From Naasia sp. SYSU D00057 (GTDB lineage: Bacteria; Actinomycetota; Actinomycetes; Actinomycetales; Microbacteriaceae), in assembly GCF_017916505.1 (NCBI RefSeq), contig NZ_JAFMSZ010000001.1, forward strand, positions 186,001 through 250,000: a stretch of 64,000 bases of DNA, given 5' to 3'. Shown one piece after another: positions 1-64,000 of the stretch; position 1 is the stretch's first letter, and every line of letters begins with the position of its first letter. The translations under genes and the position numbers were made by a program. The notes beneath the pieces are model-generated. The model did no database searches, had not been told where the DNA came from, and saw only the letters and a program-made list of their open reading frames with translations.

Positions 1-1
1 G

Positions 2-775
2 GTGACGGACGCCCGCGCCGCCACCTACGAGATCGCCAACTACCTCGGAGCGGTCGAGCAGCTGACCACGACGACGCTCCGCAACGTCGTCGGCGGCCTC
101 AACCTCGAGGAGGCGCTGACGAGCCGTGACAACATCAACAGCCAGCTGCGCATCGTGCTCGACGAGGCGACCGGCAAGTGGGGCATCCGCGTCTCCCGCG
201 TCGAGCTGAAGGCGATCGAGCCGCCGCACTCCATCCAGGACTCGATGGAGAAGCAGATGCGCGCCGAGCGCGACCGTCGCGCCGCGATCCTCACCGCGGA
301 GGGCACCAAGCAGTCGGCCATCCTCACCGCGGAGGGCGCGCGGCAGGCGGCCATCCTGCAGGCCGAGGGTGCGGCGAAGGCGTCGGTGCTCCGGGCCGAG
401 GGCGAGGCGAAGGCGATCACGACGGTGTTCGGCGCGATCCACGCGGGCAACCCGGACGGGCCGCTGCTCGCCTACCAGTACCTGCAGACGCTGCCCAAGA
501 TCGCGGACGGCGCCGCGAACAAGCTCTGGATCGTGCCGAGCGAGCTCACCGAGGCGCTGAAGGGCGTCAGCGGCGCGTTCGGCAAGCTCGGCGAGGCGGC
601 TCCTGTCGACGGCGCCCAGACGGCGGCGGCACGGCGCGAGGCCCAGCAGGCGACGCGCGAGGCCCAGGCCTCCGCCGACTCCGCGCGCGCCGAGGCGGCG
701 GACGCGGTCGCGGGCGCGGACGCCGAGCGCCAGCGCTCCGCGAAAAGCGGCGACGTCCCGCCGCCGTCGGCGTGA
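2..775 (+). CDS. SPFH/Band 7 (stomatin/prohibitin-like) protein, 5' end cut by window
   Basis: The visible 257 residues are the C-terminal part of a Band 7/SPFH membrane scaffold protein; the reading frame is open at the left edge, so the membrane anchor and most of the SPFH core lie outside. Family hallmarks are visible: a region around residues 50-75 ending in WGIRVSRVELKAIEPP, then an Ala/Glu-rich coiled coil with three successive ILTAEG/ILQAEG-type repeats (about residues 95-140), and a conserved LAYQYLQTLPKIADG segment followed by the WIVPSEL motif. The last ~60 residues are Ala/Glu/Arg-rich low complexity. Family members oligomerise at the membrane and often work with NfeD proteins; no NfeD gene is visible here, although it could be upstream. 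The stop overlaps the GTG of the next gene, suggesting coupling. Confidence 0.9.
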   Translation: MTDARAATYEIANYLGAVEQLTTTTLRNVVGGLNLEEALTSRDNINSQLRIVLDEATGKWGIRVSRVELKAIEPPHSIQDSMEKQMRAERDRRAAILTAEGTKQSAILTAEGARQAAILQAEGAAKASVLRAEGEAKAITTVFGAIHAGNPDGPLLAYQYLQTLPKIADGAANKLWIVPSELTEALKGVSGAFGKLGEAAPVDGAQTAAARREAQQATREAQASADSARAEAADAVAGADAERQRSAKSGDVPPPSA

Positions 776-1533
776 CCCGCCCGCTCCCCTATTTCGACTC
801 CCCCGCGCCGCGGATCATCGCGCACCGCGGCCTCGCGACCGGCGGTGCGCTCGAGAACAGCCTCGCCGCGTTCGAGGCCGCCCTGGCCGCCGGCGCGCAC
901 TACCTGGAGACCGACGCGCACGCCACCGCGGACGGCCACGCCGTGCTGCTGCACGACCCGGAGCTGCGGCGCATCGCCGCTCTCGACCTCGCGGTGGCCT
1001 CCCTGACCCTCGCCGAACTCCGCGCGATCGGACCGGTCGGCGAACAGATTTGTACCCTGGTCGACGCGCTGCAGACCTTCCCGTCTGCCCGGTTCAACAT
1101 CGACGTGAAATCGGCTCCCGCGGCCGAGTCGGTGGCTCGTGCGGTGCAGTCCGCGGGCGCCGCCGACCGGGTGCTGATCGCCTCCTTCCGCTCCGCCCGC
1201 CGCACCGCCGCGCTGGCCCGGCTGGGGGACGTCGCGACCTCCGCCTCGGCCCCTCAGGTGCTGCTCGGAGTGGTCTCCGCCCGGCTGGGCCTGCGGGCTG
1301 TCACGAGGGCCGCACTTCGGCATGTGGACGCCGTACAGATACCCGAGAAGGTGCTCGGCATCCGCGCGACGACGCCGAAGATGGTCAAGGGGTTGCACAC
1401 CGCCGGAGTCGAGGTCCACGTGTGGACGGTGAACGATCCGGAGGACATGGAACGCCTGCTCAGAGCCGGTGTTGACGGCATCGTGAGCGACCGCTGCGAC
1501 CTGCTCGCGGAGGTGATTCGGGGGCGTCTCTGA
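772..1533 (+). CDS. glycerophosphodiester phosphodiesterase
   Basis: A 253-residue GDPD-family TIM-barrel hydrolase that would release glycerol-3-phosphate from glycerophosphodiesters. The signature AHRG is at residues 17-20, followed by EN (28-29), the metal ligands in YLETDAH (E46, D48) and the catalytic His of LLHDP (H61); the C-terminal half carries VHVWTVND and the DGIVSDR segment typical of the family. I chose the GTG at 772 because it overlaps the TGA of the upstream SPFH gene (GTGA) and begins just ahead of the conserved domain; a longer upstream reading in this frame would overlap most of the SPFH gene. No signal peptide, so probably cytoplasmic. The two genes are probably co-transcribed. 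Confidence 0.92.
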   Translation: MTRPLPYFDSPAPRIIAHRGLATGGALENSLAAFEAALAAGAHYLETDAHATADGHAVLLHDPELRRIAALDLAVASLTLAELRAIGPVGEQICTLVDALQTFPSARFNIDVKSAPAAESVARAVQSAGAADRVLIASFRSARRTAALARLGDVATSASAPQVLLGVVSARLGLRAVTRAALRHVDAVQIPEKVLGIRATTPKMVKGLHTAGVEVHVWTVNDPEDMERLLRAGVDGIVSDRCDLLAEVIRGRL

Positions 1534-1642
1534 AACCCCTATCGAGTGCTCTCTGGCAACTGTCTGGGAATTATCCCGGCTGGGAAGGATGTCCCCCGAG
1601 CCGGGGTTGAGGATGGTGATCACCCAGCGGAAGGAGCCACGA

Positions 1643-2002
1643 ATGGCAGATCGCAGCCTGCGCGGAATGCGCCTCGGAAGCCAGAGCCTGCAGAGCGAGG
1701 AGGGAGTCGTCTTCTCCCCCCGGACCGTCGCCCGGTACCTCAGCGACGACGGCTCCACGTTCGAGGTCACCTTCGCCGAGGAGGCGGAGATCCCCGAGAC
1801 CTGGACCTCGCCGAAGTCCGGCAAGGAGGGGGTCCTGCTGGAGAGCGACGGCACGCCCGTCCAGTCCAGCCAGGCGGAGGCGAAGGCCCCGCGCACCCAC
1901 TGGGACATGCTGCTGGAGCGCCGCACCCGCGCCGAGCTCGAGGAGCTCCTCGAGGAGCGCCTGCAGTACCTGCGCGCCCGTCGCGGCAAGATCGCGTCCT
2001 GA
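1643..2002 (+). CDS. rbpA: RNA polymerase-binding protein RbpA
   Basis: A 119-residue actinobacterial general transcription factor that binds RNA polymerase and the principal sigma factor and stabilises open complexes. The N-terminus MADRSLRGMRLGSQSLQSEE is the conserved RbpA tail, followed by the small beta-barrel core and the C-terminal sigma-interaction helices (LEELLEERLQYLRARRGK). The core Cys residues that bind zinc in some RbpA proteins are absent, as in the zinc-free class. The ATG at 1643 has the strong ribosome site GGAAGGAG eight bases upstream (1629-1636), so an in-frame ATG at 1589 is rejected. It stands alone, followed by a perfect terminator, which fits a monocistronic, highly expressed gene. 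Confidence 0.96.
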   Translation: MADRSLRGMRLGSQSLQSEEGVVFSPRTVARYLSDDGSTFEVTFAEEAEIPETWTSPKSGKEGVLLESDGTPVQSSQAEAKAPRTHWDMLLERRTRAELEELLEERLQYLRARRGKIAS

Positions 2003-2041
2003 ACGCGCACTAGACACGAGGTCCCGCTCGGGACCCTCCCA

Positions 2042-2068
2042 GGGCCGCCGGCTTCCGGCGGCCCTTTT
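2042..2068. terminator. Rho-independent terminator between rbpA and lnt
   Basis: A perfect 10-bp GC stem (2042-2051 with 2055-2064), a 3-nt loop and a TTTT run at 2065-2068. It lies 39 bases after the rbpA stop. The minus-strand lnt run ends 38 bases away on the other side, so the hairpin may serve both directions, but the U-tract is on the rbpA side. Confidence 0.92.
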
Positions 2069-2106
2069 CGTGCGCCCGCCTCCCCCGCTCCTCGCCCCGC
2101 CCGCTC

Positions 2107-3702
2107 TCAGCGGCGGCGGCGGAGGGTGAGCAGCAGGGCCGCGAGGCCGAAGCCGGACACCAGCACCTCGATGCCGCGCCCGGCGACCACCGCCGGGGTG
2201 AGCCCGTCGCGGAGCGGCACGTCCTCGACGAGCGCCGCCGGCTCGAACGCGGGCAGCTCCTCGAGCACGGCTCCGTCGGGCCCGATGACCGCGCTCGCGC
2301 TCACCGTGGAGATGCTGACCACGCTGCGTCCCGTCTCCAGGGCCCGGATGCGCGCGATGGCGAGCTGCTGCACGCTCTCGTCGGTGCGGCCGAAGTCGGC
2401 GTTGTTGGTCTGCGCGAACAGCACCTGGGCGCCGTCGCGGACGCTCTCGGTGATGAGCGCGTCGTCGACGATGTCGAAGCAGATGTCGATGCCCGCGACC
2501 GCGTCGCCGAGGTCGAAGACCGCGTCGGTCGAGCCGGGCGTGTACTCGCGCTGGACGAGGTCGATGAGGTCGGGCGCGAACGGGCGCCAGAAGGCCCGGT
2601 CCGGGATGTATTCCCCGAACGGCACGGGGTGCCGCTTGTCGTACAGGTCGACGGCGCCCTCGCCGCTCCGCCAGAGCAGCGACGAGTTGTAGAACCTGCC
2701 GTCGCGCTCCGTGATCGTGCCGGCGATGAGCGGCGCCTGCGCGGCCCCCGACACGAGGTCGAACGCCTCCGCGGCGCGCTCCGACTCGAGCGGGTTGAGA
2801 TCGCTCGCCCCCTCCGGCCAGAGCAGCACGTCGAGGTCGTCGCGGATGATCGGCACCGACGCGGTGATGTGCCCGTCGAGGACGACCCCGTCGTAGTCCC
2901 GCTGGTCGAAGTAGCCGGACGGGGTGTCGCCCTGCACCGCGCCGACGCGGAGTGAGCCGGCCGCGACGGTCGGGAAGGCCGGGACCGCGAGCACCGCCGC
3001 GACCGCCGCCGTTGCGAGCACGAGGCGCGGCACGGCGCCGATCGTGGGCACGCCGGGCAGCGTGTTCCGCGGGCGGGTGAACCAGAGCTCGAGAGCGAGC
3101 GCGGTGAGCCAGACCATCACGAAGCTGACGCCGGAGATGCCGAGCCAGGAGAACAGCGACGAGAGCGGGCTGTCCGACTGCGACATCGCGACACGGCCCC
3201 AGGAGAAGCCGCCGTACGGCCAGACCGCGCTGATCGCCTCGCGGGCGGTCCAGAGGCCGGCGACGACGACCGGCAGCAGCCCGATGCGACCCAGGCGACC
3301 GCGCCAGAGCCGGGGAACGCGCGCGTACGCGAGCGCGATCAGCGCGCAGCCTCCTGCGACGAACAGCGCCTCCAGGGTCGACAGTGCCAGCCACGGCACC
3401 TCGCCGAGGAACAGCGTCGCCCACTCGATGTGCACCAGGTAGAACGTGAGCCCGAAGACGAGGCCGACGAGGAAGGCCGCCCTGGGTCGGCGACCCCGCA
3501 GCGCGACGAGCACGATGCCGATTGCGACGAAGGCCAGGGGCCAGATCCCGCGGTCCGGGAACGCGCCGTCGAGCACGACACCGCCGGCGAGCGCGGACAG
3601 CAGAGCGCCCCACAGCGGAAGGGGCGGCGACGGGGCGCGGGCGGGTCCGCGCGCCCTCGCCTTCGGGGCGGGGACGGCGGCCACCCTCAGGTCAGCCGAC
3701 AC
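2107..3702 (-). CDS. lnt: apolipoprotein N-acyltransferase
   Basis: About 531 residues. An integral membrane enzyme that N-acylates the lipid-modified cysteine of lipoproteins, the last step of maturation. The first ~250 residues form several hydrophobic segments; the rest is a nitrilase-fold (carbon-nitrogen hydrolase) domain. The catalytic triad is visible: Glu in LLWPEGASD (about residue 297), Lys in YDKRHPVPFGEY (about 356) and Cys in GIDICFD (about 408). The start is uncertain. The GTG at 3702 overlaps the end of the helicase gene and is preferred; an ATG at 3735 would overlap it by 44 bases, and another GTG at 3684 is possible. It is last in the tat-helicase-lnt run, and the FKBP lipoprotein of the same run is a plausible substrate. 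Confidence 0.93.
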   Translation of the reverse strand: MSADLRVAAVPAPKARARGPARAPSPPLPLWGALLSALAGGVVLDGAFPDRGIWPLAFVAIGIVLVALRGRRPRAAFLVGLVFGLTFYLVHIEWATLFLGEVPWLALSTLEALFVAGGCALIALAYARVPRLWRGRLGRIGLLPVVVAGLWTAREAISAVWPYGGFSWGRVAMSQSDSPLSSLFSWLGISGVSFVMVWLTALALELWFTRPRNTLPGVPTIGAVPRLVLATAAVAAVLAVPAFPTVAAGSLRVGAVQGDTPSGYFDQRDYDGVVLDGHITASVPIIRDDLDVLLWPEGASDLNPLESERAAEAFDLVSGAAQAPLIAGTITERDGRFYNSSLLWRSGEGAVDLYDKRHPVPFGEYIPDRAFWRPFAPDLIDLVQREYTPGSTDAVFDLGDAVAGIDICFDIVDDALITESVRDGAQVLFAQTNNADFGRTDESVQQLAIARIRALETGRSVVSISTVSASAVIGPDGAVLEELPAFEPAALVEDVPLRDGLTPAVVAGRGIEVLVSGFGLAALLLTLRRRR

Positions 3703-6133
3703 TCGCGTACGCGACGATGCCGCGGCGGATGGCATCCATCGCCTGTCGTGCCGTCCGCCCCTGCTTGCCGTCCGCGACGATCGAGATCTGGTCGAGGAGG
3801 TCGATGGTCTGCTTGGTCCAGCGGACGAAGTCGCCCGCCTGCAGGTCCGCGTCGCGGAGCACCTGGTCGAGCGGGCCGCCCCGCGCCCACTTGTGCATCG
3901 CGATGACGAGGCCGGTCGATGGCGGGTTCGAGCCGGCCAGCTGGTGGTCGCGCTCGACGTCGTCGAGGCGCGCCCAGATGTCCTGCAGCCGGTCGAGTGC
4001 GGCGCGGAACGGGCCGCGCGGCAGCCACCGCTCCGACATCTCCGACTCCTCGCGGCGCGGCTCGAACACGAGAGTGGTGGCGAGGGCGGCGAACGAGGCG
4101 GGGTCGAGCTCCGCCCACACCCCCCGGCGCAGGCTCTCGGCGACCAGCAGGTCGCGTTCGCCGTAGATGCGCTTCAGCATCACGCCGTTCCCGGTGAGCA
4201 CGATCTGCCCCTCGGCGTCCTGCTTGAGGTAGCCCTCCTCGAGGAGGACGTCGGTGACGCGGTCGAACACCTTCGCCACGGCGCCCGTCCGGTTGGAGAT
4301 CTGCTGCCGCAGGCCGTCCGTCTGGCGCTTCAGCCGCCACCAGCGCTCCGCCCAGCGGGACAGCTCCTCGCGGCGCGGCGACGAGTGGCCGGGGTGGGCG
4401 CGGAGGCGGCGCCGCAGCTCCGCGAGGCGGCGCTGGTGCTTCTCGTGCTGCGCGCGTGTCCGGTCGCGGTTCTGCTGGCCGGCCTTCTCGAGGTCGCTGA
4501 TCTCGCGGCGGATCTGCGCGTACTCGGTGAAGTCGCCGCTCTGCCCGTTCTCGTCCTGCATCGCCTTCTCGTAGCCGGCGAGCGACTCCTCCTGCTGGCG
4601 CACCTTGCGGGCGAGGTCGACCACGGCGCGGTCGGCCTGGAACTGGGCGAAGCTCGACTCGAGGATCTCGCGCGTGCGCTCCCGGCCGAACTGCTCGATG
4701 AGGTTGACGGCCATGTTGTAGGTCGGCCGGAAGCTCGAGTTGAGCGGATAGCTGCGGCGCGAGGCGAGGGAGGCGACCGCCTGCGGCTCCATGCCGTCCG
4801 CCCACTGGATCACCGAGTGGCCCTCGACGTCGATGCCGCGGCGGCCGGCGCGCCCCGTGAGCTGGGTGTACTCCCCCGGCGTGATCGGCACGCGGGCCTC
4901 GCCGTTGAACTTCTCGAGCTTCTCGAGCACGACCGTGCGGGCCGGCATGTTGATGCCGAGGGCGAGCGTCTCGGTCGCGAAGACGACCTTGAGGAGCTTC
5001 CGCTGGAACAGCTCCTCGATGACCTCCTTGAACGCCGGCAGGAGGCCGGCGTGGTGGGCGGCGACGCCCCGCTCGAGGCCCTCGAGCCACTCCCAGTAGC
5101 CGAGGACGGCGAGGTCCTCGTCGAGCAGGGTGCGGCAGCGCTCCTCGGTGATCTCGCGGATCTCCTGCCGCTCCCACGACTCGGTCAGCCGGACGCCGTC
5201 CCGCAGCACCTGGCGGACGGCGGCGTCGCAGCCGGCGCGGGAGAAGATGAAGAAGATCGCGGGCAGCAGGTTCCGCTCGTCGAGCAGGCGCACGATGTCG
5301 CCGCGCTCCATCCGCCCCATGTCGGGCCGGCCGCCCTTCGAGTGCCGGCGGCCGACGTCGCGGTTCTCCCGCACGCCGAGCACCCGCCCGCCGTAGCGGG
5401 CCATCTGCACGAGCTCCGGGTTCACCCGGTTCGTGGCGGCGAGGCCGGACGAGTCGAACAGGTCGACGAGCCGGTTGCGCACCAGCACGTGCTGCTCGAG
5501 CGGGACGGGCCGCTCCTCGGACACGATCACATCGGTGTCGCCACGGACGGCCTGCAGCCAGTCGCCGAACTCCTCGGCGTTCGAGACCGTGGCGCTGAGC
5601 GACACGAGCCGCACGTGCTGCGGGAGGTGGATGATGACCTCCTCCCACACCGGACCGCGGAAGCGGTCGGCGAGGTAGTGCACCTCGTCCATCACGACGT
5701 AGGCGAGGTCGCGCAGCAGGTCGGAGTCCGCGTACAGCATGTTGCGGAGCACCTCGGTCGTCATGACGACGACGCGGGCCTTCGAGTTGACGTTCGTGTC
5801 GCCCGTGAGGAGGCCGACGTTCTCCTCGCCGTAGTCGTCGACCAGCTCGTTGAACTTCTGGTTCGACAGCGCCTTGATCGGCGCCGTGTAGAAGACCTTC
5901 GCGTACGGGTCCTGCATCGCGAGGTAGACCGCGAACTCGGCGACGATCGTCTTGCCGGCACCGGTCGGAGCGGCGACGAGCACACCGCGGCCGTCCTCGA
6001 GCGCCTCGCAGGAGCGGATCTGGAACGGGTCGAGGTCGAACGACTGGCGTGCCCGGAAGGCGTCCAGGATCGGATAGCGCTGCTTCTGGCGTGAGGCGGC
6101 GAAGCGCTCGGCCGGGGAGAGCTCTGCGGTCAT
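3692..6133 (-). CDS. SKI2/Mtr4-like DEAD/DEAH-box RNA helicase (HelY family)
   Basis: An 813-residue superfamily 2 helicase. Walker A is APTGAGKT (residues 55-62), motif II is DEVH (149-152), motif III is SAT (180-182), and the C-terminal RecA domain holds ETLALGINMPARTVV and QLTGRAGRRGID (motif VI). Beyond the helicase core there is a coiled-coil and winged-helix/helical-bundle region typical of Ski2/Mtr4 proteins, so a role in RNA unwinding coupled to decay is likely by family. Mycobacterial HelY is slightly longer. The ATG at 6133 has GAAGGAC just upstream. It lies 58 bases behind tatC and overlaps the likely lnt start. This order (tatA, tatC, helicase, lnt) is common in Microbacteriaceae; the functional reason is unknown. 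Confidence 0.93.
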   Translation of the reverse strand: MTAELSPAERFAASRQKQRYPILDAFRARQSFDLDPFQIRSCEALEDGRGVLVAAPTGAGKTIVAEFAVYLAMQDPYAKVFYTAPIKALSNQKFNELVDDYGEENVGLLTGDTNVNSKARVVVMTTEVLRNMLYADSDLLRDLAYVVMDEVHYLADRFRGPVWEEVIIHLPQHVRLVSLSATVSNAEEFGDWLQAVRGDTDVIVSEERPVPLEQHVLVRNRLVDLFDSSGLAATNRVNPELVQMARYGGRVLGVRENRDVGRRHSKGGRPDMGRMERGDIVRLLDERNLLPAIFFIFSRAGCDAAVRQVLRDGVRLTESWERQEIREITEERCRTLLDEDLAVLGYWEWLEGLERGVAAHHAGLLPAFKEVIEELFQRKLLKVVFATETLALGINMPARTVVLEKLEKFNGEARVPITPGEYTQLTGRAGRRGIDVEGHSVIQWADGMEPQAVASLASRRSYPLNSSFRPTYNMAVNLIEQFGRERTREILESSFAQFQADRAVVDLARKVRQQEESLAGYEKAMQDENGQSGDFTEYAQIRREISDLEKAGQQNRDRTRAQHEKHQRRLAELRRRLRAHPGHSSPRREELSRWAERWWRLKRQTDGLRQQISNRTGAVAKVFDRVTDVLLEEGYLKQDAEGQIVLTGNGVMLKRIYGERDLLVAESLRRGVWAELDPASFAALATTLVFEPRREESEMSERWLPRGPFRAALDRLQDIWARLDDVERDHQLAGSNPPSTGLVIAMHKWARGGPLDQVLRDADLQAGDFVRWTKQTIDLLDQISIVADGKQGRTARQAMDAIRRGIVAYASVG

Positions 6134-6191
6134 CGGTGCGTCCTTCGGGTCGTGCTCGTGGGGCGACTGACGCTCATGAGGCGGCTGCGTC

Positions 6192-6974
6192 TCATGCGTA
6201 GCCGGCGCTCAGGGCCTCGTTCCGCTTGGCTGCGCGGCGGTCGTGCAGGATCGCGATGCCGGCCGCGGACAGGTAGAGCAGGACCATCGGAATGGCGAGC
6301 AGGAACATCGAGATGACGTCCGCCGCCGGCGTCGCCGTCGCTGTGAACAGCGTGATCGTGAGGATCGCGATGCGCCAGCTCTTGAGAATGGTGACGCCCT
6401 GCAGTATCCCCGCGAAGTTCAGCAGCACGAGGAACACCGGCAGCACGAACGCGGCGCCCACGACGACGATGAGCTTGAGGACGAAGTCGAGGTAGTCGCT
6501 CGCCGTGAGGAAGACGGACGTCTCCGGGGCGGCGAAGCCGACCATCAGCTCGACGATGTGCGGCCACACGTACCAGCCGGCGAAGCAGCCGGCGAAGAAC
6601 AGCGGGACGGCGGCGAAGAAGAAGCCGAAGCCGTACTGCTTCTCCTTGCGGGTGAGGCCGGGCACGATGAACGCCCAGATCTGGTAGAGCCACACGGGTG
6701 CGGACAGCACGAGGCCGACCGTGAACGCGATGCGCAGCTTGAGATCGAACGCCTGGGTGATGTTCGTGTAGTTGATGCTCGCGTTGTGATGTCGGGCCAC
6801 CTGCTCCATCGGCGTGCGGAGCGCGTCCCACACCAGATCGGAGAGCAGGAAGCCGCCGACCATCCCCACCACGAGCGCGAGCGCGGCGATGATGAGCCGG
6901 CGGCGCAGCTCGACGAGGTGCTCGCCGAGCGACATCCGCCGCTCGCGGTCGGCGCCCCGCTTGGCGCGGGCCAC
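6192..6974 (-). CDS. tatC: twin-arginine translocase subunit TatC
   Basis: A 260-residue polytopic membrane protein with six predicted transmembrane segments. It is the receptor for twin-arginine signal peptides of folded export substrates. The conserved N-terminal cytoplasmic motif MSLGEHLVELRRRL lies at residues 14-27, and the family's KEKQYGFGFFF-type loop is present mid-protein. The start is a GTG at 6974, three bases after the tatA stop, so tatA and tatC are tightly coupled. No tatB is seen; actinobacteria often encode it elsewhere. Confidence 0.96.
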   Translation of the reverse strand: MARAKRGADRERRMSLGEHLVELRRRLIIAALALVVGMVGGFLLSDLVWDALRTPMEQVARHHNASINYTNITQAFDLKLRIAFTVGLVLSAPVWLYQIWAFIVPGLTRKEKQYGFGFFFAAVPLFFAGCFAGWYVWPHIVELMVGFAAPETSVFLTASDYLDFVLKLIVVVGAAFVLPVFLVLLNFAGILQGVTILKSWRIAILTITLFTATATPAADVISMFLLAIPMVLLYLSAAGIAILHDRRAAKRNEALSAGYA

Positions 6975-6977
6975 CGG

Positions 6978-7250
6978 CTACTTCTCCGGCTTGGTCCCCG
7001 CGGAGTCCGCCGGCTTCGGGGTGGGAGCGGGCATGCCGGCGGGCGGCTCGTCGGTGTAGACCACCGGGGGCTCGGCGTCGCGCTTCTCGGCGGCGTCGCC
7101 CTCCGACTTGATCTCGCTCTTGAAGATCTTCATCGACTGGCCGATGCTGCGCGCGAGCGCGGGAAGCTTCGGGGCGCCGAAGAGCAGGAGCACGATCGCC
7201 AGGACGGCGATCAGGTGCCATCCCGAGAAGGTGTTGCCGAAGATTCCCAT
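6978..7250 (-). CDS. tatA: Sec-independent protein translocase subunit TatA
   Basis: A 90-residue protein with one N-terminal transmembrane helix (about residues 10-26, [19 protein letters not shown]), the conserved FGAPKLP hinge, an amphipathic helix ([19 protein letters not shown]) and a Pro/Lys-rich acidic tail. TatA oligomers form the protein-conducting element of the Tat pathway with TatC. The ATG at 7250 follows an AGAGGAC ribosome site. Its start overlaps the end of the upstream small membrane protein by 40 bases. Confidence 0.95.
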
Positions 7251-7588
7251 GGGAACGTCCTCTTTCTGAGATCGGCGGTCACGAGGAGTCTACCCCGGGC
7301 CCGTCGAGCTTCCCGGCGGCGCTCCTTGCGTTCCGCTCGGAGTTCGGCGAGCACGCGATGTGCCTCCTGGACCTCGGCCCGGTCGCGAAGGATCGCGGGC
7401 ACGAACGGCTTCTCCGGCGCGAGGTCGTCGCTCGCGCGGTCGAGCAGCTCGAGGCGGCCGGCCAGCTCGCCGAGCGCCTCCATGGCGACCATGCCCTTCT
7501 TGAAGAGCCACCAGCCGAACCAGGCCAGCATGCCGAGCATCGCGAGCACGAGGGCGACCCAGATCAGCACCCACGACCACCACGGCAT
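7211..7588 (-). CDS. small conserved membrane protein upstream of tatA
   Basis: A 125-residue protein with a very hydrophobic, Trp-rich N-terminal helix (about residues 3-30), then a charged, Arg/Glu-rich helical cytoplasmic part. I know of no function. Genes of this kind sit in front of tatA in Microbacteriaceae, and the 40-base overlap with tatA suggests coupling, so a link to export is possible but unproven. A TAGACT box at 7595-7600 lies six bases before the ATG and no Shine-Dalgarno is visible, so this gene may head a leaderless tat transcript. Confidence 0.75.
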
Positions 7589-7594
7589 GCCCCG

Positions 7595-7600
7595 AGTCTA
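7595..7600 (-). promoter_or_regulatory. -10 box (TAGACT) for the tat operon, leaderless layout
   Basis: TAGACT on the minus strand, six bases before the ATG at 7588. The transcript would begin at or next to the start codon. Confidence 0.5.
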
Positions 7601-7626
7601 TGGGGACGGGGCGGCGAGGAAGGCTG

Positions 7627-8622
7627 TCACTGCTCGCCGTAGGCGGCGAGGCCCTGGCGCGCCCAGTCCGCGACCGCCGTGCGGGCCTGGTCGGGCTCGC
7701 GGACGACGACCACGCCCGACAGGCGGGCGGCGAGGCGCTTGAGGCCGTGGTAGTGACCCACCCGCAGCGTCGCCTCGACCACGCCCGGGCGGCGTCCCGG
7801 GCGGGTGCGCGTGCCCTCGGGCAGGTAGTCGCCGAGCAGCGGAAGCGCGCTCTCGCTCACCTCGACGACGACGCTGAGGTCCTCCGGCGACGTCTCGAAG
7901 AGGGTGTCGGAGAGCGCCACCTCGTCGGACCCGCGGCTCGCGGGACGGTCGGTCGCGACGACCTCGGACATCCGATCGAGGCGGAACGTGCGCACGGCCG
8001 ACCGGGCGTGGTCCCAGCCGCGCAGGTACCAGTTCTCGTCGTCGGAGTCGAGGCGCAGCGGGTCGACCGTCCGGCGCTCCGATGCGCCCTGCGCGTCCCG
8101 GTAGTCGAACTCGACCTGGTGCCGCGACACGAGCGCCTCGCGCAGCACCGGCAGGGCGGAGTCCACGCGGGCACGGGCGACGACCACCGGGCTCGGCGGG
8201 GCGGACGCGCCGCGCGCCAGCTTGTTCATCAGCGTGGACAGCGCCTGGCGGTCCGCGTTCTCCGGCAGCGCCGAGAGGTACTGCAGGCCGGCGAGCAGCG
8301 CGGCCGTCTCGCGCGCGGAGAAGCGCGGCGACTCGTCGATCGCGACCGAGTGGGTGAGGACGATCCGGTCGTTGTCCTCGAACTCGTCCCAGTTGATGTC
8401 GAAGAGATCGTTGTGCAGGTAGGAGTCGCTGTCACCGGGCAGACCGGACACCGCGATGAGCCGCACGTGCCGCCGCATCTCCTCCTCGGTGACCCCGAAG
8501 TGCTGGGCTGCCTCGGCGACGCCGACGTCCTCGTGGTCGATGAGGTAGGGCACGAGGGAGAGCAGGAACGCGAGCTTGTCCTGCGCCTGCAGCGGGCGCG
8601 AGCTCGAGGGGCGTGCACTCAC
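7627..8622 (-). CDS. pafC: WYL-domain transcriptional regulator PafC
   Basis: A 331-residue protein with an N-terminal winged helix-turn-helix (about residues 14-60, LLSLVPYLIDHEDVGVAEAA), a WYL domain (conserved WYLRGWDHARSAVRTFRLDRM) and a C-terminal WCX extension. PafB and PafC act together as the LexA/RecA-independent activator of DNA-damage genes in actinobacteria. The start is a GTG at 8622 overlapping the pafB stop (GTGA), so pafB and pafC are translationally coupled, as expected for a heteromeric complex. A much longer upstream open frame only shadows pafB. No proteasome-ligase gene (pafA) is in the window, in line with the lack of proteasomes in Microbacteriaceae. Confidence 0.93.
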   Translation of the reverse strand: MSARPSSSRPLQAQDKLAFLLSLVPYLIDHEDVGVAEAAQHFGVTEEEMRRHVRLIAVSGLPGDSDSYLHNDLFDINWDEFEDNDRIVLTHSVAIDESPRFSARETAALLAGLQYLSALPENADRQALSTLMNKLARGASAPPSPVVVARARVDSALPVLREALVSRHQVEFDYRDAQGASERRTVDPLRLDSDDENWYLRGWDHARSAVRTFRLDRMSEVVATDRPASRGSDEVALSDTLFETSPEDLSVVVEVSESALPLLGDYLPEGTRTRPGRRPGVVEATLRVGHYHGLKRLAARLSGVVVVREPDQARTAVADWARQGLAAYGEQ

Positions 8623-9611
8623 CGGGCGGTCCCCTCGTGGTCGGCGACGACGCGGCGCAGGCGCTGGACGACGCGGTCGCGCAGATGCGCCGGCTCCAGC
8701 ACGACCACCTCCGGCCCGTACGAGGCGAGCTCGTCGGCCATCAGGTTCGAGTCGGAGTAGTTGAGCACGAACTCGTCGTCGGCGAGCGTCTCGGCGGCGC
8801 GGCGCTGCAGGCGCGTCTCGGCGTCCGAGCCGGGGACGACGCGGATCCGCACCCGCCCGTTCGCGAGGATCCGGTCGAGGTCGGCGAGGGCGGCGGCCGC
8901 GGCGTCGCCCTCGGGCGGGGTGAACGCGGTGCGGGTCGTGGTGACCGCGCCGACGATGCGGCTCAGCAGGAACGTGCGCCGCTCCTGGCGTCCGCGGTCG
9001 AAGGACGCGAGATGCCAGCGCCCCTCGTGCTTGATGAGCGCGAGCGGCTCGACGGTGCGCTCCGTCGCCGTGTCCTCGCCGGGCTTCAGGTAGGAGAAGC
9101 GGACAACGACGTGCTTGTCGATCGCGGCGCGCAGCGGCTCGAAGGCGGGCTCGCGCACGCGGATGCGCGGCGCGTAGCCGATCGTCGGCTCGATCGCGTC
9201 GACGCCGAGGGACCGCAGCTTGAGGAGCGCCCGGTGCGACTCGCTCGACAGGGAGCCCTCGCGCCACACCTCGGCGGCGAGGTTCAGCAGCGTCGTCTCC
9301 TGCGGGGTGAAGGTCACGTCGGCGGGGAGGTCGTAGGCGCCCTTCGGGATGCGGTAGCGCAGGTTCTGGTTGTTGCCCGCGTCGCTCGCCAGCTCGATCG
9401 TCTCGAGCGGCACGCCGAGCTCGCGGATGTCGTCCTTGTCCCGCTCGAACTGGCGCTCGAGGCTCGCGTTGTCGCCGCCCGGCTTGTAGCGCTGCCGGTA
9501 GCCCTGCACGGACGAGAGGATCTCGGCCTTCGTCAGGCCGTGCTCGGTCGCGACGAGGGCGAGCACGAGGCTGAACAGCCGCTCCTCGACGGGCACCGCC
9601 TCCGACGGCAC
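8619..9611 (-). CDS. pafB: WYL-domain transcriptional regulator PafB
   Basis: A 330-residue partner of PafC. N-terminal winged HTH (EERLFSLVLALVATEHGLTK, about residues 9-28, and the recognition region FERDKDDIRELGVPLE), then a WYL domain (VRFSYLKPGEDTATERTVEP and GRWHLASFDRGRQERRTF; the W-Y-L core is slightly changed to W-H-L) and a WCX domain. Start GTG at 9611 with AGGA five bases upstream, seven bases after the FKBP gene stop. By family it senses DNA damage (in mycobacteria through single-stranded DNA) and activates repair genes together with PafC. Confidence 0.92.
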   Translation of the reverse strand: MPSEAVPVEERLFSLVLALVATEHGLTKAEILSSVQGYRQRYKPGGDNASLERQFERDKDDIRELGVPLETIELASDAGNNQNLRYRIPKGAYDLPADVTFTPQETTLLNLAAEVWREGSLSSESHRALLKLRSLGVDAIEPTIGYAPRIRVREPAFEPLRAAIDKHVVVRFSYLKPGEDTATERTVEPLALIKHEGRWHLASFDRGRQERRTFLLSRIVGAVTTTRTAFTPPEGDAAAAALADLDRILANGRVRIRVVPGSDAETRLQRRAAETLADDEFVLNYSDSNLMADELASYGPEVVVLEPAHLRDRVVQRLRRVVADHEGTAR

Positions 9612-9618
9612 AGGATTC

Positions 9619-10581
9619 CTACTCGACGATTCCGAGAATGTCGACCACGAAGACGAGCGTCGCGTTCGCCGGAACCGCGCCGCTGCCCTGCTCGCCGTAG
9701 GCCTGGTCGGGCGGGATGACGGCGAGCACCTGGTCGCCGACCTTCTTGCCCTTGATCGCGTCGACGAAGCCGGGGATCGTCTGGCCGTCGGCGATCGTCA
9801 GCGTGACGGGCGCCCCGTTCTCCCAGCTCGACTCGAACACCGATCCGGTGTCCCAGACGACGCCGGTGTAGTTGACGAGGATCGCGTCGCCGTCCTTCAC
9901 CTTCGCGCCGTCGCCGATGATCAGGTTCGCGACCTGCAGGTCCTTCGGAGGCTCGGTGTCGGCCGGGACGGTGATGCCGGGGCGGCCGGAGGGGTCGAGC
10001 ACGACCGACGGGAGGCCGGCCTGCGCGACCTGAGCGGTGCCCTGGGCGCGGGACAGGTAGGCGTCCTTGAAGTCGACGACGACCACGAGCGAGTCCTCCG
10101 CCGAGACGCCGGCGGGCCGGCTGTCGTCGGCGAAGGCCTCGTCGCCCGGCACGACGACCGCGACGCGGCTGCCGACCTCGGCGCACTGGAGCCCCTCGCG
10201 GAGGCCCTCGATCGGCAGATTGTCGATCACGAAGGACGAGGGCTTTCCGCCGGCGTAGTCGCTCTGGTCGAGGAGCGCGCCGTTGGTGCCGTTGAAGATG
10301 CTGAGGTAGGCGGAGACGTACTGGTCGCCGTGGATGACCTCGCCGTTGCCGGCCTCCAGGGTCGTGGCCTGGGTCGTTCCGGGCAGCAGCGGCGTCGGGA
10401 ACGAGACGGTCGGCTCGGTGAGCAGCGCACCGCGTGCGGTCACCGACTGGGACGCGTTGCCGGAGGACGCCTCCGGGGTGCAGTCGTCGTTCGCCGGGCC
10501 CACGTAGCAGGCGGAGAGGCCGCCGAGCACGGCGGCGGACACGAGGATCGCCGAAGCGACGCGCGGGAGTCGTCTGTTCAT
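9619..10581 (-). CDS. FKBP-type peptidyl-prolyl cis-trans isomerase lipoprotein
   Basis: A 320-residue lipoprotein precursor: basic N-terminus, hydrophobic stretch and lipobox LSAC with the acylated Cys at residue 25. The C-terminal ~90 residues are a full FKBP domain (VNYTGVVWDTGSVFESSW, TIPGFVDAIKGKKVGDQVLAVIPP, AYGEQGSGAVPANATLVFVVDIL). The region between about 75 and 190 looks like a second, degenerate FKBP-like domain (LREGLQCAEVGSRVAVVVP). It would catalyse proline isomerisation of exported proteins at the outer membrane face. It follows trmI after 50 bases; a TAGACT sequence at 10629-10634 could give it its own promoter. Confidence 0.93.
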   Translation of the reverse strand: MNRRLPRVASAILVSAAVLGGLSACYVGPANDDCTPEASSGNASQSVTARGALLTEPTVSFPTPLLPGTTQATTLEAGNGEVIHGDQYVSAYLSIFNGTNGALLDQSDYAGGKPSSFVIDNLPIEGLREGLQCAEVGSRVAVVVPGDEAFADDSRPAGVSAEDSLVVVVDFKDAYLSRAQGTAQVAQAGLPSVVLDPSGRPGITVPADTEPPKDLQVANLIIGDGAKVKDGDAILVNYTGVVWDTGSVFESSWENGAPVTLTIADGQTIPGFVDAIKGKKVGDQVLAVIPPDQAYGEQGSGAVPANATLVFVVDILGIVE

Positions 10582-10631
10582 GTCAGGAGCCGTCCAGAAA
10601 TGCCGAGGGCCGGGATCGGCCGCGGATCAGT

Positions 10632-11723
10632 CTACTGGTCGGCCTCGCCGGAGCCCGTCGCGTCGCCGTCGGCCGCGTCGCGCGTCACCAGGCCGTCCTC
10701 GGGCGCCTCGGAGGGCGGCGCGTCCAGCTCACGCGGGTCGAGCGGCGTCCTGCCGCGGGCGAGCGACGCGCTCGCCCCCGCCTTCGCCTCCCGCACCCGG
10801 CGGCGCAGCGACTTGGCGCTCGCCGTCCGCTCCCCCAGCGCGCCGGGCGTCCACAGCTCGACGTCCTCGTCCTCGTACTCGCTCTTGGAGGCACGCCGCT
10901 TGAGCGCGGGGAGCACCGCGCCGGGCGCGAGCCGCCGGGCGGTCAGCAGGAAGCCGGTGTGGGCGACCATCCGGTGGTCCGGCCGCACGGCGAGGCCCTC
11001 GACGTGCCAGCCTCGGACGAGCGTCTCGCTCGACTCGGGCTCGGTGAACAGGCCGGTGTCGCGGATCGCCTCGGCCACCCGGGACAGCTGGGTGACGGTG
11101 GCGATGTAGCAGAGCACGATGCCGCCCGGCTTGAGCGCGTCGGCGACGACGCCGATGCACTCCCATGGCGCGAGCATGTCGAGCGCGACGCGGTCGACGG
11201 TGCCGGGCTCGAGCGCGGCGGGGAGCTCCTCGGTGAGGTCCCCGGTGACGATCCGCCAGTTCTCGGGCTCGGCGCCGAGGAACCCGACGACGTTGCCCGC
11301 GGCGACCTCGGCGAACTCCTCGCGGCGCTCGAAGGAGACGAGCCGGCCGGTCGAGCCGATCGCCCGGAGCAGCCACAGGCTGAGGGCGCCGCTGCCGACT
11401 CCCGCCTCGACGACGGTGGCGCCCGGGAAGACGTCCGCCTGGGCGAGGATCTGGGCGGCGTCCTTCGGGTAGATGATGGCCGCGCCGCGCGGCATGCTCA
11501 TCACGAAGTCGGCGAGGCGCGGGCGGAGGGCGAGGTACTCCACCCCCCCGGAGTTCGCGACGACCGATCCGTCCGGCAGCCCGACGAGCGCGTCGTGGTC
11601 GAGCACTCCGCGGTGGGAGTGGAACTGCTTCCCGGGCGTCAGCGTGATGGTGTTGAGGCGGCCCTTGGGGCCCGTCAGCTGCACGCGGTCGCCGGTTTGG
11701 AAGGGGCCGGAGAAGGCGGTCAC
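10632..11723 (-). CDS. trmI: tRNA (adenine(58)-N(1))-methyltransferase TrmI
   Basis: A 363-residue class I AdoMet-dependent methyltransferase that makes m1A58 in the tRNA T-loop. N-terminal beta-barrel part with LNTITLTPGKQFHSHRG, AdoMet motif VEAGVGSGALSLWLL (about residues 105-119), acidic ribose-binding Glu in SFERREEF, and the family motif DMLAPWECIG. The last ~75 residues are a charged variable tail with no clear domain. Start GTG at 11723 overlaps the TGA of the HAD gene. Its neighbourhood with pafBC is conserved in many actinobacteria, where it often sits next to proteasome genes that are missing here. Confidence 0.94.
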   Translation of the reverse strand: MTAFSGPFQTGDRVQLTGPKGRLNTITLTPGKQFHSHRGVLDHDALVGLPDGSVVANSGGVEYLALRPRLADFVMSMPRGAAIIYPKDAAQILAQADVFPGATVVEAGVGSGALSLWLLRAIGSTGRLVSFERREEFAEVAAGNVVGFLGAEPENWRIVTGDLTEELPAALEPGTVDRVALDMLAPWECIGVVADALKPGGIVLCYIATVTQLSRVAEAIRDTGLFTEPESSETLVRGWHVEGLAVRPDHRMVAHTGFLLTARRLAPGAVLPALKRRASKSEYEDEDVELWTPGALGERTASAKSLRRRVREAKAGASASLARGRTPLDPRELDAPPSEAPEDGLVTRDAADGDATGSGEADQ

Positions 11724-12412
11724 GAGGCGAGCTCCTCGTCGACGCGCGCGTCGCGGGGCAGCAGCGCCGCCAGGTCCCGGATGCTCTTGCCCGCGAGCGT
11801 GGGCCAGACGACGTAGCCGGTGCCGGCGGGCAGGTCGACGCTGTGCGGCACGCCGACCGCGGCGACTCCGGCGGTGACGGCGGAGGCGAGCCCGGGCGGC
11901 GAGTCCTCGATCGCGACCGAGGAAGCCGCCTCGACGCCGAGGAGCTCGACCGCGGTGAGGTACGCCTCGGGGTGCGGCTTCGGGTTCTCGACGTCGCTGC
12001 CCGACACGATGACGTCGAAGGCCGGCCCGGGGAGGGGCACGGCGGCGGCGATCTCCTCCGCCATCGGCCGCATCGACATGGTGACGAGGGCCGTGGGCAC
12101 GCCGGCCTCACGCAGCTCGGTCAGGAGCTCGCGCGCTCCTGGGCGCCACGGCACCGACTTCCGCACCTCGGACATGACCGCGTCCTGCAGGTGCTCGATG
12201 ATCTGCTCCGCGTCCCACGGCACGCCCTTCGCCTGCAGCATCGCGGCGGACACCCAGAGGCTCACGCCGACCTGGGCGAGCCCGTCCTCCGGGGTCCAGA
12301 CGCCGCCGAACGAGCCGACGAGCTCGGTCTGCGCGGCCTGCCAGTAGGGCTCGGTGTCGACGAGGGTGCCGTCCATGTCCCAGAGGACTGCGGCGGGGAG
12401 GTCTAGGTGCAC
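11720..12412 (-). CDS. HAD-superfamily hydrolase, beta-phosphoglucomutase-like subfamily
   Basis: A 230-residue haloacid dehalogenase-like phosphatase. Motif I is DMDGTLVDTEP (residues 12-22, nucleophile D12), motif II is LVTMS, motif III/IV is NPKPHPEAYLTA and EDSPPGLASA. The cap is the helical C1 type, so a sugar phosphatase or phosphoglucomutase-like role is likely; the substrate cannot be told. Start GTG at 12412 sits just ahead of motif I; the frame stays open upstream to 13246 but that part is antisense to the PAC2 gene. It is the first gene of the minus-strand housekeeping run. Confidence 0.9.
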   Translation of the reverse strand: MHLDLPAAVLWDMDGTLVDTEPYWQAAQTELVGSFGGVWTPEDGLAQVGVSLWVSAAMLQAKGVPWDAEQIIEHLQDAVMSEVRKSVPWRPGARELLTELREAGVPTALVTMSMRPMAEEIAAAVPLPGPAFDVIVSGSDVENPKPHPEAYLTAVELLGVEAASSVAIEDSPPGLASAVTAGVAAVGVPHSVDLPAGTGYVVWPTLAGKSIRDLAALLPRDARVDEELAS

Positions 12413-12547
12413 AACGGGCCAGTCTACGTAGCGCGCCTGACCGCACCCGGAATCGGCTGACGGCGAACGGACTCCGATCGGGGCCCTCGCCTGGAAGGGG
12501 AGTCCTATCCTTGATCGAGCCCGCTCGCGGGCGGAGAGGCAGGGCAC

Positions 12548-13477
12548 GTGGCGAACGAGCGGCGGTTCAGCGACGGACGGATCCTCGTCGTCGCGTTCGA
12601 GGGCTGGAACGATGCGGGCGAGGCGGCCTCCGGAGCCGTGACCGTGCTGCGCGACTCCCTCGGCCTCGCGCCCGTGCACGAGGTGGACCCCGAGCTGTAC
12701 TTCGACTACCAGTTCACGCGCCCGGTCGCCTACAACGACGACGACGGCCGCCGCCGCCTGCGCTGGCCCCACGCCACCATCTACGGGCCCGCGCGCGACG
12801 AGGCGCTGCCGCCCGAGGTCGAGGCGGAGCTGCCGCCGACGTCGCTCGAGCGGGTCGACAGCGTCTACGTGCTGCTCGGCAGCGAGCCCTCCCGCAGCTG
12901 GAAGAACTTCGCCGCCGAGATCCTCGATGCCGCCCTCGTCGCCGACATCACCGGCATCGTCGTCGTCGGCGCGATGCTCGCCGACGTTCCGCACACCCGG
13001 CCGATCTCGATCTTCTCCTCCAGCGAGGACGCGGACCTGCGCGAGGAGCTCGACCTCGAGCGCAGCACCTACGAGGGGCCGGTCGGCATCCTGTCCGTGA
13101 TCGCGGACGTCGCCGACGTCGTCGGCATCCCCACCGTCTCGATCTGGGCGTCGGTGCCGCACTACGTGCACAACGCCCCCTCCCCCAAGGCGACCCTCGC
13201 GCTGCTCGAGCGCCTCGAGGAGGTGCTCGGCATCCCGGTGCCGCACGGCGACCTCGAGGAGGAGTCGACCGCCTGGGAGTCCGGGATCGACGCCATCGCC
13301 GGCGAGGACGAGGACATGGCCGCCTACATCGAGCAGCTCGAGCAGGCGCGCGACACCGTCGATTCCCCGGAGGCGAGCGGCGAGGCGATCGCCCAGGAGT
13401 TCGAGCGGTACCTGCGCCGCCGCGGCGACGGCCGGGACGGCTACGCCGACGGCCGCGACCGCCCGCAGTCCCCGTAG
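12548..13477 (+). CDS. PAC2 family protein
   Basis: A 309-residue protein of the PAC2 (proteasome assembly chaperone 2-like) family, common in actinobacteria with or without proteasomes. Visible family features: LVVAFEGWNDAGEAASGAV at the start, YVLLGSEPSRSWKNFAAEIL, VVVGAMLADVPHTRPI and VPHYVHNAPSPKATLALLERLE. The C-terminal ~60 residues are acidic and helical (GEDEDMAAYIEQLEQARDTVD). Start GTG with GGAGAGG upstream. The molecular function is not established; the missing proteasome argues against a simple assembly role here. Confidence 0.9.
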   Translation: MANERRFSDGRILVVAFEGWNDAGEAASGAVTVLRDSLGLAPVHEVDPELYFDYQFTRPVAYNDDDGRRRLRWPHATIYGPARDEALPPEVEAELPPTSLERVDSVYVLLGSEPSRSWKNFAAEILDAALVADITGIVVVGAMLADVPHTRPISIFSSSEDADLREELDLERSTYEGPVGILSVIADVADVVGIPTVSIWASVPHYVHNAPSPKATLALLERLEEVLGIPVPHGDLEEESTAWESGIDAIAGEDEDMAAYIEQLEQARDTVDSPEASGEAIAQEFERYLRRRGDGRDGYADGRDRPQSP

Positions 13478-13496
13478 CCCTGCCCGGGCGCCCGCG

Positions 13497-13820
13497 TCAG
13501 TCGGGCAGGCTCGCGAGCAGCGCCTTCGTCGGCTGGTCGACCAGGTCGTCCCAGTCGTGGTGCTTCTCGACGTAGGCGCGCACGAACGGGCAGCGGGGGA
13601 CGATGCGCCTGCCGGCCGCCTTCGTGTCGTCGAGCGCGTACCGGACGAGCCGGCTGCCGAGTCCCATGCCCTCGTAGCGGTCGTCGACCACGGTGTGGGT
13701 GAAGACGCGCCAGTCGCCGTGCTCCTGGTACTGCGCGACCCCGGCGGTCTCGTCGCCGAGGAAGAGCGTGTACCGGTCGTGCTCGGGCTCGTGGCGCACC
13801 TCTGCGTCGTCGTCGCTCAT
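13497..13820 (-). CDS. GNAT family N-acetyltransferase (YjdJ-like)
   Basis: A 107-residue minimal GNAT domain protein: beta-sheet core with YTLFLGDETAGVAQYQ, VVDDRYEGMGLGSRLVRYALDD (acetyl-CoA binding Q/RxxGxG/A type loop) and RIVPRCPFVRAYVEKH. This short class (YjdJ/Gtn10-like) acetylates unknown small substrates. Its ATG overlaps the stop of the pirin gene by four bases, so the two are coupled. Confidence 0.88.
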   Translation of the reverse strand: MSDDDAEVRHEPEHDRYTLFLGDETAGVAQYQEHGDWRVFTHTVVDDRYEGMGLGSRLVRYALDDTKAAGRRIVPRCPFVRAYVEKHHDWDDLVDQPTKALLASLPD

Positions 13821-14827
13821 CGCGGTCCTCCTCGGTCCCGGTCGGGGCTGTCGCGCGGCTTCAGTCGCACGGTGGGCAGTTCCGGCGCGGGCAGCACGTG
13901 CTCCCAGACGTCGGGGAAGTCGCCGTACGGCCCGCTCCGGCCGACCCCGGCCGCGGCCGCGGCGCGCTGGGCCTGCCACCGGTCGCGCTGCTCCACGATC
14001 TCCTCGTGGCTGCGCGCGACGAAGTTCCACCACATGACGATGGGCTCGCCGAGCGGCACGCCGCCGATCAGCAGGAGCCGCGCATCCTCCGCCGCCGAGA
14101 TGCGCAGCGGCGCGTCGACGGGCCCGCGGTAGAGGAGCTGTCCCGGCGTGGCGGACGTGCCGTCGACGGTGATCGTGCCCTCGTCGACGAGCACGCCGTG
14201 CTCGAAGAGCGGGTCGACGGGCAGCTCGAGCGCGGCGCCGGCGGGCAGCAGCAGCTCGACGCCGAGCACCGGCGTCCAGGTCGCGACCGGAGACCGCTCC
14301 CCCGCCAGCTCGCCGAGGAACACGCGCATGCGTGCCTCGCCGAGGAGCACCTGGGGTGCGGCGTAGTTCTCGAAGGCGCGGGCGCCGTCGCGCTCCGCGT
14401 CGGGCAGCGCGATCCACAGCTGGGCGCCGTGCAAGCGGGTGGTGCCGGGCGTCGAGTACTCGGAGTGCGCGATGCCCGCACCCGCCGTCATCAGGTTCAC
14501 GTCGCCGGGCCGGATGACCCGGAGCGTGCCGAGGGTGTCGCGGTGCTCGACCTCGCCCTCGAACAGCCAGGTGACCGTCTGCAGCCCGGTGTGCGGGTGC
14601 CCGGGGACCTCCATTCCGCCGGAGGCTGCGACGTCGTCGGGTCCGTAGTGGTCGAGGAAGCACCACGCGCCGATCAGGGAGCGGCGGCGCTGCGGCAGCG
14701 TGCGGCGCACCGACATGGCCCGCGGCCCGCCGAGGGGGACGTCGCGCGGCTCGAGGATCTCGATCGTGGCCGCGGCCGGGTCCGGCGCGCTCCGGACCTC
14801 CTGGGGCGCCACTTCGAGATCGGTCAC
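13817..14827 (-). CDS. pirin family protein
   Basis: A 336-residue bicupin of the pirin family. N-terminal cupin metal-site region GHPHTGLQTVTWLFEGEVEHRD and the conserved DVNLMTAGAGIAHSEYS; the second cupin is weaker. Pirins are iron-binding, and some have quercetin dioxygenase activity; the substrate here is unknown. Start GTG at 14827, without a clear ribosome site, is chosen because it gives the usual N-terminus just ahead of the conserved region. It lies 68 bases after uppP and is coupled to the downstream GNAT gene. Confidence 0.9.
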   Translation of the reverse strand: MTDLEVAPQEVRSAPDPAAATIEILEPRDVPLGGPRAMSVRRTLPQRRRSLIGAWCFLDHYGPDDVAASGGMEVPGHPHTGLQTVTWLFEGEVEHRDTLGTLRVIRPGDVNLMTAGAGIAHSEYSTPGTTRLHGAQLWIALPDAERDGARAFENYAAPQVLLGEARMRVFLGELAGERSPVATWTPVLGVELLLPAGAALELPVDPLFEHGVLVDEGTITVDGTSATPGQLLYRGPVDAPLRISAAEDARLLLIGGVPLGEPIVMWWNFVARSHEEIVEQRDRWQAQRAAAAAGVGRSGPYGDFPDVWEHVLPAPELPTVRLKPRDSPDRDRGGPR

Positions 14828-14895
14828 GCGGACATCCTGCCACTCCCGCGAGGGGCCGCCGAGAACCTCGGGCCGCCGCCGGTCGCGGAGCGGCG

Positions 14896-15783
14896 CTACG
14901 CCGCGATGACGCCCGTCGAGAGCAGCACGATGAGGGCGCCGCCGAGCAGGATCCGGTAGATCACGAACGGCATGAAGGAGCGCTTCGAGATGTAGCTGAG
15001 GAAGAACGCGATCACGACGAGGCCGACGACGAACGCGACCACCGTGGCGAGCGCGGTCTCGAGCGGGCCGAACACCTCGGGCGCGCAGGTGCCGGCGGCG
15101 GCCGCCGCGGCGGTGCACTCCTCGGTGATGCTCTTGTACAGCTGGTAGAAGCCGCTGCCGAACACGGCGGGCAGCGCGAGCAGGAACGAGTACCGGGCGG
15201 CCGCGCTCCGCGTGTAGCCGAGCAGCAGGCCGGCCGTGATGGTGCCGCCGGAGCGCGAGACGCCGGGGATGAGCGCGAGCGCCTGGGCGAAGCCGAACAC
15301 CACTCCGTGCGGCACGCTCAGAGTGTTGAGGCGGCGCTCCTTGCGGCCGATGACGTCGGCGATGCCGAGCAGCACGCCGAAGCCGATGAGCGTGAATGCG
15401 ACGACCCAGAGCGAGCGGAACGTGGTCTCGATGTCGTCCTGGAAGAGCAGGCCGAGGACGATGATCGGCAGCGAGCCGAGGATGATCAGCCAGCCCATCC
15501 GTGCGTCCGGGTCGCTGCGCGGCACGCGGAGGGCGCCGCGCGCATCCTTCGCCCGGAACAGCGACAGGAACCAGCGGGAGACGATGCGGACGATGTCGCG
15601 CCAGAAGAAGACGAGGACGGCGGTCTCGGTGCCGAGCTGCGTGATCGCGGTGAACGCGGCGCCCGGGTCCTGAGCTCCCGGCAGGAACTCGCCGACGATG
15701 CGCAGGTGGGCGCTGGACGAGATGGGCAGGAACTCGGTGAGTCCCTGGACGAGCCCGAGGAGAAGAGCCTCGAGGATCTGCAC
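14896..15783 (-). CDS. uppP: undecaprenyl-diphosphatase UppP/BacA
   Basis: A 295-residue membrane phosphatase that recycles undecaprenyl pyrophosphate for cell-wall synthesis and gives bacitracin tolerance. Conserved motif 1 is [16 protein letters not shown] (residues 14-29), motif 2 is [21 protein letters not shown]. About eight hydrophobic segments. A small insertion with two Cys residues ([12 protein letters not shown]) lies in a predicted outside loop. Start GTG at 15783 follows GGAGG; a TAGGGT at 15833-15838 on the same strand could be its -10. Confidence 0.95.
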
Positions 15784-16000
15784 GGTGGCCTCCGATGGAC
15801 GAGCGGACAGGAGGTCCCCTGCCGCCGAACACCCTACCGGCGGGCTGCGGCGGAGCTTCCGACCCGATGCGGCACGGCGCTTCGCGGGGGCGTCGGCAGC
15901 GGCCCGCAACCCCTTGAGGGCGGGATCGCCGCGGCGTAATTTCCGAGGCAAGCGCGGGTCGTCGGGCCTCCGGCGACCCGGACTCGAGGAGGAGATGCTG

Positions 16001-16414
16001 ATGACAACTGCACGCGACATCATGACCCCCGACGCCGAGTGCGTCGGCGAGAACGACGACCTGGTCACCGCGGCGCGGAAGATGCGCGACCTCAATGTGG
16101 GTGCACTGCCGATCTGCGGCGAGGACGGCAAGCTCAAGGGCATGCTGACCGACCGCGACATCGTGGTGAAGGTCCTCGCCGAGGGCGGCGACCCGTCGAG
16201 CACGAGGGCGGGCTCGCTCGGTGAGGGCAAGCCGATCACGATCGGCGCCGACGACGACCTCGAGGAGGCCGTCCGCACGATGAAGCAGTACCAGGTGCGC
16301 CGCCTGCCGGTGATCGACGGGCACAAGCTCGTCGGCATGGTCGCCCAGGCCGACATCGCCCGGGCGCTGCCGCCCGAGCGGGTCGGCGACCTGCTGGAGG
16401 ACATCTCGTCCTGA
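16001..16414 (+). CDS. CBS domain protein
   Basis: A 137-residue protein made of two CBS domains only (about residues 3-60 and 75-130): [47 protein letters not shown] and [22 protein letters not shown]. Stand-alone CBS pairs bind adenine nucleotides and resemble the hypoxic-response/stress CBS proteins of actinobacteria. Two ATGs are possible (15995 and 16001); 16001 has GAGGAGGAG at the best distance. A strong hairpin follows the gene. Confidence 0.9.
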
Positions 16415-16420
16415 CGGCGG

Positions 16421-16452
16421 GGCGCTCTCCTGGTCCTCCCAGGGAGAGCGCC
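16421..16452 (+). terminator. hairpin terminator after the CBS gene
   Basis: An inverted repeat (16421-16430 with 16443-16452, extended by a few pairs towards the loop) seven bases after the stop codon. There is no U-tract, as often seen for high-GC actinobacterial terminators. Confidence 0.7.
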
Positions 16453-16566
16453 TCGCGGACCCACGGCGTCCGATGCCGTCCGCAGTGCCTCGGCACCGCG
16501 GACGGCGCGGGCGCCGCAGTCGTCGCCGCGATCCCCGCCGTCTGGCGCGTCGTCCGGACGCTTCGC

Positions 16567-16572
16567 TATCTT
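16567..16572 (+). promoter_or_regulatory. -10 box (TATCTT), leaderless layout, TetR-like gene
   Basis: TATCTT lies seven bases before the ATG at 16580, in the context GCTTCGCTATC, which recurs before the AraC-like gene at 20884. No Shine-Dalgarno is present. Confidence 0.5.
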
Positions 16573-16579
16573 CCCCGGG

Positions 16580-17395
16580 ATGACGCTGCTCGAGACCTCG
16601 ACGACGCCCGGCGCCCGCGAGAGGATCCTCGCCTGCGCGTACGACCTGGTCGGGCACGACGGCCTCGAAGGCGTGCGGATCGAGGATGTGGCGGCGGCCG
16701 CCGGCGTGACCGCCGACGAGGTCCGGCGGCGGTTCCCGGACGAGCAGGCGCTGGTCCTCGCGGCCATCGAGCACGCGAGCAGCGAGCGGGCCGCGCGGAT
16801 CACCGCGATGGTGGCCCGAGCCGGGGATGCGAGCGCCGAGAACCGGCTCCTGCGGCTGTTCGGTGCCTTCGAGGAGGAGTTCGGCCGCGACGACTTCGAC
16901 GCGGTGGCTCACATCCGGACGCTGTCGCAGGCGGGCCGCCGGCAGCGCTTCGGCGTGCGGATGCTCACGCACGTCGAGCGGGTCCGCACCATGATCGGGA
17001 CCCTCGCCGCCGAGGCCGGGCTGCGAGACGCCGACGACTTCGCGCTGTCCTGCCATGTGCTGCTGAAGGGCGCGGTGCTCGCCGCCGTCGAGGGCGACAC
17101 GGCGGCGCTCGCCCGTGCTCATCGGCTCGCCCGCGCGCTGATCGACCTGCACCGTCCGCTCGGCAGTGCGCCGCGCGACGCGGTGCGCCTGGTTCCGGGC
17201 GCCGACGAGAGCGAGTGGCTCGCGGTCTCCGACCTCGCGGAGCAGCAGGGCGAGTCCGCCCTCGCCCTCGTCCGCCGCGATGCGGCCGGCTACAGCTGCT
17301 ACCCGAACGCGGTCGGCTACGGGCGGCTCGGCCCCTACGACACGCTGGACGCCGCGCTCGACGCGGTCGTCGCCCGCATGACCCCGTCCCGCTGA
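16580..17395 (+). CDS. TetR/AcrR-family transcriptional regulator with C-terminal extension
   Basis: A 271-residue protein. Residues 12-58 form a TetR-type HTH ([39 protein letters not shown]). The middle is the helical ligand-binding core. The last ~70 residues (from about 200) are an extra alpha/beta segment ending in [20 protein letters not shown] that is not part of a usual TetR protein (about 200 residues). The ligand and targets are unknown. It is convergent with the M20 peptidase (19 bases apart). Expression is probably from a leaderless transcript. Confidence 0.8.
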
Positions 17396-17414
17396 CCCGC
17401 CGGGAACGGGAAGC

Positions 17415-18725
17415 TCAGCACTCCAGGAGGAGGTCGGTGAGCACCCGCCGGCCGAACTCGAGGGCGGAGACGGGCACCCGCTCGTCGACCCCGTGGAACA
17501 TGGCCGGGAAGTCGAGGCTCTCCGGCAGACGGAGGGGCGCGAAGCCGTAGCCGGTGATCCCGAGCTTCGACATGGCCTTGTTGTCGGTGCCGCCCGACAT
17601 CAGGTACGGCAGGACCGTGGTGCCGGGGTCGTGCCGGCCGAGCAGCTCGATCATCTTGTCGACGAGGGGGCCGCCGAACGGCGTCTCCAGCCCGACGTCG
17701 GTGTGCACCGTCTCGATCTCGATGTCGTCGCCGACGAGCTCCTGCACCTCGCGGAGCACCTGCTGCTCCTCCCCCGGCAGGCAGCGGATGTCGACGAGCG
17801 CGCTCGCCTCCTCGGGGATGACGTTGTGCTTGTACCCGCCGCTCAGCACGGTCGGATTCGTCGTCGTGCGGAGGGTGCCGAGCAGGAACCCGGACGCGGT
17901 GCCCGTGCGCAGCAGCAGCTCGTCCGGTCCGACCCGCTCCGGGTCGGCGCCGAGGATGCGCGCCACCTCGGCGAGAAGCCGCTCGGTGGTCGGCGTCAGA
18001 CGGATCGGCCAGTCGCGGCGGCCGAGCGCGACGACCGCCTCCGCCAGCCGGGTGACCGAGTTGTCGCGGATCAGCCGCGACCCGTGCGCCGACGGCGACC
18101 GCGCGGTGAGCTTCGCCCAGACGAGCGCCTTCTCCCCCGTCTGCAGCAGGTACGAGCGCTGGCCGCCGAAGGTGACCGAGTATCCGCCGACCTCGCTGAC
18201 CGCCTCCGTCGCGCCGGCGAACAGCTCCGGGTGGGAGTCGACGAGCCAGTGCGCGCCGAGGAGGCCGCCCGCCTCCTCGTCCGCGAAGAAGCCCACGACG
18301 ACGTCCCGGGCGGGCCGCCGTCCGGATGCGAGCAGGTCGCCGAGCGCGGTGACGATCATCGCGTCCATGTCCTTCATGTCGACGGCGCCGCGTCCCCACA
18401 GCATCCCGTCGCGCACCTCCCCGCCGAACGGGTCGGCGCTCCAGTGCTTCGCGTCGGCCGGCACGACGTCGGTGTGGCCGTGCAGCACGAGCGCCGGGCG
18501 GCTCGGATCCTCGCCCTCGACCCGGGCGACGACGGACACCCGCTCCGGCTCCGACTCGAACAGCTGCGGCTTGAGGCCCATCCGGGCGAGCCGCGCCTCG
18601 AGGTACTCGGCGGCCTCGCGCTCCCCCGCGCTGCGCCCGCCACCCCAGTTGGTCGTGTCCATCCGCAGCAGGTCGCGCGCGACGACGGCGACCTCGGGCA
18701 GGGGCTCGGGCGTCGCGGGGCTCAT
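17415..18725 (-). CDS. M20/M25/M40 family metallopeptidase (dipeptidase/deacylase)
   Basis: A 436-residue zinc hydrolase of the M20 family. Metal ligands are seen in VLHGHTDVVPA (His), GRGAVDMKDMDA (Asp), DEEAGG (Glu pair) and the C-terminal MFHGVDERV (His). A dimerisation (lid) domain lies in the middle. Likely a cytoplasmic peptidase or acylamino acid deacylase; the substrate is open. Start ATG at 18725. A TACCGT box seven bases before it suggests a leaderless mRNA. Confidence 0.9.
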   Translation of the reverse strand: MSPATPEPLPEVAVVARDLLRMDTTNWGGGRSAGEREAAEYLEARLARMGLKPQLFESEPERVSVVARVEGEDPSRPALVLHGHTDVVPADAKHWSADPFGGEVRDGMLWGRGAVDMKDMDAMIVTALGDLLASGRRPARDVVVGFFADEEAGGLLGAHWLVDSHPELFAGATEAVSEVGGYSVTFGGQRSYLLQTGEKALVWAKLTARSPSAHGSRLIRDNSVTRLAEAVVALGRRDWPIRLTPTTERLLAEVARILGADPERVGPDELLLRTGTASGFLLGTLRTTTNPTVLSGGYKHNVIPEEASALVDIRCLPGEEQQVLREVQELVGDDIEIETVHTDVGLETPFGGPLVDKMIELLGRHDPGTTVLPYLMSGGTDNKAMSKLGITGYGFAPLRLPESLDFPAMFHGVDERVPVSALEFGRRVLTDLLLEC

Positions 18726-18732
18726 GCCTCTC

Positions 18733-18738
18733 ACGGTA
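18733..18738 (-). promoter_or_regulatory. -10 box (TACCGT), leaderless layout, M20 peptidase
   Basis: TACCGT on the minus strand, seven bases before the ATG at 18725. Confidence 0.45.
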
Positions 18739-18845
18739 CCCGGCGGTCGGAGCCGCCCCCGACGCGCGGCAGAGCGCCGTGGCACGGACGGCCCCCGACG
18801 ATCTGGTAGTGTCTTTCCTCGGCGATCGGAAGGTCGCAAGCACTC

Positions 18846-18930
18846 GTCCGGGTGGCGGAAATGGCAGACGCGCTAGCTTGAGGTGCTAGTGCCCGTATAG
18901 GGCGTGGGGGTTCAAGTCCCCCCTCGGACA
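18846..18930 (+). tRNA. tRNA-Leu (anticodon GAG)
   Basis: An 85-nt cloverleaf with a long variable arm (class II). Acceptor stem 18846-18852 pairs with 18923-18929 (one G-U pair), discriminator A at 18930, CCA not encoded. Anticodon stem CTAGC/GCTAG at 18873-18877 and 18885-18889 with loop TTGAGGT; the anticodon GAG is 18880-18882 and reads CUC/CUU leucine codons. Variable stem GCCC...GGGC, T-arm GGGGG TTCAAGT CCCCC. Confidence 0.97.
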
Positions 18931-18949
18931 CACTGGTTGAGACAGTAGG

Positions 18950-18975
18950 AAAGGCCCCGCTCCGGCGGGGCCTTT
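18950..18975 (+). terminator. Rho-independent terminator after tRNA-Leu
   Basis: An 8-bp GC stem extended by three A-T pairs (18950-18960 with 18965-18975) around a TCCG loop, ending in TTT, 19 bases after the tRNA. Confidence 0.9.
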
Positions 18976-19059
18976 CGCTTTGCCGAGGCGGCAGCCGGAA
19001 CGACACGCGGCAACCGGGCACCGTCGCCGGATGTCATCTCCCGTGCTGGACGCCGGTCC

Positions 19060-19065
19060 TACACT
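19060..19065 (+). promoter_or_regulatory. -10 box (TACACT), leaderless layout, DUF6226-like gene
   Basis: TACACT, six bases before the ATG at 19072; no Shine-Dalgarno. Confidence 0.5.
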
Positions 19066-19071
19066 CGCCGC

Positions 19072-19740
19072 ATGTCCGCCTACGTCCGCCCGACGGTGCC
19101 CGACGCCGTCTACCGGGACGACGACGGCCGCGTCGTCCACTACGGCGAGCGCTGGGCCGACGGCGGACCGCCCGAGGACGCCTACAGCCGTGTCTCGCAT
19201 CCGGAGCGCTTCGCTCCCCTGCACGCGGTCGCCGAGACGCTGCTCGCGCACCTGCGGTCGACGTACGACGTCGCGGTCGAGGACGACGTGTCCGTCGCCG
19301 ACGACCTGCGGTCCCGGCCCCGGGAGGTGCTCCGCGCCGTGCGGCTCACGCCCGCGGATCCGGACGCCGCGCCGCTCGTCGTCGTCTTCACGTCCTTCCC
19401 CGGCGTGATCGTGCGGGCGGGGCTGCTGCACGACTTCCCGTTCCCGATCTGCGGCTGCGACGCCTGCGACGAGCGCTGGGACGACCAGGCGGGGCAGCTG
19501 GAGGCGCAGGTCTTCGCCGTGGTCGAGGGACGCTACCGGGAGCGCGTCCGGCCGAACCGCGACCTGGACGTCGAGTACTCGATCGCAGCGGCGGGCGACG
19601 CCGGAGGGGCGGCGAGTGGAGGCACCCGCGGCGAGTTCTTCCCACCCGACCGCCTCGACGCCGCCCGGGAGACGCTGGACCGGCTGCCGCACGGGTGGCG
19701 GGCGTGGCCGCGCCGGGATGCGGCGGCGGTCGACCGCTAG
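19072..19740 (+). CDS. DUF6226-like conserved protein
   Basis: A 222-residue soluble protein with no known function, which I associate with DUF6226, a family found mainly in actinobacteria. It starts with YVRPTVPDAVYRDDDG and has a clear Cys cluster in FPICGCDACDERWDDQ (about residues 124-139), a possible metal site, followed by WDDQAGQLEAQVFAVVEG and a C-terminal LPHGWRAWPRR. No signal peptide or membrane segment. Likely read from a leaderless transcript. The family name is from memory of its pattern. Confidence 0.7.
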   Translation: MSAYVRPTVPDAVYRDDDGRVVHYGERWADGGPPEDAYSRVSHPERFAPLHAVAETLLAHLRSTYDVAVEDDVSVADDLRSRPREVLRAVRLTPADPDAAPLVVVFTSFPGVIVRAGLLHDFPFPICGCDACDERWDDQAGQLEAQVFAVVEGRYRERVRPNRDLDVEYSIAAAGDAGGAASGGTRGEFFPPDRLDAARETLDRLPHGWRAWPRRDAAAVDR

Positions 19741-19841
19741 CGGGGCGACCGGGCAGAGGCGCCTGCGGGCGGCTCGTAGAGTACGGATGACGGTCCCCGC
19801 CACGACGGCACCGGGCCGAGCCGACCCCGCGGAGGAGCACG

Positions 19842-20312
19842 ATGACGAGCGACGAGTTCACCTACACGATCGAGCAGCTGGAGAGCACGCCCCGGGCCGA
19901 GTTCCCGTCCTTCACCCGGGACGACGCCGCCCGTCTCGGCGAGATCGCCATCGCGGTCATCCGCGAGTGGGACAAGGACCTCGCGGTCGACATCCACATC
20001 GGCGACGAGCTCGCCTTCCGCGCCCAGCTCGGCAGCACCGGACAGGGCAACGCGGAGACGATCGCCGGCAAGATCCGCGTCGCCAAGCACTTCGGCCACA
20101 GCTCCCTGCTGGGCCGCCTCAAGCGCGACGCCGACCCCTCGGTCGCCGAAGGCCTGGACGGCTCCTACGCCTGGTGGGGCGGCAGCATCCCGATCTTCGT
20201 CGGCGGCGAGCTCGTCGGCACGATCTCCACGTCGGGCGAGCCGGACGACCGCGTCGATCACGCGGCGGCCGAGGAGGCCCTCCGCCGCTACCGGGAGCAG
20301 CTCAGCGCCTGA
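19842..20312 (+). CDS. heme-degrading (HbpS/UPF0303-like) domain protein
   Basis: A 156-residue protein of the HbpS-like/UPF0303 family (Pfam heme-degrading domain): VDIHIGDELAFRAQLGSTGQGNAETIAGKIRVAKHFGHSS followed by GGSIPIFVGGELVGTISTSG. The family includes heme-binding extracellular sensors and cytosolic proteins; this one has no signal peptide. The ATG at 19842 has GGAGGAG eight bases upstream. Single gene. Confidence 0.85.
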   Translation: MTSDEFTYTIEQLESTPRAEFPSFTRDDAARLGEIAIAVIREWDKDLAVDIHIGDELAFRAQLGSTGQGNAETIAGKIRVAKHFGHSSLLGRLKRDADPSVAEGLDGSYAWWGGSIPIFVGGELVGTISTSGEPDDRVDHAAAEEALRRYREQLSA

Positions 20313-20339
20313 GCTCCCGGCGCTGACGAGCAGGTCGGG

Positions 20340-20810
20340 TCAGGCGAGCGCCGTTCGAAGCGCCTCCGCGTCGTCCCGCAGGACCCCGAGGACCAGGCCG
20401 ACCTCGTCCTCATCCGGCCCGTCGGCGTCGAAGAGCTGGAGCAAGGACGAGCCGTCCCGCTGGGCGGCCTCGTGCGCCTCCCGCCAGGGCGCGTCGGCAG
20501 GAGGCTCGAGGTCGAGCGGTGATCCGTCGAAGAGGAGGGCGCGGGCCTCGTCGAGGCGGCCCTGCTCGATCAGCGCCACCAGAGCGTCGGCGGTCTCCAA
20601 GGCGGCCAGCGATGCCGCTCGTCCCGGGTCCACGGCAGCCGGAGACTCCTCCACGGCGGGCGGTGCCGACGGCGGCGCCGAGGTCGACGTCGACTCCTCC
20701 GCCCTGGAGGACGGGAATGCCGCGGGCGTGGCGTCCGCCGGACTGGTGCACGCGGTGAGCAGGCCGAGCGTGAGGGCGGCGAGGAGGAGCGCGGTACGGG
20801 GTCGGAGCAC
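20340..20810 (-). CDS. predicted lipoprotein of unknown function
   Basis: From the GTG at 20810 the protein has 156 residues, begins VLRPRTALLLAALTLGLLTAC and carries a lipobox LTAC with Cys 21. A Ser/Thr/Pro/Ala-rich linker follows, then a small helical acidic domain (about residues 65-156) with no recognised fold. An ATG further upstream (20996) is rejected because it would run through the intergenic region and bury the signal peptide. It is divergent from the AraC-like gene with a 73-base gap. Confidence 0.7.
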   Translation of the reverse strand: MLRPRTALLLAALTLGLLTACTSPADATPAAFPSSRAEESTSTSAPPSAPPAVEESPAAVDPGRAASLAALETADALVALIEQGRLDEARALLFDGSPLDLEPPADAPWREAHEAAQRDGSSLLQLFDADGPDEDEVGLVLGVLRDDAEALRTALA

Positions 20811-20870
20811 GGCGCCAGAGTAGGACTGGGCGGACGCCGAGCGACCGTGGCGCGCCCATGCGCGCTTCGC

Positions 20871-20876
20871 TATCGT
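20871..20876 (+). promoter_or_regulatory. -10 box (TATCGT), leaderless layout, AraC-like gene
   Basis: TATCGT, seven bases before the ATG at 20884. The GCTTCGCTATC context matches the one at 16561-16570. Confidence 0.5.
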
Positions 20877-20883
20877 CGGCGCC

Positions 20884-21324
20884 ATGACGCCGGAAGCGAT
20901 CGCGAACCTGGCGCACCTGCGGCGGGCGAAGGACCTCATCGACCGCGAGTACGCCGGTCCGCTCGACGTGCCGACCATGGCGCACCGGGCGCTCATGTCG
21001 CCGGCCCACTTCTCACGGCAGTTCCGGGCCGCCTACGGCGAGACGCCGTACGGGTACCTGATGACGCGGCGCATCGAGCGCGCCATGGCGCTGCTGCGCG
21101 CCGGGATGAGCGTCACCGACGCCTGCGTCGCGGTCGGCTGTACGTCGCTCGGCTCGTTCAGCTCCCGCTTCACCGAGCTGGTCGGCGAGACCCCGACCTC
21201 GTACCGGAAGCGGGAGCATCCGGCCGTGCAGGCGATGCCCACCCGGCACGCCATGGAGCACACCCGGCCGAGGCGCCCGGAAGCGAGCAGGAATCGAGAA
21301 GCGACCGCGGTCGACGCTTCCTAA
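20884..21324 (+). CDS. AraC-family transcriptional regulator (HTH domain only)
   Basis: A 146-residue protein whose first ~105 residues are the double HTH of AraC/XylS proteins (LRRAKDLIDREYAGPLDVPTMAHRALMSPAHFSRQFRAAYGETP and AMALLRAGMSVTDACVAVGCTSLGSFSSRFTELVGETPTSYR). There is no ligand-binding domain; a basic 35-residue tail follows. The next gene, a VOC protein, starts nine bases after the stop. An AraC-like HTH protein beside a glyoxalase/VOC gene is a frequent actinobacterial pair, so it probably controls that gene. Confidence 0.9.
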   Translation: MTPEAIANLAHLRRAKDLIDREYAGPLDVPTMAHRALMSPAHFSRQFRAAYGETPYGYLMTRRIERAMALLRAGMSVTDACVAVGCTSLGSFSSRFTELVGETPTSYRKREHPAVQAMPTRHAMEHTRPRRPEASRNREATAVDAS

Positions 21325-21327
21325 GGT
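21322..21327 (+). promoter_or_regulatory. -10 box (TAAGGT) of the VOC gene, overlapping the AraC stop codon
   Basis: TAAGGT is six bases before the ATG at 21334. Its first three bases are the TAA stop of the AraC-like gene. Confidence 0.4.
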
Positions 21328-21333
21328 GACGGC

Positions 21334-21735
21334 ATGGCCATCTCCCTGCAGTACACGAACGTCACCGTCACTGACGTCGACGAGTCGATCCCGTTCTACC
21401 GGGACGGCCTCGGCCTGGAGGTCCGCAACGACGTGGCATCCGGCGGCTTCCGCTGGGTGACGCTCGGCGACGGTGGCTCCGGACCCGAGATCGTCCTCTC
21501 GGTGCCGCACGCCGGCCGCTCCCAGGCGGACGGCGACGCGCTCCAGGAGCTCCTCACCAAGGGTTCGCTGCCGATCCTCGTCTTCCGCACCGACGAGCTG
21601 GACGGCCTCTTCCAGCGCCTCGAGGCGTCCGGCGCCGAGGTCCTCCAGGAGCCGAGAAAGCAGCCGTGGGGCCCCCGCGACTGCGCGTTCCGCGACCCGT
21701 CCGGCAACACCATCCGCATCGCCGAGTCCGCCTGA
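21334..21735 (+). CDS. VOC family (glyoxalase/bleomycin resistance-like) protein
   Basis: A 133-residue protein with the paired beta-alpha-beta-beta-beta modules of the vicinal oxygen chelate fold: VTVTDVDESIPFYRDGLGLEV at the start and FQRLEASGAEVLQEPRKQPWGPRDCAFRDPSGNTIRI at the end (the last part has the metal-ligand/Glu region typical of the fold). The reaction is unknown. Coupled in position with the AraC-like regulator; may have its own leaderless promoter. Confidence 0.9.
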   Translation: MAISLQYTNVTVTDVDESIPFYRDGLGLEVRNDVASGGFRWVTLGDGGSGPEIVLSVPHAGRSQADGDALQELLTKGSLPILVFRTDELDGLFQRLEASGAEVLQEPRKQPWGPRDCAFRDPSGNTIRIAESA

Positions 21736-21856
21736 ACCCGTCGTCCGAGGACTGCCCCCCGGCGGGTTTCTGTCCCTCAAGATGCGGAGGGCCCTCCGGC
21801 GCTGGACGCCCGCGAGAAGCGTCCCTAGCCTTGCGGCGACACGACGGAGGTGCGCG

Positions 21857-22138
21857 ATGCAGCGTTCACAGGCAGTCCATCTCCCGGCGCGGGCGATCGC
21901 GGCTCGGGCACTCGGGGCGAGAGCGACCGGAGCCGAGGCCACCGGGGCGACCAGCCTCGGGCCGACGGCCGTCGCCGCGCTCGCAATCGCCGCGACCGCC
22001 CTCGGGGCGGTCGCTCTGGGCGCGGTCGCCGTGTGGCGGCTGGCCATCCGCAAGGCGGTCATCCGCGAGCTGCGAATCGGCACTCTGACCGTCGACAACC
22101 TGCAGGTGCGACACCGCGAGGCCGCCACCCGCGCCTGA
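21857..22138 (+). CDS. small Ala/Gly-rich pentapeptide-like repeat membrane protein
   Basis: A 93-residue protein. Residues 10-70 repeat a short A-x-A/G-x-x pattern (LGARATGAEATGATSLGPTA, ALGAVALGAVAVWRLAIRKA), then change into a charged segment RELRIGTLTVDNLQVRHRE. The pattern looks like a pentapeptide-repeat or hydrophobic helix; I cannot decide which. Similar short proteins ending in an LRIGxLxVDxLxVR-type motif occur in many actinobacteria without known function. The ATG at 21857 has GGAGG six bases upstream. Confidence 0.65.
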   Translation: MQRSQAVHLPARAIAARALGARATGAEATGATSLGPTAVAALAIAATALGAVALGAVAVWRLAIRKAVIRELRIGTLTVDNLQVRHREAATRA

Positions 22139-22210
22139 CCCATCCTCAGAGGCGCCGCCGACAGGCAACTGGCGAAGAGGGCGCCTGTCGACGGAGAGGA
22201 CCGGCGGCGG

Positions 22211-23227
22211 TCAGCGGGCGCGTGCCGCCAGCAGGTCGGCGTGCTGCGCCTCCGCCACGTTCGGGTGCGCGCGCAGCCGGTAGCGGAGCGCGTTCTCGCC
22301 GTACACCTCGAGGATCGGGCTGTTGGTCGGGTCCACCGAGAGGCCGCGGGCCTCGGCGGCGAGGTCGGACGGCAGCTCGATGCGCGGCATCGCCGTGTCG
22401 AGGGCGGGGTTGAAGAAGAACGGGATCGAGATCCGGTCGGTCCCCGCCGGAGGCGACACCACCCGGTGCAGGGTCGCCTTCAGGTAGCCGTCCGTGGCGA
22501 GCTCGAGCATCTCGCCGATGTTCACGACGAACGCGTTCTCGAGGGCCGGCGCCTCGATCCACGCACCCTCGTGCTCCACCTGGAGGCCGCCCTTGCCCGG
22601 CTCGACGAGCAGGAGGGTGAGGACTCCCCCGTCGCGGTGGGCGCCGACGCCCTGCTCCGACTCCCCCGAGCGACCCGGGTAGCGGACCACCTTGATCGCG
22701 GAGAACGGACGCTCCGCGAACGCCGCGTCGAACGCGTCCTCGGGGGCGCCCAGCGCGGCCGCCCACGTGCGCAGCAGCCGCAGCGCGACGGCGCCGAGCT
22801 CCTCGTTCCAACGCTCGAATGTCGGCTTCAGCTCGGGCAGCGCGCTCGGATACAGGTTGGGGCCCTCGAGCCGCCAGTAGTCGGGAACGCCCTCCCCCGC
22901 CGGCACCGGCTCCCGGTCGACGCCGAGGTCGATCTGCTCGCGCCAGTCCACGTCGCCGTGGGTCAGCTCACCGCCCACCCGCGTGTAGCCGCGGAACTGC
23001 GGGCTCGTCACGTTCTCGATCTCCAGCTTGTCCGCCTCGGGCAGCTCGAAGAACCGGCGGGAGACACTCAGCGCCTCCTCGATGAGCGCGGAGTCGACGC
23101 CGTGGCCGACGAGGTAGAAGAAGCCGACCTCGTGAGTCACGCGGCGGAGGTCCGCACGGAAGGCGGCGGCCGCCTCGGGACCGGCGTCGAGCTGGGAGAG
23201 GTCGAGGACGGGGAGGGAATCGATCAC
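22211..23227 (-). CDS. 2-oxoglutarate/Fe(II)-dependent oxygenase (isopenicillin N synthase-like)
   Basis: A 338-residue non-heme iron oxygenase. N-terminal DIOX_N part (LPVLDLSQ, EVGFFYLVGHGV) and C-terminal jelly roll with the iron triad His-Asp...His visible as AHRDGGVLTLL and TLHRVVSPP, then the 2-oxoglutarate Arg in RISIPFF. The substrate is unknown; no biosynthetic cluster surrounds it. Start GTG at 23227; an ATG at 23314 would add a poorly conserved leader. A perfect palindrome GTTACGTAAC lies 40 bases upstream. Confidence 0.9.
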   Translation of the reverse strand: MIDSLPVLDLSQLDAGPEAAAAFRADLRRVTHEVGFFYLVGHGVDSALIEEALSVSRRFFELPEADKLEIENVTSPQFRGYTRVGGELTHGDVDWREQIDLGVDREPVPAGEGVPDYWRLEGPNLYPSALPELKPTFERWNEELGAVALRLLRTWAAALGAPEDAFDAAFAERPFSAIKVVRYPGRSGESEQGVGAHRDGGVLTLLLVEPGKGGLQVEHEGAWIEAPALENAFVVNIGEMLELATDGYLKATLHRVVSPPAGTDRISIPFFFNPALDTAMPRIELPSDLAAEARGLSVDPTNSPILEVYGENALRYRLRAHPNVAEAQHADLLAARAR

Positions 23228-23266
23228 CGCCTGATTCTCCCAGCCCCGTTCCGAGCGGGACTCCGT

Positions 23267-23276
23267 GTTACGTAAC
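23267..23276. promoter_or_regulatory. candidate operator palindrome GTTACGTAAC
   Basis: A perfect 10-bp AT-rich palindrome in GC-rich DNA, between the divergent oxygenase gene (start 23227) and the 65-residue protein (start 23380). The position suits a dimeric regulator controlling the oxygenase promoter. The regulator is unknown. Confidence 0.35.
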
Positions 23277-23379
23277 GCCGGGGGCGGCTCCGGCGCTCGC
23301 GCGCGACCGGTCAACCCCTGACTCCCGGGCCGCCCCGATGTTTCGATGGAGGAGCCGACAACCGGTTCAAGGAGGACAC

Positions 23380-23577
23380 ATGGAGATCGACAAGTCGCAG
23401 ATCCTCGACCTGCTCAAGGGGCAGGGCAAGCACGACGAGGCGTCCAAGGCCGACAGTGAGCTGCCGGACAAGGTCGACACGGACAAGCACGGCGACCTGC
23501 TGAGCCGCTTCGGGATCGACCCGAAGGATCTGCTCGGCAAGCTCGGCGGCGGTCTCGGCGGCATGTTCGGCCGCTGA
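23380..23577 (+). CDS. small conserved actinobacterial protein, 65 residues
   Basis: Begins MEIDKSQILDLLKGQGKHDE, contains many Lys/Asp residues (ADSELPDKVDTDKHGDLLSRFGID) and ends in a Gly-rich LLGKLGGGLGGMFGR. Close relatives with the same order (helical ILDLLKGQGK, acidic middle, LLxKxGGGLGG end) are widespread in actinobacteria, but no function is known to me. The ATG at 23380 has AAGGAGG just upstream and a strong terminator follows, so this is a well-formed single-gene unit. Confidence 0.8.
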   Translation: MEIDKSQILDLLKGQGKHDEASKADSELPDKVDTDKHGDLLSRFGIDPKDLLGKLGGGLGGMFGR

Positions 23578-23592
23578 GCCCCGAGAACGCGG

Positions 23593-23622
23593 AAGACCCT
23601 CGGCCCGGAGGCCGAGGGTCTT
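23593..23622 (+). terminator. Rho-independent terminator after the 65-residue gene
   Basis: A 13-bp inverted repeat (23593-23605 with 23610-23622) around a CGGA loop, 15 bases after the stop. It also faces the end of the convergent GlsB-like gene 32 bases away. Confidence 0.85.
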
Positions 23623-23653
23623 GTGCATGCATCGGGGCGGATGCCCTGCTGGC

Positions 23654-23923
23654 TTACGCCCGGCGGCTGCGGCGTCCGGTGAGGAGGCCCCAGATCAGCA
23701 GCACGATGATCGCGCCGACGATCGCGACGATCCAGGTCTGGATCGACCAGAAGTCCTCGAGCGGAGCGTTGAAGAGAAGCCCGCCCAGCCATCCGCCGAG
23801 CAGCGCGCCCACCACTCCGAGGAGGAGCGTGACGAGCCATCCGCCGCCCTGCCGTCCGGGCAGGATCAGCTTGGCGATGGCGCCGGCGATGAGGCCGAGG
23901 ATGAGGAACGCGAGAAAGCTCAC
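23654..23923 (-). CDS. GlsB/YeaQ/YmgE family stress-response membrane protein
   Basis: An 89-residue transglycosylase-associated-type membrane protein with three hydrophobic helices: MSFLAFLILGLIAGAIAKLI, GGGWLVTLLLGVVGALLGGW and TWIVAIVGAIIVLLIWGLL. The conserved LPGRQGGGW motif is present. The family is linked to general stress; its molecular role is unclear. Single gene, upstream region 23924-24092 has no other visible gene. Confidence 0.92.
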   Translation of the reverse strand: MSFLAFLILGLIAGAIAKLILPGRQGGGWLVTLLLGVVGALLGGWLGGLLFNAPLEDFWSIQTWIVAIVGAIIVLLIWGLLTGRRSRRA

Positions 23924-24079
23924 GGCTGTCTTTCCTTTCGTGAAGGTTTCGGACGAGGGTTAGCCTTGCACTGTCTGGGAGATCGCCGACACCCCTTGCG
24001 CAGGACCGCCGGATTGTGCTGAGGTTCGCTCAAGATGTGGGTCCGCTGGGAAGCGAGGACCACTGCGCAGGGTCCGGCG

Positions 24080-24085
24080 TAGCCT
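24080..24085 (+). promoter_or_regulatory. -10 box (TAGCCT) for the 73-residue acidic protein
   Basis: TAGCCT lies seven bases before the ATG at 24093. A GGAG overlaps the spacer, so a short leader is also possible. Confidence 0.35.
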
Positions 24086-24092
24086 CCGGAGC

Positions 24093-24314
24093 ATGAGCGC
24101 GAACAGCAGCGAACACCTCCCTGACCAGGAGATCGGCGACGGCTTCGACCAGACGAACGATCTCTCCGGCGACCAGCTGGGCGAGTCCGACGGCACCGTG
24201 GCGGGCGAGACCACCAACGCCTCCGAGCGGGGCAACGACGACACCCTCGGCGACTCCGACCCGGAGGGGCCGGCGATCCTCCCCCGCCTGCTCGGCCGCG
24301 ACAACGAGGTCTAG
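24093..24314 (+). CDS. small acidic hypothetical protein, 73 residues
   Basis: Rich in Asp, Glu, Gly, Ser and Thr (QEIGDGFDQTNDLSGDQLGE) with few hydrophobic residues, so probably disordered; it ends in ILPRLLGRDNEV. No known domain. The start codon has a -10-like box in front and codon choice is GC-rich at third positions like its neighbours. It may be a real small stress protein, but evidence is modest. Confidence 0.5.
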   Translation: MSANSSEHLPDQEIGDGFDQTNDLSGDQLGESDGTVAGETTNASERGNDDTLGDSDPEGPAILPRLLGRDNEV

Positions 24315-24388
24315 CGGACCGACGAGGTCGGGGCCCGGCGCAGCGCTCGAGCACAGCGTCGCCGGCGCGATCGATCAGAACGGCTCGG

Positions 24389-25801
24389 TCAGAACGGCGG
24401 CTGGTCGCCCGCTTGCATCCCGGGGGTGAGCCACTCCTGCTGCACGAGCAGTGCGCCGCCCGTCCGCCTCCGCCATGTCGATGGCGGGAGAGTCGGGGCG
24501 GACCTGGATTGGTAGACCTTGCCCCGAGGCGAAGTCCAGGTGAGGGTTCCGCCGACCGGCGCCTGGATGACGCCCCACGGTGTGCCGTGTTTCAGTCGAT
24601 GGTGGCCGCGACAGAGGTGCGCGAGATTGTTCTCGACCGACGTGCCGTGCTCTTCCCAGGCGACCGTGTGGTCGAGGTCGCAGTACGCCGCCGCACGGGT
24701 GCAGCCCACGAATCGGCACACCTCGTCGCGCACCCGCAGCTTGCGCCTCAGCGGCTTCGGCGGCCGGCGCATCTCTCCGCCGAAGGAGCGGATCTCCCCC
24801 GTTTCCGGAGCCGTCAGGACCTGGACCCAGCCCGGCACGGTGTCGGCCAGCTGACGGGCGGTCTCGGCGTCGATCACGCCGAAGCCCTCGAGCAGCGCCG
24901 GGTCGTCGCTGACGCCCAGCGCGGTCGGCAGCGGGATGTGCACGAACACCTCGGGCACCACGCAGCGCCGCGCGCGCGGACTGGGCTGCGGCTGCTGCCC
25001 GCTCTCGACAGGCGGGATGACGCCGGACCCGTCGATCAGGAGGTCGCGGAACACGTCGGCCTCGATCTGAGCCAGGGTGCGGGTGTCGCCGTCGCGCTGG
25101 AGCCCGCGAGCGATGCCGGTGACCACCGCGGCGGCGCCCACCACGTCCTCCGCTGACAGGTAAGCCCCGTACCAGGCCATCCCGTCCGCCGCGCGCTCGA
25201 CAGCCGTGCGCCGCTGCAGGACCGCCTCGCGATGCCGCTCGATGCTCGCCTCGGAGTCGAGGGACTCGCGAACGGTGCGGGCCAGTCGCTCGAATCTGGA
25301 CGGCACGAGCCGCTCGGCGTGCGGCAGCAGGCGCTGCTCGTACGTCTCGAGCAGCTCCTCGGGCAGACCGACGGACTCCTCGGCCAGGATCCGCGCGTGC
25401 CGCTCGGTGAACAGGGCGGAGCGCAGGGCTGCCAGGGTCGCCGGGAACACGTGGACCAGCTGGCGGGCGAGGTCGAGCATCGACTGAGCGGTGCGCTCGT
25501 GTACCTGCAGCGCCGCGGCGACCTCGGCGCGGAACGATCGCCACGCCAGAGCGTCGGGTTCGGTCCAGCTCGCGCCGCTCCGCGCCTCCTCTTCGAGCCG
25601 CAGCTCGTCGAGGGCCTCGAGGCGCTCCGCGGCGAACCTGGTCGCCCGGCGGTTCGCCTCCTCGAGCCGATCGAGTGGATCGGGGCGAGGGGACGTCGAG
25701 TCGAGCAGACGCTGCATCAGCACGTCCTCCACCGTGCAGATGCCCAGCGGATCCTCCGGGATCCCTGCGACGTCCTCGTCCTCGAACACGCGTGCAGTCA
25801 A
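24389..25801 (-). CDS. DUF222/HNH endonuclease-domain protein
   Basis: A 470-residue protein of the DUF222 (13E12-repeat) family. The N-terminal ~330 residues are the helical DUF222 domain (SGASWTEPDALAWRSFRAEV, LARTVRESLDSEASIERHRE). The C-terminal HNH nuclease core is VRDEVCRFVGCTRAAAYCDL, DHTVAWEEHG and NLAHLCRGHHRLKH, with two zinc Cys pairs. These proteins occur in many copies in actinobacteria and can act like selfish elements; no flanking repeats are visible here. The start is a TTG at 25801 with GGAGG seven bases upstream; no ATG or GTG in a better place is seen. Confidence 0.9.
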   Translation of the reverse strand: MTARVFEDEDVAGIPEDPLGICTVEDVLMQRLLDSTSPRPDPLDRLEEANRRATRFAAERLEALDELRLEEEARSGASWTEPDALAWRSFRAEVAAALQVHERTAQSMLDLARQLVHVFPATLAALRSALFTERHARILAEESVGLPEELLETYEQRLLPHAERLVPSRFERLARTVRESLDSEASIERHREAVLQRRTAVERAADGMAWYGAYLSAEDVVGAAAVVTGIARGLQRDGDTRTLAQIEADVFRDLLIDGSGVIPPVESGQQPQPSPRARRCVVPEVFVHIPLPTALGVSDDPALLEGFGVIDAETARQLADTVPGWVQVLTAPETGEIRSFGGEMRRPPKPLRRKLRVRDEVCRFVGCTRAAAYCDLDHTVAWEEHGTSVENNLAHLCRGHHRLKHGTPWGVIQAPVGGTLTWTSPRGKVYQSRSAPTLPPSTWRRRTGGALLVQQEWLTPGMQAGDQPPF

Positions 25802-25867
25802 CCACCACCCTCCGACATCGCCCCGCCCATGCGGAGGGCCCGCCGCAGGCGCCGAAGCCCCGCCGGA

Positions 25868-27466
25868 TCAGTCCCGGTCGGCCTCCGATTCCGGGCCGAG
25901 GCTGTACACCCGGAGACCGCCGGGGATCACCCGGACGCGCAGCAGGACCGACTCCGCCCCCGTGGGTGCGGGTCGCTCGAGCTCGCCGTCGTGCGAGAAC
26001 CGCGGGATGGCGGAGCCGCGGGCGCGCACGGTGAGGTCGAGCGACGGCGTCGTGAACGCCTCGATGCGGGATCGGGGCGGCATCAGGCGCACCGCGCGCA
26101 GGACGGCACTCGTGCGCCGCCCGAAGATCAGCGAGGCGACGGCGCGGATCGGCGAGCCGCTCGCATGGAGCACGCGCACGTCGAGCACCCGGTCGTCGAG
26201 ACCCCGCCGCTGCATCGTCGAGACGAGTCGGGGGTCGTTGCGGTTCACCGACACGAAGAGCGACCAGAGGCGCGCCCGCCGCCCCTCGATCGCCACCGTC
26301 ACGGGGCGGAGCGTCCGCACCATCCGCACCGCGGCGATCAGGGAGGCGCCCCACTTCGTCCAACGGTCCTCGAAGCGGTCGCGCTCGGCAAGGAAGTCGG
26401 GGTAGATCCCCACCGCCGCCGCATTGAGCACCGTCACCGGGTCCCCGTCCCCGCTCGTGAGCTCGGCCACGTCGACGGAGAGGCCCGCCCCTGCCTGGAG
26501 CGCGTCGATCGCCTGGTCGACGGTGACCGCGCCGACGGCCCGCGCGAAGTGGTTGAAGGTGCCGGCCGGCAGCACGAGGAGGGGCAGGTCCACCTGGCGC
26601 GCCAGATGGGCGAGAGCCGACACGGTCCCGTCGCCGCCCGCGACACCGAGCACCTGCGGCGGATGCGGCCCGCTCAGCGCGGCGCGCACGACGTCCTCCG
26701 GCGCCTGGCCCTTCCCGAGCACGCGCACGACCGCGCGGGGCAGCCGGCGGTGGATGATGCGCAGCGGGTCCCGGCGGCGCACGTGCCGGCCGGAGCTCGC
26801 GTTCGCGATGATCAGCACGCCGGCGCCGTCGGCGAGCGCGGGCAGGCTGATCTCGGTGCCGCGGCCGCCGATCGGGTGCGACGGAACCAGTCGGCGAGGA
26901 AGCGCGCCCGCCCCGGCGACGGCCATCCCGAGCGCGGTGCCGCCGAGCACGTCGGACAGCCAGTGCGCGCCGGTGTGCAGCCGGGAGTAGGCCACGCCCG
27001 CGGCGACCGGAGCGACGAGGGCGCCCGCGGCCGGCGACTCGAGCGCCACTCCGGTCGCGAACGCGGCCGCGCTCGCGGAGTGCCCGGAGGGGAAGGACGG
27101 GGTGGTCGGGTGCTTGCCGAGCCGACGGCCGACGGGCACATCCTTGAGGATCGGCCGGTCCCCGCCGAACACCTGCTTGCCGATGAGATTGCCGATCATG
27201 CTCGCCGTGACGAGCGACAGGATGCCGCGGACGGCGGCGCGCCGCTGCCCGGCGAGGGTGAGGACGCCGGCTACCGCGAACCAGAGCAGGCTGCGGTCGG
27301 CGATTCGTGAGAGGCGCGAGAAGCCCCGGTCGACGCGGGGGTCGTCGACGCCCGTGTTGATCCAGTCCGCGGCGCGGTCGTCCATCGTCCGAACCCAGCG
27401 CGGCATCAGCCGGGCCCGGCGGAGGGCGGCGCCGGGATCGCGGAGGCGCTTCGGACGCTTCGTCAT
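25868..27466 (-). CDS. PAP2 phosphatase-diacylglycerol kinase fusion protein
   Basis: A 532-residue fusion. Residues 60-190 form a membrane PAP2 phosphatase with all three motifs: KQVFGGDRP (97-105), PSFPSGHS (123-130) and SRLHTGAHWLSD (161-172). Residues ~205-525 are a diacylglycerol kinase catalytic (LCB5/YegS-type) domain with GGDGT at 277-281 and LPAGTFNHFA. Such a protein could remove and add phosphate on lipids such as phosphatidate or undecaprenyl phosphate; the true substrate is unknown. The ATG at 27466 overlaps the aldo/keto reductase stop (ATGA). Confidence 0.9.
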   Translation of the reverse strand: MTKRPKRLRDPGAALRRARLMPRWVRTMDDRAADWINTGVDDPRVDRGFSRLSRIADRSLLWFAVAGVLTLAGQRRAAVRGILSLVTASMIGNLIGKQVFGGDRPILKDVPVGRRLGKHPTTPSFPSGHSASAAAFATGVALESPAAGALVAPVAAGVAYSRLHTGAHWLSDVLGGTALGMAVAGAGALPRRLVPSHPIGGRGTEISLPALADGAGVLIIANASSGRHVRRRDPLRIIHRRLPRAVVRVLGKGQAPEDVVRAALSGPHPPQVLGVAGGDGTVSALAHLARQVDLPLLVLPAGTFNHFARAVGAVTVDQAIDALQAGAGLSVDVAELTSGDGDPVTVLNAAAVGIYPDFLAERDRFEDRWTKWGASLIAAVRMVRTLRPVTVAIEGRRARLWSLFVSVNRNDPRLVSTMQRRGLDDRVLDVRVLHASGSPIRAVASLIFGRRTSAVLRAVRLMPPRSRIEAFTTPSLDLTVRARGSAIPRFSHDGELERPAPTGAESVLLRVRVIPGGLRVYSLGPESEADRD

Positions 27467-28500
27467 CGGACGTCGCTCGAGGCGCTCCAGAGATTGATGC
27501 CGCGGTCCACGGCATGCCGGTCGATGGCCTCGAGCTCCTCGTCGGTGAAGTCGAGGTTCTGCGCGGCGGCGACGTTCGACTCCAGCTGGCGCACGGACGA
27601 GGCGCCGACCAGCGCGGAGGTGACCGCGGTGGTCCGCAGCACCCACGAGATCGCGAGCTGGGCGAGCGTCTGCCCACGCCCGTCCGCGATCTCGGCGAGG
27701 GCCCGGATGCCGGCGAGCGTGTCGTCGTTGATCATGTCCGCGCTCATCGAGCCCTCGCGCGACGCGCGGGAGTCCCGCGGGATCCCGGACACGTACCGGT
27801 CGGTGAGGAGGCCCTGCGCGAGCGGCGAGAAGGCGATGCAGCCGACGCCGAGGTCAGTCAGGGTGTCGAGCAGGCCGTCCTCGACCCAGCGGTTGAACAT
27901 CGAGTAGGACGGCTGGTGGATCAGCAGCGGCGTGCCGAGGTCGGCGAGGATCTCGGCCGCCCTCCGGGTTCGATCCGGTGAGTAGGAGGAGATGCCGGCG
28001 TAGAGCGCCTTGCCGGACGCCACAGCGGTGTGCAGTGCGCCCATCGTCTCCTCGAGGGGGGTGTCCGGGTCGGCGCGGTGCGAGTAGAAGATGTCGACGT
28101 AGTCAAGCCCCATCCGGTCGAGGGACTGGTCCAGGCTCGCGAGCAGGTACTTGCGGGACCCGTGGTTGCCGTACGGGCCCTCCCACATGTCGTAGCCGGC
28201 CTTCGTCGAGATCACGAGCTCGTCGCGGTACGGCCGGAGGTCGCGGCGCAGGTGCTCGCCGAAGTTGGCCTCGGCGCTGCCGTACGGGGGTCCGTAGTTG
28301 TTGGCGAGGTCGATGTGGGTGACGCCGAGGTCGAACGCGCGCAGCAGGATGTCGCGCTGCGTGTCGAGCGGCACGGTGTGCCCGAAGTTCTGCCAGAGGC
28401 CGAGCGAGACCGCGGGCAGCAGCAGTCCGCTGCGCCCCGTCCGGCGGTAGGGCATGGCGTCATAGCGTTCGTCGGCGGCGAGGAAGCTCACAGCGGACAT
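27463..28500 (-). CDS. aldo/keto reductase (L-glyceraldehyde 3-phosphate reductase YghZ-like)
   Basis: A 345-residue NADPH-dependent TIM-barrel reductase. Catalytic residues: D64 and Y69 in THIDLANNYGPPYGS, Lys in VISTKAGYDMW and His in YSHRAD. The start YDAMPYRRTGRSGLLLPAVS and YGNHGSRKYLLASLDQSL are typical of the YghZ subgroup, which reduces L-glyceraldehyde 3-phosphate and methylglyoxal. Coupled by ATGA to the PAP2-DAGK gene; the link between the two is not obvious. Confidence 0.93.
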   Translation of the reverse strand: MSAVSFLAADERYDAMPYRRTGRSGLLLPAVSLGLWQNFGHTVPLDTQRDILLRAFDLGVTHIDLANNYGPPYGSAEANFGEHLRRDLRPYRDELVISTKAGYDMWEGPYGNHGSRKYLLASLDQSLDRMGLDYVDIFYSHRADPDTPLEETMGALHTAVASGKALYAGISSYSPDRTRRAAEILADLGTPLLIHQPSYSMFNRWVEDGLLDTLTDLGVGCIAFSPLAQGLLTDRYVSGIPRDSRASREGSMSADMINDDTLAGIRALAEIADGRGQTLAQLAISWVLRTTAVTSALVGASSVRQLESNVAAAQNLDFTDEELEAIDRHAVDRGINLWSASSDVR

Positions 28501-28546
28501 CCTGTCACGGCCCAGCGGACGTCCGGCAGGAGGACGGTGGCGGAGG

Positions 28547-29023
28547 TCAGCCGCGGGCGGCGGCCTCCACGGCGGCCAGGTCGATCTTCGTCATCTGCAG
28601 CATCGCCTGCATGACCCGGCCGGCGACGGCGGGATCCGGGTCGGCGAGCAGCTGCGGAAGCCGCGGCGGCACCACCTGCCAGGAGAGGCCGTACCGGTCC
28701 TTCAGCCAGCCGCACTGGCCCGGCTCTCCGCCGTCCGCGGTCAGCGCGTCCCAGAGGCGGTCGATGTCCTGCTGCGTCTCGGCGTCCACGACGAGCGAGA
28801 CCGCCTCGGTGAAGGGGATGTCGGGACGGCCGGCCAGCAGCATGAGGCGCTGGCCGCCGAGCTCGAGCTCGGCCACGAGCGTTCCTCCCCCGCCGCCCGG
28901 GGTGCCCTCCGGGGCGCTCTGCGACTGCAGCGGGCGCGCGTCCGGGAAGATGCCGGAGTAGTAGGCGATCACCTCCTCGAGATCGGTGGCGAACCAGAGG
29001 CACGGGGTGATCCTGCCGGACAT
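28547..29023 (-). CDS. VOC family protein (PhnB-like)
   Basis: A 158-residue protein of the PhnB/3-demethylubiquinone methyltransferase-like VOC group: PCLWFATDLEEVIAYYSGIF, FTEAVSLVVDAETQQDIDRL, CGWLKDRYGLSWQVVPP and the C-terminal RVMQAMLQMTKIDLAAVEAA. Enzymatic role unknown. The ATG at 29023 follows AAAGGA. Confidence 0.92.
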   Translation of the reverse strand: MSGRITPCLWFATDLEEVIAYYSGIFPDARPLQSQSAPEGTPGGGGGTLVAELELGGQRLMLLAGRPDIPFTEAVSLVVDAETQQDIDRLWDALTADGGEPGQCGWLKDRYGLSWQVVPPRLPQLLADPDPAVAGRVMQAMLQMTKIDLAAVEAAARG

Positions 29024-29089
29024 CAGCGTCCTTTCTCGCGGCGTGCTCCCACTGTCGCCCTCGATGTGGACGCTGTCAACAGGGCCGGC

Positions 29090-30952
29090 TCAGGTCAGAA
29101 GCGCGTCCGCCAGGAAGCGCACGGTGTTCTCGAGGAGCCGCCTCCTCGAGAAGAGCCGCCGGTAGTCGTGGCCCTCCCCCGGCAGCTCGAGGTACTCGAC
29201 CGGCCGGCCGAGGCGCTCGAGCGCACCGACGAGCTGGTGCGCCTCCCCGATCGGCACGTTCGTGTCGTGCTCGCCGTGCACGACGAGCAGCGGAACCGTG
29301 ATGCGCGCCGCCTCCCTGAGCGGGGAGAGCTCCTCGAGCAGCGCCGCATCGTGCTCCGGGTGGCCGTACTTCGGGAACGCGGCGGAGGCGATCCACGGCT
29401 CGGTGTCGCGGTAGAACGTCCGCAGGTCGGACATGCCGCAGACGTCGACGCCCGCGGCGAAGGCGCCCGGGTCGAAGGCGAGCGCGGCCAGGGTCAGGTA
29501 GCCGCCGTAGGAGCGGCCGGTGACGGCGATGCGGCCGGCATCCGCGACCCCGAGCGCGATGAGATGCGCCCGCGCGGCGAGGACGTCGGCGAACGCGTCG
29601 AAGCGCTTCTCGACGTCGTCCGCATGCACGAACTCGCGCCCGAAGCCGCTGGAGCCGCGGATGTTCGGCGCGAACACCGTGATGCCGGCTGCGGCGAGCG
29701 CCTGGTGCTGCGGGCTGAAGTCGGGGCGCTCCTGATCCTCCGGTCCGCCGTGCAGCCACAGTGCGGCGGGGCCGCGCTCCTCGGACCCCGGCGCCCGGTA
29801 CAGCCAGCCGGTCAGCTCGAGGCCGTCCGCGCCGTGGAAGGTCTCGAGCGACGGCCGGACCAGAGGCGCGTCGGGCAGCGGCGGGGTCTCGGTGACGGCC
29901 GTCCAGGTGAGCGTCGCGACGTCGAGCCGCCACAGGCCCGCCGGCCGCTCCGGCCCGTCGACGGTCACGACGACGCACGAGCCGTCGCGACTGAGCACGG
30001 GCTTCGACGCGACGGCTCCCGGCAGGCCGGGCACGGCGATCCGCTCGTTCGTCTCCGTCCGCAGCAGCTCGAGCTCGCTGCGACCCGCCACGTTCCAGAG
30101 CAGCAGGAGGAGCGCGCCCTCGTCGTCGGCGTCGAGGTCCTCGAGCTCGGCGTCGCTGCGGGCGGCGAGCGTGTAGGGCGGTGCGTGGTCGCCCTCGGGG
30201 GCGAGCGGCGCGGCCACCAGCTCGCGGCGAGCGCGTCCCGCATCGGTCACGAGGTAGGCGAAGGCGGGGTGCGGGTCGCCCTTCGGCGCGTGCCGCACGA
30301 ACGCGACGTCGGTCGAGCCGGTGTGATCGGGCGGCAGGAGGCGGTGGTCGACGTCATCCAGCCGATCGACGACCGTGCAGAACTCGTGCCCCCGTGGGCC
30401 GTCCCGCATCACCGCGAGACGCTCCTCGATCGACAGGTCGAGCACGTGGATGAGTTCGCCGACCGCGAGTCGGCCGAGCTCCCCGGTCGCCGGATCCGCG
30501 AGGTAGGCGACGGTCGGCTCCGCCGGATGCGTCGAGGGGACCATGACGACGACGCGGTGCCCGCTGCGGGTCCAAGGGCCGAGCTCGGCGTGCACGTCGC
30601 GGCCGCCCGCGAGCAGGCGCGCGTCGCTGCCGTCCGGGCGCACCACCCAGACCTGGGTGCGCACTCCCCCGTCCGTCGCCACCGAGCAGGCGAGCCAGGC
30701 GCCGTCCGCCGACCACTCGACGGCGAGAACCGGGTCCTGCGTGAGCGGAACGCGCGTCGCGGGGGTCGGCCGCGTGTCGAGGTCCTGCACCCACAGCTCG
30801 GGGACGCCGGACCGGTCGCTGATGTACGCGACCCGGGACGCGTCGCGGGTCATGGTGGGGCTCCAGCACGCCCACGCCTCGGTCAGCTCCTGGCCGAGCC
30901 GGATGGCGTCCTCGACGGGCAGCCGGAGGTCCGCCGCGACCGATTCACCCAT
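29090..30952 (-). CDS. S9 family prolyl oligopeptidase-like peptidase
   Basis: About 620 residues: an N-terminal beta-propeller (TolB-like repeats such as ASRVAYISDRSGVPELWVQD) and a C-terminal alpha/beta hydrolase peptidase domain. The triad is in GRSYGGYLT (Ser), HGEHDTNVP (Asp) and GEGHDYRR (His). No signal peptide, so probably cytoplasmic peptide degradation. The ATG at 30952 has GAGG upstream; an ATG at 30994 adds a basic leader without a ribosome site and is less likely. Confidence 0.9.
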   Translation of the reverse strand: MGESVAADLRLPVEDAIRLGQELTEAWACWSPTMTRDASRVAYISDRSGVPELWVQDLDTRPTPATRVPLTQDPVLAVEWSADGAWLACSVATDGGVRTQVWVVRPDGSDARLLAGGRDVHAELGPWTRSGHRVVVMVPSTHPAEPTVAYLADPATGELGRLAVGELIHVLDLSIEERLAVMRDGPRGHEFCTVVDRLDDVDHRLLPPDHTGSTDVAFVRHAPKGDPHPAFAYLVTDAGRARRELVAAPLAPEGDHAPPYTLAARSDAELEDLDADDEGALLLLLWNVAGRSELELLRTETNERIAVPGLPGAVASKPVLSRDGSCVVVTVDGPERPAGLWRLDVATLTWTAVTETPPLPDAPLVRPSLETFHGADGLELTGWLYRAPGSEERGPAALWLHGGPEDQERPDFSPQHQALAAAGITVFAPNIRGSSGFGREFVHADDVEKRFDAFADVLAARAHLIALGVADAGRIAVTGRSYGGYLTLAALAFDPGAFAAGVDVCGMSDLRTFYRDTEPWIASAAFPKYGHPEHDAALLEELSPLREAARITVPLLVVHGEHDTNVPIGEAHQLVGALERLGRPVEYLELPGEGHDYRRLFSRRRLLENTVRFLADALLT

Positions 30953-31018
30953 CAGCGGGCCTCGCCGTGGGTCCCGGATGTGCCGGATCCGCATCCGGGG
31001 CGATCGCGGACGCTCCCC

Positions 31019-32173
31019 TCACCGGCCCGCCCGCACATCGGCGTCGCCCTCCTCGCCCAGCATCCAGGTGCCGGCGCCGCCGAGCCCCTGCGTCTCCCGC
31101 ACCACGAGGTCGACGACGTCGTCGAGGCTGTCGCGCTGCGCGAACGCCGCCCGCTGCCGGTCGGCCGAGGTGCCCCGGGCGAGAGTCGCGGAGGCGAGGT
31201 CGCGCACCTGCACCCAGTCCCCGAGCTCCTCGAGCTGGGGCCGGAGTGACGACACCAGCGCGCGGACGGCGTCGCCGGCGGGCACGGATCGGGGACGGAT
31301 GTTGCCGTCGAGCAGGTCGCCGGACAATCCGCTGCGCGCCGCCCGCCACATCGCCGCCCGGTGCAGCGGCACGGGCTCGGGCACGAACGGGAGACCGGCC
31401 TCGACATCCTGCTCGGCCGCCCGCACGGCAGCGCGGAACAGACCCGCGATGAGGACGGCGTCGTCGACGATCGGGCAGCCGTCGCACACCCTCAGCTCGA
31501 GGGTCGGCGCGTGCGCGGACGGGCGGACGTCGAAGTAGGCCATCTTCGAGTCCGCGATGACGCCCGAGGAGATGAGGTCGTCCACGAGGGCGTCGTACTC
31601 GGCCGCGGACGCGAGGGGGCCGGTGGCGCCGCAGGTCGGCCAGCGCTGCCAGATCATCGACCGGATGCTCGCGTACCCGGTGTCGTGGCCGTTCCAGTAC
31701 GGCGAGCTGGCCGACAGGGCGAGGAGCACGGGCAGCTGCCGCGACACCCGCTGCATGATCTCCACCGCGAGGTCGCGGTCGGACACCCCGACGTGGATCT
31801 GGAGTCCGCAGATCAGCTGCTCGTCGACGAGCAGGCGGTACTGCTCCTGCATCCGCCCGTAGCGCCCGCTGTCCGTCAGCTCGAAGTCGGCGATCGCGGA
31901 CCGCGGCGCGGTGCCCACGGCGGCGATCCCGACGCCCTCCGGCTCGGCCGCCGCGACCACGCCGCCGCGCAGCCGCAGCAGCTCGGTGCGGAGGCCGTCG
32001 AGCGAGTCGACCACGGCGGTGTTCGTCTCGACGGTGGTCCGCTGCAGCTCCGCCGAGTAGCTGTCCTCCGGCAGTCGGGCCAGCAGCTGCGGTGCCCGCG
32101 CCGCCAGCTTGCCGCTCGCACGGTCGAGGAGATGGAGCTCCTCCTCCGCGCCCAGGGTCAGCTCCGCCGTCAT
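31019..32173 (-). CDS. carboxylate-amine ligase, YbdK-type glutamate-cysteine ligase (copy 1)
   Basis: A 384-residue GCS2-family ligase. Starts LTLGAEEELHLLD (ATP/Glu-binding start), with CGLQIHVGVSDRDLA, ALSASSPYWNGHDTGYAS and PTLELRVCDGCP motifs. YbdK shows weak glutamate-cysteine ligase activity; mycothiol-producing actinobacteria carry such ligases with unclear substrates. A second family member lies at 38749. A TAGACT box seven bases before the ATG suggests leaderless transcription. Confidence 0.9.
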   Translation of the reverse strand: MTAELTLGAEEELHLLDRASGKLAARAPQLLARLPEDSYSAELQRTTVETNTAVVDSLDGLRTELLRLRGGVVAAAEPEGVGIAAVGTAPRSAIADFELTDSGRYGRMQEQYRLLVDEQLICGLQIHVGVSDRDLAVEIMQRVSRQLPVLLALSASSPYWNGHDTGYASIRSMIWQRWPTCGATGPLASAAEYDALVDDLISSGVIADSKMAYFDVRPSAHAPTLELRVCDGCPIVDDAVLIAGLFRAAVRAAEQDVEAGLPFVPEPVPLHRAAMWRAARSGLSGDLLDGNIRPRSVPAGDAVRALVSSLRPQLEELGDWVQVRDLASATLARGTSADRQRAAFAQRDSLDDVVDLVVRETQGLGGAGTWMLGEEGDADVRAGR

Positions 32174-32180
32174 GCGGCGC

Positions 32181-32186
32181 AGTCTA
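32181..32186 (-). promoter_or_regulatory. -10 box (TAGACT), leaderless layout, YbdK copy 1
   Basis: TAGACT on the minus strand, seven bases before the ATG at 32173. Confidence 0.5.
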
Positions 32187-32246
32187 CGAGGGCCGGATGT
32201 CGCGCATGTCAGCTGCCGGTAACACGGTGTTCACGAGCGGCGTCGC

Positions 32247-32304
32247 GCGGGTGGTGCGGACAACTCGCACCGGTAGACCGTCGCGACTTGTCCGTACGAC
32301 CCGC
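32247..32304. repeat. 58-bp palindromic element, copy A
   Basis: An imperfect inverted repeat with 22-bp arms (32247-32268 and 32283-32304) around a 14-nt loop beginning ACCGGTAGACC. It matches copy B (35717-35774) at 53 of 58 positions, in the same orientation. It lies nine bases after the stop of the beta-helix lipoprotein gene. It could be a REP-like repeat, a terminator or both. Confidence 0.85.
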
Positions 32305-32313
32305 GCGTGCCGC

Positions 32314-34227
32314 TCAGCGGGCGGGGCGCTCGCCGCCGAATCCGGCGCCCGGGCCGCCCATCTCCGAGTTCGTGTACTCGCCTGCCGTCGCCGTGGCGGC
32401 CTCCGTCGCGCCGTCGGCGCTGCCGCTCGCGTAGTACCCGCCGACCCCGGTGCCGGAGACGGCGCCGCCGACGTGGACGGTGTACTCCTCCCCCGCGACG
32501 ATGTCCGGCGAGGAGAAGACGACCGACGAGAACGACTTCGCCGACTCGTAGGACGCGACGACGGTGCCGTCGGACGCGACGAGATGGACGACCGTGCCGG
32601 CCGGCTCCGCGGTCGAGAGGTTCGCCATGACCGAGGCCTGGGCGGACTCGGTGCTCGGCGCGACCGCCATGCCCGAGCTGCCGGCCGCGAGCATCGTGCC
32701 GCCGGAGATGGTGAAGTCGCCGTTCACGTCGAGCGCGCCGTTGCCCGACCCCTCGGGGCCGTTGACGACGACGGTGCCGCCGGTGATCGATGCGGTGCCG
32801 TTCGAGTCGAAGCCGTCGCCGTCCGCGAAGAGGACCAGGGTGCCTCCGGACACGGTGGCGGTGTAGTCGCCCGCCTCCATGGCGCCGCCGCCCATGCCGC
32901 CCGCTCCCATGCCGTCCGCCGACTCGGTGCTCGTGCCGCCCGCGGCGTTGACCCCGTCGTCCCACGCGTGGACCGTCGTCGTGCCGCCGGAGACGGTGAT
33001 CGCCGCGCTCTCCAGCCCCTCGTGCGAGGTGAGGACGTCGACCGTGCCGGCGCTGATCGCGAGGGCCGTGTCGGCGTGGACACCGTCGTCGCCCGAGGAC
33101 ACCGTCACGGTGCCGTCGCCGATCGACACGGCGCCGTTCGAATGCAGCCCGTCGTCCGCGGCGTCGACGGTGACATCCCCGCCGCCCACGACGACGTAGA
33201 CGTCGCCCTCGAGGCCCTTCGCCGATGCGTCGTCGGCGAGCGCGGCGCCGCTCCCGCCGCCGGCGGTGACGTCGACGGTGCCTCCGGTGACGACGAGGTC
33301 CGTCTGCGCCTGGAGGCCGTCGCCGTCCGCGGTGACGTCGAGCGTGCCGCCGGTGATGGAGATGTAGCCGCGGGTCTCGTCCTCCTCGTCGTCCGACTTG
33401 AGGCCGTCTCCTCCGGCGTCGACCGTGAGGTTCCCGCCGTTCACGACGAGGTAGTCCTTGCCGCGGATGCCGTCATCGGCCGCCGTCACGGTGATGTCGC
33501 CGGAGTCGACGACGAGGCCGTCCTCGCTCGTGATGCCGTCGCCGCCGTTGCCGGTCACGGTGAGGGCGCCGTCGCCGGTGATAGTCAGGTCGGCCTCGCT
33601 GAACAGCGCCGCGTCGACGGTGCTGTCCTCGGAGTAGGTCGAGGTGTCGCTGAGGGTGTTCTCGCTGCCGTCGGCGAGGACGATCATCGCCTCGTCCGCC
33701 TCCTGTACGACCAGTGGCGAGGTGGACGAGCTGGAGAGCTCCACGCCGTCGAGCACGAGGCGCACGACGCCGTCGCCGGCACTGCTGACCACCACCTGGC
33801 CGTCGGTCAGTGTGCCGCTCAGCTCGTAGGTGCCGGCGGCGGTGATCGTCACGGTGCTGCCGTCGACCTCGACGCCGGAACCGTCGGCGGTCGCGGTGTC
33901 GCCCTCGAGCGTGATGCTCACGGCGTCGGCCTCGCTCTCCTCGTAGTCGGACTCGTCGTCGTGGTCCTCGTCGTTCGCGGCGAGGACGTCGGCTGCGGTC
34001 GTGTCCGCGCTCACGTCGTAGCTCGTCTCCGTGGTGCTCGCGCCGGAGGTCGCGTCGGACGCCGAGCTGGTCGTCGCGCAGCCGGCGAGCACGGCGGCGC
34101 CGAGCACGAACGGGAACGGCAGCAGGAGGAGCCGCCGGCGGCGCGCCGGGACGCGCGGATCGTCCCTTCTGCGGCGGAACGCGTCCGCATCGTCCGTGCG
34201 GTGGGCGGCGGAGGGGGTCTTCGTCAT
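32314..34227 (-). CDS. Cthe_2159-like beta-helix (carbohydrate-binding domain) lipoprotein
   Basis: A 637-residue secreted lipoprotein precursor: basic N-terminus, hydrophobic stretch and lipobox LAGC (Cys 50), then an acidic linker (about residues 65-105). The rest is a long right-handed parallel beta-helix made of repeats such as SITGGTLDVTADGDGLQAQT and VSIGDGTVTVSSGDDGVHA, as in the Cthe_2159 family (Pfam carbohydrate-binding domain), whose founding member binds polygalacturonate and calcium. The many D-G-D/DDG loops suit calcium binding. The C-terminal ~120 residues contain Gly/Met-rich GAGGMGGGAMEAG and a final beta domain. Likely cell-surface. It ends the cassette with the VTC-domain and DUF4956 genes (gap 17 bases). 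Confidence 0.85.
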   Translation of the reverse strand: MTKTPSAAHRTDDADAFRRRRDDPRVPARRRRLLLLPFPFVLGAAVLAGCATTSSASDATSGASTTETSYDVSADTTAADVLAANDEDHDDESDYEESEADAVSITLEGDTATADGSGVEVDGSTVTITAAGTYELSGTLTDGQVVVSSAGDGVVRLVLDGVELSSSSTSPLVVQEADEAMIVLADGSENTLSDTSTYSEDSTVDAALFSEADLTITGDGALTVTGNGGDGITSEDGLVVDSGDITVTAADDGIRGKDYLVVNGGNLTVDAGGDGLKSDDEEDETRGYISITGGTLDVTADGDGLQAQTDLVVTGGTVDVTAGGGSGAALADDASAKGLEGDVYVVVGGGDVTVDAADDGLHSNGAVSIGDGTVTVSSGDDGVHADTALAISAGTVDVLTSHEGLESAAITVSGGTTTVHAWDDGVNAAGGTSTESADGMGAGGMGGGAMEAGDYTATVSGGTLVLFADGDGFDSNGTASITGGTVVVNGPEGSGNGALDVNGDFTISGGTMLAAGSSGMAVAPSTESAQASVMANLSTAEPAGTVVHLVASDGTVVASYESAKSFSSVVFSSPDIVAGEEYTVHVGGAVSGTGVGGYYASGSADGATEAATATAGEYTNSEMGGPGAGFGGERPAR

Positions 34228-34244
34228 GGGTTCGTCTTCCTGGT

Positions 34245-35012
34245 TCAGGCCGGGGTGAAGTGGCGGCGGAGCACGCGGGACCACTTGTTGGCGGGGAGGT
34301 CGGGGCGGAGGGCGGCGAGGCCGACGCCGTACTTGGAGATGCCGTCGGGCCGGTGGCCGTGCCGCCAGAGGAGGCGGTCCATCGGCGACGGGGCGGACCC
34401 GGACTTGGACTCGACGATCGCGAGCTCCGGGGTGCGGAGGACGGTGCCGGCCGGGGTGATCCACTCCAGGTCGCGGTCGACCGTGGCCCGCGCACCGGCG
34501 GCGGGCAGGAACACGGTGCTGCGGGCGTACCGGGTGACGAGCGTCGGCTCGAGCGGGGCGTCGGGCCGGTCGATGCCGGCCTCGGCGAGGATCGTGTCGG
34601 TGTGCTCGAGCCCCTCCGCGGTCAGCTCGTCGCGCGCCTCCGCGTCGTAGGGGACGCGGTCCTTCACGGTCACGCTGCGGCCGCCGCGCGTCTTCACCTC
34701 GAGGAAGCAGTCGCCCGAGTCGAGGTAGCAGCGGGTGCGGATCTTGTACCGGCGACGGCGCTTACGGGCGGCGGCCAGGTAGCTGTCCAGGTCGGGGGTG
34801 TCGAAGTAGACGGACTCGTAGTCGAAGGAGCGCAGCCCGTCCTCGTCGAGCACGAGCGCGTCCGCCGGCAGGCCCGCGAGGAGGTCCTCGAGCTCGGCGC
34901 GCGGCAGCAGGTACTTGCGGTCGACGCGGGTCTGCAGGGCGGCCTGGGCGACGAGCTCGTCCAGCGAGATGGCGGCCATCCCGGCGAGCGCGGACTCGAG
35001 CGCCGCGGTCAC
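34245..35012 (-). CDS. VTC-type polyphosphate polymerase domain protein
   Basis: A 255-residue soluble protein with the VTC/CYTH-like tunnel fold. Family motifs: QTRVDRKYLLPRAELEDLL near the start, YESVYFDTPDL, YKIRTRCYLDSGDCFLEVKTR, LVTRYARSTVFL, TVDRDLEW and AIVESKSG, ending near KYGVGLA. In yeast Vtc4 the corresponding basic residues and glutamates form the polyphosphate-synthesising tunnel; whether this bacterial relative makes polyphosphate is not shown. Start GTG at 35012 overlaps the DUF4956 stop (GTGA), indicating coupled synthesis of a membrane protein and this cytosolic partner. Confidence 0.88.
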   Translation of the reverse strand: MTAALESALAGMAAISLDELVAQAALQTRVDRKYLLPRAELEDLLAGLPADALVLDEDGLRSFDYESVYFDTPDLDSYLAAARKRRRRYKIRTRCYLDSGDCFLEVKTRGGRSVTVKDRVPYDAEARDELTAEGLEHTDTILAEAGIDRPDAPLEPTLVTRYARSTVFLPAAGARATVDRDLEWITPAGTVLRTPELAIVESKSGSAPSPMDRLLWRHGHRPDGISKYGVGLAALRPDLPANKWSRVLRRHFTPA

Positions 35013-35620
35013 GAGCGGACCGCCGATGCGAGAGCCGCGCTCGCCGCAAGGCGCTGCGGGAGCCGGTCGGCGCGCGTCCGTCCGCCCGTCTCGTAGCGGA
35101 CGGTGACGAGAGTGGTGTCGTTGACCAGATCGAGGTCCTGAACACGCACCCGGTGGATCCGCCCGCCGAGGGTGAGCTCGAGGACCTCGGTGAGCTCCGC
35201 CTCATCGGCGACGGCCCTGTCGAGAGTGACCGTCTGCTCCCGGTAGCGGCGGAACAGGAGGGGGTGGTCGCCGACGTACATCACGACGACGAGGAGGGCG
35301 ATGAGCGCGTACGTCGGCCAGTCGGCGGTGCCGATGCCGGCGAGGAGTCCGAGCGCGAGGGAGGCGAAGTAGTAGGCGACCTCGCTCTGCGTCAGCTCGG
35401 TGGAGCGCAGCCGGATGATCGACAGGACGCCGAACAGGCCGAGCCCCAGCCCGACCGCGACCGCGCTCTCGGTGAGCACGGTGGCGACGGCGAGGACGCC
35501 GACGTTGACGCAGAGGTAGGCGACCACCAGGTCGCGGCGCCGGTGGCGCGGGAAGTAGAGGCCGAAGGTGAGGAGGCCGATCGCGACCAGGTCGAGCGCG
35601 AGAAGAACGGCGTGCGGCAT
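35009..35620 (-). CDS. DUF4956 membrane protein
   Basis: A 203-residue protein with about four transmembrane helices in its first 120 residues (LALDLVAIGLLTFGLYF, VAYLCVNVGVLAVATVL, FASLALGLLAGIG, YALIALLVVVMYVG) and a C-terminal cytosolic domain. The signature of DUF4956 is LFGVLSIIRLRSTELTQSEVAYYFASLALGLLAG. Function unknown. In many bacteria this family sits beside VTC-domain and CotH or Cthe_2159 genes, as here. The ATG at 35620 has GGAGGAA upstream; it is the first gene of the cassette. Confidence 0.88.
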   Translation of the reverse strand: MPHAVLLALDLVAIGLLTFGLYFPRHRRRDLVVAYLCVNVGVLAVATVLTESAVAVGLGLGLFGVLSIIRLRSTELTQSEVAYYFASLALGLLAGIGTADWPTYALIALLVVVMYVGDHPLLFRRYREQTVTLDRAVADEAELTEVLELTLGGRIHRVRVQDLDLVNDTTLVTVRYETGGRTRADRLPQRLAASAALASAVRS

Positions 35621-35716
35621 GGGGAGTTCCTCCGTGAGGTGAAGCGGACTCCCATTCCGCCCTGCGCCGCTATGCGGCCCCTATGCGCCTCCGATGCTCC
35701 GCGTACGAGTCTCGTC

Positions 35717-35774
35717 GCGGGTCGTGCGGACAAGTTGCACCGGTAGACCGTCGCGACTTGTCCGCAGGACCCGC
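35717..35774. repeat. 58-bp palindromic element, copy B
   Basis: Arms 35717-35738 and 35753-35774 pair with one mismatch and one G-T pair around the same 14-nt loop as copy A. It begins 97 bases upstream of the DUF4956 start and 22 bases after the stop of the PEP-mutase-like gene. Copies A and B enclose the whole three-gene cassette. Confidence 0.85.
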
Positions 35775-35795
35775 GTCACCCCCACGCCCGCGCGG

Positions 35796-36572
35796 TCAGT
35801 TGAGGACGCGCGTGGTGGCGGGGATGCCCTCCCCCGCGTAGAGCGCGGCCGCCGTGTCCTGGAGGGCCGTGAGGGCGACGCGCTGGCTCCACGGGCCGTA
35901 GGAGATGCGGGCGACGCCGAGGTCCTGGAACCGGGTCGACGACTGGGCGCCCGGCACGCCGATCACGCTGATGCGCTGCTCGCCGAGGGCCGCGACCAGC
36001 TCCTCCACCTCCTCGTCGGTGAGGCGGCCGGGCACGAAGAAGGTGGTGGCTCCCGCGCCGAGGTAGGCGGTGCCGCGCTCGATCGCGTCCGCGAGCACCT
36101 CCCCCGTCGGGCGGTCGCCCGGCTTCAGGAACGTGTCGGTGCGGGCGTTGAGCGCGAACGGCACGCTCTCCGCCTCGGCCGCCCGCACCGCCGCCTCGAC
36201 CGCGGCCACCGACTCGGCGAGCGGGGCGAGCCGGTCCTCGAGGTTCGCCCCCACCACGCCGACGCCGATCGCCCGGCGGATCGTCTCCCCCGCGTCGCCG
36301 TAGCCGGCCTCGAGATCGGCGCTCACGGGGAGGTCGCCGGCAGCGTGCACGATGCGCTCGATCATTCCGAGATGCAGGTCGAGCGGTATCTGCTCACCGT
36401 CCGGATAGCCGAACGTCGCCGCGATCGAGTGGCTGGCCGTCGCGAGCGCGGTGGTGCCGGGCAGGTCGGCGATCACGCGGGCGGAGACGGCGTCCCAGAC
36501 GTTGACGACGCTGAGGATCTCGGGGGCGGTGTGCAGCTCGATGAGGCGGCGACCGCGGTCGGTGATGTCCAT
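35796..36572 (-). CDS. isocitrate lyase/PEP mutase family protein
   Basis: A 258-residue TIM-barrel enzyme of the PEP mutase/isocitrate lyase superfamily: VVNVWDAVSARVIADLPGTTALATAS, LPVSADLEAGYGDAGETIRRAI (Mg-binding acidic loop), GANLED and FALNARTDTFL. The small class with this layout includes carboxyphosphonoenolpyruvate mutase-like and oxaloacetate hydrolase-like enzymes; the substrate is unknown. The isocitrate lyase KKCGH active-site motif is absent. The ATG is preceded by TAGCGT and no ribosome site. Confidence 0.9.
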   Translation of the reverse strand: MDITDRGRRLIELHTAPEILSVVNVWDAVSARVIADLPGTTALATASHSIAATFGYPDGEQIPLDLHLGMIERIVHAAGDLPVSADLEAGYGDAGETIRRAIGVGVVGANLEDRLAPLAESVAAVEAAVRAAEAESVPFALNARTDTFLKPGDRPTGEVLADAIERGTAYLGAGATTFFVPGRLTDEEVEELVAALGEQRISVIGVPGAQSSTRFQDLGVARISYGPWSQRVALTALQDTAAALYAGEGIPATTRVLN

Positions 36573-36578
36573 GCCGTC

Positions 36579-36584
36579 ACGCTA
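36579..36584 (-). promoter_or_regulatory. -10 box (TAGCGT), leaderless layout, PEP mutase-like gene
   Basis: TAGCGT lies six bases before the ATG. The 15-mer TAGCGTGACGGCATG recurs exactly at the start of the gene at 38649. Confidence 0.5.
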
Positions 36585-36591
36585 GACCGGC

Positions 36592-37572
36592 TCAGGGCGT
36601 GAGGGGCGCGTGCTCCGGGGCGGCGAGGGTGAGCACAGCCCGCACGACGCGAGGGTTCCGCTCGATGTCGCGCTGCAGCTCGCCGAGCCGCACAGCTGCG
36701 TCGTGCTCGCTGTCGTCGCCGGTGAGGTCGACCGCCGCGACGAGGAACACGCGGGAGGGGCCGGCGTATTCGATGTGCAGGTAGGTGACCGCCGAGATGG
36801 CGGGCCGCGAGAGCAGGGTGGTCAGCGCCGCCGACCGGATGACCGGGTCGACCTCCTCGCCGACGAGGAAGCGGCGGTTGCGCTGGATGAGCACGATCGC
36901 GACCACCCCGAGCAGCACCCCGACGAGGATCGAGCCGACCGCGTCCGGGACGGGCGAGCCGGTGAGCTGGTGGCCGAGGATGCCGAGGAACGCGATGACG
37001 ATGCCCGTCAGCGCCGCCGCGTCCTCGAAGAAGACGGCGCGGACGGTCGGGTCGGAGGTGTGCAGGACGAAGGAGAAGAGGTCCTTCTCCCGCTCCGCCG
37101 CCTCGCGCCGCGCCTGCCGGAACGCCTGCGCGAAGGAGACGCCCTCGAGCACGAACGAGATCGCGAGCACGACGTACGCGACGACGAATCCCTCACTCGG
37201 CTCCGGGTCGAGCAGCTCCTGGACGCCGTGCATGATCGAGACGGCGGCGCCGACCGCGAAGAGGCCGAACGCCGCGATCATGGACCAGACGTAGGCGTCC
37301 CGGCCGTAGCCGAGCGGATGGCTCTCGTCCGGCTTCCGGCTCGCGCGACGGGTCGCGAGGAAGAGGAACACCTCGTTGCCGGTGTCGGCCCACGAATGCG
37401 CCGACTCCGCCACCATCGACGCGGAGCCGGTGAGCATCGCGGCCACCGTCTTCGCGGCGGCGATCAGCCCGTTCGCCACCAGCGCGACGAGCACGGTGAC
37501 GGCCGACTCGCTCTGCGGCTCCTGCTCCGCGGGCTCCGTGCCTCCGGGGTCGCGGGGACGGGATCGGGCCAC
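36592..37572 (-). CDS. cation diffusion facilitator (CDF) family transporter
   Basis: A 326-residue metal/proton antiporter with six predicted transmembrane helices. Transport-site residues are seen in MVAESAHSWADTGNEVFLFL (His/Asp of TM2), HPLGYGRDAYVW after it, and VFFEDAAALTGIVIAFLGI (TM5 region). A C-terminal cytosolic domain (residues ~230-326) follows. The metal is probably Zn, Mn or Fe. Start GTG at 37572 gives a natural short N-terminus; the frame continues far upstream only as antisense to the kinase gene. Confidence 0.92.
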   Translation of the reverse strand: MARSRPRDPGGTEPAEQEPQSESAVTVLVALVANGLIAAAKTVAAMLTGSASMVAESAHSWADTGNEVFLFLATRRASRKPDESHPLGYGRDAYVWSMIAAFGLFAVGAAVSIMHGVQELLDPEPSEGFVVAYVVLAISFVLEGVSFAQAFRQARREAAEREKDLFSFVLHTSDPTVRAVFFEDAAALTGIVIAFLGILGHQLTGSPVPDAVGSILVGVLLGVVAIVLIQRNRRFLVGEEVDPVIRSAALTTLLSRPAISAVTYLHIEYAGPSRVFLVAAVDLTGDDSEHDAAVRLGELQRDIERNPRVVRAVLTLAAPEHAPLTP

Positions 37573-37634
37573 CGGCCCATCCTGGCACCGGGGCCGCGCG
37601 TCGGTGAGGGGCTGGCGTGCGCGGAAGGGGGCGG

Positions 37635-38336
37635 CTACTCGGGCTGAGTCTGCAGCGCGTTCGGGGGGCCGACGGGGCCCGGTTCCAGCTCGAGGGCGTC
37701 GAAGTCGACGACGAGGTCCGCCCTCCCGCGGGTCGCCGCGATGAGACGGGCGTTCGGCTCGTCGACCGTGTCCGCCCAGACAACGGCCGCATCCGGTGCC
37801 TTCCCGAAGCGGATGTGCCGGGCCACCAGGCGCTCCCGGCGCAGGGTCTGGTCCACCTCGGTGAACCACACCTCCGTGAGCTCGCGCCGCACCTCCGGCC
37901 ACGGCTCGGGGTCGGCGAGCAGGTAGTTGCCCTCGGTGATGACGACGCGGGCGTCCGGGGCCACCGGGATGCTGTTCGCGATCGGCTGCTCGAGGTCGCG
38001 CTCGAACGCGGGCGCGTAGACGGTGTTGCTCGTCTCCGCGCGCAGGCGCCGCAGCAGCGCGAGGTAGCCGTGGCCGTCGAAGGTGTCGAGCGCGCCCTTC
38101 CTGTGGCGGCGGCCGAGCCGGTCGAGCGCGGCGTCGGCGAGGTGGAAGCCGTCCATCGGCACCCAGGCGGACGCCACCCCTTCGGCGTCGAGGGCCTCGA
38201 CGAGCCACTCCGCGAGGGTCGACTTGCCGGCCGCCGGGGCTCCGGTGATGCCGAGCAGCACGCGCTCGCCGCCGCCGGCGAGAGTCCGGACGCGGTCGAG
38301 CAGGGCGCGGGCGGCGGGAGCGATCACGGCCGCCAT
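37635..38336 (-). CDS. nucleoside/nucleotide kinase family protein (uridine kinase-like)
   Basis: A 233-residue P-loop kinase. Walker A is GAPAAGKST (about residues 31-39), then VPMDGFHLADAALDRLGRRH, YAPAFERDLEQPI and VVITEGNYLLAD; this layout fits the pantothenate/uridine/fructose kinase group (YggC/FrcK-like). The phosphate acceptor is unknown. The ATG at 38336 lies 13 bases after the upstream small gene, so the two probably form one unit. Confidence 0.9.
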   Translation of the reverse strand: MAAVIAPAARALLDRVRTLAGGGERVLLGITGAPAAGKSTLAEWLVEALDAEGVASAWVPMDGFHLADAALDRLGRRHRKGALDTFDGHGYLALLRRLRAETSNTVYAPAFERDLEQPIANSIPVAPDARVVITEGNYLLADPEPWPEVRRELTEVWFTEVDQTLRRERLVARHIRFGKAPDAAVVWADTVDEPNARLIAATRGRADLVVDFDALELEPGPVGPPNALQTQPE

Positions 38337-38349
38337 GCTATTCGGCCGC

Positions 38350-38649
38350 TCAGCCGGTCCACGGCACGGTGCGCCAGGCGGAGCCGGACCTGCGGGCGAG
38401 GCGTGCGTCTTCCACCTGGGCCCGGCGCTCGGCGGCCGCGACCGCCCAGGCGCCGATCTGCCGGGCCACCTCGTCGTCCTCCGCGGTGAAGCGGACGACC
38501 GCCTGCGGCACACCGCGGGAGAGGGAGACGCTCGAGGCCTCGACGGTCGTGAGCTCGGCGGCCGCCTCCGCCGTCGCGGGCAGCACCTCCTCGGGACGCG
38601 CTCCGGGCAGCAGGCGCCCGACGGTCACCAGGACACGGTACGAGGGCAT
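38350..38649 (-). CDS. conserved hypothetical protein, 99 residues
   Basis: A small alpha/beta protein: YRVLVTVGRLLPGARPEEVL, EAAAELTTVEASSVSLSRG, VVRFTAEDDEVARQIGAWAV, then a basic C-terminus ending SAWRTVPWTG. No known domain is recognised; the pattern resembles small ferredoxin-like folds. It precedes the kinase gene in the same direction. TAGCGT six bases before the ATG suggests leaderless transcription. Confidence 0.7.
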   Translation of the reverse strand: MPSYRVLVTVGRLLPGARPEEVLPATAEAAAELTTVEASSVSLSRGVPQAVVRFTAEDDEVARQIGAWAVAAAERRAQVEDARLARRSGSAWRTVPWTG

Positions 38650-38655
38650 GCCGTC

Positions 38656-38661
38656 ACGCTA
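38656..38661 (-). promoter_or_regulatory. -10 box (TAGCGT), leaderless layout, 99-residue gene
   Basis: TAGCGT lies six bases before the ATG at 38649, in the same 15-mer as at 36570-36584. Confidence 0.5.
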
Positions 38662-38736
38662 CCCGCGCCCTCGTGCGGGGGCGTATCCGCACTTTCGCCT
38701 CTCGTCAAGGACCCTCCGCCCGGAAGGCCTGCTCCC

Positions 38737-38742
38737 CATACT
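38737..38742 (+). promoter_or_regulatory. -10 box (CATACT), leaderless layout, YbdK copy 2
   Basis: CATACT lies six bases before the ATG at 38749; no Shine-Dalgarno. Confidence 0.4.
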
Positions 38743-38748
38743 GACCAC

Positions 38749-39870
38749 ATGCGTACCTTCGGCGTGGAAGAGGAGCTCCTGCTCATCGACGAGTCGACGG
38801 GCGCCCCCGTGCCGGTCGCCCGCAAGGTGCTCGACGAGCATCGGGCGCCGCGCTCCGGAGCTCTCCCCGACGAGCAGCAGATGACCGGCGAGCTGCAGCA
38901 GGAGATGATCGAGGTCTGCACAACGCCGCAGCGGGAGCTCGGCGAGCTGGCGGAAGCCATCCGCGCGGGACGCGCGTTCGCCGACGCGACGGCGCAGACG
39001 GCGGGGGCACGCGCGGTGCCGCTCGCCACCTCCCCGCTCCTCGTCCAGCCGCACCTCATGCCGAAGCTGCGCTACCTGCAGATGCGCCGCCGCTACGGGA
39101 TGACGACCCGCAACAGCCTCACCTGCGGCATGCACGTCCACGTCGCCGTCAAGGACGACTCCGAGGGAGTCGCCGTGCTCGACCGCATCCGCGCCTGGGT
39201 GCCCGTGCTGCTCGCGCTCTCCGCCAACTCCCCCTTCTGGCAGGGCGAGGACACGGGGCACGCGAGCTACCGCTACGCGGCCTGGCTGCGCTGGCCGACG
39301 GCGGGCCCCACGGAGCTGTTCGGCACGGCGGAGAACTACGCGCGGCTCGAGGCCGAGATGGCCGCGACAGGAGCACTGCTCGACTCGAAGATGATCTACT
39401 TCGACGCCCGGCTGTCGCGCTCGCATCCGACGGTCGAGGTGCGGATCGCCGACGTGTGCCTCACCCCCGAGCACGCGACGCTGATCGCGGCACTCACGCG
39501 CGCCCTCGTCGAGACGGCGGCACGGGAGTGGCGCGCCGGGGTGCCGCCGGTGCCGGCCGCGGCGCCCACCCTGCGGGTGGCGTCCTGGCAGGCGGCCCTC
39601 GCGGGAGTGCGCGGCGACCTCGTGAACCCGCTCACCGGCCGTGCCCGGCCGGCGGCGGATGTGGTGGCCGCCCTGCTCGAGCACGTCGCGCCGGTGCTGC
39701 GCGAGCTGGGCGAAGCCGACGAGGTGGCGGCGCTCGCCGCCGACGTGCTCGACCACGGCACGGGCGCCGAGCGGCAGCGGGCCGTCTTCGCGCGCTCCCG
39801 GCGCCTCGCGGACGTGGTCGCCGACGCGATCGCGACCGGCTGCCCCGGCCCTCACCTGCTCCAGGCCTGA
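38749..39870 (+). CDS. carboxylate-amine ligase, YbdK-type glutamate-cysteine ligase (copy 2)
   Basis: A 373-residue GCS2-family ligase: MRTFGVEEELLLID, SLTCGMHVHVAVKDDSEGVA, ALSANSPFWQGEDTGHASYR, DSKMIYFDARLSRSHPTVEV and the C-terminal DHGTGAERQRAVFARSR. It shares all main motifs with copy 1 (31019-32173) but differs in most other residues, so the two are not a recent duplication. The substrate is uncertain. It is divergent from the 99-residue gene (99-base gap). Confidence 0.92.
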   Translation: MRTFGVEEELLLIDESTGAPVPVARKVLDEHRAPRSGALPDEQQMTGELQQEMIEVCTTPQRELGELAEAIRAGRAFADATAQTAGARAVPLATSPLLVQPHLMPKLRYLQMRRRYGMTTRNSLTCGMHVHVAVKDDSEGVAVLDRIRAWVPVLLALSANSPFWQGEDTGHASYRYAAWLRWPTAGPTELFGTAENYARLEAEMAATGALLDSKMIYFDARLSRSHPTVEVRIADVCLTPEHATLIAALTRALVETAAREWRAGVPPVPAAAPTLRVASWQAALAGVRGDLVNPLTGRARPAADVVAALLEHVAPVLRELGEADEVAALAADVLDHGTGAERQRAVFARSRRLADVVADAIATGCPGPHLLQA

Positions 39871-39951
39871 CCCCGGCCGGGACCACCCCGGGGTCCTTCC
39901 GCGCGCCGTCAACCCATGCCCGTGCAGGCATCCGATCGAGAGGACGGTCAC

Positions 39952-41409
39952 ATGGACCAGACCCTGGCACCGCTGCTCACCGCACTCGCCGACTACCACG
40001 CGAAGAACCGGTACGGCTTCACCCCGCCCGCCCACCGCCAGGGGCGCGGAGTGGACGAGCACACGCTCGCGGTGATGGGCAAGGACCCGTTCCGCGACGA
40101 CGTCGTGGCGACCTCCGGCCTCGACGACCGGTCCTCGTCGAACGGCTACCTCACCAAGGCTCAGGAGCTGATGGCCGACGCCGTCGGCGCCGAGCAGTGC
40201 ATGTTCACGACGGCGGGCAGCTCGCTGTCGGTGAAGGCGGCGATGCTCTCGGTCGCCGGGCACAGCGGCTCCATCCTCATGAGCCGGGACGCCCACAAGT
40301 CGGTCGCCGCGGGGCTCATCTTCTCGGGGATGCAGCCCGCCTGGATCCCGCCGCGGTGGGACGGCGAGCAGCACCTCACGCATCCGGTGTCGCCCGCGCA
40401 GGTGGAGAAGGCCTGGGAGAATAACCCGGACGCGGCCGCCTGCCTGGTGGTCAGCCCCTCCCACTACGGCACGTCGGCCGACCTGCGAGCGATCGTCGAC
40501 CTCTGCCACAAGCGCGGCAAGCCGGTCATCGTCGACGAGGCGTGGGGCGCTCACCTGCCGTTCCACGAGGACCTGCCGACGTGGGCGATGGATGCCGGCG
40601 CCGACATCTGCGTCGTCAGCGTGCACAAGATGGGCCTCGGCTTCGAGCAGGGCAGCGTCTTCCACCTGCAGGGCGACCTCATCGACCCCGCCCACCTCTC
40701 GGCGTGCGCGGACCTGCTCATGACGACGAGCCCGAACACCCTCATCTACGCCGCGATCGACGGGTGGCGCCGGCACATGGCGCTCGACGGCAGGGAGGTG
40801 CTCGGCGCGGCGCTCGAGCTGGCGCGGAAGGTGCACTCCGACATCGAGCAGATCGAGGGGCTGCACGTGCTGCGCGACGAGTTCCTCGCCGAGGCGCACG
40901 AGCTCGACGAGCTCCGGCTCGTCATCGACCTGCAGAGGCTCGGCATCACCGGCTACCAGGCGACCGACTGGCTGCGCGAGAACCACCACATCGACATGGG
41001 GCTCTCCGACCACCGCCGGATCGGCGCCGACATCTCCCAGTCCGACGACGAGGACACCGTGCACCGCCTCCTCGAGGGGCTGAAGGACCTGGCCGCGCAC
41101 GCCGAGTCGTTCGAGCGGCCGCCGCAGATCATCCTCCCCGAGCCGGGCGAGCTCGAGCTGGAGCAGGCGGACCTCCCCCGCGACGCCTTCTTCGGCGAGT
41201 GCGAGATGGTGCCCGCCGACGAGGCCGTGGGCCGGATCGCCGGCGAGATGGCCACGCCCTACCCGCCCGGGACGCCCGCCTTCATCCCCGGCGAGCGTCT
41301 CAACGAGAGGGTGCTCGAGTACCTCCGCAGCGGATTGAAGCTGGGCATGAACGTGCCCGACGTCACCGATCCCACACTGGAGACGATCCGCGTCCGCAAG
41401 GAGAGGTAG
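39952..41409 (+). CDS. Orn/Lys/Arg decarboxylase family PLP enzyme
   Basis: A 485-residue fold-type I PLP enzyme. N-terminal ADYHAKNRYGFTPPAHRQGRG is typical; the cofactor Lys is K226 in VVSVHKMGLG, with D195 and H201 in IVDEAWGAH contacting the ring. It has the compact C-terminal domain of short amino-acid decarboxylases. The product could be cadaverine, agmatine or putrescine; the amino acid cannot be told. The ATG at 39952 has GAGAGGAC upstream and is preferred over 39916. Region 39871-39951 holds no other gene. Confidence 0.9.
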   Translation: MDQTLAPLLTALADYHAKNRYGFTPPAHRQGRGVDEHTLAVMGKDPFRDDVVATSGLDDRSSSNGYLTKAQELMADAVGAEQCMFTTAGSSLSVKAAMLSVAGHSGSILMSRDAHKSVAAGLIFSGMQPAWIPPRWDGEQHLTHPVSPAQVEKAWENNPDAAACLVVSPSHYGTSADLRAIVDLCHKRGKPVIVDEAWGAHLPFHEDLPTWAMDAGADICVVSVHKMGLGFEQGSVFHLQGDLIDPAHLSACADLLMTTSPNTLIYAAIDGWRRHMALDGREVLGAALELARKVHSDIEQIEGLHVLRDEFLAEAHELDELRLVIDLQRLGITGYQATDWLRENHHIDMGLSDHRRIGADISQSDDEDTVHRLLEGLKDLAAHAESFERPPQIILPEPGELELEQADLPRDAFFGECEMVPADEAVGRIAGEMATPYPPGTPAFIPGERLNERVLEYLRSGLKLGMNVPDVTDPTLETIRVRKER

Positions 41410-41464
41410 CGGCGGCCGTCCGTCGCACCGGCGCCGGGTGACGGGGGTCAGTGTCCGCGGTCAA

Positions 41465-41470
41465 TAGAGT
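41465..41470 (+). promoter_or_regulatory. -10 box (TAGAGT), leaderless layout, epimerase gene
   Basis: TAGAGT lies six bases before the GTG at 41477. Confidence 0.5.
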
Positions 41471-41476
41471 GCGTAG

Positions 41477-42442
41477 GTGCCCGATCGGATCGTCCTCGCC
41501 GGTGCGTCCGGCTTCCTCGGCCGCTATCTGACCGACGCGTTCCGCGCCGAGGGCGCATCCGTCGCCACCATCGGCCGCCGCGGCGCCGACGCGACGTGGG
41601 GCGATCCGGACGCGATTCGCCGCGTCCTCGACGGGGCCGACCTGCTCGTGAACCTCGCCGGCAAGAGCGTCGACTGCCGGTACAGCGCCCGCAACCGCGC
41701 CGAGATCCTGCGCTCCCGCGTCGAGACCACTCGCGCCCTCGCCGCCGCGGTCGCCGCCTGCACGGCTCCCCCGCCGCTGTGGATCAACTCGTCCACGGCC
41801 ACCGTCTACCGGCACGCCGAGGACCGGCCCATGACGGAGTCGGCGGGCGAGATCGGTGACGGCTTCTCGGTGAGCGTCGCGACCGCCTGGGAGGAGGCGT
41901 TCTTCGCCGGCGACCTCCCCGCCACGCGGCGGGTGGCGCTGCGGCTCGCGATCGTGCTCGGCGACGGCAGCTCGATGATCCCCCTGCTCGGCCTGACCCG
42001 GCTCGGTCTCGGCGGCTCCCAGCTCGACGGCCGGTGGCCCGCCACCCGTGCGCGTCTCGCAGCGGGCACCTACCACCGCTTCCGGTCCCGCGGCGGCCGC
42101 CAGCGCTTCAGCTGGGTGGCCCTCGAGGACGTGCTCGGCATCATCCGCTTCGTGCGCGATCATCCCGAGCTGGAGGGGCCGCTCAACGTCGCGTCGCCCA
42201 ACCCGTCCGACAACCGGACGCTGATGCGCATCCTGCGCCGCGCGGTCGGCATGCCGGTCGGCATCCCGCTGTTCCGGTGGATGCTCGAGCTCGGCGCGAT
42301 CGGCATCCGCACCGAGTCGGAGCTGATCCTCAAGAGCCGGTGGGTGGTGCCGAAGCGCCTGCTCGCGGCCGGGTACCGGTTCCGCCGACCGGATCTCGAG
42401 CCGACCGTGCGGGCGATCGTCGCGGAGCGCCGCCGCCGCTGA
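41477..42442 (+). CDS. TIGR01777/YfcH-like NAD(P)-dependent epimerase family protein
   Basis: A 321-residue extended short-chain dehydrogenase. Rossmann motif VLAGASGFLGRYLTDAF (about residues 6-22), VNLAGKSVDCRY, the SSTATVYRHAED active-site region, and a C-terminal domain LMRILRRAVGMPVGIPLFRWMLELG typical of TIGR01777 (DUF1731). The active-site Tyr (TVYRH) is kept. Substrate unknown. Start GTG with a leaderless layout. Confidence 0.9.
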   Translation: MPDRIVLAGASGFLGRYLTDAFRAEGASVATIGRRGADATWGDPDAIRRVLDGADLLVNLAGKSVDCRYSARNRAEILRSRVETTRALAAAVAACTAPPPLWINSSTATVYRHAEDRPMTESAGEIGDGFSVSVATAWEEAFFAGDLPATRRVALRLAIVLGDGSSMIPLLGLTRLGLGGSQLDGRWPATRARLAAGTYHRFRSRGGRQRFSWVALEDVLGIIRFVRDHPELEGPLNVASPNPSDNRTLMRILRRAVGMPVGIPLFRWMLELGAIGIRTESELILKSRWVVPKRLLAAGYRFRRPDLEPTVRAIVAERRRR

Positions 42443-42491
42443 TCCGGCGTCGGCGGCTGGGTCCATACTGCGGAGGCGAGGAGGTGCGGCG

Positions 42492-43061
42492 GTGGTCGAT
42501 CGGGAGACGCTCGAGTTCGCGGACGCGCGCGCCTTCGAGGACTGGGTCGCGGCGCACCACGACTCCTCCCCCGGCATCTGGCTGCGGATCGCGAAGAAGG
42601 GCAGCGGCATCCCGTCCGTCACCTACGACGAGGCGCTGCAGGTGGCGCTCGCCTGGGGCTGGATCGACGGGCAGAAGCGCCCGCAGGACGAGCGCCACTG
42701 GCTGCAGGGGTTCGGGCCGCGGCGGCCGCGGAGCGTGTGGTCGAAGCGGAACGTCGAGTTCGCCGAGCGGCTCATCGAGCAGGGCGGGATGCAGCCGAGC
42801 GGGCTCGCTCAGGTGGAGGCGGCGCGGGCGGACGGCCGCTGGGACCGCGCGTACGACGGCCCCCGCAACGCGGTGGTGCCGCCCGATCTGCAGGAGGCGC
42901 TGGATGCGGACCCCCGCGCCGCGGAGAGCTTCGCCCGACTGAACAGCACCAACCGGTTCGCGATCCTGTATCGGGTGCAGGACGCCAAGCGGCCGGAGAC
43001 GCGTGCGCGGCGGATCGCGCAGTTCGTCGACATGCTGGCGCGTGGCGAGAAGCTGTACTGA
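42492..43061 (+). CDS. YdeI/OmpD-associated family protein
   Basis: A 189-residue protein of the YdeI-like (bacteriocin-protection) family: FEDWVAAHHDSSPGIWLRIAKKGSG, VALAWGWIDGQKRPQDERHWLQGFGPRRPRSVWSKRNVEF, and FARLNSTNRFAILYRVQDAKRPETRARRI. Function unknown; relatives are reported near stress genes. Start GTG at 42492 with GGAGG nine bases upstream; a CATACT -10-like sequence is further up. Confidence 0.9.
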   Translation: MVDRETLEFADARAFEDWVAAHHDSSPGIWLRIAKKGSGIPSVTYDEALQVALAWGWIDGQKRPQDERHWLQGFGPRRPRSVWSKRNVEFAERLIEQGGMQPSGLAQVEAARADGRWDRAYDGPRNAVVPPDLQEALDADPRAAESFARLNSTNRFAILYRVQDAKRPETRARRIAQFVDMLARGEKLY

Positions 43062-43105
43062 CCCGCGCCGGCGGCCTCCGCCGGCGGCGCCGGGACCGGC
43101 CAGGG

Positions 43106-45532
43106 TCAGCCGGTCGCGGCCGTCGGGGCGGGCGTCGCCTCTGCCGCCGGCTCGGAGGGCGTGACAGGCGTGGACGGCGCGGGCTCCGGTGCGGGCGCCG
43201 GGCCCTCCTCGGCGGGCGGGGAGGACGGCTGGGTCGACGGCTCGGGATCGGACGGCGCCTCGGGCTCTGGCCCTTCCGTCCCACCCGCTCCGTCCGGATC
43301 CGGGTCGCTCGAGCCGTCCGGTGACGAGGAGGGGTCCGGGGCCGGTGAGGGAGTGCCGCCCCCGGTCGCCGGCGCCCCGGTCGCGGGCGCGGGCACGGCG
43401 GCGGGGTCCTTCGCGATCACCTCCGCGATGCGCGCCTTGAACTCGGTCAGCCGCGCCTCGAGCTCGGAGAGCGGCACGTCGGCGATGTGCGCGCCGAACT
43501 CGGCGAGCTCCTGCCAGAGCGCCTGCAGCTCCGCGAGCGTCGCGTCACTGAGCGGGCCGTCGAGGGTCAGCACCAGCTGCTGGGCGAGCGCGTAGCTGAC
43601 GCAGTCGATGCAGTTGTAGTTGACCGCGGCGGCGAGGTTCTGCGGGACGGCGACATCGGCCTGGCCGACCACGAGGACGACCTGGAAGCCGACAGCGACT
43701 GCGGCGCAGCCGTCGCAGCTGGCGAACGCGAAGGCCTCGTTCGTCGTGTCGACGATGTCGTCTTCGACCCAGACCAGAGCGAACGCCACGTCGTACACGA
43801 TGGTCCCGTCCTCGGTGTTGACGGCGAGCGCCTGGCTGTCCCCCTCCTTGGGCGCGCTCGGCCGGTCGAACGGGAAGACCCAGGCCGGCGCCGGCGCGTC
43901 GGTCGCGGCCCCTGCGCCTGCGCCGCGGCCTTCGCCGTCCGTGCGAGGCAGCAGCATCACCGACATCGCCGGGTCGTCGGCGGTCGGCAGCGGGCCGTCC
44001 TCGGGCCATAGGACGACCTGCCGGCCCGTATCCCCGGCGGCCATCACGGCCGTCTGATGCTGTCCCGGCGCGAGCGCGCGGACGGCGGAGGTGACGGTCC
44101 CGTCCTCGTACGCCTGCACCGGCCGATAGGTGCCGGGGGCCGGCCACCACGCCACGGCGAGAGCGGCGACCACGGCGGCGGCGACGAGGGCGGCGATCCC
44201 GCGGCGGACCGGGCGCCCGGAGGTCCGCCGCCAGGCGGACAGCGCCAGCTGCCGGACCATCCGGATCAGGAGGTAGCCCATCCCGGCGACCGGGACGGCG
44301 ATCGCGAGCATGGCGAGGATCCGCACGGCCATGCCGCCGGCATCCCCCGCGTCCGCGGCGGCCGAGAGCATCCCGGACTGCTCGCCGAGGCTCGCGAGCG
44401 CCGTGCCGACGATCCGCGGGAAGGCCAGGACGAGGAGGACCGCGCTGAGCAGCAGCAGCGGGACGACGAGGAGCACCCACAGCGTGATGACCGCGCGCGC
44501 GCCCGGCTTGAGCACCCGGTTCTCCGGGTCCTTCCAGCGCCACGGCAGCAGTCCGCGAAGGGTGGGTCCGATGCGCTGGAAGAGGTCCGGCACCCCCGTC
44601 GTGTCGGCGAGCACGTGGTAGCCGTCGAAGCGGACCACGGGCGCCAGCTGCCGGACCATCAGGAGCACCTGGCTCGCGACGACGAGCAGGAGTGCGTCGT
44701 CGCGCGTGAGGAGCCACACCAGGCCGATGAGCACGGCGACGATCGCGTTGAAGTAGAGCCCACCGAGGTCGGTCCGGATGCGGCCCCAGCGGCCGAGCCG
44801 ATAGGAGTCGGTGACGTCGGTGTAGAACGCGGGCCACACGAGGTAGAGGCCCGCTCCCATGGCGCCGGGTGCCGCTCCCCCTCGAGTGGCGGCGGCGGCG
44901 TGCCCGAACTCGTGCAACCCGGCCGACAGCAGCGTGAGGACGAAGACGAGCAGGAGGAGCCCGGGACGGTCGAACGCCTGGCGCGTCGCGGCGGCGAGGC
45001 CCCGCTCGAACAGCACCCACCAGCACACCGCCGCGAACGCGAGCAGCACCGGCACGGCGATGAAGGGGGTGAAGAGCCGGGCGAACGGCGCGGTGAGGCG
45101 GCGGGTCCGCTCGGGATCCGTGACGGTGACCCGAAGGCGCATGCGCAGCAGCGGGTCCGACCGCTTCAGCTCCGGCTCGCCGCCGTCGGGTCGCCGCAGC
45201 AGGCCGAGCGGGAGGAGCTGCGAGCCGATCAGCTGCCGGACGTCCGACGGCGCGACCGACCGCTGCAGGGCGCCGCTGACCGCGCCGGCGATGTCCGCCA
45301 CCGTGCGCTCGCCGTCGACCGCGTCGAGGAGCGCGTACAGCAGTGGGGTCAGCTGCAGGACCTGGCCGTCCGCCCGTCGGACGAGCGCGGGCGGCGTCCG
45401 GTAGCCGGACCCGTCGAGCGCTCCGAGCAGCTGCACACCCTCCGCCCGGGCCGGGACCCAGGCGTCGGAGGAGGGATCAGCGGGGGCCGGTGGGCCGCCG
45501 ACCGGCGACGGCCCACCGGTGCCGATGCTCAT
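43106..45532 (-). CDS. M50-like membrane metalloprotease with PqqD-like N-terminus and secreted tail
   Basis: An 808-residue multi-pass protein. Residues 30-120 look like a PqqD-type winged helix (LLYALLDAVDGERTVADIAG), the fold used as RiPP recognition element. The zinc protease core has HEFGH (207-211) in a membrane helix, a second-helix motif RFDGYHVLAD (301-310) and several further helices (about 150-175, 190-215, 260-275, 345-372, 402-420, 445-463). After the last helix comes a ~250-residue outside domain with two CxxC motifs (C606/C609 and C641/C644) and a Pro/Glu/Ser-rich tail (712-808). No function is known to me; the domain order resembles peptide-maturing M50 proteins. The ATG at 45532 lies three bases after the stop of the repeat-protein gene, so they form one operon. 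Confidence 0.8.
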   Translation of the reverse strand: MSIGTGGPSPVGGPPAPADPSSDAWVPARAEGVQLLGALDGSGYRTPPALVRRADGQVLQLTPLLYALLDAVDGERTVADIAGAVSGALQRSVAPSDVRQLIGSQLLPLGLLRRPDGGEPELKRSDPLLRMRLRVTVTDPERTRRLTAPFARLFTPFIAVPVLLAFAAVCWWVLFERGLAAATRQAFDRPGLLLLVFVLTLLSAGLHEFGHAAAATRGGAAPGAMGAGLYLVWPAFYTDVTDSYRLGRWGRIRTDLGGLYFNAIVAVLIGLVWLLTRDDALLLVVASQVLLMVRQLAPVVRFDGYHVLADTTGVPDLFQRIGPTLRGLLPWRWKDPENRVLKPGARAVITLWVLLVVPLLLLSAVLLVLAFPRIVGTALASLGEQSGMLSAAADAGDAGGMAVRILAMLAIAVPVAGMGYLLIRMVRQLALSAWRRTSGRPVRRGIAALVAAAVVAALAVAWWPAPGTYRPVQAYEDGTVTSAVRALAPGQHQTAVMAAGDTGRQVVLWPEDGPLPTADDPAMSVMLLPRTDGEGRGAGAGAATDAPAPAWVFPFDRPSAPKEGDSQALAVNTEDGTIVYDVAFALVWVEDDIVDTTNEAFAFASCDGCAAVAVGFQVVLVVGQADVAVPQNLAAAVNYNCIDCVSYALAQQLVLTLDGPLSDATLAELQALWQELAEFGAHIADVPLSELEARLTEFKARIAEVIAKDPAAVPAPATGAPATGGGTPSPAPDPSSSPDGSSDPDPDGAGGTEGPEPEAPSDPEPSTQPSSPPAEEGPAPAPEPAPSTPVTPSEPAAEATPAPTAATG

Positions 45533-45535
45533 CCG

Positions 45536-46285
45536 CTACTGCTGCAGGTCCGACTGCTGGTCGGCGGTGGCGGTGGCCGCCCCGTCGATCTGCTGGCTGA
45601 TGATCGCATCCTGCTGGGCGATCGCGGTCGCCTCGCTGCCGACGGAGCCGATGTTCGCCGCGACCGCGGCGTCGATGGGCGCCGCGACGTTGGCGTTGGC
45701 GGCGACCGCGCCGTTGATCGGCGCCGCGATGCCGGCGGCCGCGTCGAGGTTCACGTCGACGTTGAGCAGGCCGCCGTCGAGGGCCGACGTGACGTCGTCG
45801 ACCGTGCCGCCCACATCGGGCAGGGTGCCGTCGGGGAGGGTGCCGTCCGGAAGCGTGCCGTCCGGCAGGGTGCCGTCCGGAAGCGTGCCGTCGGGGAGGG
45901 CGCCGGCCGCGTCGGCGGTGCCGGCGTCCTCGGTGCCTGGGGCGGCCCCGGCATCGGTCGTCGAGTCCTGATCGATGCCGCTGTCCTGGGCTGCAGTGGC
46001 GGTGGCCTCGGCGTTGATGCCCTGGTCGATCATCACCCCCTGGTCCGAGAGCGCCTGCGCCGTCGAGCCGTCGGAGAGGATGTTCGCGCCGACCGCAGCA
46101 TCGATGGGCGCGGCGACGTTCGCGTTGGCCGCGACGGCGAGGTCGATGGGGGCCGCCACGTCGAGATCCAGGTTGAGGTCGGCGTTGAGGTCGAGGATCG
46201 ACGCGACCTCCTTGTCGGGGAGCGCCGTGACCGTCTCGGCCGCGAGCTCGTCCTGCGAGAGCGGGGGAAATTCCTTCTCGTTCAT
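45536..46285 (-). CDS. repeat-rich Ala/Asp protein with duplicated 56-residue unit and LPDGT tandem repeats
   Basis: A 249-residue acidic protein. N-terminus MNEKEFPPLSQDELAAETVT reads like a leader (no signal peptide). Two 56-residue copies (about 43-98 and 186-241) share the VAANANVAAPIDAAV core and continue alike to the ATATA ends. Between them lie an Asp/Ala/Gly linker, five perfect LPDGT repeats (130-154) and a VDDVTSALDGGLLNVDVNLD segment. No Cys, no membrane helix. It directly precedes the M50-like gene; I read it as the likely substrate or cargo, which is inference. The ATG at 46285 follows AAGGGAG. Similar proteins of no known function occur in other actinobacteria. Confidence 0.8.
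   Translation of the reverse strand: MNEKEFPPLSQDELAAETVTALPDKEVASILDLNADLNLDLDVAAPIDLAVAANANVAAPIDAAVGANILSDGSTAQALSDQGVMIDQGINAEATATAAQDSGIDQDSTTDAGAAPGTEDAGTADAAGALPDGTLPDGTLPDGTLPDGTLPDGTLPDVGGTVDDVTSALDGGLLNVDVNLDAAAGIAAPINGAVAANANVAAPIDAAVAANIGSVGSEATAIAQQDAIISQQIDGAATATADQQSDLQQ
45824..45898. repeat. five tandem 15-bp repeats (coding LPDGT x5)
   Basis: Five in-frame 15-bp units within the repeat-protein gene, each coding Leu-Pro-Asp-Gly-Thr with small silent differences between units. Whole-unit gain or loss would keep the frame. Confidence 0.9.
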
Positions 46286-46328
46286 GTGATCTCCCTTTCC
46301 GATGCCGTATGCCGCATCTGCCGTGTCC

Positions 46329-46334
46329 ACGCTA
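46329..46334 (-). promoter_or_regulatory. candidate -10 box (TAGCGT) for the repeat protein-M50 operon
   Basis: TAGCGT on the minus strand, 43 bases before the ATG at 46285, giving a short leader that contains the ribosome site. No clear -35 is seen. Confidence 0.35.
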
Positions 46335-46454
46335 TTGAGGAGCGCTCACCGGCGAGAGGGGTTGCGCGACAGCGTCGATGTTTGGCAGTAGCTGGGAGAT
46401 CGCTCCTCGTCCGCTGACGAAGAGAAGGGACTGGACCGTCTGACGCGGGCCGGG

Positions 46455-47147
46455 TCAGGCTTCGGTGCGCTCGACCGGCTGGAGCTTGGCGAGCTGCCGC
46501 TCGATCCCGATCTCGATGAGGCGCACCTTCCCGGCGAGGTCCTTGCCGGGCGCGAGCAGCAGACCCGCCTTGATGCCGCCGAAAGTGACGGTGACGTCGG
46601 CGGGCAGCACGACGTGATCCGCGACGCTGCCGTCGTCGGCGCCGACTCCACTCGGGATGTCGACCGCGACGACGGTCGCGGCCTCCGGGCCGGCGAGCAG
46701 CGGCAGCAGCCCGCGGACCACGTTCCGCGCGGCGCCGCGCAGGGCGCCGGAGGAGCCGATGCCGAGGATGCCGTCGAGGATCACGTCGGCGTGTGCGGCC
46801 GAGTCGACCGCCTCGTCCGTCGACACCACGCGGGCGCCGGCGCGCACCGCGGCCGCCATGCCGTCCTCGTGCGTGCGGTCGAGCACCGGCAGCACGAGGA
46901 CGTCGGCGCCCTTGGCCGAGAGCTCGGCGGCGGCGAAGAGGGCGTCTCCCCCGTTGTTGCCGGGCCCGGCCAGAACGAGCACGCAGGGCCGCGCGGACCG
47001 CTGCAGGCCGTCGCGGCGGCGCTCGGCGAGAACTTTGCGGGTCTCAGCTGCGAGCCCCGCCGCGGCGCGAGCCATCAGCGGCTCGTGGTTGGCGAGGTGG
47101 GGCGCCTCGGCGGCCCGGATCTGCTCTGCGGAGTATCCGGCGGCCAT
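46455..47147 (-). CDS. nnrE: NAD(P)H-hydrate epimerase
   Basis: A 230-residue YjeF-N domain enzyme that epimerises damaged NAD(P)HX so that the matching dehydratase can repair it. Motifs: VLAGPGNNGGDALFAA (about residues 57-72), DVILDGILGIGSSGALRG, VVAVDIPSGVGADDG and VTFGGIKAGLLLAPG. In many bacteria it is fused to the NnrD dehydratase; here it stands alone and no nnrD is in the window. The ATG at 47147 has GGGAGG upstream. Confidence 0.93.
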   Translation of the reverse strand: MAAGYSAEQIRAAEAPHLANHEPLMARAAAGLAAETRKVLAERRRDGLQRSARPCVLVLAGPGNNGGDALFAAAELSAKGADVLVLPVLDRTHEDGMAAAVRAGARVVSTDEAVDSAAHADVILDGILGIGSSGALRGAARNVVRGLLPLLAGPEAATVVAVDIPSGVGADDGSVADHVVLPADVTVTFGGIKAGLLLAPGKDLAGKVRLIEIGIERQLAKLQPVERTEA

Positions 47148-47163
47148 CGGCGCCTCCCTCGGA

Positions 47164-47421
47164 TCAGACGGCGGCGAGCTTCTCTCGCAGCTCGGGGTCG
47201 CTGGGCTCGACGAGGTGGGAGCCGTCCGGGAAGACGATGACCGGGATGTTCATGCGCCCGCTGATCGCCCGCGCGCGGTCGGCCGCATCCTCGACGGCCA
47301 CGGTGTCCACATAGTCGTAGTCGACGCCGAGTCCGTCAAGCAGCCGCTTGGACCGGCGGCAGTCGCCGCACCAGTCGGCGCCGAACATGGTGACCTTGTC
47401 GAAAGCAGTATTCGCACTCAT
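47164..47421 (-). CDS. mycoredoxin-like glutaredoxin family protein
   Basis: An 85-residue thioredoxin-fold protein with the redox site WCGDC (Cys 18 and 21), cis-Pro in MNIPVIVFPDGSHLVEPS. Mycoredoxins reduce mycothiol-mixed disulfides in actinobacteria; the usual site is CGYC or CPYC, so CGDC is a variant. It ends 16 bases before the nnrE start, so the two may be one operon of redox and cofactor repair. Confidence 0.92.
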   Translation of the reverse strand: MSANTAFDKVTMFGADWCGDCRRSKRLLDGLGVDYDYVDTVAVEDAADRARAISGRMNIPVIVFPDGSHLVEPSDPELREKLAAV

Positions 47422-47472
47422 TGCTACTAGTCAACCAAGGAGCGGCGTGCGTCATTCCCGCCGGCCGGTCGC

Positions 47473-47478
47473 TACGGT
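47473..47478 (+). promoter_or_regulatory. -10 box (TACGGT), leaderless layout, DUF429 gene
   Basis: TACGGT lies seven bases before the ATG at 47486. Confidence 0.45.
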
Positions 47479-47485
47479 GAGCCCG

Positions 47486-48466
47486 ATGCAGTACATCGGG
47501 GTGGATCTGGCGTGGGGCGAGGGGTCCGCACAGCGGGCGGCCAAGGAGAGCGGGTTCGCGGTGCTCGACGGGCGCGGCGTCATCCGCGAGGCGGGATGGC
47601 TGCGCGGCATCGACGCCGTCGCGGACTGGCTGACTGCCACCGCGGAGCCCGGCGCCGTCATCGCGGTGGACGCACCCCTGGTCGTGCCGAACGCCACCGG
47701 CATGCGCACCTGCGAGAAGGAGGTCGGAAGCCGCTACGGCCGCTGGAGGGTGGCGGCCAACGCGAGCAACGCCGGCCTCGGGTGGCTCGGCGGCGTACGC
47801 CTGCGCGAGCGGCTCGAGGCAGCCGGGTTCCGGTACACGGACGGCACTGTCCCCGCGTCGCCGGAGGACCGCTCGTTCTTCGAATGCTACCCGTACACGA
47901 CCCTCGTCGGCATGGTCGAGCTCGGCTACGACGACGAGCGACCGCGGTACAAGCGGCTGAACGCGTCGCTGCCGGCGCCCGAGGGGCGGGCGCGCCGTGC
48001 GGTGGCGATGGACGAGCTGATCCGCAGGGTCGGGCTGCTCCGCGACGCGGAGCCGCCGGTCGATCTCGGCTCGCACCCGCTCACCAGCCGGCTGCTCGAA
48101 GAGCCGTCGACCGCCGTCGCCTCCGAGCACAAGCACCGCGAGGATCTCCTCGACGCGGTCCTCTGCGCCTGGACGGCCGCGATCTGGCACGTGCACGGCG
48201 AAGCGCGCACCCAGGTGCTCGGCCGCGACGACGCGCCGGACTCGGAGGGGCGGCGCGCCACGATCGTCGCGCCTGCCCGCGAGGAGCAGCGAGCGGGCCG
48301 GGGCAGGTCCAGCCGGCCGCGAGCGACCGAGGCCGGTCGCGGCTCGATCGTCGGGGTGCTGGAACTCGCCCTGCGCGAGCTGCGGCGCCTGCCGGAGGCC
48401 GACGAGCGCACCAGGCCGCACCTCGCCGATCTCCGGGACGAGCTGGACCGTCTCGCGCCGCGCTGA
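47486..48466 (+). CDS. DUF429 family protein
   Basis: A 326-residue protein of DUF429, an RNase H-like fold family. MQYIGVDLAWGEGSA (acidic residue in the first strand), VIAVDAPLVVPNATGMRTCE, SFFECYPYTTLVGM and EHKHREDLLDAVLCAWTAAIW match the family. Enzymatic role unknown. An extra C-terminal segment of ~85 residues (Arg-rich then helical) follows the usual domain. Divergent from the mycoredoxin gene. Confidence 0.88.
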   Translation: MQYIGVDLAWGEGSAQRAAKESGFAVLDGRGVIREAGWLRGIDAVADWLTATAEPGAVIAVDAPLVVPNATGMRTCEKEVGSRYGRWRVAANASNAGLGWLGGVRLRERLEAAGFRYTDGTVPASPEDRSFFECYPYTTLVGMVELGYDDERPRYKRLNASLPAPEGRARRAVAMDELIRRVGLLRDAEPPVDLGSHPLTSRLLEEPSTAVASEHKHREDLLDAVLCAWTAAIWHVHGEARTQVLGRDDAPDSEGRRATIVAPAREEQRAGRGRSSRPRATEAGRGSIVGVLELALRELRRLPEADERTRPHLADLRDELDRLAPR

Positions 48467-48523
48467 CCGGGGCCGGTAGGGGTGACCAGGGCCGGCAGTC
48501 GTCGCCTTCGCACATGCCTCCGG

Positions 48524-49285
48524 CTAACCCGTGGGCACGGGCTCCCCGGGGCACGTGGTCAGGATCGCTGCGATCGCATCGTGCTCGGCCTGCGTCATCC
48601 AGAGGCCGTACTCCGCCTTCACCGCCACCTGCCGGGCGACGTAGGCGCAGCGGACGGAGCGGCTCGGGGGCAGCCAGGTCGCGGCGTCACCGTCGCCCTT
48701 GCTGCTGTTCGTCGGGCCGTCGACGGCGAGCAGGTTGAGCGGATCGTTCGCGAACGCGATCCGCTGCTCCTGGGTGAGCTGCTGGGCGCCCTTCTGCCAG
48801 GCGTCCATGAGCGCCACCACGTGATCGATCTGCACGAGCGTGCTCGTCGTGTTTCCGCGGACGAACTCGATGGTCGCGCCCGTGTAGGGGTCGTGCAGGG
48901 TGCCGGTGAGCACCTTGCACGGCCCCGAGAGCACCTCGCCCTCGAGGTCGCGCTGCAGGATGTCGTTGCGGGTGTCGCAGCCGTTCCGGTCGATGTCGAG
49001 CCACCCGCTGCCGAAGTCCTCCTCGCGGTCGTAGCCGGTCTTCGGCGCCCGGCCCTTGATCGGGATGGTCGCGAGCAGGTCGGCGGCCGGGGACGCCGAG
49101 GCAGGCGACTCAGTTCCGACCGGCTGAGGTGCAGACGGCACGGGCGAGAGCACGCCCGGCGTTGGCCCGGTGGCGGTCGCTCCGGACGGGGCATTGAGGA
49201 AGCCCAGGGCTGCCGCCCCGGCGAGGACGAGCGCGACCAGCACACCGATCGCCGGCCCCGACCGCCGCCGTCTCCCCCGCCCCAT
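48524..49285 (-). CDS. secreted HNH endonuclease family protein (DUF1524-like)
   Basis: A 253-residue exported protein: basic RGRRRRSG start and one hydrophobic segment (about residues 12-30), then a Pro/Ser/Ala linker, and a nuclease domain with LDIDRNGCDTRNDILQRDL, the catalytic TLVQIDHVVALMDAWQKGA, NDPLNLLAVDGPTNSSKGD and WLPP. This is the layout of secreted actinobacterial HNH nucleases of the DUF1524/GmrSD-C group. Its role could be extracellular DNA use or competition. Region 49286-49509 carries no further gene. Confidence 0.9.
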   Translation of the reverse strand: MGRGRRRRSGPAIGVLVALVLAGAAALGFLNAPSGATATGPTPGVLSPVPSAPQPVGTESPASASPAADLLATIPIKGRAPKTGYDREEDFGSGWLDIDRNGCDTRNDILQRDLEGEVLSGPCKVLTGTLHDPYTGATIEFVRGNTTSTLVQIDHVVALMDAWQKGAQQLTQEQRIAFANDPLNLLAVDGPTNSSKGDGDAATWLPPSRSVRCAYVARQVAVKAEYGLWMTQAEHDAIAAILTTCPGEPVPTG

Positions 49286-49509
49286 CCCGGCCACGCTAGG
49301 CGGGGCGCCGCCGCGATCGGCGGACCCGCATCGCGTGTCCTTCCTCCCCAACGTGACGCCGCGTTTCGCACACCCTTGGCCCACCCTGCGCGCGGTGGCA
49401 GGGTCGAGGCCACGCAGCGCGCCCCGCGAAGCCTCGCGTTCCATCCGGAACACGCCTGCGATTCCCACCGGAGGAGTCGCGCGCCGACTCCCGCACCCAA
49501 GGAGTCGAG

Positions 49510-50592
49510 ATGTCCGTTCCCGCCCCCACCACGACGCCCGAGATCCTCGGCGCCCACCTCGTCGGCAGCGTCAACCTGCCCGATGCCGAGTCCGTCCTCC
49601 GGGCCGCCGGCGACCACCTGGGCGGTCAACTGCGCCGCATCCCGGACGGCGAGGTGGGCGAGCGGTTCTACTGGATCCAGTTCCAGACCTTCCGCTTCGA
49701 CGCGACCCCGGGGCTCGCCCGGGTCGGGGAGACGGGCTTCAAGATCCGCGACACCTTCGACCAGCGGCCGTTCGCGCTCGACGGCGGCGTGCCCGCCGAC
49801 GAGCTCGCCTTTCCCGACCTCGGCTACGCCACCGCCGCCCTCGACTCCTACGGCGTCTTCCGCCGGCTCCGCGACGAGGGCGCCATTCCCGGCGACACCC
49901 GGTTCCAGGTGTCGCTGCCCACCCCTGCGGCCGTCGTCGGCGCGTTCGTCGTCGCCGAGGACCGCGCCGCCGTCGAGCCCGTCTACGAGAGGGCGCTGTT
50001 CGCCGAGCTGGACCGCATCCTCGACGGCATCTCGCACGAGGACCTCGCGATCCAGTGGGACACCGCCGTCGAGTTCGCGCTGATCGAGAGCGCCAAGATC
50101 CGCATCCACTCGCTGACGCCCTGGTTCACGCCGGTGCTCGACGGCGTCGTCGAGCGTGCCGCGCGGCAGGCCTCGCGGGTGCCGGAGGACGTGCAGCTCG
50201 GCTACCACCTCTGTTACGGCGACGTCGAGGAGCAGCACTTCGTCCAGCCTGCCGACGCCGGCAACCTCGCCGCGTTCCTCCGCGGCCTCCTCGCCGCGGC
50301 GCCGCGGCGCATCGACTTCGTGCACCTCCCGGTGCCGATCGAGCGCGACGACGCCGCGTACTTCGCTCCCCTCAAGGGCGTCGAGGTTCCCGCCGAGACG
50401 GAGGTCTACCTCGGCCTCGTGCACCACGAGGACGGCGTCGAGGGCGCCGAGCGTCGGATCGCGGCCGCCGCCTCCGTGCTCCCCCGCTTCGGCGTCGCCA
50501 CCGAGTGCGGGTTCGGGCGGGGGCCGGCCGAGCGCACCGCGCCGCTGCTCGACCTGCACCGCGCGGTGGTGGAGGCGCACGCCAGGCGGTGA
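49510..50592 (+). CDS. MetE/UROD-fold protein of unknown substrate
   Basis: A 360-residue single TIM-barrel related to the C-terminal catalytic domain of cobalamin-independent methionine synthase. Zinc-ligand counterparts are visible: H233 and C235 in GYHLCYGD and C333 in ATECGFGR. GAHLVGSVNLPDAESV and RRIPDGEVGERFYWIQFQ near the start are family-like. It lacks the N-terminal folate domain of MetE, so it may act on another thiol or be a corrinoid-linked methyltransferase. The ATG has AAGGAG upstream. Confidence 0.82.
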   Translation: MSVPAPTTTPEILGAHLVGSVNLPDAESVLRAAGDHLGGQLRRIPDGEVGERFYWIQFQTFRFDATPGLARVGETGFKIRDTFDQRPFALDGGVPADELAFPDLGYATAALDSYGVFRRLRDEGAIPGDTRFQVSLPTPAAVVGAFVVAEDRAAVEPVYERALFAELDRILDGISHEDLAIQWDTAVEFALIESAKIRIHSLTPWFTPVLDGVVERAARQASRVPEDVQLGYHLCYGDVEEQHFVQPADAGNLAAFLRGLLAAAPRRIDFVHLPVPIERDDAAYFAPLKGVEVPAETEVYLGLVHHEDGVEGAERRIAAAASVLPRFGVATECGFGRGPAERTAPLLDLHRAVVEAHARR

Positions 50593-50674
50593 GCGGGCGG
50601 CGACACCCTTACACACCGAGGTTCACAGGCGCATCCCTGTTCCGTCCGGCGCGAGCGAGTGCGAGGGTGAAGCG

Positions 50675-51154
50675 GTGGCCGTGGAACTGACGCCGATGCC
50701 GGACGACCGCCTCGAGGAGTGGCTCGCCGAGTCCCTCGAGAACTACTCCGCGTCGCGCGAGGCCGCGGGCGACAGCCCCGAGTGGGCGCGGGCGCACGCC
50801 GAGCGCTCGATGCTCACCTACTTCCCCGACAGCCGGCCGCTGGAGGGCCACTTCGTCTGGGATGTCGTCGCGGACGGCGTCCGGGTCGGCGCGCTGTGGA
50901 TCGGCCCGCATCCGCAGAATCCCGACGGCAAGTCGTGGTGGGTGTACGACATCGAGATTGACGAGGAGCACCGGCGGCGCGGCTACGCCCGGGCCGCCCT
51001 CCAGCTCGGCGAGGACGAGGTCCGCCGCCTCGGCGGCACGACGCTCGGCCTCAACGTGTTCGGCTACAACACCGACGCGCGCAACCTGTACGACTCCCTC
51101 GGCTACGAGGTGCACTCGGTGCAGATGCGGAAACGGCTGCTCCCGCCCATCTGA
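50675..51154 (+). CDS. GNAT family N-acetyltransferase
   Basis: A 159-residue acetyltransferase: WWVYDIEIDEEHRRRGYARAALQLGEDEV holds the acetyl-CoA loop (RRRGYA), then LNVFGYNTDARNLYDSLGYEVHSVQMRK, the typical end of the fold. The substrate is unknown. Start GTG at 50675 (GAGGG upstream) or GTG at 50681. A long open frame upstream overlaps the MetE-like gene and is ignored. Confidence 0.9.
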   Translation: MAVELTPMPDDRLEEWLAESLENYSASREAAGDSPEWARAHAERSMLTYFPDSRPLEGHFVWDVVADGVRVGALWIGPHPQNPDGKSWWVYDIEIDEEHRRRGYARAALQLGEDEVRRLGGTTLGLNVFGYNTDARNLYDSLGYEVHSVQMRKRLLPPI

Positions 51155-51385
51155 CACCCGCTCCGAAGTAACAGATCAAGGAGATCCGGGCGCTGGCAGC
51201 CCTGCTTCCGCAGAAGTGGGCCATGCGACCGCCGATTTGGTGCATGCCGGCATGAGGCAGTAGGCGATGGGAGCGCGCCCACGCCATGCCGTCTGACGCC
51301 CTCCCCGTGCAACCCCTGCCTCCGGCGTCCGCTCGCGTGCTTGCCTGAGGGTGGGAAGGTCCGACCCCCTCCCGGGAAGCGCAGC
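51155..51385. other. 231-base non-coding stretch without a supported gene
   Basis: Between the GNAT and permease genes. It contains a 12-bp palindrome CATGCCGGCATG (51243-51254) and short open frames with no family resemblance. No clear terminator or promoter is recognised. Confidence 0.5.
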
Positions 51386-52711
51386 ATGACCGCGGACACC
51401 GCCAGCGATCAGCCCTCGACGAAGCTCAAGCAGGGCATCACGGGTCCGCTGCTCTACCTCTTCATCCTCGGCGACGTCCTCGGCGCCGGCGTCTACGCGC
51501 TCACCGGCGTCCTCGCCGAGGAGGCGGGCGGGGCGATCTGGGCACCGCTCGTCGTCGCCCTGCTGCTCGCACTGCTGACCGCCGGCTCCTACGCCGAGCT
51601 CGTGACCAAGTATCCGAAGGCCGGCGGGGCGGCGGTGTTCGCCGAGCGGGCCTTCCGGAAGCCGCTCGTCTCGTTCCTCGTCGGCTTCTGCATGCTCGCG
51701 GCCGGGCTCGTGTCGGCGGCCGGCCTGTCGCTCGCGTTCGCCGGCGACTACTTCGCCACCTTCGTCGACCTGCCCCCGATCCCGGTCGCGATCGTGTTCC
51801 TCGCCCTGATCGCCGCCCTCAACGCTCGCGGCATCACCGAGTCGCTGCGCAGCAACATGGTGATGACGATCATCGAGCTGAGCGGCCTCGTCATCGTCAT
51901 CGTCGCCGTCGCGGCCATGCTCGGCGGAGGCGGCGGCGACGTCTCGCGCGTCGGCCAGTTCCCGGCCGACGCCAACCCGTGGATCGCGACCCTCGGCGCT
52001 GCGATCATCGCCTACTACTCGTTCGTCGGCTTCGAGACCTCCGCCAACGTCGCCGAGGAGGTGCGCGACCCGTCCCGCGTCTTCCCGCGTGCGCTGTTCG
52101 GCGCGCTGCTCACCGCCGGCGTCGTCTACCTGCTCGTCGGCCTCGCCAGCTCCATCGCGTTGCCGGCGGACGAGCTCTCCGGCTCGAGCGGACCACTGCT
52201 CGACGTCGTCCGCGCGACCGGCGTGCCCATCCCGGACTTCGTCTTCAGCCTCATCGCACTCGTCGCCGTCGCGAACGGCGCCCTCCTCACGATGATCATG
52301 TCGAGCCGGCTCGCGTTCGGGATGGCCGAGCAGGGTCTTCTTCCGAGCGTCCTCGGCAGAGTGCTCCCCCGCCGTCGGACGCCGTGGGTCGCGATCCTCG
52401 CCACCACGATCGTCGCGATGGTCCTCGCGCTCCTCGGCGACCTGTCGACGCTCGCCGAGACCGTCGTCCTGCTGCTGCTGTTCGTGTTCCTCAGCGCGAA
52501 CGTCTCGGTGCTCGTGCTGCGGAAGCAGAAGGTCGAGCACAAGCACTTCCGCGTCTGGACGCCGATCCCGGTGCTCGCGATCCTGTCCTGCATCCTGCTG
52601 CTCACCCAGCAGAGCTGGCAGGTGTGGCTGTTCGGCGCGATCCTCCTCGCGGTGGGCGTGGTTCTGTACTACGTCACGAAGTTCGCGAGGGCGAAGCTCG
52701 ACCGGGAGTAG
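51386..52711 (+). CDS. APC superfamily amino acid permease
   Basis: A 441-residue transporter with about twelve hydrophobic helices. The first helix region ITGPLLYLFILGDVLGAGVYAL and GSYAELVTKYPKAGGAAVFAERAF are typical of the amino acid-polyamine-organocation family, as is FVGFETSANVAEEVRDPSRVFPRAL. The substrate cannot be read from sequence. The ATG at 51386 is taken because it gives the usual short N-terminus; 51341 is an alternative. Confidence 0.92.
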   Translation: MTADTASDQPSTKLKQGITGPLLYLFILGDVLGAGVYALTGVLAEEAGGAIWAPLVVALLLALLTAGSYAELVTKYPKAGGAAVFAERAFRKPLVSFLVGFCMLAAGLVSAAGLSLAFAGDYFATFVDLPPIPVAIVFLALIAALNARGITESLRSNMVMTIIELSGLVIVIVAVAAMLGGGGGDVSRVGQFPADANPWIATLGAAIIAYYSFVGFETSANVAEEVRDPSRVFPRALFGALLTAGVVYLLVGLASSIALPADELSGSSGPLLDVVRATGVPIPDFVFSLIALVAVANGALLTMIMSSRLAFGMAEQGLLPSVLGRVLPRRRTPWVAILATTIVAMVLALLGDLSTLAETVVLLLLFVFLSANVSVLVLRKQKVEHKHFRVWTPIPVLAILSCILLLTQQSWQVWLFGAILLAVGVVLYYVTKFARAKLDRE

Positions 52712-52747
52712 GGCCTTCGGTGATCGGGACCGGATGGATGGGCGGGA

Positions 52748-53323
52748 TCAGCCCTTCTTGGCGGCCGCCTTCGCCGCGCGCTTCGTCTCGCGAACGCGGG
52801 TGAGGGAGTCGGCGTCGACGATGTCGGCGACCGAGCGGTAGCCGCCCTCCTCGCCGTAGGCGCCGGCGGCCTCGCGCCAGCCGGCTGCCTGAACCCCGTA
52901 CTGCTTGCCGAGCAGCGCGACGAAGATTCGCGCCTTCTGGTCGCCGAAGCCGGGGAGGGCCTTCAGGCGGCGGAGGATCTCCCCGCCGTCCGGCTCGCCG
53001 CGAGTCCAGATGGCGGCGGCGTCGCCGTCCCACTGCTCCGCGATCGCGGCGCACAGCTCGCGGGTGCGGCCGGCCATCGATCCGGGATACCGGTGCACGG
53101 CCGGCGGGGTCCTGAACACCTCGGTGAGCCGCTCCACGCTCTCCTCGGCGATGCCCGCCGCATCGAGGCGGCCGAGCCGTTCCCGGATCTTCAGCGGGCC
53201 CGCGAACGCCGTCTCCATCGCCACCTGCTGGTCGAGCAGCATGCCGATCAGCAGCGCGAGCGGATCCGTCGAGAGCAGCCGATCGGCGTCGTCGTCGCCG
53301 GTGATGTGCAGGGTTGCGGCCAT
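52748..53323 (-). CDS. HhH-GPD-type base excision DNA repair protein
   Basis: A 191-residue protein of a small HhH-GPD class: LLIGMLLDQQVAMETAFAGPL near the start, and the helix-hairpin-helix RLKALPGFGDQKARIFVALLGKQYG (about residues 118-142). The class resembles AlkA/MutY glycosylases, but the usual catalytic Asp follows a different pattern and cannot be assigned with confidence. The C-terminus is Lys/Ala-rich. Probably DNA glycosylase activity. Confidence 0.88.
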   Translation of the reverse strand: MAATLHITGDDDADRLLSTDPLALLIGMLLDQQVAMETAFAGPLKIRERLGRLDAAGIAEESVERLTEVFRTPPAVHRYPGSMAGRTRELCAAIAEQWDGDAAAIWTRGEPDGGEILRRLKALPGFGDQKARIFVALLGKQYGVQAAGWREAAGAYGEEGGYRSVADIVDADSLTRVRETKRAAKAAAKKG

Positions 53324-53535
53324 GCGCTCATCCTGCCAGGCGAGGCACCGGCCGGCACGGGCGCGCCCAGCGGCACGGACTTTGGTCCCTACCGACTGCC
53401 CTGCCCACCGCGGATGGTGGATGAGGTCCGCCGCCAGCGACGTCGGTCAGGACCCGGGCCGGCGGCCTCTGCGCCGCCGCGCCCGGACCCAACGTCCTCG
53501 CCGCGGTCCCTTCCCGAACCCGAGAGAGGACCCTC

Positions 53536-54942
53536 ATGACGCTCGCCCCCGAGAGCCCCACCGCATCATCCGCACCCCTGGACGAGCTCGCCGGCGCGCT
53601 GTCCGGCTTCGTCCACTCCCCCGGCAGCGACGAGTACACGCGCCTCGCGACACCCTGGAACCTCGCGGAGGAGACGCATCCGCTCGCCGTCGTCGAGGTG
53701 GTGAGCGTCGAGGACGTCCAGGCCGTCGTCCGCTTCGCCGCCGCGCACGACCTCGAGGTGGGCGTGCGCGCCACCGGCCACGGCATCATCAACCACCTCC
53801 AGAACGTGCTCCTCGTGCACACCGGGCGCTTCGACGAGCTCGAGATCCGGCCGGACGGATGGGCGCGCATCGGTGCCGGCGTGAAGTGGGAGCGCGTGAT
53901 GGAGGAGGCCGCCGAGCACGGGCTGGCGCCCCTCGCCGGGTCCTCTCCCACCGTCGGCGTCGCCGGATTCCTCACCGGTGGCGGCCTCGGCCCCCTCGCC
54001 CGAACCTACGGCGTGTCCGCCGACCGCGTGGTCGCCTTCGACCTGGTGACCGGCGACGGCGAGTTCCGCCGGGTGACGGCGACGGAGCATCCCGACCTGT
54101 TCTGGGGCCTCCGCGGCGGCAAGGGCTCCCTCGGCATCGTGACCGCGGTGGAGACCGAGCTCGTGCACCTGCGGACCCTCTACGGCGGCGCGGTGTACTT
54201 CGGAGCCGAGCACGTGGAGCGGGTGGTCCGGACGTGGGCCGAGTGGTGCCCCTCCCTCGTCGATCAGGCGACGACCTCGATCGCGATCGAGCGGCTGCCC
54301 GACGCGCCGTTCGTGCCGCCGCCGCTCGCCGGCCGGACGACGGTGGCGGTGCGGTTCGCCTGGGTCGGCGACCCGGAGGACGGTCAGCGGGTGTTCACCC
54401 CCATCCTCGCCGTCGGCACGCCGATCTTCGGCGCCATCGGTGAGATGCCGTACACGCAGCTCGGGATGATCCACTCCGACCCCGTCGACCCGCTCCCCTT
54501 CCACGAGCACAACTCGATCCTGCACACCTTCTCGCCGGAGGCGGTTGACGCCCTCCTCGCGGTGGCGGGCCCGCAATCCGAGTGCCGGCAGGCCATGGTG
54601 GAGGTCCGGCAGCTGGGCGGCGCGGTGGCGATGGCCCCGGAGCACGGCACCGCCTTCAGCCACCGGGATGCGGCGTACTCGCTCCTCAGCATCGGAATCC
54701 CGGTCGGCCCCGAGGGCGAGGCGGTGGTCGCCGACTCGCAGGCGATCGCCTCCGCCATGGAGCCGTGGTCGAGCGACGGCGCCCTGCCCAACTTCGCGGG
54801 GAGCATGGATCCGCGCCGCTCGGCGCGCATCTACGACCGCGAGACGCTCGAGCGCCTGGTCGGGCTCATCGAGCAGTACGACCCGAAGCACGTGCTCCGA
54901 GCGGGTCGGCCGATCCGGGAGGCGCTGCAGCTCGCCGACTGA
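53536..54942 (+). CDS. FAD-binding oxidoreductase, berberine bridge enzyme-like
   Basis: A 468-residue flavoprotein of the VAO/PCMH family. FAD domain: VGVRATGHGIINHLQNVLLVHTGR (His is the likely covalent FAD site), GLAPLAGSSPTVGVAGFLTGGGLGPLARTYG, DLFWGLRGGKGSLGIVTAVE. The C-terminal BBE motif KHVLRAGRPI replaces the usual YGxxxRL. The second covalent Cys seen in true berberine enzymes is absent. Possible oxidation of sugars, alcohols or phenols. The ATG has AGAGGA upstream. Confidence 0.9.
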   Translation: MTLAPESPTASSAPLDELAGALSGFVHSPGSDEYTRLATPWNLAEETHPLAVVEVVSVEDVQAVVRFAAAHDLEVGVRATGHGIINHLQNVLLVHTGRFDELEIRPDGWARIGAGVKWERVMEEAAEHGLAPLAGSSPTVGVAGFLTGGGLGPLARTYGVSADRVVAFDLVTGDGEFRRVTATEHPDLFWGLRGGKGSLGIVTAVETELVHLRTLYGGAVYFGAEHVERVVRTWAEWCPSLVDQATTSIAIERLPDAPFVPPPLAGRTTVAVRFAWVGDPEDGQRVFTPILAVGTPIFGAIGEMPYTQLGMIHSDPVDPLPFHEHNSILHTFSPEAVDALLAVAGPQSECRQAMVEVRQLGGAVAMAPEHGTAFSHRDAAYSLLSIGIPVGPEGEAVVADSQAIASAMEPWSSDGALPNFAGSMDPRRSARIYDRETLERLVGLIEQYDPKHVLRAGRPIREALQLAD

Positions 54943-54974
54943 CCGGGGTCCTCCGCGCGGCGGCGCGAGGCGGG

Positions 54975-56153
54975 TCAGCCGAGCGTCAGCGAGTGGTGCC
55001 GCCACTCGACGCCCGCGTCGAAGCGGCGGATCGAGAACGGGCGGATGTCCGCATCCGGCTCCCGGTGCTCGGCGAGGTCGGCGAGGATCTCGCCGATCAG
55101 CGCCGAGAACTTGAACCCCTCCCCCGAGTCGCCGCACGCGATGACGACGTCGTCGCCGAGCCGGTCGATCACGAACTTGCCGTCGGGCGAGTCGGTCCAC
55201 GAGCACACCTGCGCCTGCATCAGCTCCGTCGGCAGGGTCGGGATGTCGCGGCGCATCCGGGCGGCCGTGAGGCGGATGCCCTCGTCATCGGGCGACCGGT
55301 CGCCGTCGGCGGAGGTGTAGTCGCGGAGGGGCCGGTCGAGGCCGATCTTGTAGCCGAGGCCGGGCGTCGGCATCGCGTAGACCAGCGGCTCGCCGCCGGC
55401 AGCGCCGTCGATGAAGCACGGCAGGTCGTCGGTGCGCTCCGGGCGGCCGGGCTCGCCGAATGTGACGACCTGCTCGAGGTAGGGCCGCAGCGGCATCCGC
55501 ACGCCGAGGGTCGCGAGGAGCGCCTCCGATTCCGGGCCCGCGGCGAGCACCGCACGATCGAACCGGTCCGTCGCACCGTCCTCGTAGGAGACCCGCACCC
55601 CCGTCCCGGAGGAGTCGACGGCGGCCACGGCCCGCCCGAACTCGGTCCGCCCGCCGGCGACGGTGAACAGGTCGAGCTGCGCGGCGAGGGTCGTTGCCGC
55701 GAGCACGACGCCGGCCTCCTCCTGCCAGATCGCGTCCCGGTGGTCCGGCACGAGGCCGGGGAAGAACCGGCCCACCTCCGCCGCCGGCACCGCCGTGTAC
55801 GGCACACCGCAGGCCTCGAGCGCCGCGGCGGCCGCCTCGAGCGAGGAGGTGTCGCGCCAGAGCACGCCCTTGCGGAGGAACACCGTCCGGCCGGAGCGCT
55901 GCTGGAGCCGCTCCATCGCCTGCACGGCCTGCAGCGCGAGGCGCACGCGGGGCTCGTCGGCGTGGATGAGCCGCCAGATCCGGGTCGGACCCGAGGACGA
56001 GGAGCGCGCGTTCCCGGGGCCGTAGCGGTCGACGAGCGTGACGTCGTGCCCGCGCAGGGCGAGCTGCGCCGCGGCCGGCAGCCCCCACGCGCCCGCTCCG
56101 ACGACGACGATCCGCATCGGTCTGGTCTCGCCGGTCGCCGGGGTGATGCTCAT
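54975..56153 (-). CDS. FAD-dependent oxidoreductase, DAO/sarcosine oxidase-like
   Basis: About 392 residues. Dinucleotide motif MRIVVVGAGAWGLPAAAQLA just inside, SSSGPTRIWRLIHADEP (monomeric sarcosine oxidase-like), and the C-terminal VVIACGDSGEGFKFSALIGEIL flavin motif. The Cys that binds FAD covalently in sarcosine oxidase appears as ACGDSGEGFKF-adjacent chemistry is not certain. Start ATG at 56153, or the ATG at 56117 directly at the Rossmann motif; neither has a strong ribosome site. Convergent with the berberine-like gene. Confidence 0.88.
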   Translation of the reverse strand: MSITPATGETRPMRIVVVGAGAWGLPAAAQLALRGHDVTLVDRYGPGNARSSSSGPTRIWRLIHADEPRVRLALQAVQAMERLQQRSGRTVFLRKGVLWRDTSSLEAAAAALEACGVPYTAVPAAEVGRFFPGLVPDHRDAIWQEEAGVVLAATTLAAQLDLFTVAGGRTEFGRAVAAVDSSGTGVRVSYEDGATDRFDRAVLAAGPESEALLATLGVRMPLRPYLEQVVTFGEPGRPERTDDLPCFIDGAAGGEPLVYAMPTPGLGYKIGLDRPLRDYTSADGDRSPDDEGIRLTAARMRRDIPTLPTELMQAQVCSWTDSPDGKFVIDRLGDDVVIACGDSGEGFKFSALIGEILADLAEHREPDADIRPFSIRRFDAGVEWRHHSLTLG

Positions 56154-56223
56154 GCAGCCAGCCTGCCATCCCCGCTCGTCCCTCGGCGCGAGGCACCCGG
56201 CTGGGAGCTGCTCCCGGTCCCGG

Positions 56224-56229
56224 TAGTGT
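56224..56229 (+). promoter_or_regulatory. -10 box (TAGTGT), leaderless layout, thermonuclease gene
   Basis: TAGTGT lies seven bases before the ATG at 56237. Confidence 0.45.
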
Positions 56230-56236
56230 CCATCGG

Positions 56237-56815
56237 ATGGGAAGAGCTCGGCGTCGCGGCGCTCGTCGGCGGGTGCTGTCGGCTGCACTCGCGGCAGCGG
56301 CGGCCGGCGCCGCCCTGGCAGGTTGCGACGTCGTGACGGTCACTCTCGGATCCGACGGCACTCCGACGACGCAGTCGCCGTCCGCCGGCCAGGCCGAGGG
56401 GACCCCCGCCGTCGTCGAGCGGGTGGTCGACGGCGACACCGTGATCGTTGACCTGGACGGGGAGCGGCAGCGCGTGCGCCTGCTCAACATCGACACACCC
56501 GAGTCCGTCGCCGAGGACCGTCCGGTCGAGTGCCTCGGCCCGGAGGCCTCCGAGCTCGCCGCCGACCTGCTGCCCGCGGGCGCGGAGGTGACGCTCGTCT
56601 TCGACGAGGACCGCTTCGACGACTACGACCGGATGCTCGCCGCCGTCTACACGGAGGACGGCCGCAACGTGAGCGTCGAGCTCGCCCGCGCCGGCCTCGC
56701 CGAGGCGATCACGGTGCAGCCGAACGACCGGTTCCGCCCCGAGGTGCAGGAGGCGATGGAGGAGGCCCAGGACGCGAACCGCGGCCTCTGGGACCCGTCC
56801 CTCCCCTGCGCCTGA
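56237..56815 (+). CDS. thermonuclease (SNase) family lipoprotein
   Basis: A 192-residue exported nuclease: Arg-rich start, hydrophobic segment and lipobox LAGC (Cys 30), then an SNase domain with VVERVVDGDTVIVDLDGERQ, RVRLLNIDTPES, FDEDRFDDYDRMLAAVYTEDG and LARAGLAEA. Catalytic Asp/Arg/Glu positions of the fold are present in the first two motifs. Probably degrades extracellular nucleic acids. The gene ends 25 bases before a long perfect palindrome. Confidence 0.92.
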   Translation: MGRARRRGARRRVLSAALAAAAAGAALAGCDVVTVTLGSDGTPTTQSPSAGQAEGTPAVVERVVDGDTVIVDLDGERQRVRLLNIDTPESVAEDRPVECLGPEASELAADLLPAGAEVTLVFDEDRFDDYDRMLAAVYTEDGRNVSVELARAGLAEAITVQPNDRFRPEVQEAMEEAQDANRGLWDPSLPCA

Positions 56816-56840
56816 GCGATCCCGCGTGTGCCGAAGGCGC

Positions 56841-56899
56841 CCGAGATGCCACTTTCCGCCCTCAAAACGGCCGAATGAGGGCGGAAAGTGGCATCTCGG
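56841..56899. repeat. perfect 24-bp inverted repeat, REP-like or bidirectional terminator
   Basis: Arms 56841-56864 and 56876-56899 match perfectly around an 11-nt loop with a central CGGCCG. It lies between the convergent thermonuclease and TfoX-like genes (25 and 17 bases from their stops). The flanks T/A-poor, so no classical U-tract. Confidence 0.9.
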
Positions 56900-56916
56900 C
56901 AGCGGGAGAACCGGTC

Positions 56917-57246
56917 TCAGGCCCGCAGGCTCTCGAGGGCGGCGACCGTGTACGGCATCCACGCGTCGCCGCTCGAGGACGGGATGGCCACCCAGTCCTT
57001 GAACCGGTGGCCGGGTCCCGGCTGGAACACCTCCGCCCCGTCCACGTCGAGCGCCTCCGCGAACGGCTCCGTGTCTCGGCCGAGTCGGATGCCCAGCACG
57101 TCGCCGTTGAGGCAGGCGACCATCTTCCGACCGGTCATCAGCGTCGGCCGGCCCATCATCTGGGCTCGCCGCACGTCCGGGCCGAGGGCCTCGATGAGGT
57201 CCTCGAACAGCTGCAGCGCATCCTCGGTGGGCGTCGGTGCCGTCAT
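56917..57246 (-). CDS. TfoX/Sxy N-terminal domain-like protein
   Basis: A 109-residue protein: EDALQLFEDLIEALGPDVRRAQMMGRPTLMTGRKMVACLNGDVLGIRLG and FKDWVAIP match the N-terminal TfoX/YjhX-type domain, which occurs alone in many actinobacteria. TfoX regulates competence in gammaproteobacteria; here the role is unknown. Start ATG at 57246 following GAGGAGG. Confidence 0.88.
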   Translation of the reverse strand: MTAPTPTEDALQLFEDLIEALGPDVRRAQMMGRPTLMTGRKMVACLNGDVLGIRLGRDTEPFAEALDVDGAEVFQPGPGHRFKDWVAIPSSSGDAWMPYTVAALESLRA

Positions 57247-57305
57247 CGCGTCCTCCTCGGGTCGGTGCACGCCAGTATGGCGGCTCCACCGACGCCGGAC
57301 AGGTC

Positions 57306-57794
57306 TCAGAGCGCGACGGAGTGGTTCTCCCCCGTGTTCGGCTTGCCGCCCGTCGCCGCCGCCTTCGCGTACTTCAGCAGCGCCACCGGCTTCGGGTCCG
57401 TCATCGCCCAGTACTCGGCGCTCTCCGCGTGCACCTTGAGCAAAGCGATGTGCGGGTCGTCCTTGCCCTTCTCGAACCAGGCCTGCGCCCCGGTGTTCCA
57501 GTACTCGTCGACCTTCGCGCGGTCGCGCACGAGCTCGGCGCGGCCGGAGAGGGAGAGGTAGCCCTTCCCCGACTCGTAGGAGACGTTCACGTGGCTGTCG
57601 TGCTGGATCTGGTGCACCTTCTCCGCGTCGTCGTAGGTGAAGAACCAGACGTCGCCGTCGAACTCCGCCTCGACGGTGGCGAGCGGCCGGCTGACGAGGC
57701 GGCCGTCCTCGGTCATCGTGGTGAGGACCCCGATCTTGGAGTCCTTGATGAGCGCGCCGATCTGCTCCAGCTCGTCCTTGGTCGCCGTCGTCAT
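57306..57794 (-). CDS. pyridoxamine 5'-phosphate oxidase family (general stress protein 26-like)
   Basis: A 162-residue FMN-binding split-barrel protein: KIGVLTTMTEDGRLVSRPLATVEAEFDGDVWFFTYDDAEKVHQI, VNVSYESGKGYLSLSGRAEL and YWNTGAQAWFEKGKDDPHI. This matches general stress protein 26/FMN-binding flavin reductase-like proteins rather than true PNPOx. The ATG at 57794 has AGGAGG. It is 59 bases upstream of the TfoX-like gene in the same direction. Confidence 0.92.
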   Translation of the reverse strand: MTTATKDELEQIGALIKDSKIGVLTTMTEDGRLVSRPLATVEAEFDGDVWFFTYDDAEKVHQIQHDSHVNVSYESGKGYLSLSGRAELVRDRAKVDEYWNTGAQAWFEKGKDDPHIALLKVHAESAEYWAMTDPKPVALLKYAKAAATGGKPNTGENHSVAL

Positions 57795-58015
57795 GTCGCT
57801 GCCTCCTGTAGTCGGGTGTCGGTGGGTCGCCGCGACCGACGGTAGGACCGGAGGCTTCCAGGCGGCTGGGCACGAGCGCGCCCGAGCGGGAGTACTCTGC
57901 GCCGCGCGCCTGCCACCCGACTCTCGTGCCGCCGATCGGGGCTGTGCGGCCGCTCGGACCGACGCGAAACGGGCGGCGTAGCCTGAACTCCCCTCCGACC
58001 AGGAAGGAGCCCGGG

Positions 58016-58585
58016 ATGGCGGTCGATGCGCCCCCGCCAGCGGAGACCGCGGAGCAGGGCCTCCGCGTCTTCACCATCGGGCACTCCACGCACCCCATCG
58101 ACGAATTCCTCGGGATCCTGCACGCCCACGGCATCGGCCTGCTGGTCGACGTGCGGACCGTGCCGAGGTCGCGGACGAACCCGCAGTTCAACGAGGACGC
58201 GCTCGCCGCGTCGCTCCCCGAGGGCGGTATCCGGTACATCCGGATGCCCGCGCTGGGCGGCCTGCGGCACCCCCGCCGCGACAGCCCGAACGGCGCCTGG
58301 CGCAACGACTCCTTCCGCGGCTACGCCGACCACATGCAGACGCCCGAGTTCGCCGCGGCGATCGAGGAGCTCATCGAGCGAGCCCGCGATGTCCCGACGG
58401 CGATCATGTGCGCGGAGGCCGTCCCGTGGCGGTGCCACCGGTCGATGATCGGTGACGCGCTGGTGGCCCGCTCCATCACGGTGCTCGACATCCTGTCGGC
58501 CACGTCGGCCCGCCCGCATGTGCTGCGGCCGTTCGCGCGCCTCGACGGCGACCGGGTCACCTACCCCGCCGAGCAGGAGACCTGA
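58016..58585 (+). CDS. DUF488 family protein
   Basis: A 189-residue protein of DUF488: FTIGHSTHPIDEFLGILHAHGIGLLVDVRTVPRSRTNPQFN, ALGGLRHP, and the conserved Cys/His end IMCAEAVPWRCHRSMIGDAL. The Cys-Ala-Glu and Cys-His-Arg motifs may form an active site, but no function is established. The ATG has AGGAAGGAG seven bases upstream. Region 57795-58015 shows no other gene. Confidence 0.92.
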   Translation: MAVDAPPPAETAEQGLRVFTIGHSTHPIDEFLGILHAHGIGLLVDVRTVPRSRTNPQFNEDALAASLPEGGIRYIRMPALGGLRHPRRDSPNGAWRNDSFRGYADHMQTPEFAAAIEELIERARDVPTAIMCAEAVPWRCHRSMIGDALVARSITVLDILSATSARPHVLRPFARLDGDRVTYPAEQET

Positions 58586-58600
58586 CGCGCACCGACGGCC

Positions 58601-59752
58601 TCAGCGGCGGCCCGAGTGCGGCGGTGACGCGAGAGCGGCGAGCAGCCGCTCGATGTCGTCCTCGTCGTTGTAGAAGTGCAGCGAGAGGCGGAGGTTGCCG
58701 TCGCGGACCGCGGCGACGATGCCCTGCTCCTTGAGGTGGGCGAGCAGCGGCGCGGACTCGCCGTCCGGCAGCGGAACGGCGACGATGCTGCTGCGGTTCT
58801 CCTCCGGCAGGTCGAGCGGCTCCCACCCCGACTCGACGAGACCGGTCCGCAGGATCGCCTCCAGTTCCCGGTTCCGCGCGTAGATCGCGTCCGCGCCGAA
58901 CTCCTCGATCACGGCGAGGGCGGCCTGGTCGCCGATCGCGGCGAGCCAGCTGATCGGGCTGTCGAAGCGGGAGGCGGTCGGCGACAGGTCCATGCCGGGG
59001 CCGTAGAAGCTCTGGTACGGGCTGCGGCCCGCCTTCCAGCCCGCGTTCATCGGCGTGAACCACTCCTGCACGGCCTTCGAGAACCAGCAGTAGCCGACGC
59101 CGCGGCCTGCATTGCAGAGGAACTTGTGGTCGGCGAAGGAGAGCACGTCGATCTCGGCCAGCTCCTCGGCGGGAACCGGCAGCGCGCCGACCTGCTGGGT
59201 GCCGTCGACGAAGACGAGCGCGCCGACGGAGTGGGCGAGGTCGCCGAGGTCGGCCGTCCGCGATCGGTGCCCGGTCGCGCTCTGCACCGAGCTGAAGGCG
59301 AGCAGCCGGGTCTGGTCGTCGATGCGCTCGGCGACGAGCTCCGGGTCGATGCCGCCGTTGCGGAAGGGCACCGCGTGGATCTCGTACCCCTTCTTCTCGA
59401 GCATCCGCCACGGGAAGTGGTTCGACGAGTACTCGCGCTCGCCGATGATGATGTTGTCGCCCGGCTCGGCCGGCCCGAACTGCGCGGCCACGAGGCCCGC
59501 GGCGTTCGAGACGGTGGCGATCAGCGCGACATCCTCGCGATCCGCCCCGAGGAGGCGCGCGACCGCGGTGCGTGCGACCTCTCCCGCCGCGTCGCCACGG
59601 ACGAGGTCGAGGCCCTGGTCGAGCCACTCGTCGAGGTAGGCGCGGTAGGCGTCGTCGAGGGCGGTGCTGGCGAGGCCGACCGCCGCGGTGTTGAAGTAGG
59701 CGACGTTCCTCGTCGCGGGGAACAGCTCGCGCGCGGTGCGGATGTCGGGCAT
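58601..59752 (-). CDS. class V aminotransferase (PLP-dependent, cysteine desulfurase-like)
   Basis: A 383-residue fold-type I enzyme: FPATRNVAYFNTAAVGLAST, VALIATVSNAAGLVAAQFGPAEPGD, VFVDGTQQVGALPV with the Asp of the cofactor site, and the PLP Lys in VLSFADHKFLCNAGRGVGY. No reactive Cys loop of cysteine desulfurases is evident, so an aminotransferase, isopenicillin epimerase-like or lyase role is possible. Two ATGs are adjacent; 59752 has GGAGG at the best spacing. Confidence 0.9.
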   Translation of the reverse strand: MPDIRTARELFPATRNVAYFNTAAVGLASTALDDAYRAYLDEWLDQGLDLVRGDAAGEVARTAVARLLGADREDVALIATVSNAAGLVAAQFGPAEPGDNIIIGEREYSSNHFPWRMLEKKGYEIHAVPFRNGGIDPELVAERIDDQTRLLAFSSVQSATGHRSRTADLGDLAHSVGALVFVDGTQQVGALPVPAEELAEIDVLSFADHKFLCNAGRGVGYCWFSKAVQEWFTPMNAGWKAGRSPYQSFYGPGMDLSPTASRFDSPISWLAAIGDQAALAVIEEFGADAIYARNRELEAILRTGLVESGWEPLDLPEENRSSIVAVPLPDGESAPLLAHLKEQGIVAAVRDGNLRLSLHFYNDEDDIERLLAALASPPHSGRR

Positions 59753-59893
59753 CATCGCCCTCCCGTCGTCGGGTCCAGGTGAGGCCGATGCTAGGGGCGA
59801 GCGGAGCCTGCCCACAACGAGCCGCGCGGCGATCCGCCGACCGCCCGGCACCGGCTGGGCGGGCGCCCGACCTGGGCTGAGCGGACGCGCGCC

Positions 59894-60937
59894 TCAGTCC
59901 GCGAGGAGTGCTGACACCCGCTCGATCTCCTCGGCGAGCTCGTCGCGCTGCAGCGGGGTGAGCGTCTCGAAGAGATTCAGCTGAACCGCACCGTCCCGCC
60001 ACCACCACAGCCCGCCGAGAAAGCCGTCGACGAGGAGGACGTTGCCGACGCCGGCGTTCGCACCCATCCACTTTCGCCGGGCCTCGGGCGTGCTGATGTG
60101 CGCGCGGTCCGCATGCGAGAGCCACACGTTGTCGTAGGCGCCCAGCATCCGCACCGGCGCTGGCTCGCCGCCGTCGGCGAACGGGGCGTCGGGCACGTCG
60201 AACCGGATGCGCCCGTCGGCGCTCGGGACCTCGACGAGCTCGTCCCTCATCCCGCCGAAGACGTCGGCGAGGCCGCGGACGCCGGACCACGCGGCCATGT
60301 CGGCGGGAGTGGCGGGCCCGAAGGCGCGGAGGTAGCGGCGGACGAGCTCGCGGACGTCGAGCGCGGCCATCGGCCGGCCGAGATGGTTCTCGAGCGTCTG
60401 GTAGACGACTCCGCCGGACCGCTTCCACAGGCCGCGCGGCGGCAGCTGGACGAGCGGCGCGTGCTCTCGGGCGAGATGCCCGAGCGCGGGGCCCGGAGCG
60501 CCCGGGAACTCCGCCGCGAGCCGCTCCCCCAGCTCCCGGTTCGGCAGGGGTCCGGCGGCGAGCAGGCGCCGGGCCGCCGCCACGACCTCGTCGACGGGCA
60601 CATGCCGGGCCTCGCGGTTCATCTGGTTGCTGCCGCTGACCCGGCTGATCACCGGCTGAACCCAGGGCCGCAGCTGGAGGGCGTCCTCGGCGGCGAGCAC
60701 GTGGACGGTGCCGCGCATCGTCAGCAGTCGGACGGCCTCACCCCGCTCGATGGCGCCGGAGAGCTCGAGCGGATCGAACGGCTCGAGCCGGGCGGCCAGC
60801 GACAGGTAGGGCGGCAGGTTCTCCTGCCCCTGCAGCCCGACGAGGTGGCGCACCATGTCGAGCGCGGGCATCGACGTGCGCTCGAGGAGGTGCTGGCGGC
60901 GCAGCAGGGTGCGGTTGAGGTCCCGCACGCTCAGCAT
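59894..60937 (-). CDS. winged-helix DNA-binding protein, AlkZ-like DNA glycosylase
   Basis: A 347-residue protein of the HTH_42/AlkZ family, which removes crosslinked or alkylated bases. The catalytic QxQ motif is LVGLQGQENL (Q36 and Q38), followed by the AVRLLTMRGTVHVLAAEDAL segment; C-terminal LLVDGFLGGLWWWRDGAVQL. Three winged-helix modules are expected by family. TACGGT six bases before the ATG suggests leaderless mRNA. Function as a glycosylase is inferred from the intact QxQ. Confidence 0.9.
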   Translation of the reverse strand: MLSVRDLNRTLLRRQHLLERTSMPALDMVRHLVGLQGQENLPPYLSLAARLEPFDPLELSGAIERGEAVRLLTMRGTVHVLAAEDALQLRPWVQPVISRVSGSNQMNREARHVPVDEVVAAARRLLAAGPLPNRELGERLAAEFPGAPGPALGHLAREHAPLVQLPPRGLWKRSGGVVYQTLENHLGRPMAALDVRELVRRYLRAFGPATPADMAAWSGVRGLADVFGGMRDELVEVPSADGRIRFDVPDAPFADGGEPAPVRMLGAYDNVWLSHADRAHISTPEARRKWMGANAGVGNVLLVDGFLGGLWWWRDGAVQLNLFETLTPLQRDELAEEIERVSALLAD

Positions 60938-60943
60938 GCGAGC

Positions 60944-60949
60944 ACCGTA
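60944..60949 (-). promoter_or_regulatory. -10 box (TACGGT), leaderless layout, AlkZ-like gene
   Basis: TACGGT on the minus strand, six bases before the ATG at 60937. Confidence 0.45.
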
Positions 60950-60992
60950 TCGGGCGACGCCTAGCGGATCACGGGGTCCGGGAGGTGTGCGC

Positions 60993-62708
60993 TCAGCGCT
61001 CGCCGGGGACGAGCCAGGCGTAGCCGTGCGGCGGGAGCCGCAGGCCGCCCTCGTGCCGGGTTCCGGTCAGGACGTCGACGCCGCCGAGCGCCGGGAGGTG
61101 GACCTCCTCCGCGCTGACGTTCACGGCGGCGACGAGCTCGTGCGGCGTCCCCGCCGCACGGCGGACGACGAGAACGCGCTCGTCGTGCTCCTCGACGGCC
61201 TGGTCGGCGAACGGCGAGAAGCCCGGCAGGCCCCGCCGGGTCTCGAGCAGCACGCGCAGGCCCTCCAGCATCCCGCGGCGCCGGTCGGACGTCTCGAGCT
61301 CGGCGCGGAGCCGGTCGGCGTCGAGCACTTCCCGGTTGATGCGCCGGGCGATGTCGCTCGCCTCCATCCCCTCCCGGTCCTGACCGGAGCCGAGGAGCGA
61401 GTGGTAGTAGATGGCGGGCACGCCGACGAGCGACAGCAGGATCGCGTGGGCAGCGAGGCCGCGCACGACCGCGGCGGCGTCCGGGTCCGGGTCCGCGGGG
61501 TCGACGAGTGCATCGAGGTAGTTGGTGTTGAGCTCGTAGACGTCCTCTGTACCGTCCTGCCGCTTCGCGGTGGAGACGCGGCCGCCCCGGGCACGCACGC
61601 GGTCGACGAGCAGCGCGCGGTCCTCGTCGGTGAGGAGCCCCGTCGTCGGGCGGATGCCGATGCCGTCGTGGCTCGCGAGGAAGTTGAACCAGGTCGCCGT
61701 CGGGCTCACCGGGCGGATGTCCGCCGCCCAGCGCGCGAGCGCCGTGGCGCGGCCGGTGACGAACGAGTGCAGCACGAGGGGCGGCAGGGCGAACTGGTAG
61801 ACCATGTTCGCCTCGTCCGACCCGTCGCCGAAGTAGCCGATGTTGTCGCTGTGCGGCACGTTCGTCTCGGTGAGGAGGAGCGCGCCCGGCGCGATGGCGT
61901 CGACGATCGCCCGCCAGATGCGGATCACGCCGTGCGTCTCGGGCAGGTGGATGCAGGTGGTGCCCGAGCGCTTCCAGAGGAACCCGATCGCGTCGAGCCG
62001 GACCGTCGTCGCGCCGTGCGAGAGGTAGCCGAGCAGCACGTCGGTGAGGTCGAGCAGCACGGCGGGCGTGCTCGGGTCCACGTCCACCTGGTCGGGGCCG
62101 AAGGTGGTCCACGCGCGCGCGACCGTGCCGTCGGGCCGCTCGTACTCGTGCGTCAGCGGCGTCGTGCGCGGCCGGACGACCCGGGAGGTGTCGAAGTCCT
62201 CCCCCGGCTCGAGGAAGTAGCCGGCGTACCGCGGATTCCGGGCGAGCCAGCCGCGAAACCAGGGGCTCGAGCTCGAGAGGTGGTTGGCGACGAAGTCGAG
62301 CATCAGGGCGTGGTCGGCGCGCAGGTCGGCGACGTCGTCCCACGTGCCGAGCGCGGGGTTCACCTCGCGGTGGTCGACGACGCCGAAGCCGTCGTCGGAG
62401 GTCCAGGGGTAGATGGGCAGCAGGTGCACATCCGTCACGGCGTCGCGCACGTGCTCGCGCAGCACGTCGCGCAGGGTGTGCAGCGGCGCCTCCCCCTCCC
62501 GCCGGAACGCGTCGCCGTAGGTGATGAGGTAGGCGGTGCCCTGGTCCGGGCGCTCTCGGTCGGCCCGCGGGATGCGCGGAGCCCAGCGCTCGGCGAGCGC
62601 GAGAAGCTGCGGCAGCACCTCTCCGTCGCGGCCCGGATAGAGGTTCTCGACGATCGGCGCCAGCCGCGCCCGGAGCGCGTCGCCTCCGTCGGCGGTCCAC
62701 TCGGTCAT
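60993..62708 (-). CDS. GH13_18 sucrose/glucosylglycerate phosphorylase-like enzyme
   Basis: A 571-residue alpha-amylase-family enzyme. YLITYGDAFRREGEAPLHTL, VHLLPIYPWTSDDGFGVVDHREVN and MLDFVANHLS are typical of GH13 subfamily 18 (sucrose phosphorylase, glucosylglycerate phosphorylase). Nucleophile D239 in TVRLDAIGF, acid/base E281 in LLTETNVPHSDN and transition-state Asp 348 in ASHDGIG are present. It would split a glucoside with phosphate to glucose 1-phosphate. The exact donor (sucrose, glucosylglycerate or other) is not decided. Start ATG at 62708 overlaps the stop of the alpha-galactosidase (ATGA), so the pair is coupled. Confidence 0.92.
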   Translation of the reverse strand: MTEWTADGGDALRARLAPIVENLYPGRDGEVLPQLLALAERWAPRIPRADRERPDQGTAYLITYGDAFRREGEAPLHTLRDVLREHVRDAVTDVHLLPIYPWTSDDGFGVVDHREVNPALGTWDDVADLRADHALMLDFVANHLSSSSPWFRGWLARNPRYAGYFLEPGEDFDTSRVVRPRTTPLTHEYERPDGTVARAWTTFGPDQVDVDPSTPAVLLDLTDVLLGYLSHGATTVRLDAIGFLWKRSGTTCIHLPETHGVIRIWRAIVDAIAPGALLLTETNVPHSDNIGYFGDGSDEANMVYQFALPPLVLHSFVTGRATALARWAADIRPVSPTATWFNFLASHDGIGIRPTTGLLTDEDRALLVDRVRARGGRVSTAKRQDGTEDVYELNTNYLDALVDPADPDPDAAAVVRGLAAHAILLSLVGVPAIYYHSLLGSGQDREGMEASDIARRINREVLDADRLRAELETSDRRRGMLEGLRVLLETRRGLPGFSPFADQAVEEHDERVLVVRRAAGTPHELVAAVNVSAEEVHLPALGGVDVLTGTRHEGGLRLPPHGYAWLVPGER

Positions 62709-64000
62709 GCCGTCCTCCCCTCCAGGAGCCGCCGGACGAGGTCCCGGCCGCGGTCGTCGAGGTCGGCGATGCGGTCGGAGAAGCCGCGGATGCCGGGCGC
62801 GCTCAGCACCGCCTCGGCCCACTCGTCGCGGAGCTCGAACTGCGGGCGGGCGACGAGGCAGTCGGGGTCGTTGGTCCAGAGCCGGCCGTGCTGCCACGCG
62901 CGGGCCTCGAGCGACATCCGGCCGCGCAGCCCCTGCGAGCCGTTCTCGCCGCCCTCGTGGAAGGTGTCGGGCGAGACCCGCATGGCGTCGACGAGGCCGA
63001 CGCTCGGCAGGATGGGGGCGCCGCAGCCGAGCAGGTACGCGTCCTCCCCCATCACCTCGCGGACGAGTTCGAGGCCCGAGCGGTAGGCCTCGACCGGCGT
63101 CGCGTCGGAGTCGTGGCGGCGGCCGGGGACCGCTCCCCCGTAGAGAAAGTCGAGCTTGGCGTAGTCGATGCCGAGGTCGCGGAGGCCGGACAGCACCTCG
63201 GTGAGGTAGCCGCGCACGCCGGGATGGGTGAGGTCGAGGCCGACGAGGTCGTCGCCCCAGTTGTAGCCGGCGGGGCCGACCAGCCAGTCCGGGTGTTCGG
63301 TCGCGATCGACGACTTCGACCCCACGAGAAAGGGAGCGAGCCAGATGCCGGCGCGCCGGCCGCTGTCCCGGATCGCCGCGACGACGTCGGGCAGCGAGCC
63401 GAAGCCGGGCCGCGGCCGGGTCCACTCCCCCGTGCCGAGGCTCCAGCCGTCGTCGACCTGGACGACCTCGACCGGCAGCTCCTCCCGCCCGATCGCGGCG
63501 AGGTTCTCCAGGACGTCGCCGGCGGTGACCTCCTCGAAGTAGTGGTACCAGGTGCACCACACCCGGGGCACGGCGTCCGACGTGCGGGCGCCCATCGCGG
63601 CGCCGAACCGGTCGCCGAACTCCTCGAGGGCCGCGAGCCCCGCCGACCCGGGCTCCGCCCCCGACGCGCCCGGCGACGTGCCCTCGGCCGACCACCGCTC
63701 CACCTCGTCGTCGGCGCTCACGGTCACCCGGTCGGTCCGCCACTCCGCGCGGATGGTGGGAACGGAGGATCGGGCGTCGGGGGTGCCGTAGGCGCGCGCG
63801 GGACTGCCGTCGCCGGGATCGACGACGAGCAGCCCTTCGCCCTGCAGTCCGCGCTCGGGCAGCTCGGTGCCCGGCCGGAAGCGCATCAGGTGCTGCCAGC
63901 CCTCCGCGGGCCGGTGCATCGGGTGGGTGACGCCGTACCAGGTGGTGGGACTCCAGCTCTGCCAGCCCTCGGCGTAGACGCGGCCCTCCGGGCCGACCGG
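62705..64000 (-). CDS. GH36-family alpha-galactosidase, N-terminal end cut by window
   Basis: The last 431 residues are visible; the frame is open to the right edge and includes RVYAEGWQSWSPTTWYGVTH near the edge, a known motif of the family's N-terminal domain. The catalytic barrel has CTWYHYFEEVTAGDVLENLA, VVQVDDGWSLGTGEW, LAPFLVGSKS and the nucleophile Asp in DYAKLDFLYGG; MRVSPDTFHEGG likely carries the acid/base Asp. It could act on alpha-galactosides or related alpha-glycosides. Together with the coupled GH13_18 phosphorylase this suggests uptake and use of an oligosaccharide; transport genes would lie beyond the right edge. Confidence 0.9.
   Translation of the reverse strand, partial: PVGPEGRVYAEGWQSWSPTTWYGVTHPMHRPAEGWQHLMRFRPGTELPERGLQGEGLLVVDPGDGSPARAYGTPDARSSVPTIRAEWRTDRVTVSADDEVERWSAEGTSPGASGAEPGSAGLAALEEFGDRFGAAMGARTSDAVPRVWCTWYHYFEEVTAGDVLENLAAIGREELPVEVVQVDDGWSLGTGEWTRPRPGFGSLPDVVAAIRDSGRRAGIWLAPFLVGSKSSIATEHPDWLVGPAGYNWGDDLVGLDLTHPGVRGYLTEVLSGLRDLGIDYAKLDFLYGGAVPGRRHDSDATPVEAYRSGLELVREVMGEDAYLLGCGAPILPSVGLVDAMRVSPDTFHEGGENGSQGLRGRMSLEARAWQHGRLWTNDPDCLVARPQFELRDEWAEAVLSAPGIRGFSDRIADLDDRGRDLVRRLLEGRTA

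Follow-up and report, generated by a model that had tools for sequence, protein, structure and literature searches.

What does a membrane protease with a putative leader-reading domain do with a long, acidic repeat protein that is encoded directly in front of it? The question is raised by two genes in the window, by which we mean the whole 64,000-nt stretch of Naasia sp. SYSU D00057 that was analyzed (NZ_JAFMSZ010000001.1, positions 186,001–250,000; assembly GCF_017916505.1). Both genes lie on the minus strand and in the same frame: the first (45536–46285; ATG start, TAG stop, with a plausible ribosome site, AAAGGGAG, upstream) encodes the 249-residue repeat protein that is the presumed substrate, and the second (43106–45532; ATG start), 3 bases further on, encodes an 808-residue fusion of an RRE domain, a site-2 protease, and a C-terminal domain. 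These gene calls agree with an earlier sequence-only reading, which had described a Cys-free protein of 249 residues followed after 3 bases by an 808-residue membrane protein. Since the protease start directly follows the stop codon of the repeat gene, translation of the two genes is probably coupled. In three same-genus comparisons of pN/pS, purifying selection is evident in both reading frames, which, together with motif conservation and a shuffle test of an internal duplication, argues that both genes are real and that their features did not arise by chance.

The repeat protein is devoid of Cys, Tyr, Trp, His, and Arg, is rich in Ala (22%) and Asp (13%), has a net charge of −39, and ends in QQ. 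It opens with a leader (residues 1–37, PLSxxELxAExxTALPDKEVASxLDLNADL; 46175–46285, minus strand) that is conserved in substrates and short peptides. The N terminus had already struck the sequence-only reading as conserved, and a leader of the type LP.KE(V/A).S.(L/I)D.N is indeed present in 88/88 substrates that were picked by their repeat motif alone, with L22–S29 invariant in 7/7 aligned homologues. In the fused model, leader residues 1–30 have moderate pLDDT values of 57–77, with a predicted strand at 19–22 and a predicted helix at 24–37; as a sign of leader binding, these values and the strand are no more than suggestive. Two repeat units, delineated by a ladder motif and by self-alignment (unit 1, residues 34–106, 45968–46186; unit 2, residues 177–249, 45539–45757; both minus strand), flank a low-complexity linker with tandem LPDGT (residues 107–176; 45758–45967, minus strand). 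The units are offset by 143 residues and identical at 41 of 73 positions, and the best self-offset of the protein yields 45 identities, against 37 at most when the composition is shuffled 1000 times; the duplication proposed from sequence is real, but it spans 73 residues and not 56. Constraint is strong in the units (pN/pS of 0.09–0.24 for unit 1 and 0.15–0.19 for unit 2) and in the leader (0.23–0.25), and weaker in the linker (0.40–0.66, residues 105–170). The ladder, Q.....Q.....A.A...Q with a period of 18, is found in 73 of 75 substrates and occurs twice in 64.

The N-terminal domain of the protease (about residues 26–106; 45215–45457, minus strand) is predicted to fold into three strands followed by three helices (pLDDT 73–92). 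In the RRE, or PqqD-like, topology, a three-stranded sheet precedes a winged-helix bundle of three helices, and the model displays this order of sheet and helical bundle; alignment of the fused model with VIA-align returns the RRE domains 5v1u, 4v1v, and 8t19 as well as PqqD, 3g2b. The sequence-only reading had expected such a fold at the N terminus, within residues 30–120, and the model contains it. A membrane region follows (residues 157–463; 44144–45064, minus strand), for which our own reading of hydropathy and flanking charges predicts about seven TM segments and an N-in/C-out orientation. Within the membrane segments lie HEFGH (residues 207–211; 44900–44914, minus strand) and FDGYH (residues 302–306; 44615–44629, minus strand), which correspond to the HExxH and distal xDG motifs of a site-2, or M50, protease; both had been noticed from the sequence as zinc-site motifs, and both are invariant in 7/7 homologues. 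The M50 assignment made on their account is borne out by a match to the S2P fold over residues 132–315 of the fused model (VIA-align). As the PF02163 score of 10.2 bits lies below the gathering score of 27.2, a sequence cut-off and not a biological feature, we use the term S2P-like enzyme. The protease ends in a C-terminal domain predicted to face outward (residues 566–714; 43391–43837, minus strand), delimited by the model, by CxxC conservation, and by its occurrence as a separate protein in L141–L143, and in a Pro/Ser/Glu-rich tail that is variable in the alignment (residues 715–808; 43109–43390, minus strand).

The protease looks built to read the leader and cut the repeat protein, and the predicted topology would put the leader reader in the cytosol and the substrate-like C-terminal domain outside, on opposite sides of one protease. 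Along the chain, pN/pS is 0.18–0.31 in the C-terminal domain and 0.27–0.42 in the membrane core; the RRE region (0.52–0.55) is the least constrained part save the tail (0.69–0.77, residues 705–808), a mild argument against a strict leader reader. Site-2 proteases commonly work in regulated intramembrane proteolysis cascades, and, on the strength of this usual role, the repeat protein could be a regulator that signals on being cleaved. We regard this as very improbable: neither Pfam nor NCBIfam yields a match for the substrate at E ≤ 1, its sequence, read by eye, contains no hydrophobic segment, and no regulator gene is conserved nearby in most loci.

If the protease serves the repeat protein, the two genes should travel together, as the sequence-only reading had anticipated. 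A trimmed protease alignment, reduced to two strict peptide patterns and scanned against one genome for each of 84,980 species, returned 204 stretches encoding relatives, a lower bound because only two peptide patterns were used. The best 80 of the 204 were kept as loci and, with 11 from whole genomes, make up the 91 window-type loci compared here, among which three pairs (L022/L056, L026/L031, and L028/L032) are one locus twice. In 90 of the 91, the protease gene is immediately preceded by a substrate homologue. A search for HEFGH found 90 proteases, 89 with an open reading frame bearing an LP.[KR]E leader upstream and the 90th (L109) with one on reading its ORF; in the remaining locus, L095, HEFGR replaces HEFGH and the open frame holds only the second half of the substrate. 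In a recount on proteins chosen without the leader or CxxC patterns that had shaped earlier alignments, from which the protease filter dropped 10/91 loci and the substrate filter 3/91, substrates were refound by the repeat motif alone in 88/91. Around the window pair and 27 representative loci (about 10 kb, contig permitting), an all-against-all comparison of ORFs recovered the protease in every locus and no third ORF that recurs in over 6 of the other 27; five neighbors in the window and DUF429 belong to other families.

The association extends beyond the window type. In a sample of the phylum, 47/396 genomes match the protease profile somewhere, 25 of them over the protease core by our own count, the other matches being weak S2P-only or C-terminal-only hits or the daptide protease of genome G232. 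The leader and unit profile matches 19/396 genomes, all among these 47 (hypergeometric 6e-20, relatedness ignored), and in 17 of the 19 the substrate is within about 1.1 kb of the protease core. In one exception, G375, the substrates adjoin a separate C-terminal-domain gene; in the other, the fragmented assembly G216, the protease core was not found. Expected to be constant neighbors, the two genes are nearly strictly so. Frequent occurrence of one without the other, which would have spoken against a functional pair, is not seen for the window type; the wider clade does contain proteases lacking this substrate, as 7 of the 25 core-bearing genomes have no substrate-profile match, and the four of these that were examined (L152, L153, L154, and L156) all have other leader peptides upstream. 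In the genus of the window, 4/9 genomes carry the cassette, and a repeat-protein search of 199 genomes of its family gave matches in 16, 4 of them genuine and the other 12 due to low complexity and discarded by eye.

The model of the C-terminal domain (pLDDT 95.0, pTM 0.87) shows three strand-turn-strand repeats with two CxxC motifs, followed by two helices. Two CxxC motifs are present in 81/81 proteases that were not selected for CxxC, and C..C...A...Q occurs twice in 79/81 not selected for that motif. The repeat of this domain, N.A.A...C..C...A...Q, shares a common spacing with the substrate unit, P.N.A...N..S..S...A...Q. With HHalign, the unit, its copies having been picked by pattern, aligns to the C-terminal domain in the same register with a P value of 1.1e-4 and a score of 23.3, compared with at most 13.4 in 100 column shuffles, at most 21.5 in 200 shuffles that preserve odd and even positions, and 11.4 for the reversed profile. 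When the unit is aligned to the whole protease profile of 676 columns, it again falls best on this C-terminal stretch, although the HHalign probability is only 4.9%.

In 90/91 window-type loci, as judged by pattern, protease and C-terminal domain form one fused protein; in other classes of the phylum, the protease core stops after the membrane region, and two to four substrate genes adjoin it. In such short-peptide loci (L141–L144, L150, L157, and L158), the substrates are mostly 64–92 residues long and consist of one leader (LSxEELxAQxGExLPDREEMSL) and one unit (NVAAPVNAAVAANVLSDDSVAYANAEQDVDIDQS), so that the window-type protein can be read as the longer, two-unit version; L150 and L157 encode additional two-unit substrates of 180 and 144 residues, respectively. 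In L141–L144, the C-terminal domain has a gene of its own (L141, 8439–9164; L142, 4221–4997; L143, 8761–9453), and none was seen in L150, L157, or L158, whose contigs end nearby. In L141–L143 its product starts with what, by eye, resembles a signal peptide, in agreement with the C-out topology of the fused protein; the acidic units of the repeat protein contain no signal peptide. Neither the short-peptide relatives nor the substrate-like outward domain had appeared in the sequence-only reading. A third group, the Streptomyces-type loci (L153, L154, L156, L171, and L172), keeps the leader motif and has a quite different core. A phylogeny built from 64 protease rows places the window type in one clade of 31 rows (100/100) beside the short-peptide and Streptomyces types; a motif filter had removed 14 rows, including both true daptide proteases, and the bootstrap is not settled.

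These relatives bear on the reading in which the locus is a RiPP-like signaling or antimicrobial system, with the protease freeing bioactive peptides and the repeat protein being a fused precursor that is cut into several. The nearest protease families come from the daptide and epipeptide pathways, related loci encode a number of short precursors that each bear a single leader, and in the Streptomyces-type relatives the leader is joined to unrelated cores. Intramembrane site-2 proteases fused to an RRE domain are already known from the daptides, in which an RRE-dependent intramembrane peptidase removes the leader (PMC10036551); the MpaA/MpaP loci also resemble the relatives of the window type in having several short leader peptides. 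The window protease differs from the daptide enzyme in its score (98.4 bits against the NF041824 cut-off of 300) and in its extra C-terminal domain, the leader reads LPDKEV and not ELExMEAP, the substrate ends in Gln and not Thr, and the window-type pair lacks conserved modifying genes. Genome G208 encodes a true daptide protease together with a window-type one. The epipeptide system EpeXEPAB/YydF–YydH likewise relies on an M50 protease for the maturation, and perhaps the export, of a ribosomal peptide: EpeP is proposed in PMC10885120 to cut and export EpeX, even though some EpeX is still produced in its absence. The window protease reaches 38.5 bits against the NF058609 cut-off of 225, and no third gene is conserved in most window-type loci. 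We consider release of bioactive peptides from the repeat protein unlikely, as no third gene, whether for modification, immunity, or transport, is common to more than 6 of 27 other loci, the precursors are very acidic (net charge −17 to −59 in 86/86), no leader motif precedes unit 2, and conservation is higher in the units than in the linker, a pattern from which typical antagonistic peptides differ.

We favor a processing system of RiPP descent that stands alone and handles an unmodified repeat protein, and we give even chances to its four steps holding together. In the first, the cytosolic RRE domain very likely binds the leader, LPDKEVxSxLDLNAD, as its fold, conservation, and co-occurrence suggest. 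Family knowledge makes it likely, by a slightly smaller measure, that the leader is then removed by the site-2-protease core, whose zinc motifs, HEFGH and FDGYH, would sit on the cytosolic face of the membrane. The freed acidic units would exit the cell, a step that we hold to be evenly balanced, and the protease itself is the likeliest route because no transporter gene is conserved nearby. Outside, the units may adopt the strand-turn-strand repeat of the C-terminal domain and assemble on it as an anchor, chaperone, or nucleator, a tentative proposal, somewhat short of even, that draws on the sequence similarity and on the confident model of the domain. The end product would be a surface-attached β-repeat protein or fiber. 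Of this scheme, the gene pair, its conservation, and the motif similarity are observed and the folds and topology predicted, whereas binding, cutting, export, and assembly are inferred. The cassette, which many actinobacteria carry, suggests an undescribed route for placing a structural protein on the cell surface.

Whether the product polymerizes is the point on which the remaining readings part. In one, the repeat protein also undergoes leader-dependent processing, but the exported acidic product, a metal-binding protein for instance, stays soluble or bound to the wall and never polymerizes, and the C-terminal domain is its receptor or folding chaperone. The extreme acidity, the near absence of aromatic residues, and the alternation of Asn and Asp in NADLNLDLD and NVDVNLD fit such a product, and the structural evidence for amyloid is weak: FapC ranks first in Foldseek with the C-terminal domain as query, but with an E value of only 0.011 and a TM-score of 0.18. 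The Gln/Ala ladder and the likeness of the units to the stacked C-terminal repeats instead favor stacking, and we rate the non-polymerizing product as unlikely. A bolder form of the favored reading, possible but doubtful, is a functional-amyloid-like surface fiber system of monoderm actinobacteria that arose from RiPP machinery, in which two genes suffice: the leader-reading protease releases the fiber subunit from the cytosol and, through an outer domain derived from the same repeat, nucleates and anchors the fiber. Curli (CsgA/CsgB) share the idea of a homologous nucleator and a similar ladder spacing (PMC4706413), S/Q-x5-Q-x4/5-N/A-x-A-x3-Q; the window ladder, however, has a period of 18 and that of curli 19–23, and neither the curlin repeat profile nor any other Pfam family matches the repeat protein at E ≤ 1. 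The Fap system (FapB/C/D/F; PMC6173800) combines a repeat fiber protein, a homologous proposed nucleator, a CxxC motif, and FapD, a member of the bacteriocin-leader-peptidase family that is needed for secretion, a design parallel to that of the window pair. FapD is a C39 enzyme, whereas the window protease is S2P-like, and secretion of Fap subunits proceeds through Sec and a pore in the outer membrane.

If the favored reading is true, leader recognition by an RRE, known from small modified peptides, extends to a large repeat protein with no conserved modifying genes, and one polypeptide unites the protease, a possible exporter, and an extracellular partner of the substrate. The cassette makes it testable whether a site-2 protease can also move its product across the membrane. 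Its function is probably general, given relatives across Arthrobacter, Nocardioides, Mycolicibacterium, and Geodermatophilus; the best 80 of the 204 stretches also include Naasia, Mycetocola, Agromyces, Microbacterium, Pseudarthrobacter, Sinomonas, Phycicoccus, Pedococcus, Georgenia, Blastococcus, Lentzea, and other genera.

The leader motif of the repeat substrate is also found in front of other cargo. In L152, a locus from another genome, a peptide (8531–8809) carries the leader motif AQSAGLLPDRLEM fused to an unrelated core with the C-terminal end PPYYTQPPAV; here the cargo differs and the protease type is unchanged. Two Streptomyces plasmid loci, L171 (3253–6468) and L172 (1500–5578), likewise join the motif to other cores, which are of the NQCSPYAVAQ type or Gly-rich with two cysteines, and the proteins bearing it are annotated as hypothetical throughout. 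L171 encodes an additional, separate protein with a cysteine and a signal-peptide-like start.

At the short-peptide loci, in which the protease core accompanies mostly 64–92-residue substrates, a small leaderless protein is encoded alongside in L141 (11828–12055, minus strand), L144 (5607–5897, minus), L150 (3830–3991, minus), L157 (7712–7876, plus), and L158 (1804–2064, plus). Its core resembles AGAVNAVVAANVNEPGRSVSRVSSRQRIVQR, and alignment with the substrate unit gives a score of 20.9, compared with a maximum of 15.5 among 100 shuffles. The separate C-terminal-domain gene of L141, L142, and L143 is adjoined by a lipoprotein-like gene (7666–8442, 4997–5842, and 7961–8764, respectively), which is missing from L171; the two products scanned, those of L141 and L142, have no convincing match in Pfam or NCBIfam.

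Two Micrococcaceae loci have an additional ORF resembling the C-terminal domain on the upstream side of the repeat gene (L039, 8542–8988; L067, 8514–8960). The protease of Sinomonas susongensis (L095, 9758–12310) has HEFGR as its zinc motif, and the open frame upstream of it covers just the second half of a substrate; the two genes appear to be degenerate, unless the assembly is at fault.

ORFs of about 490–1160 residues at L183–L205, mostly from other classes, form a clade of their own and score about 130–180 bits against the daptide-protease HMM, below its cut-off. Around the pair in the window (39916–49468), the neighboring genes encode an Orn/Lys/Arg decarboxylase, an NAD epimerase with DUF1731, an OmdA/YdeI protein, YjeF_N and DUF429 proteins, and a GmrSD_C protein (48527–49468).
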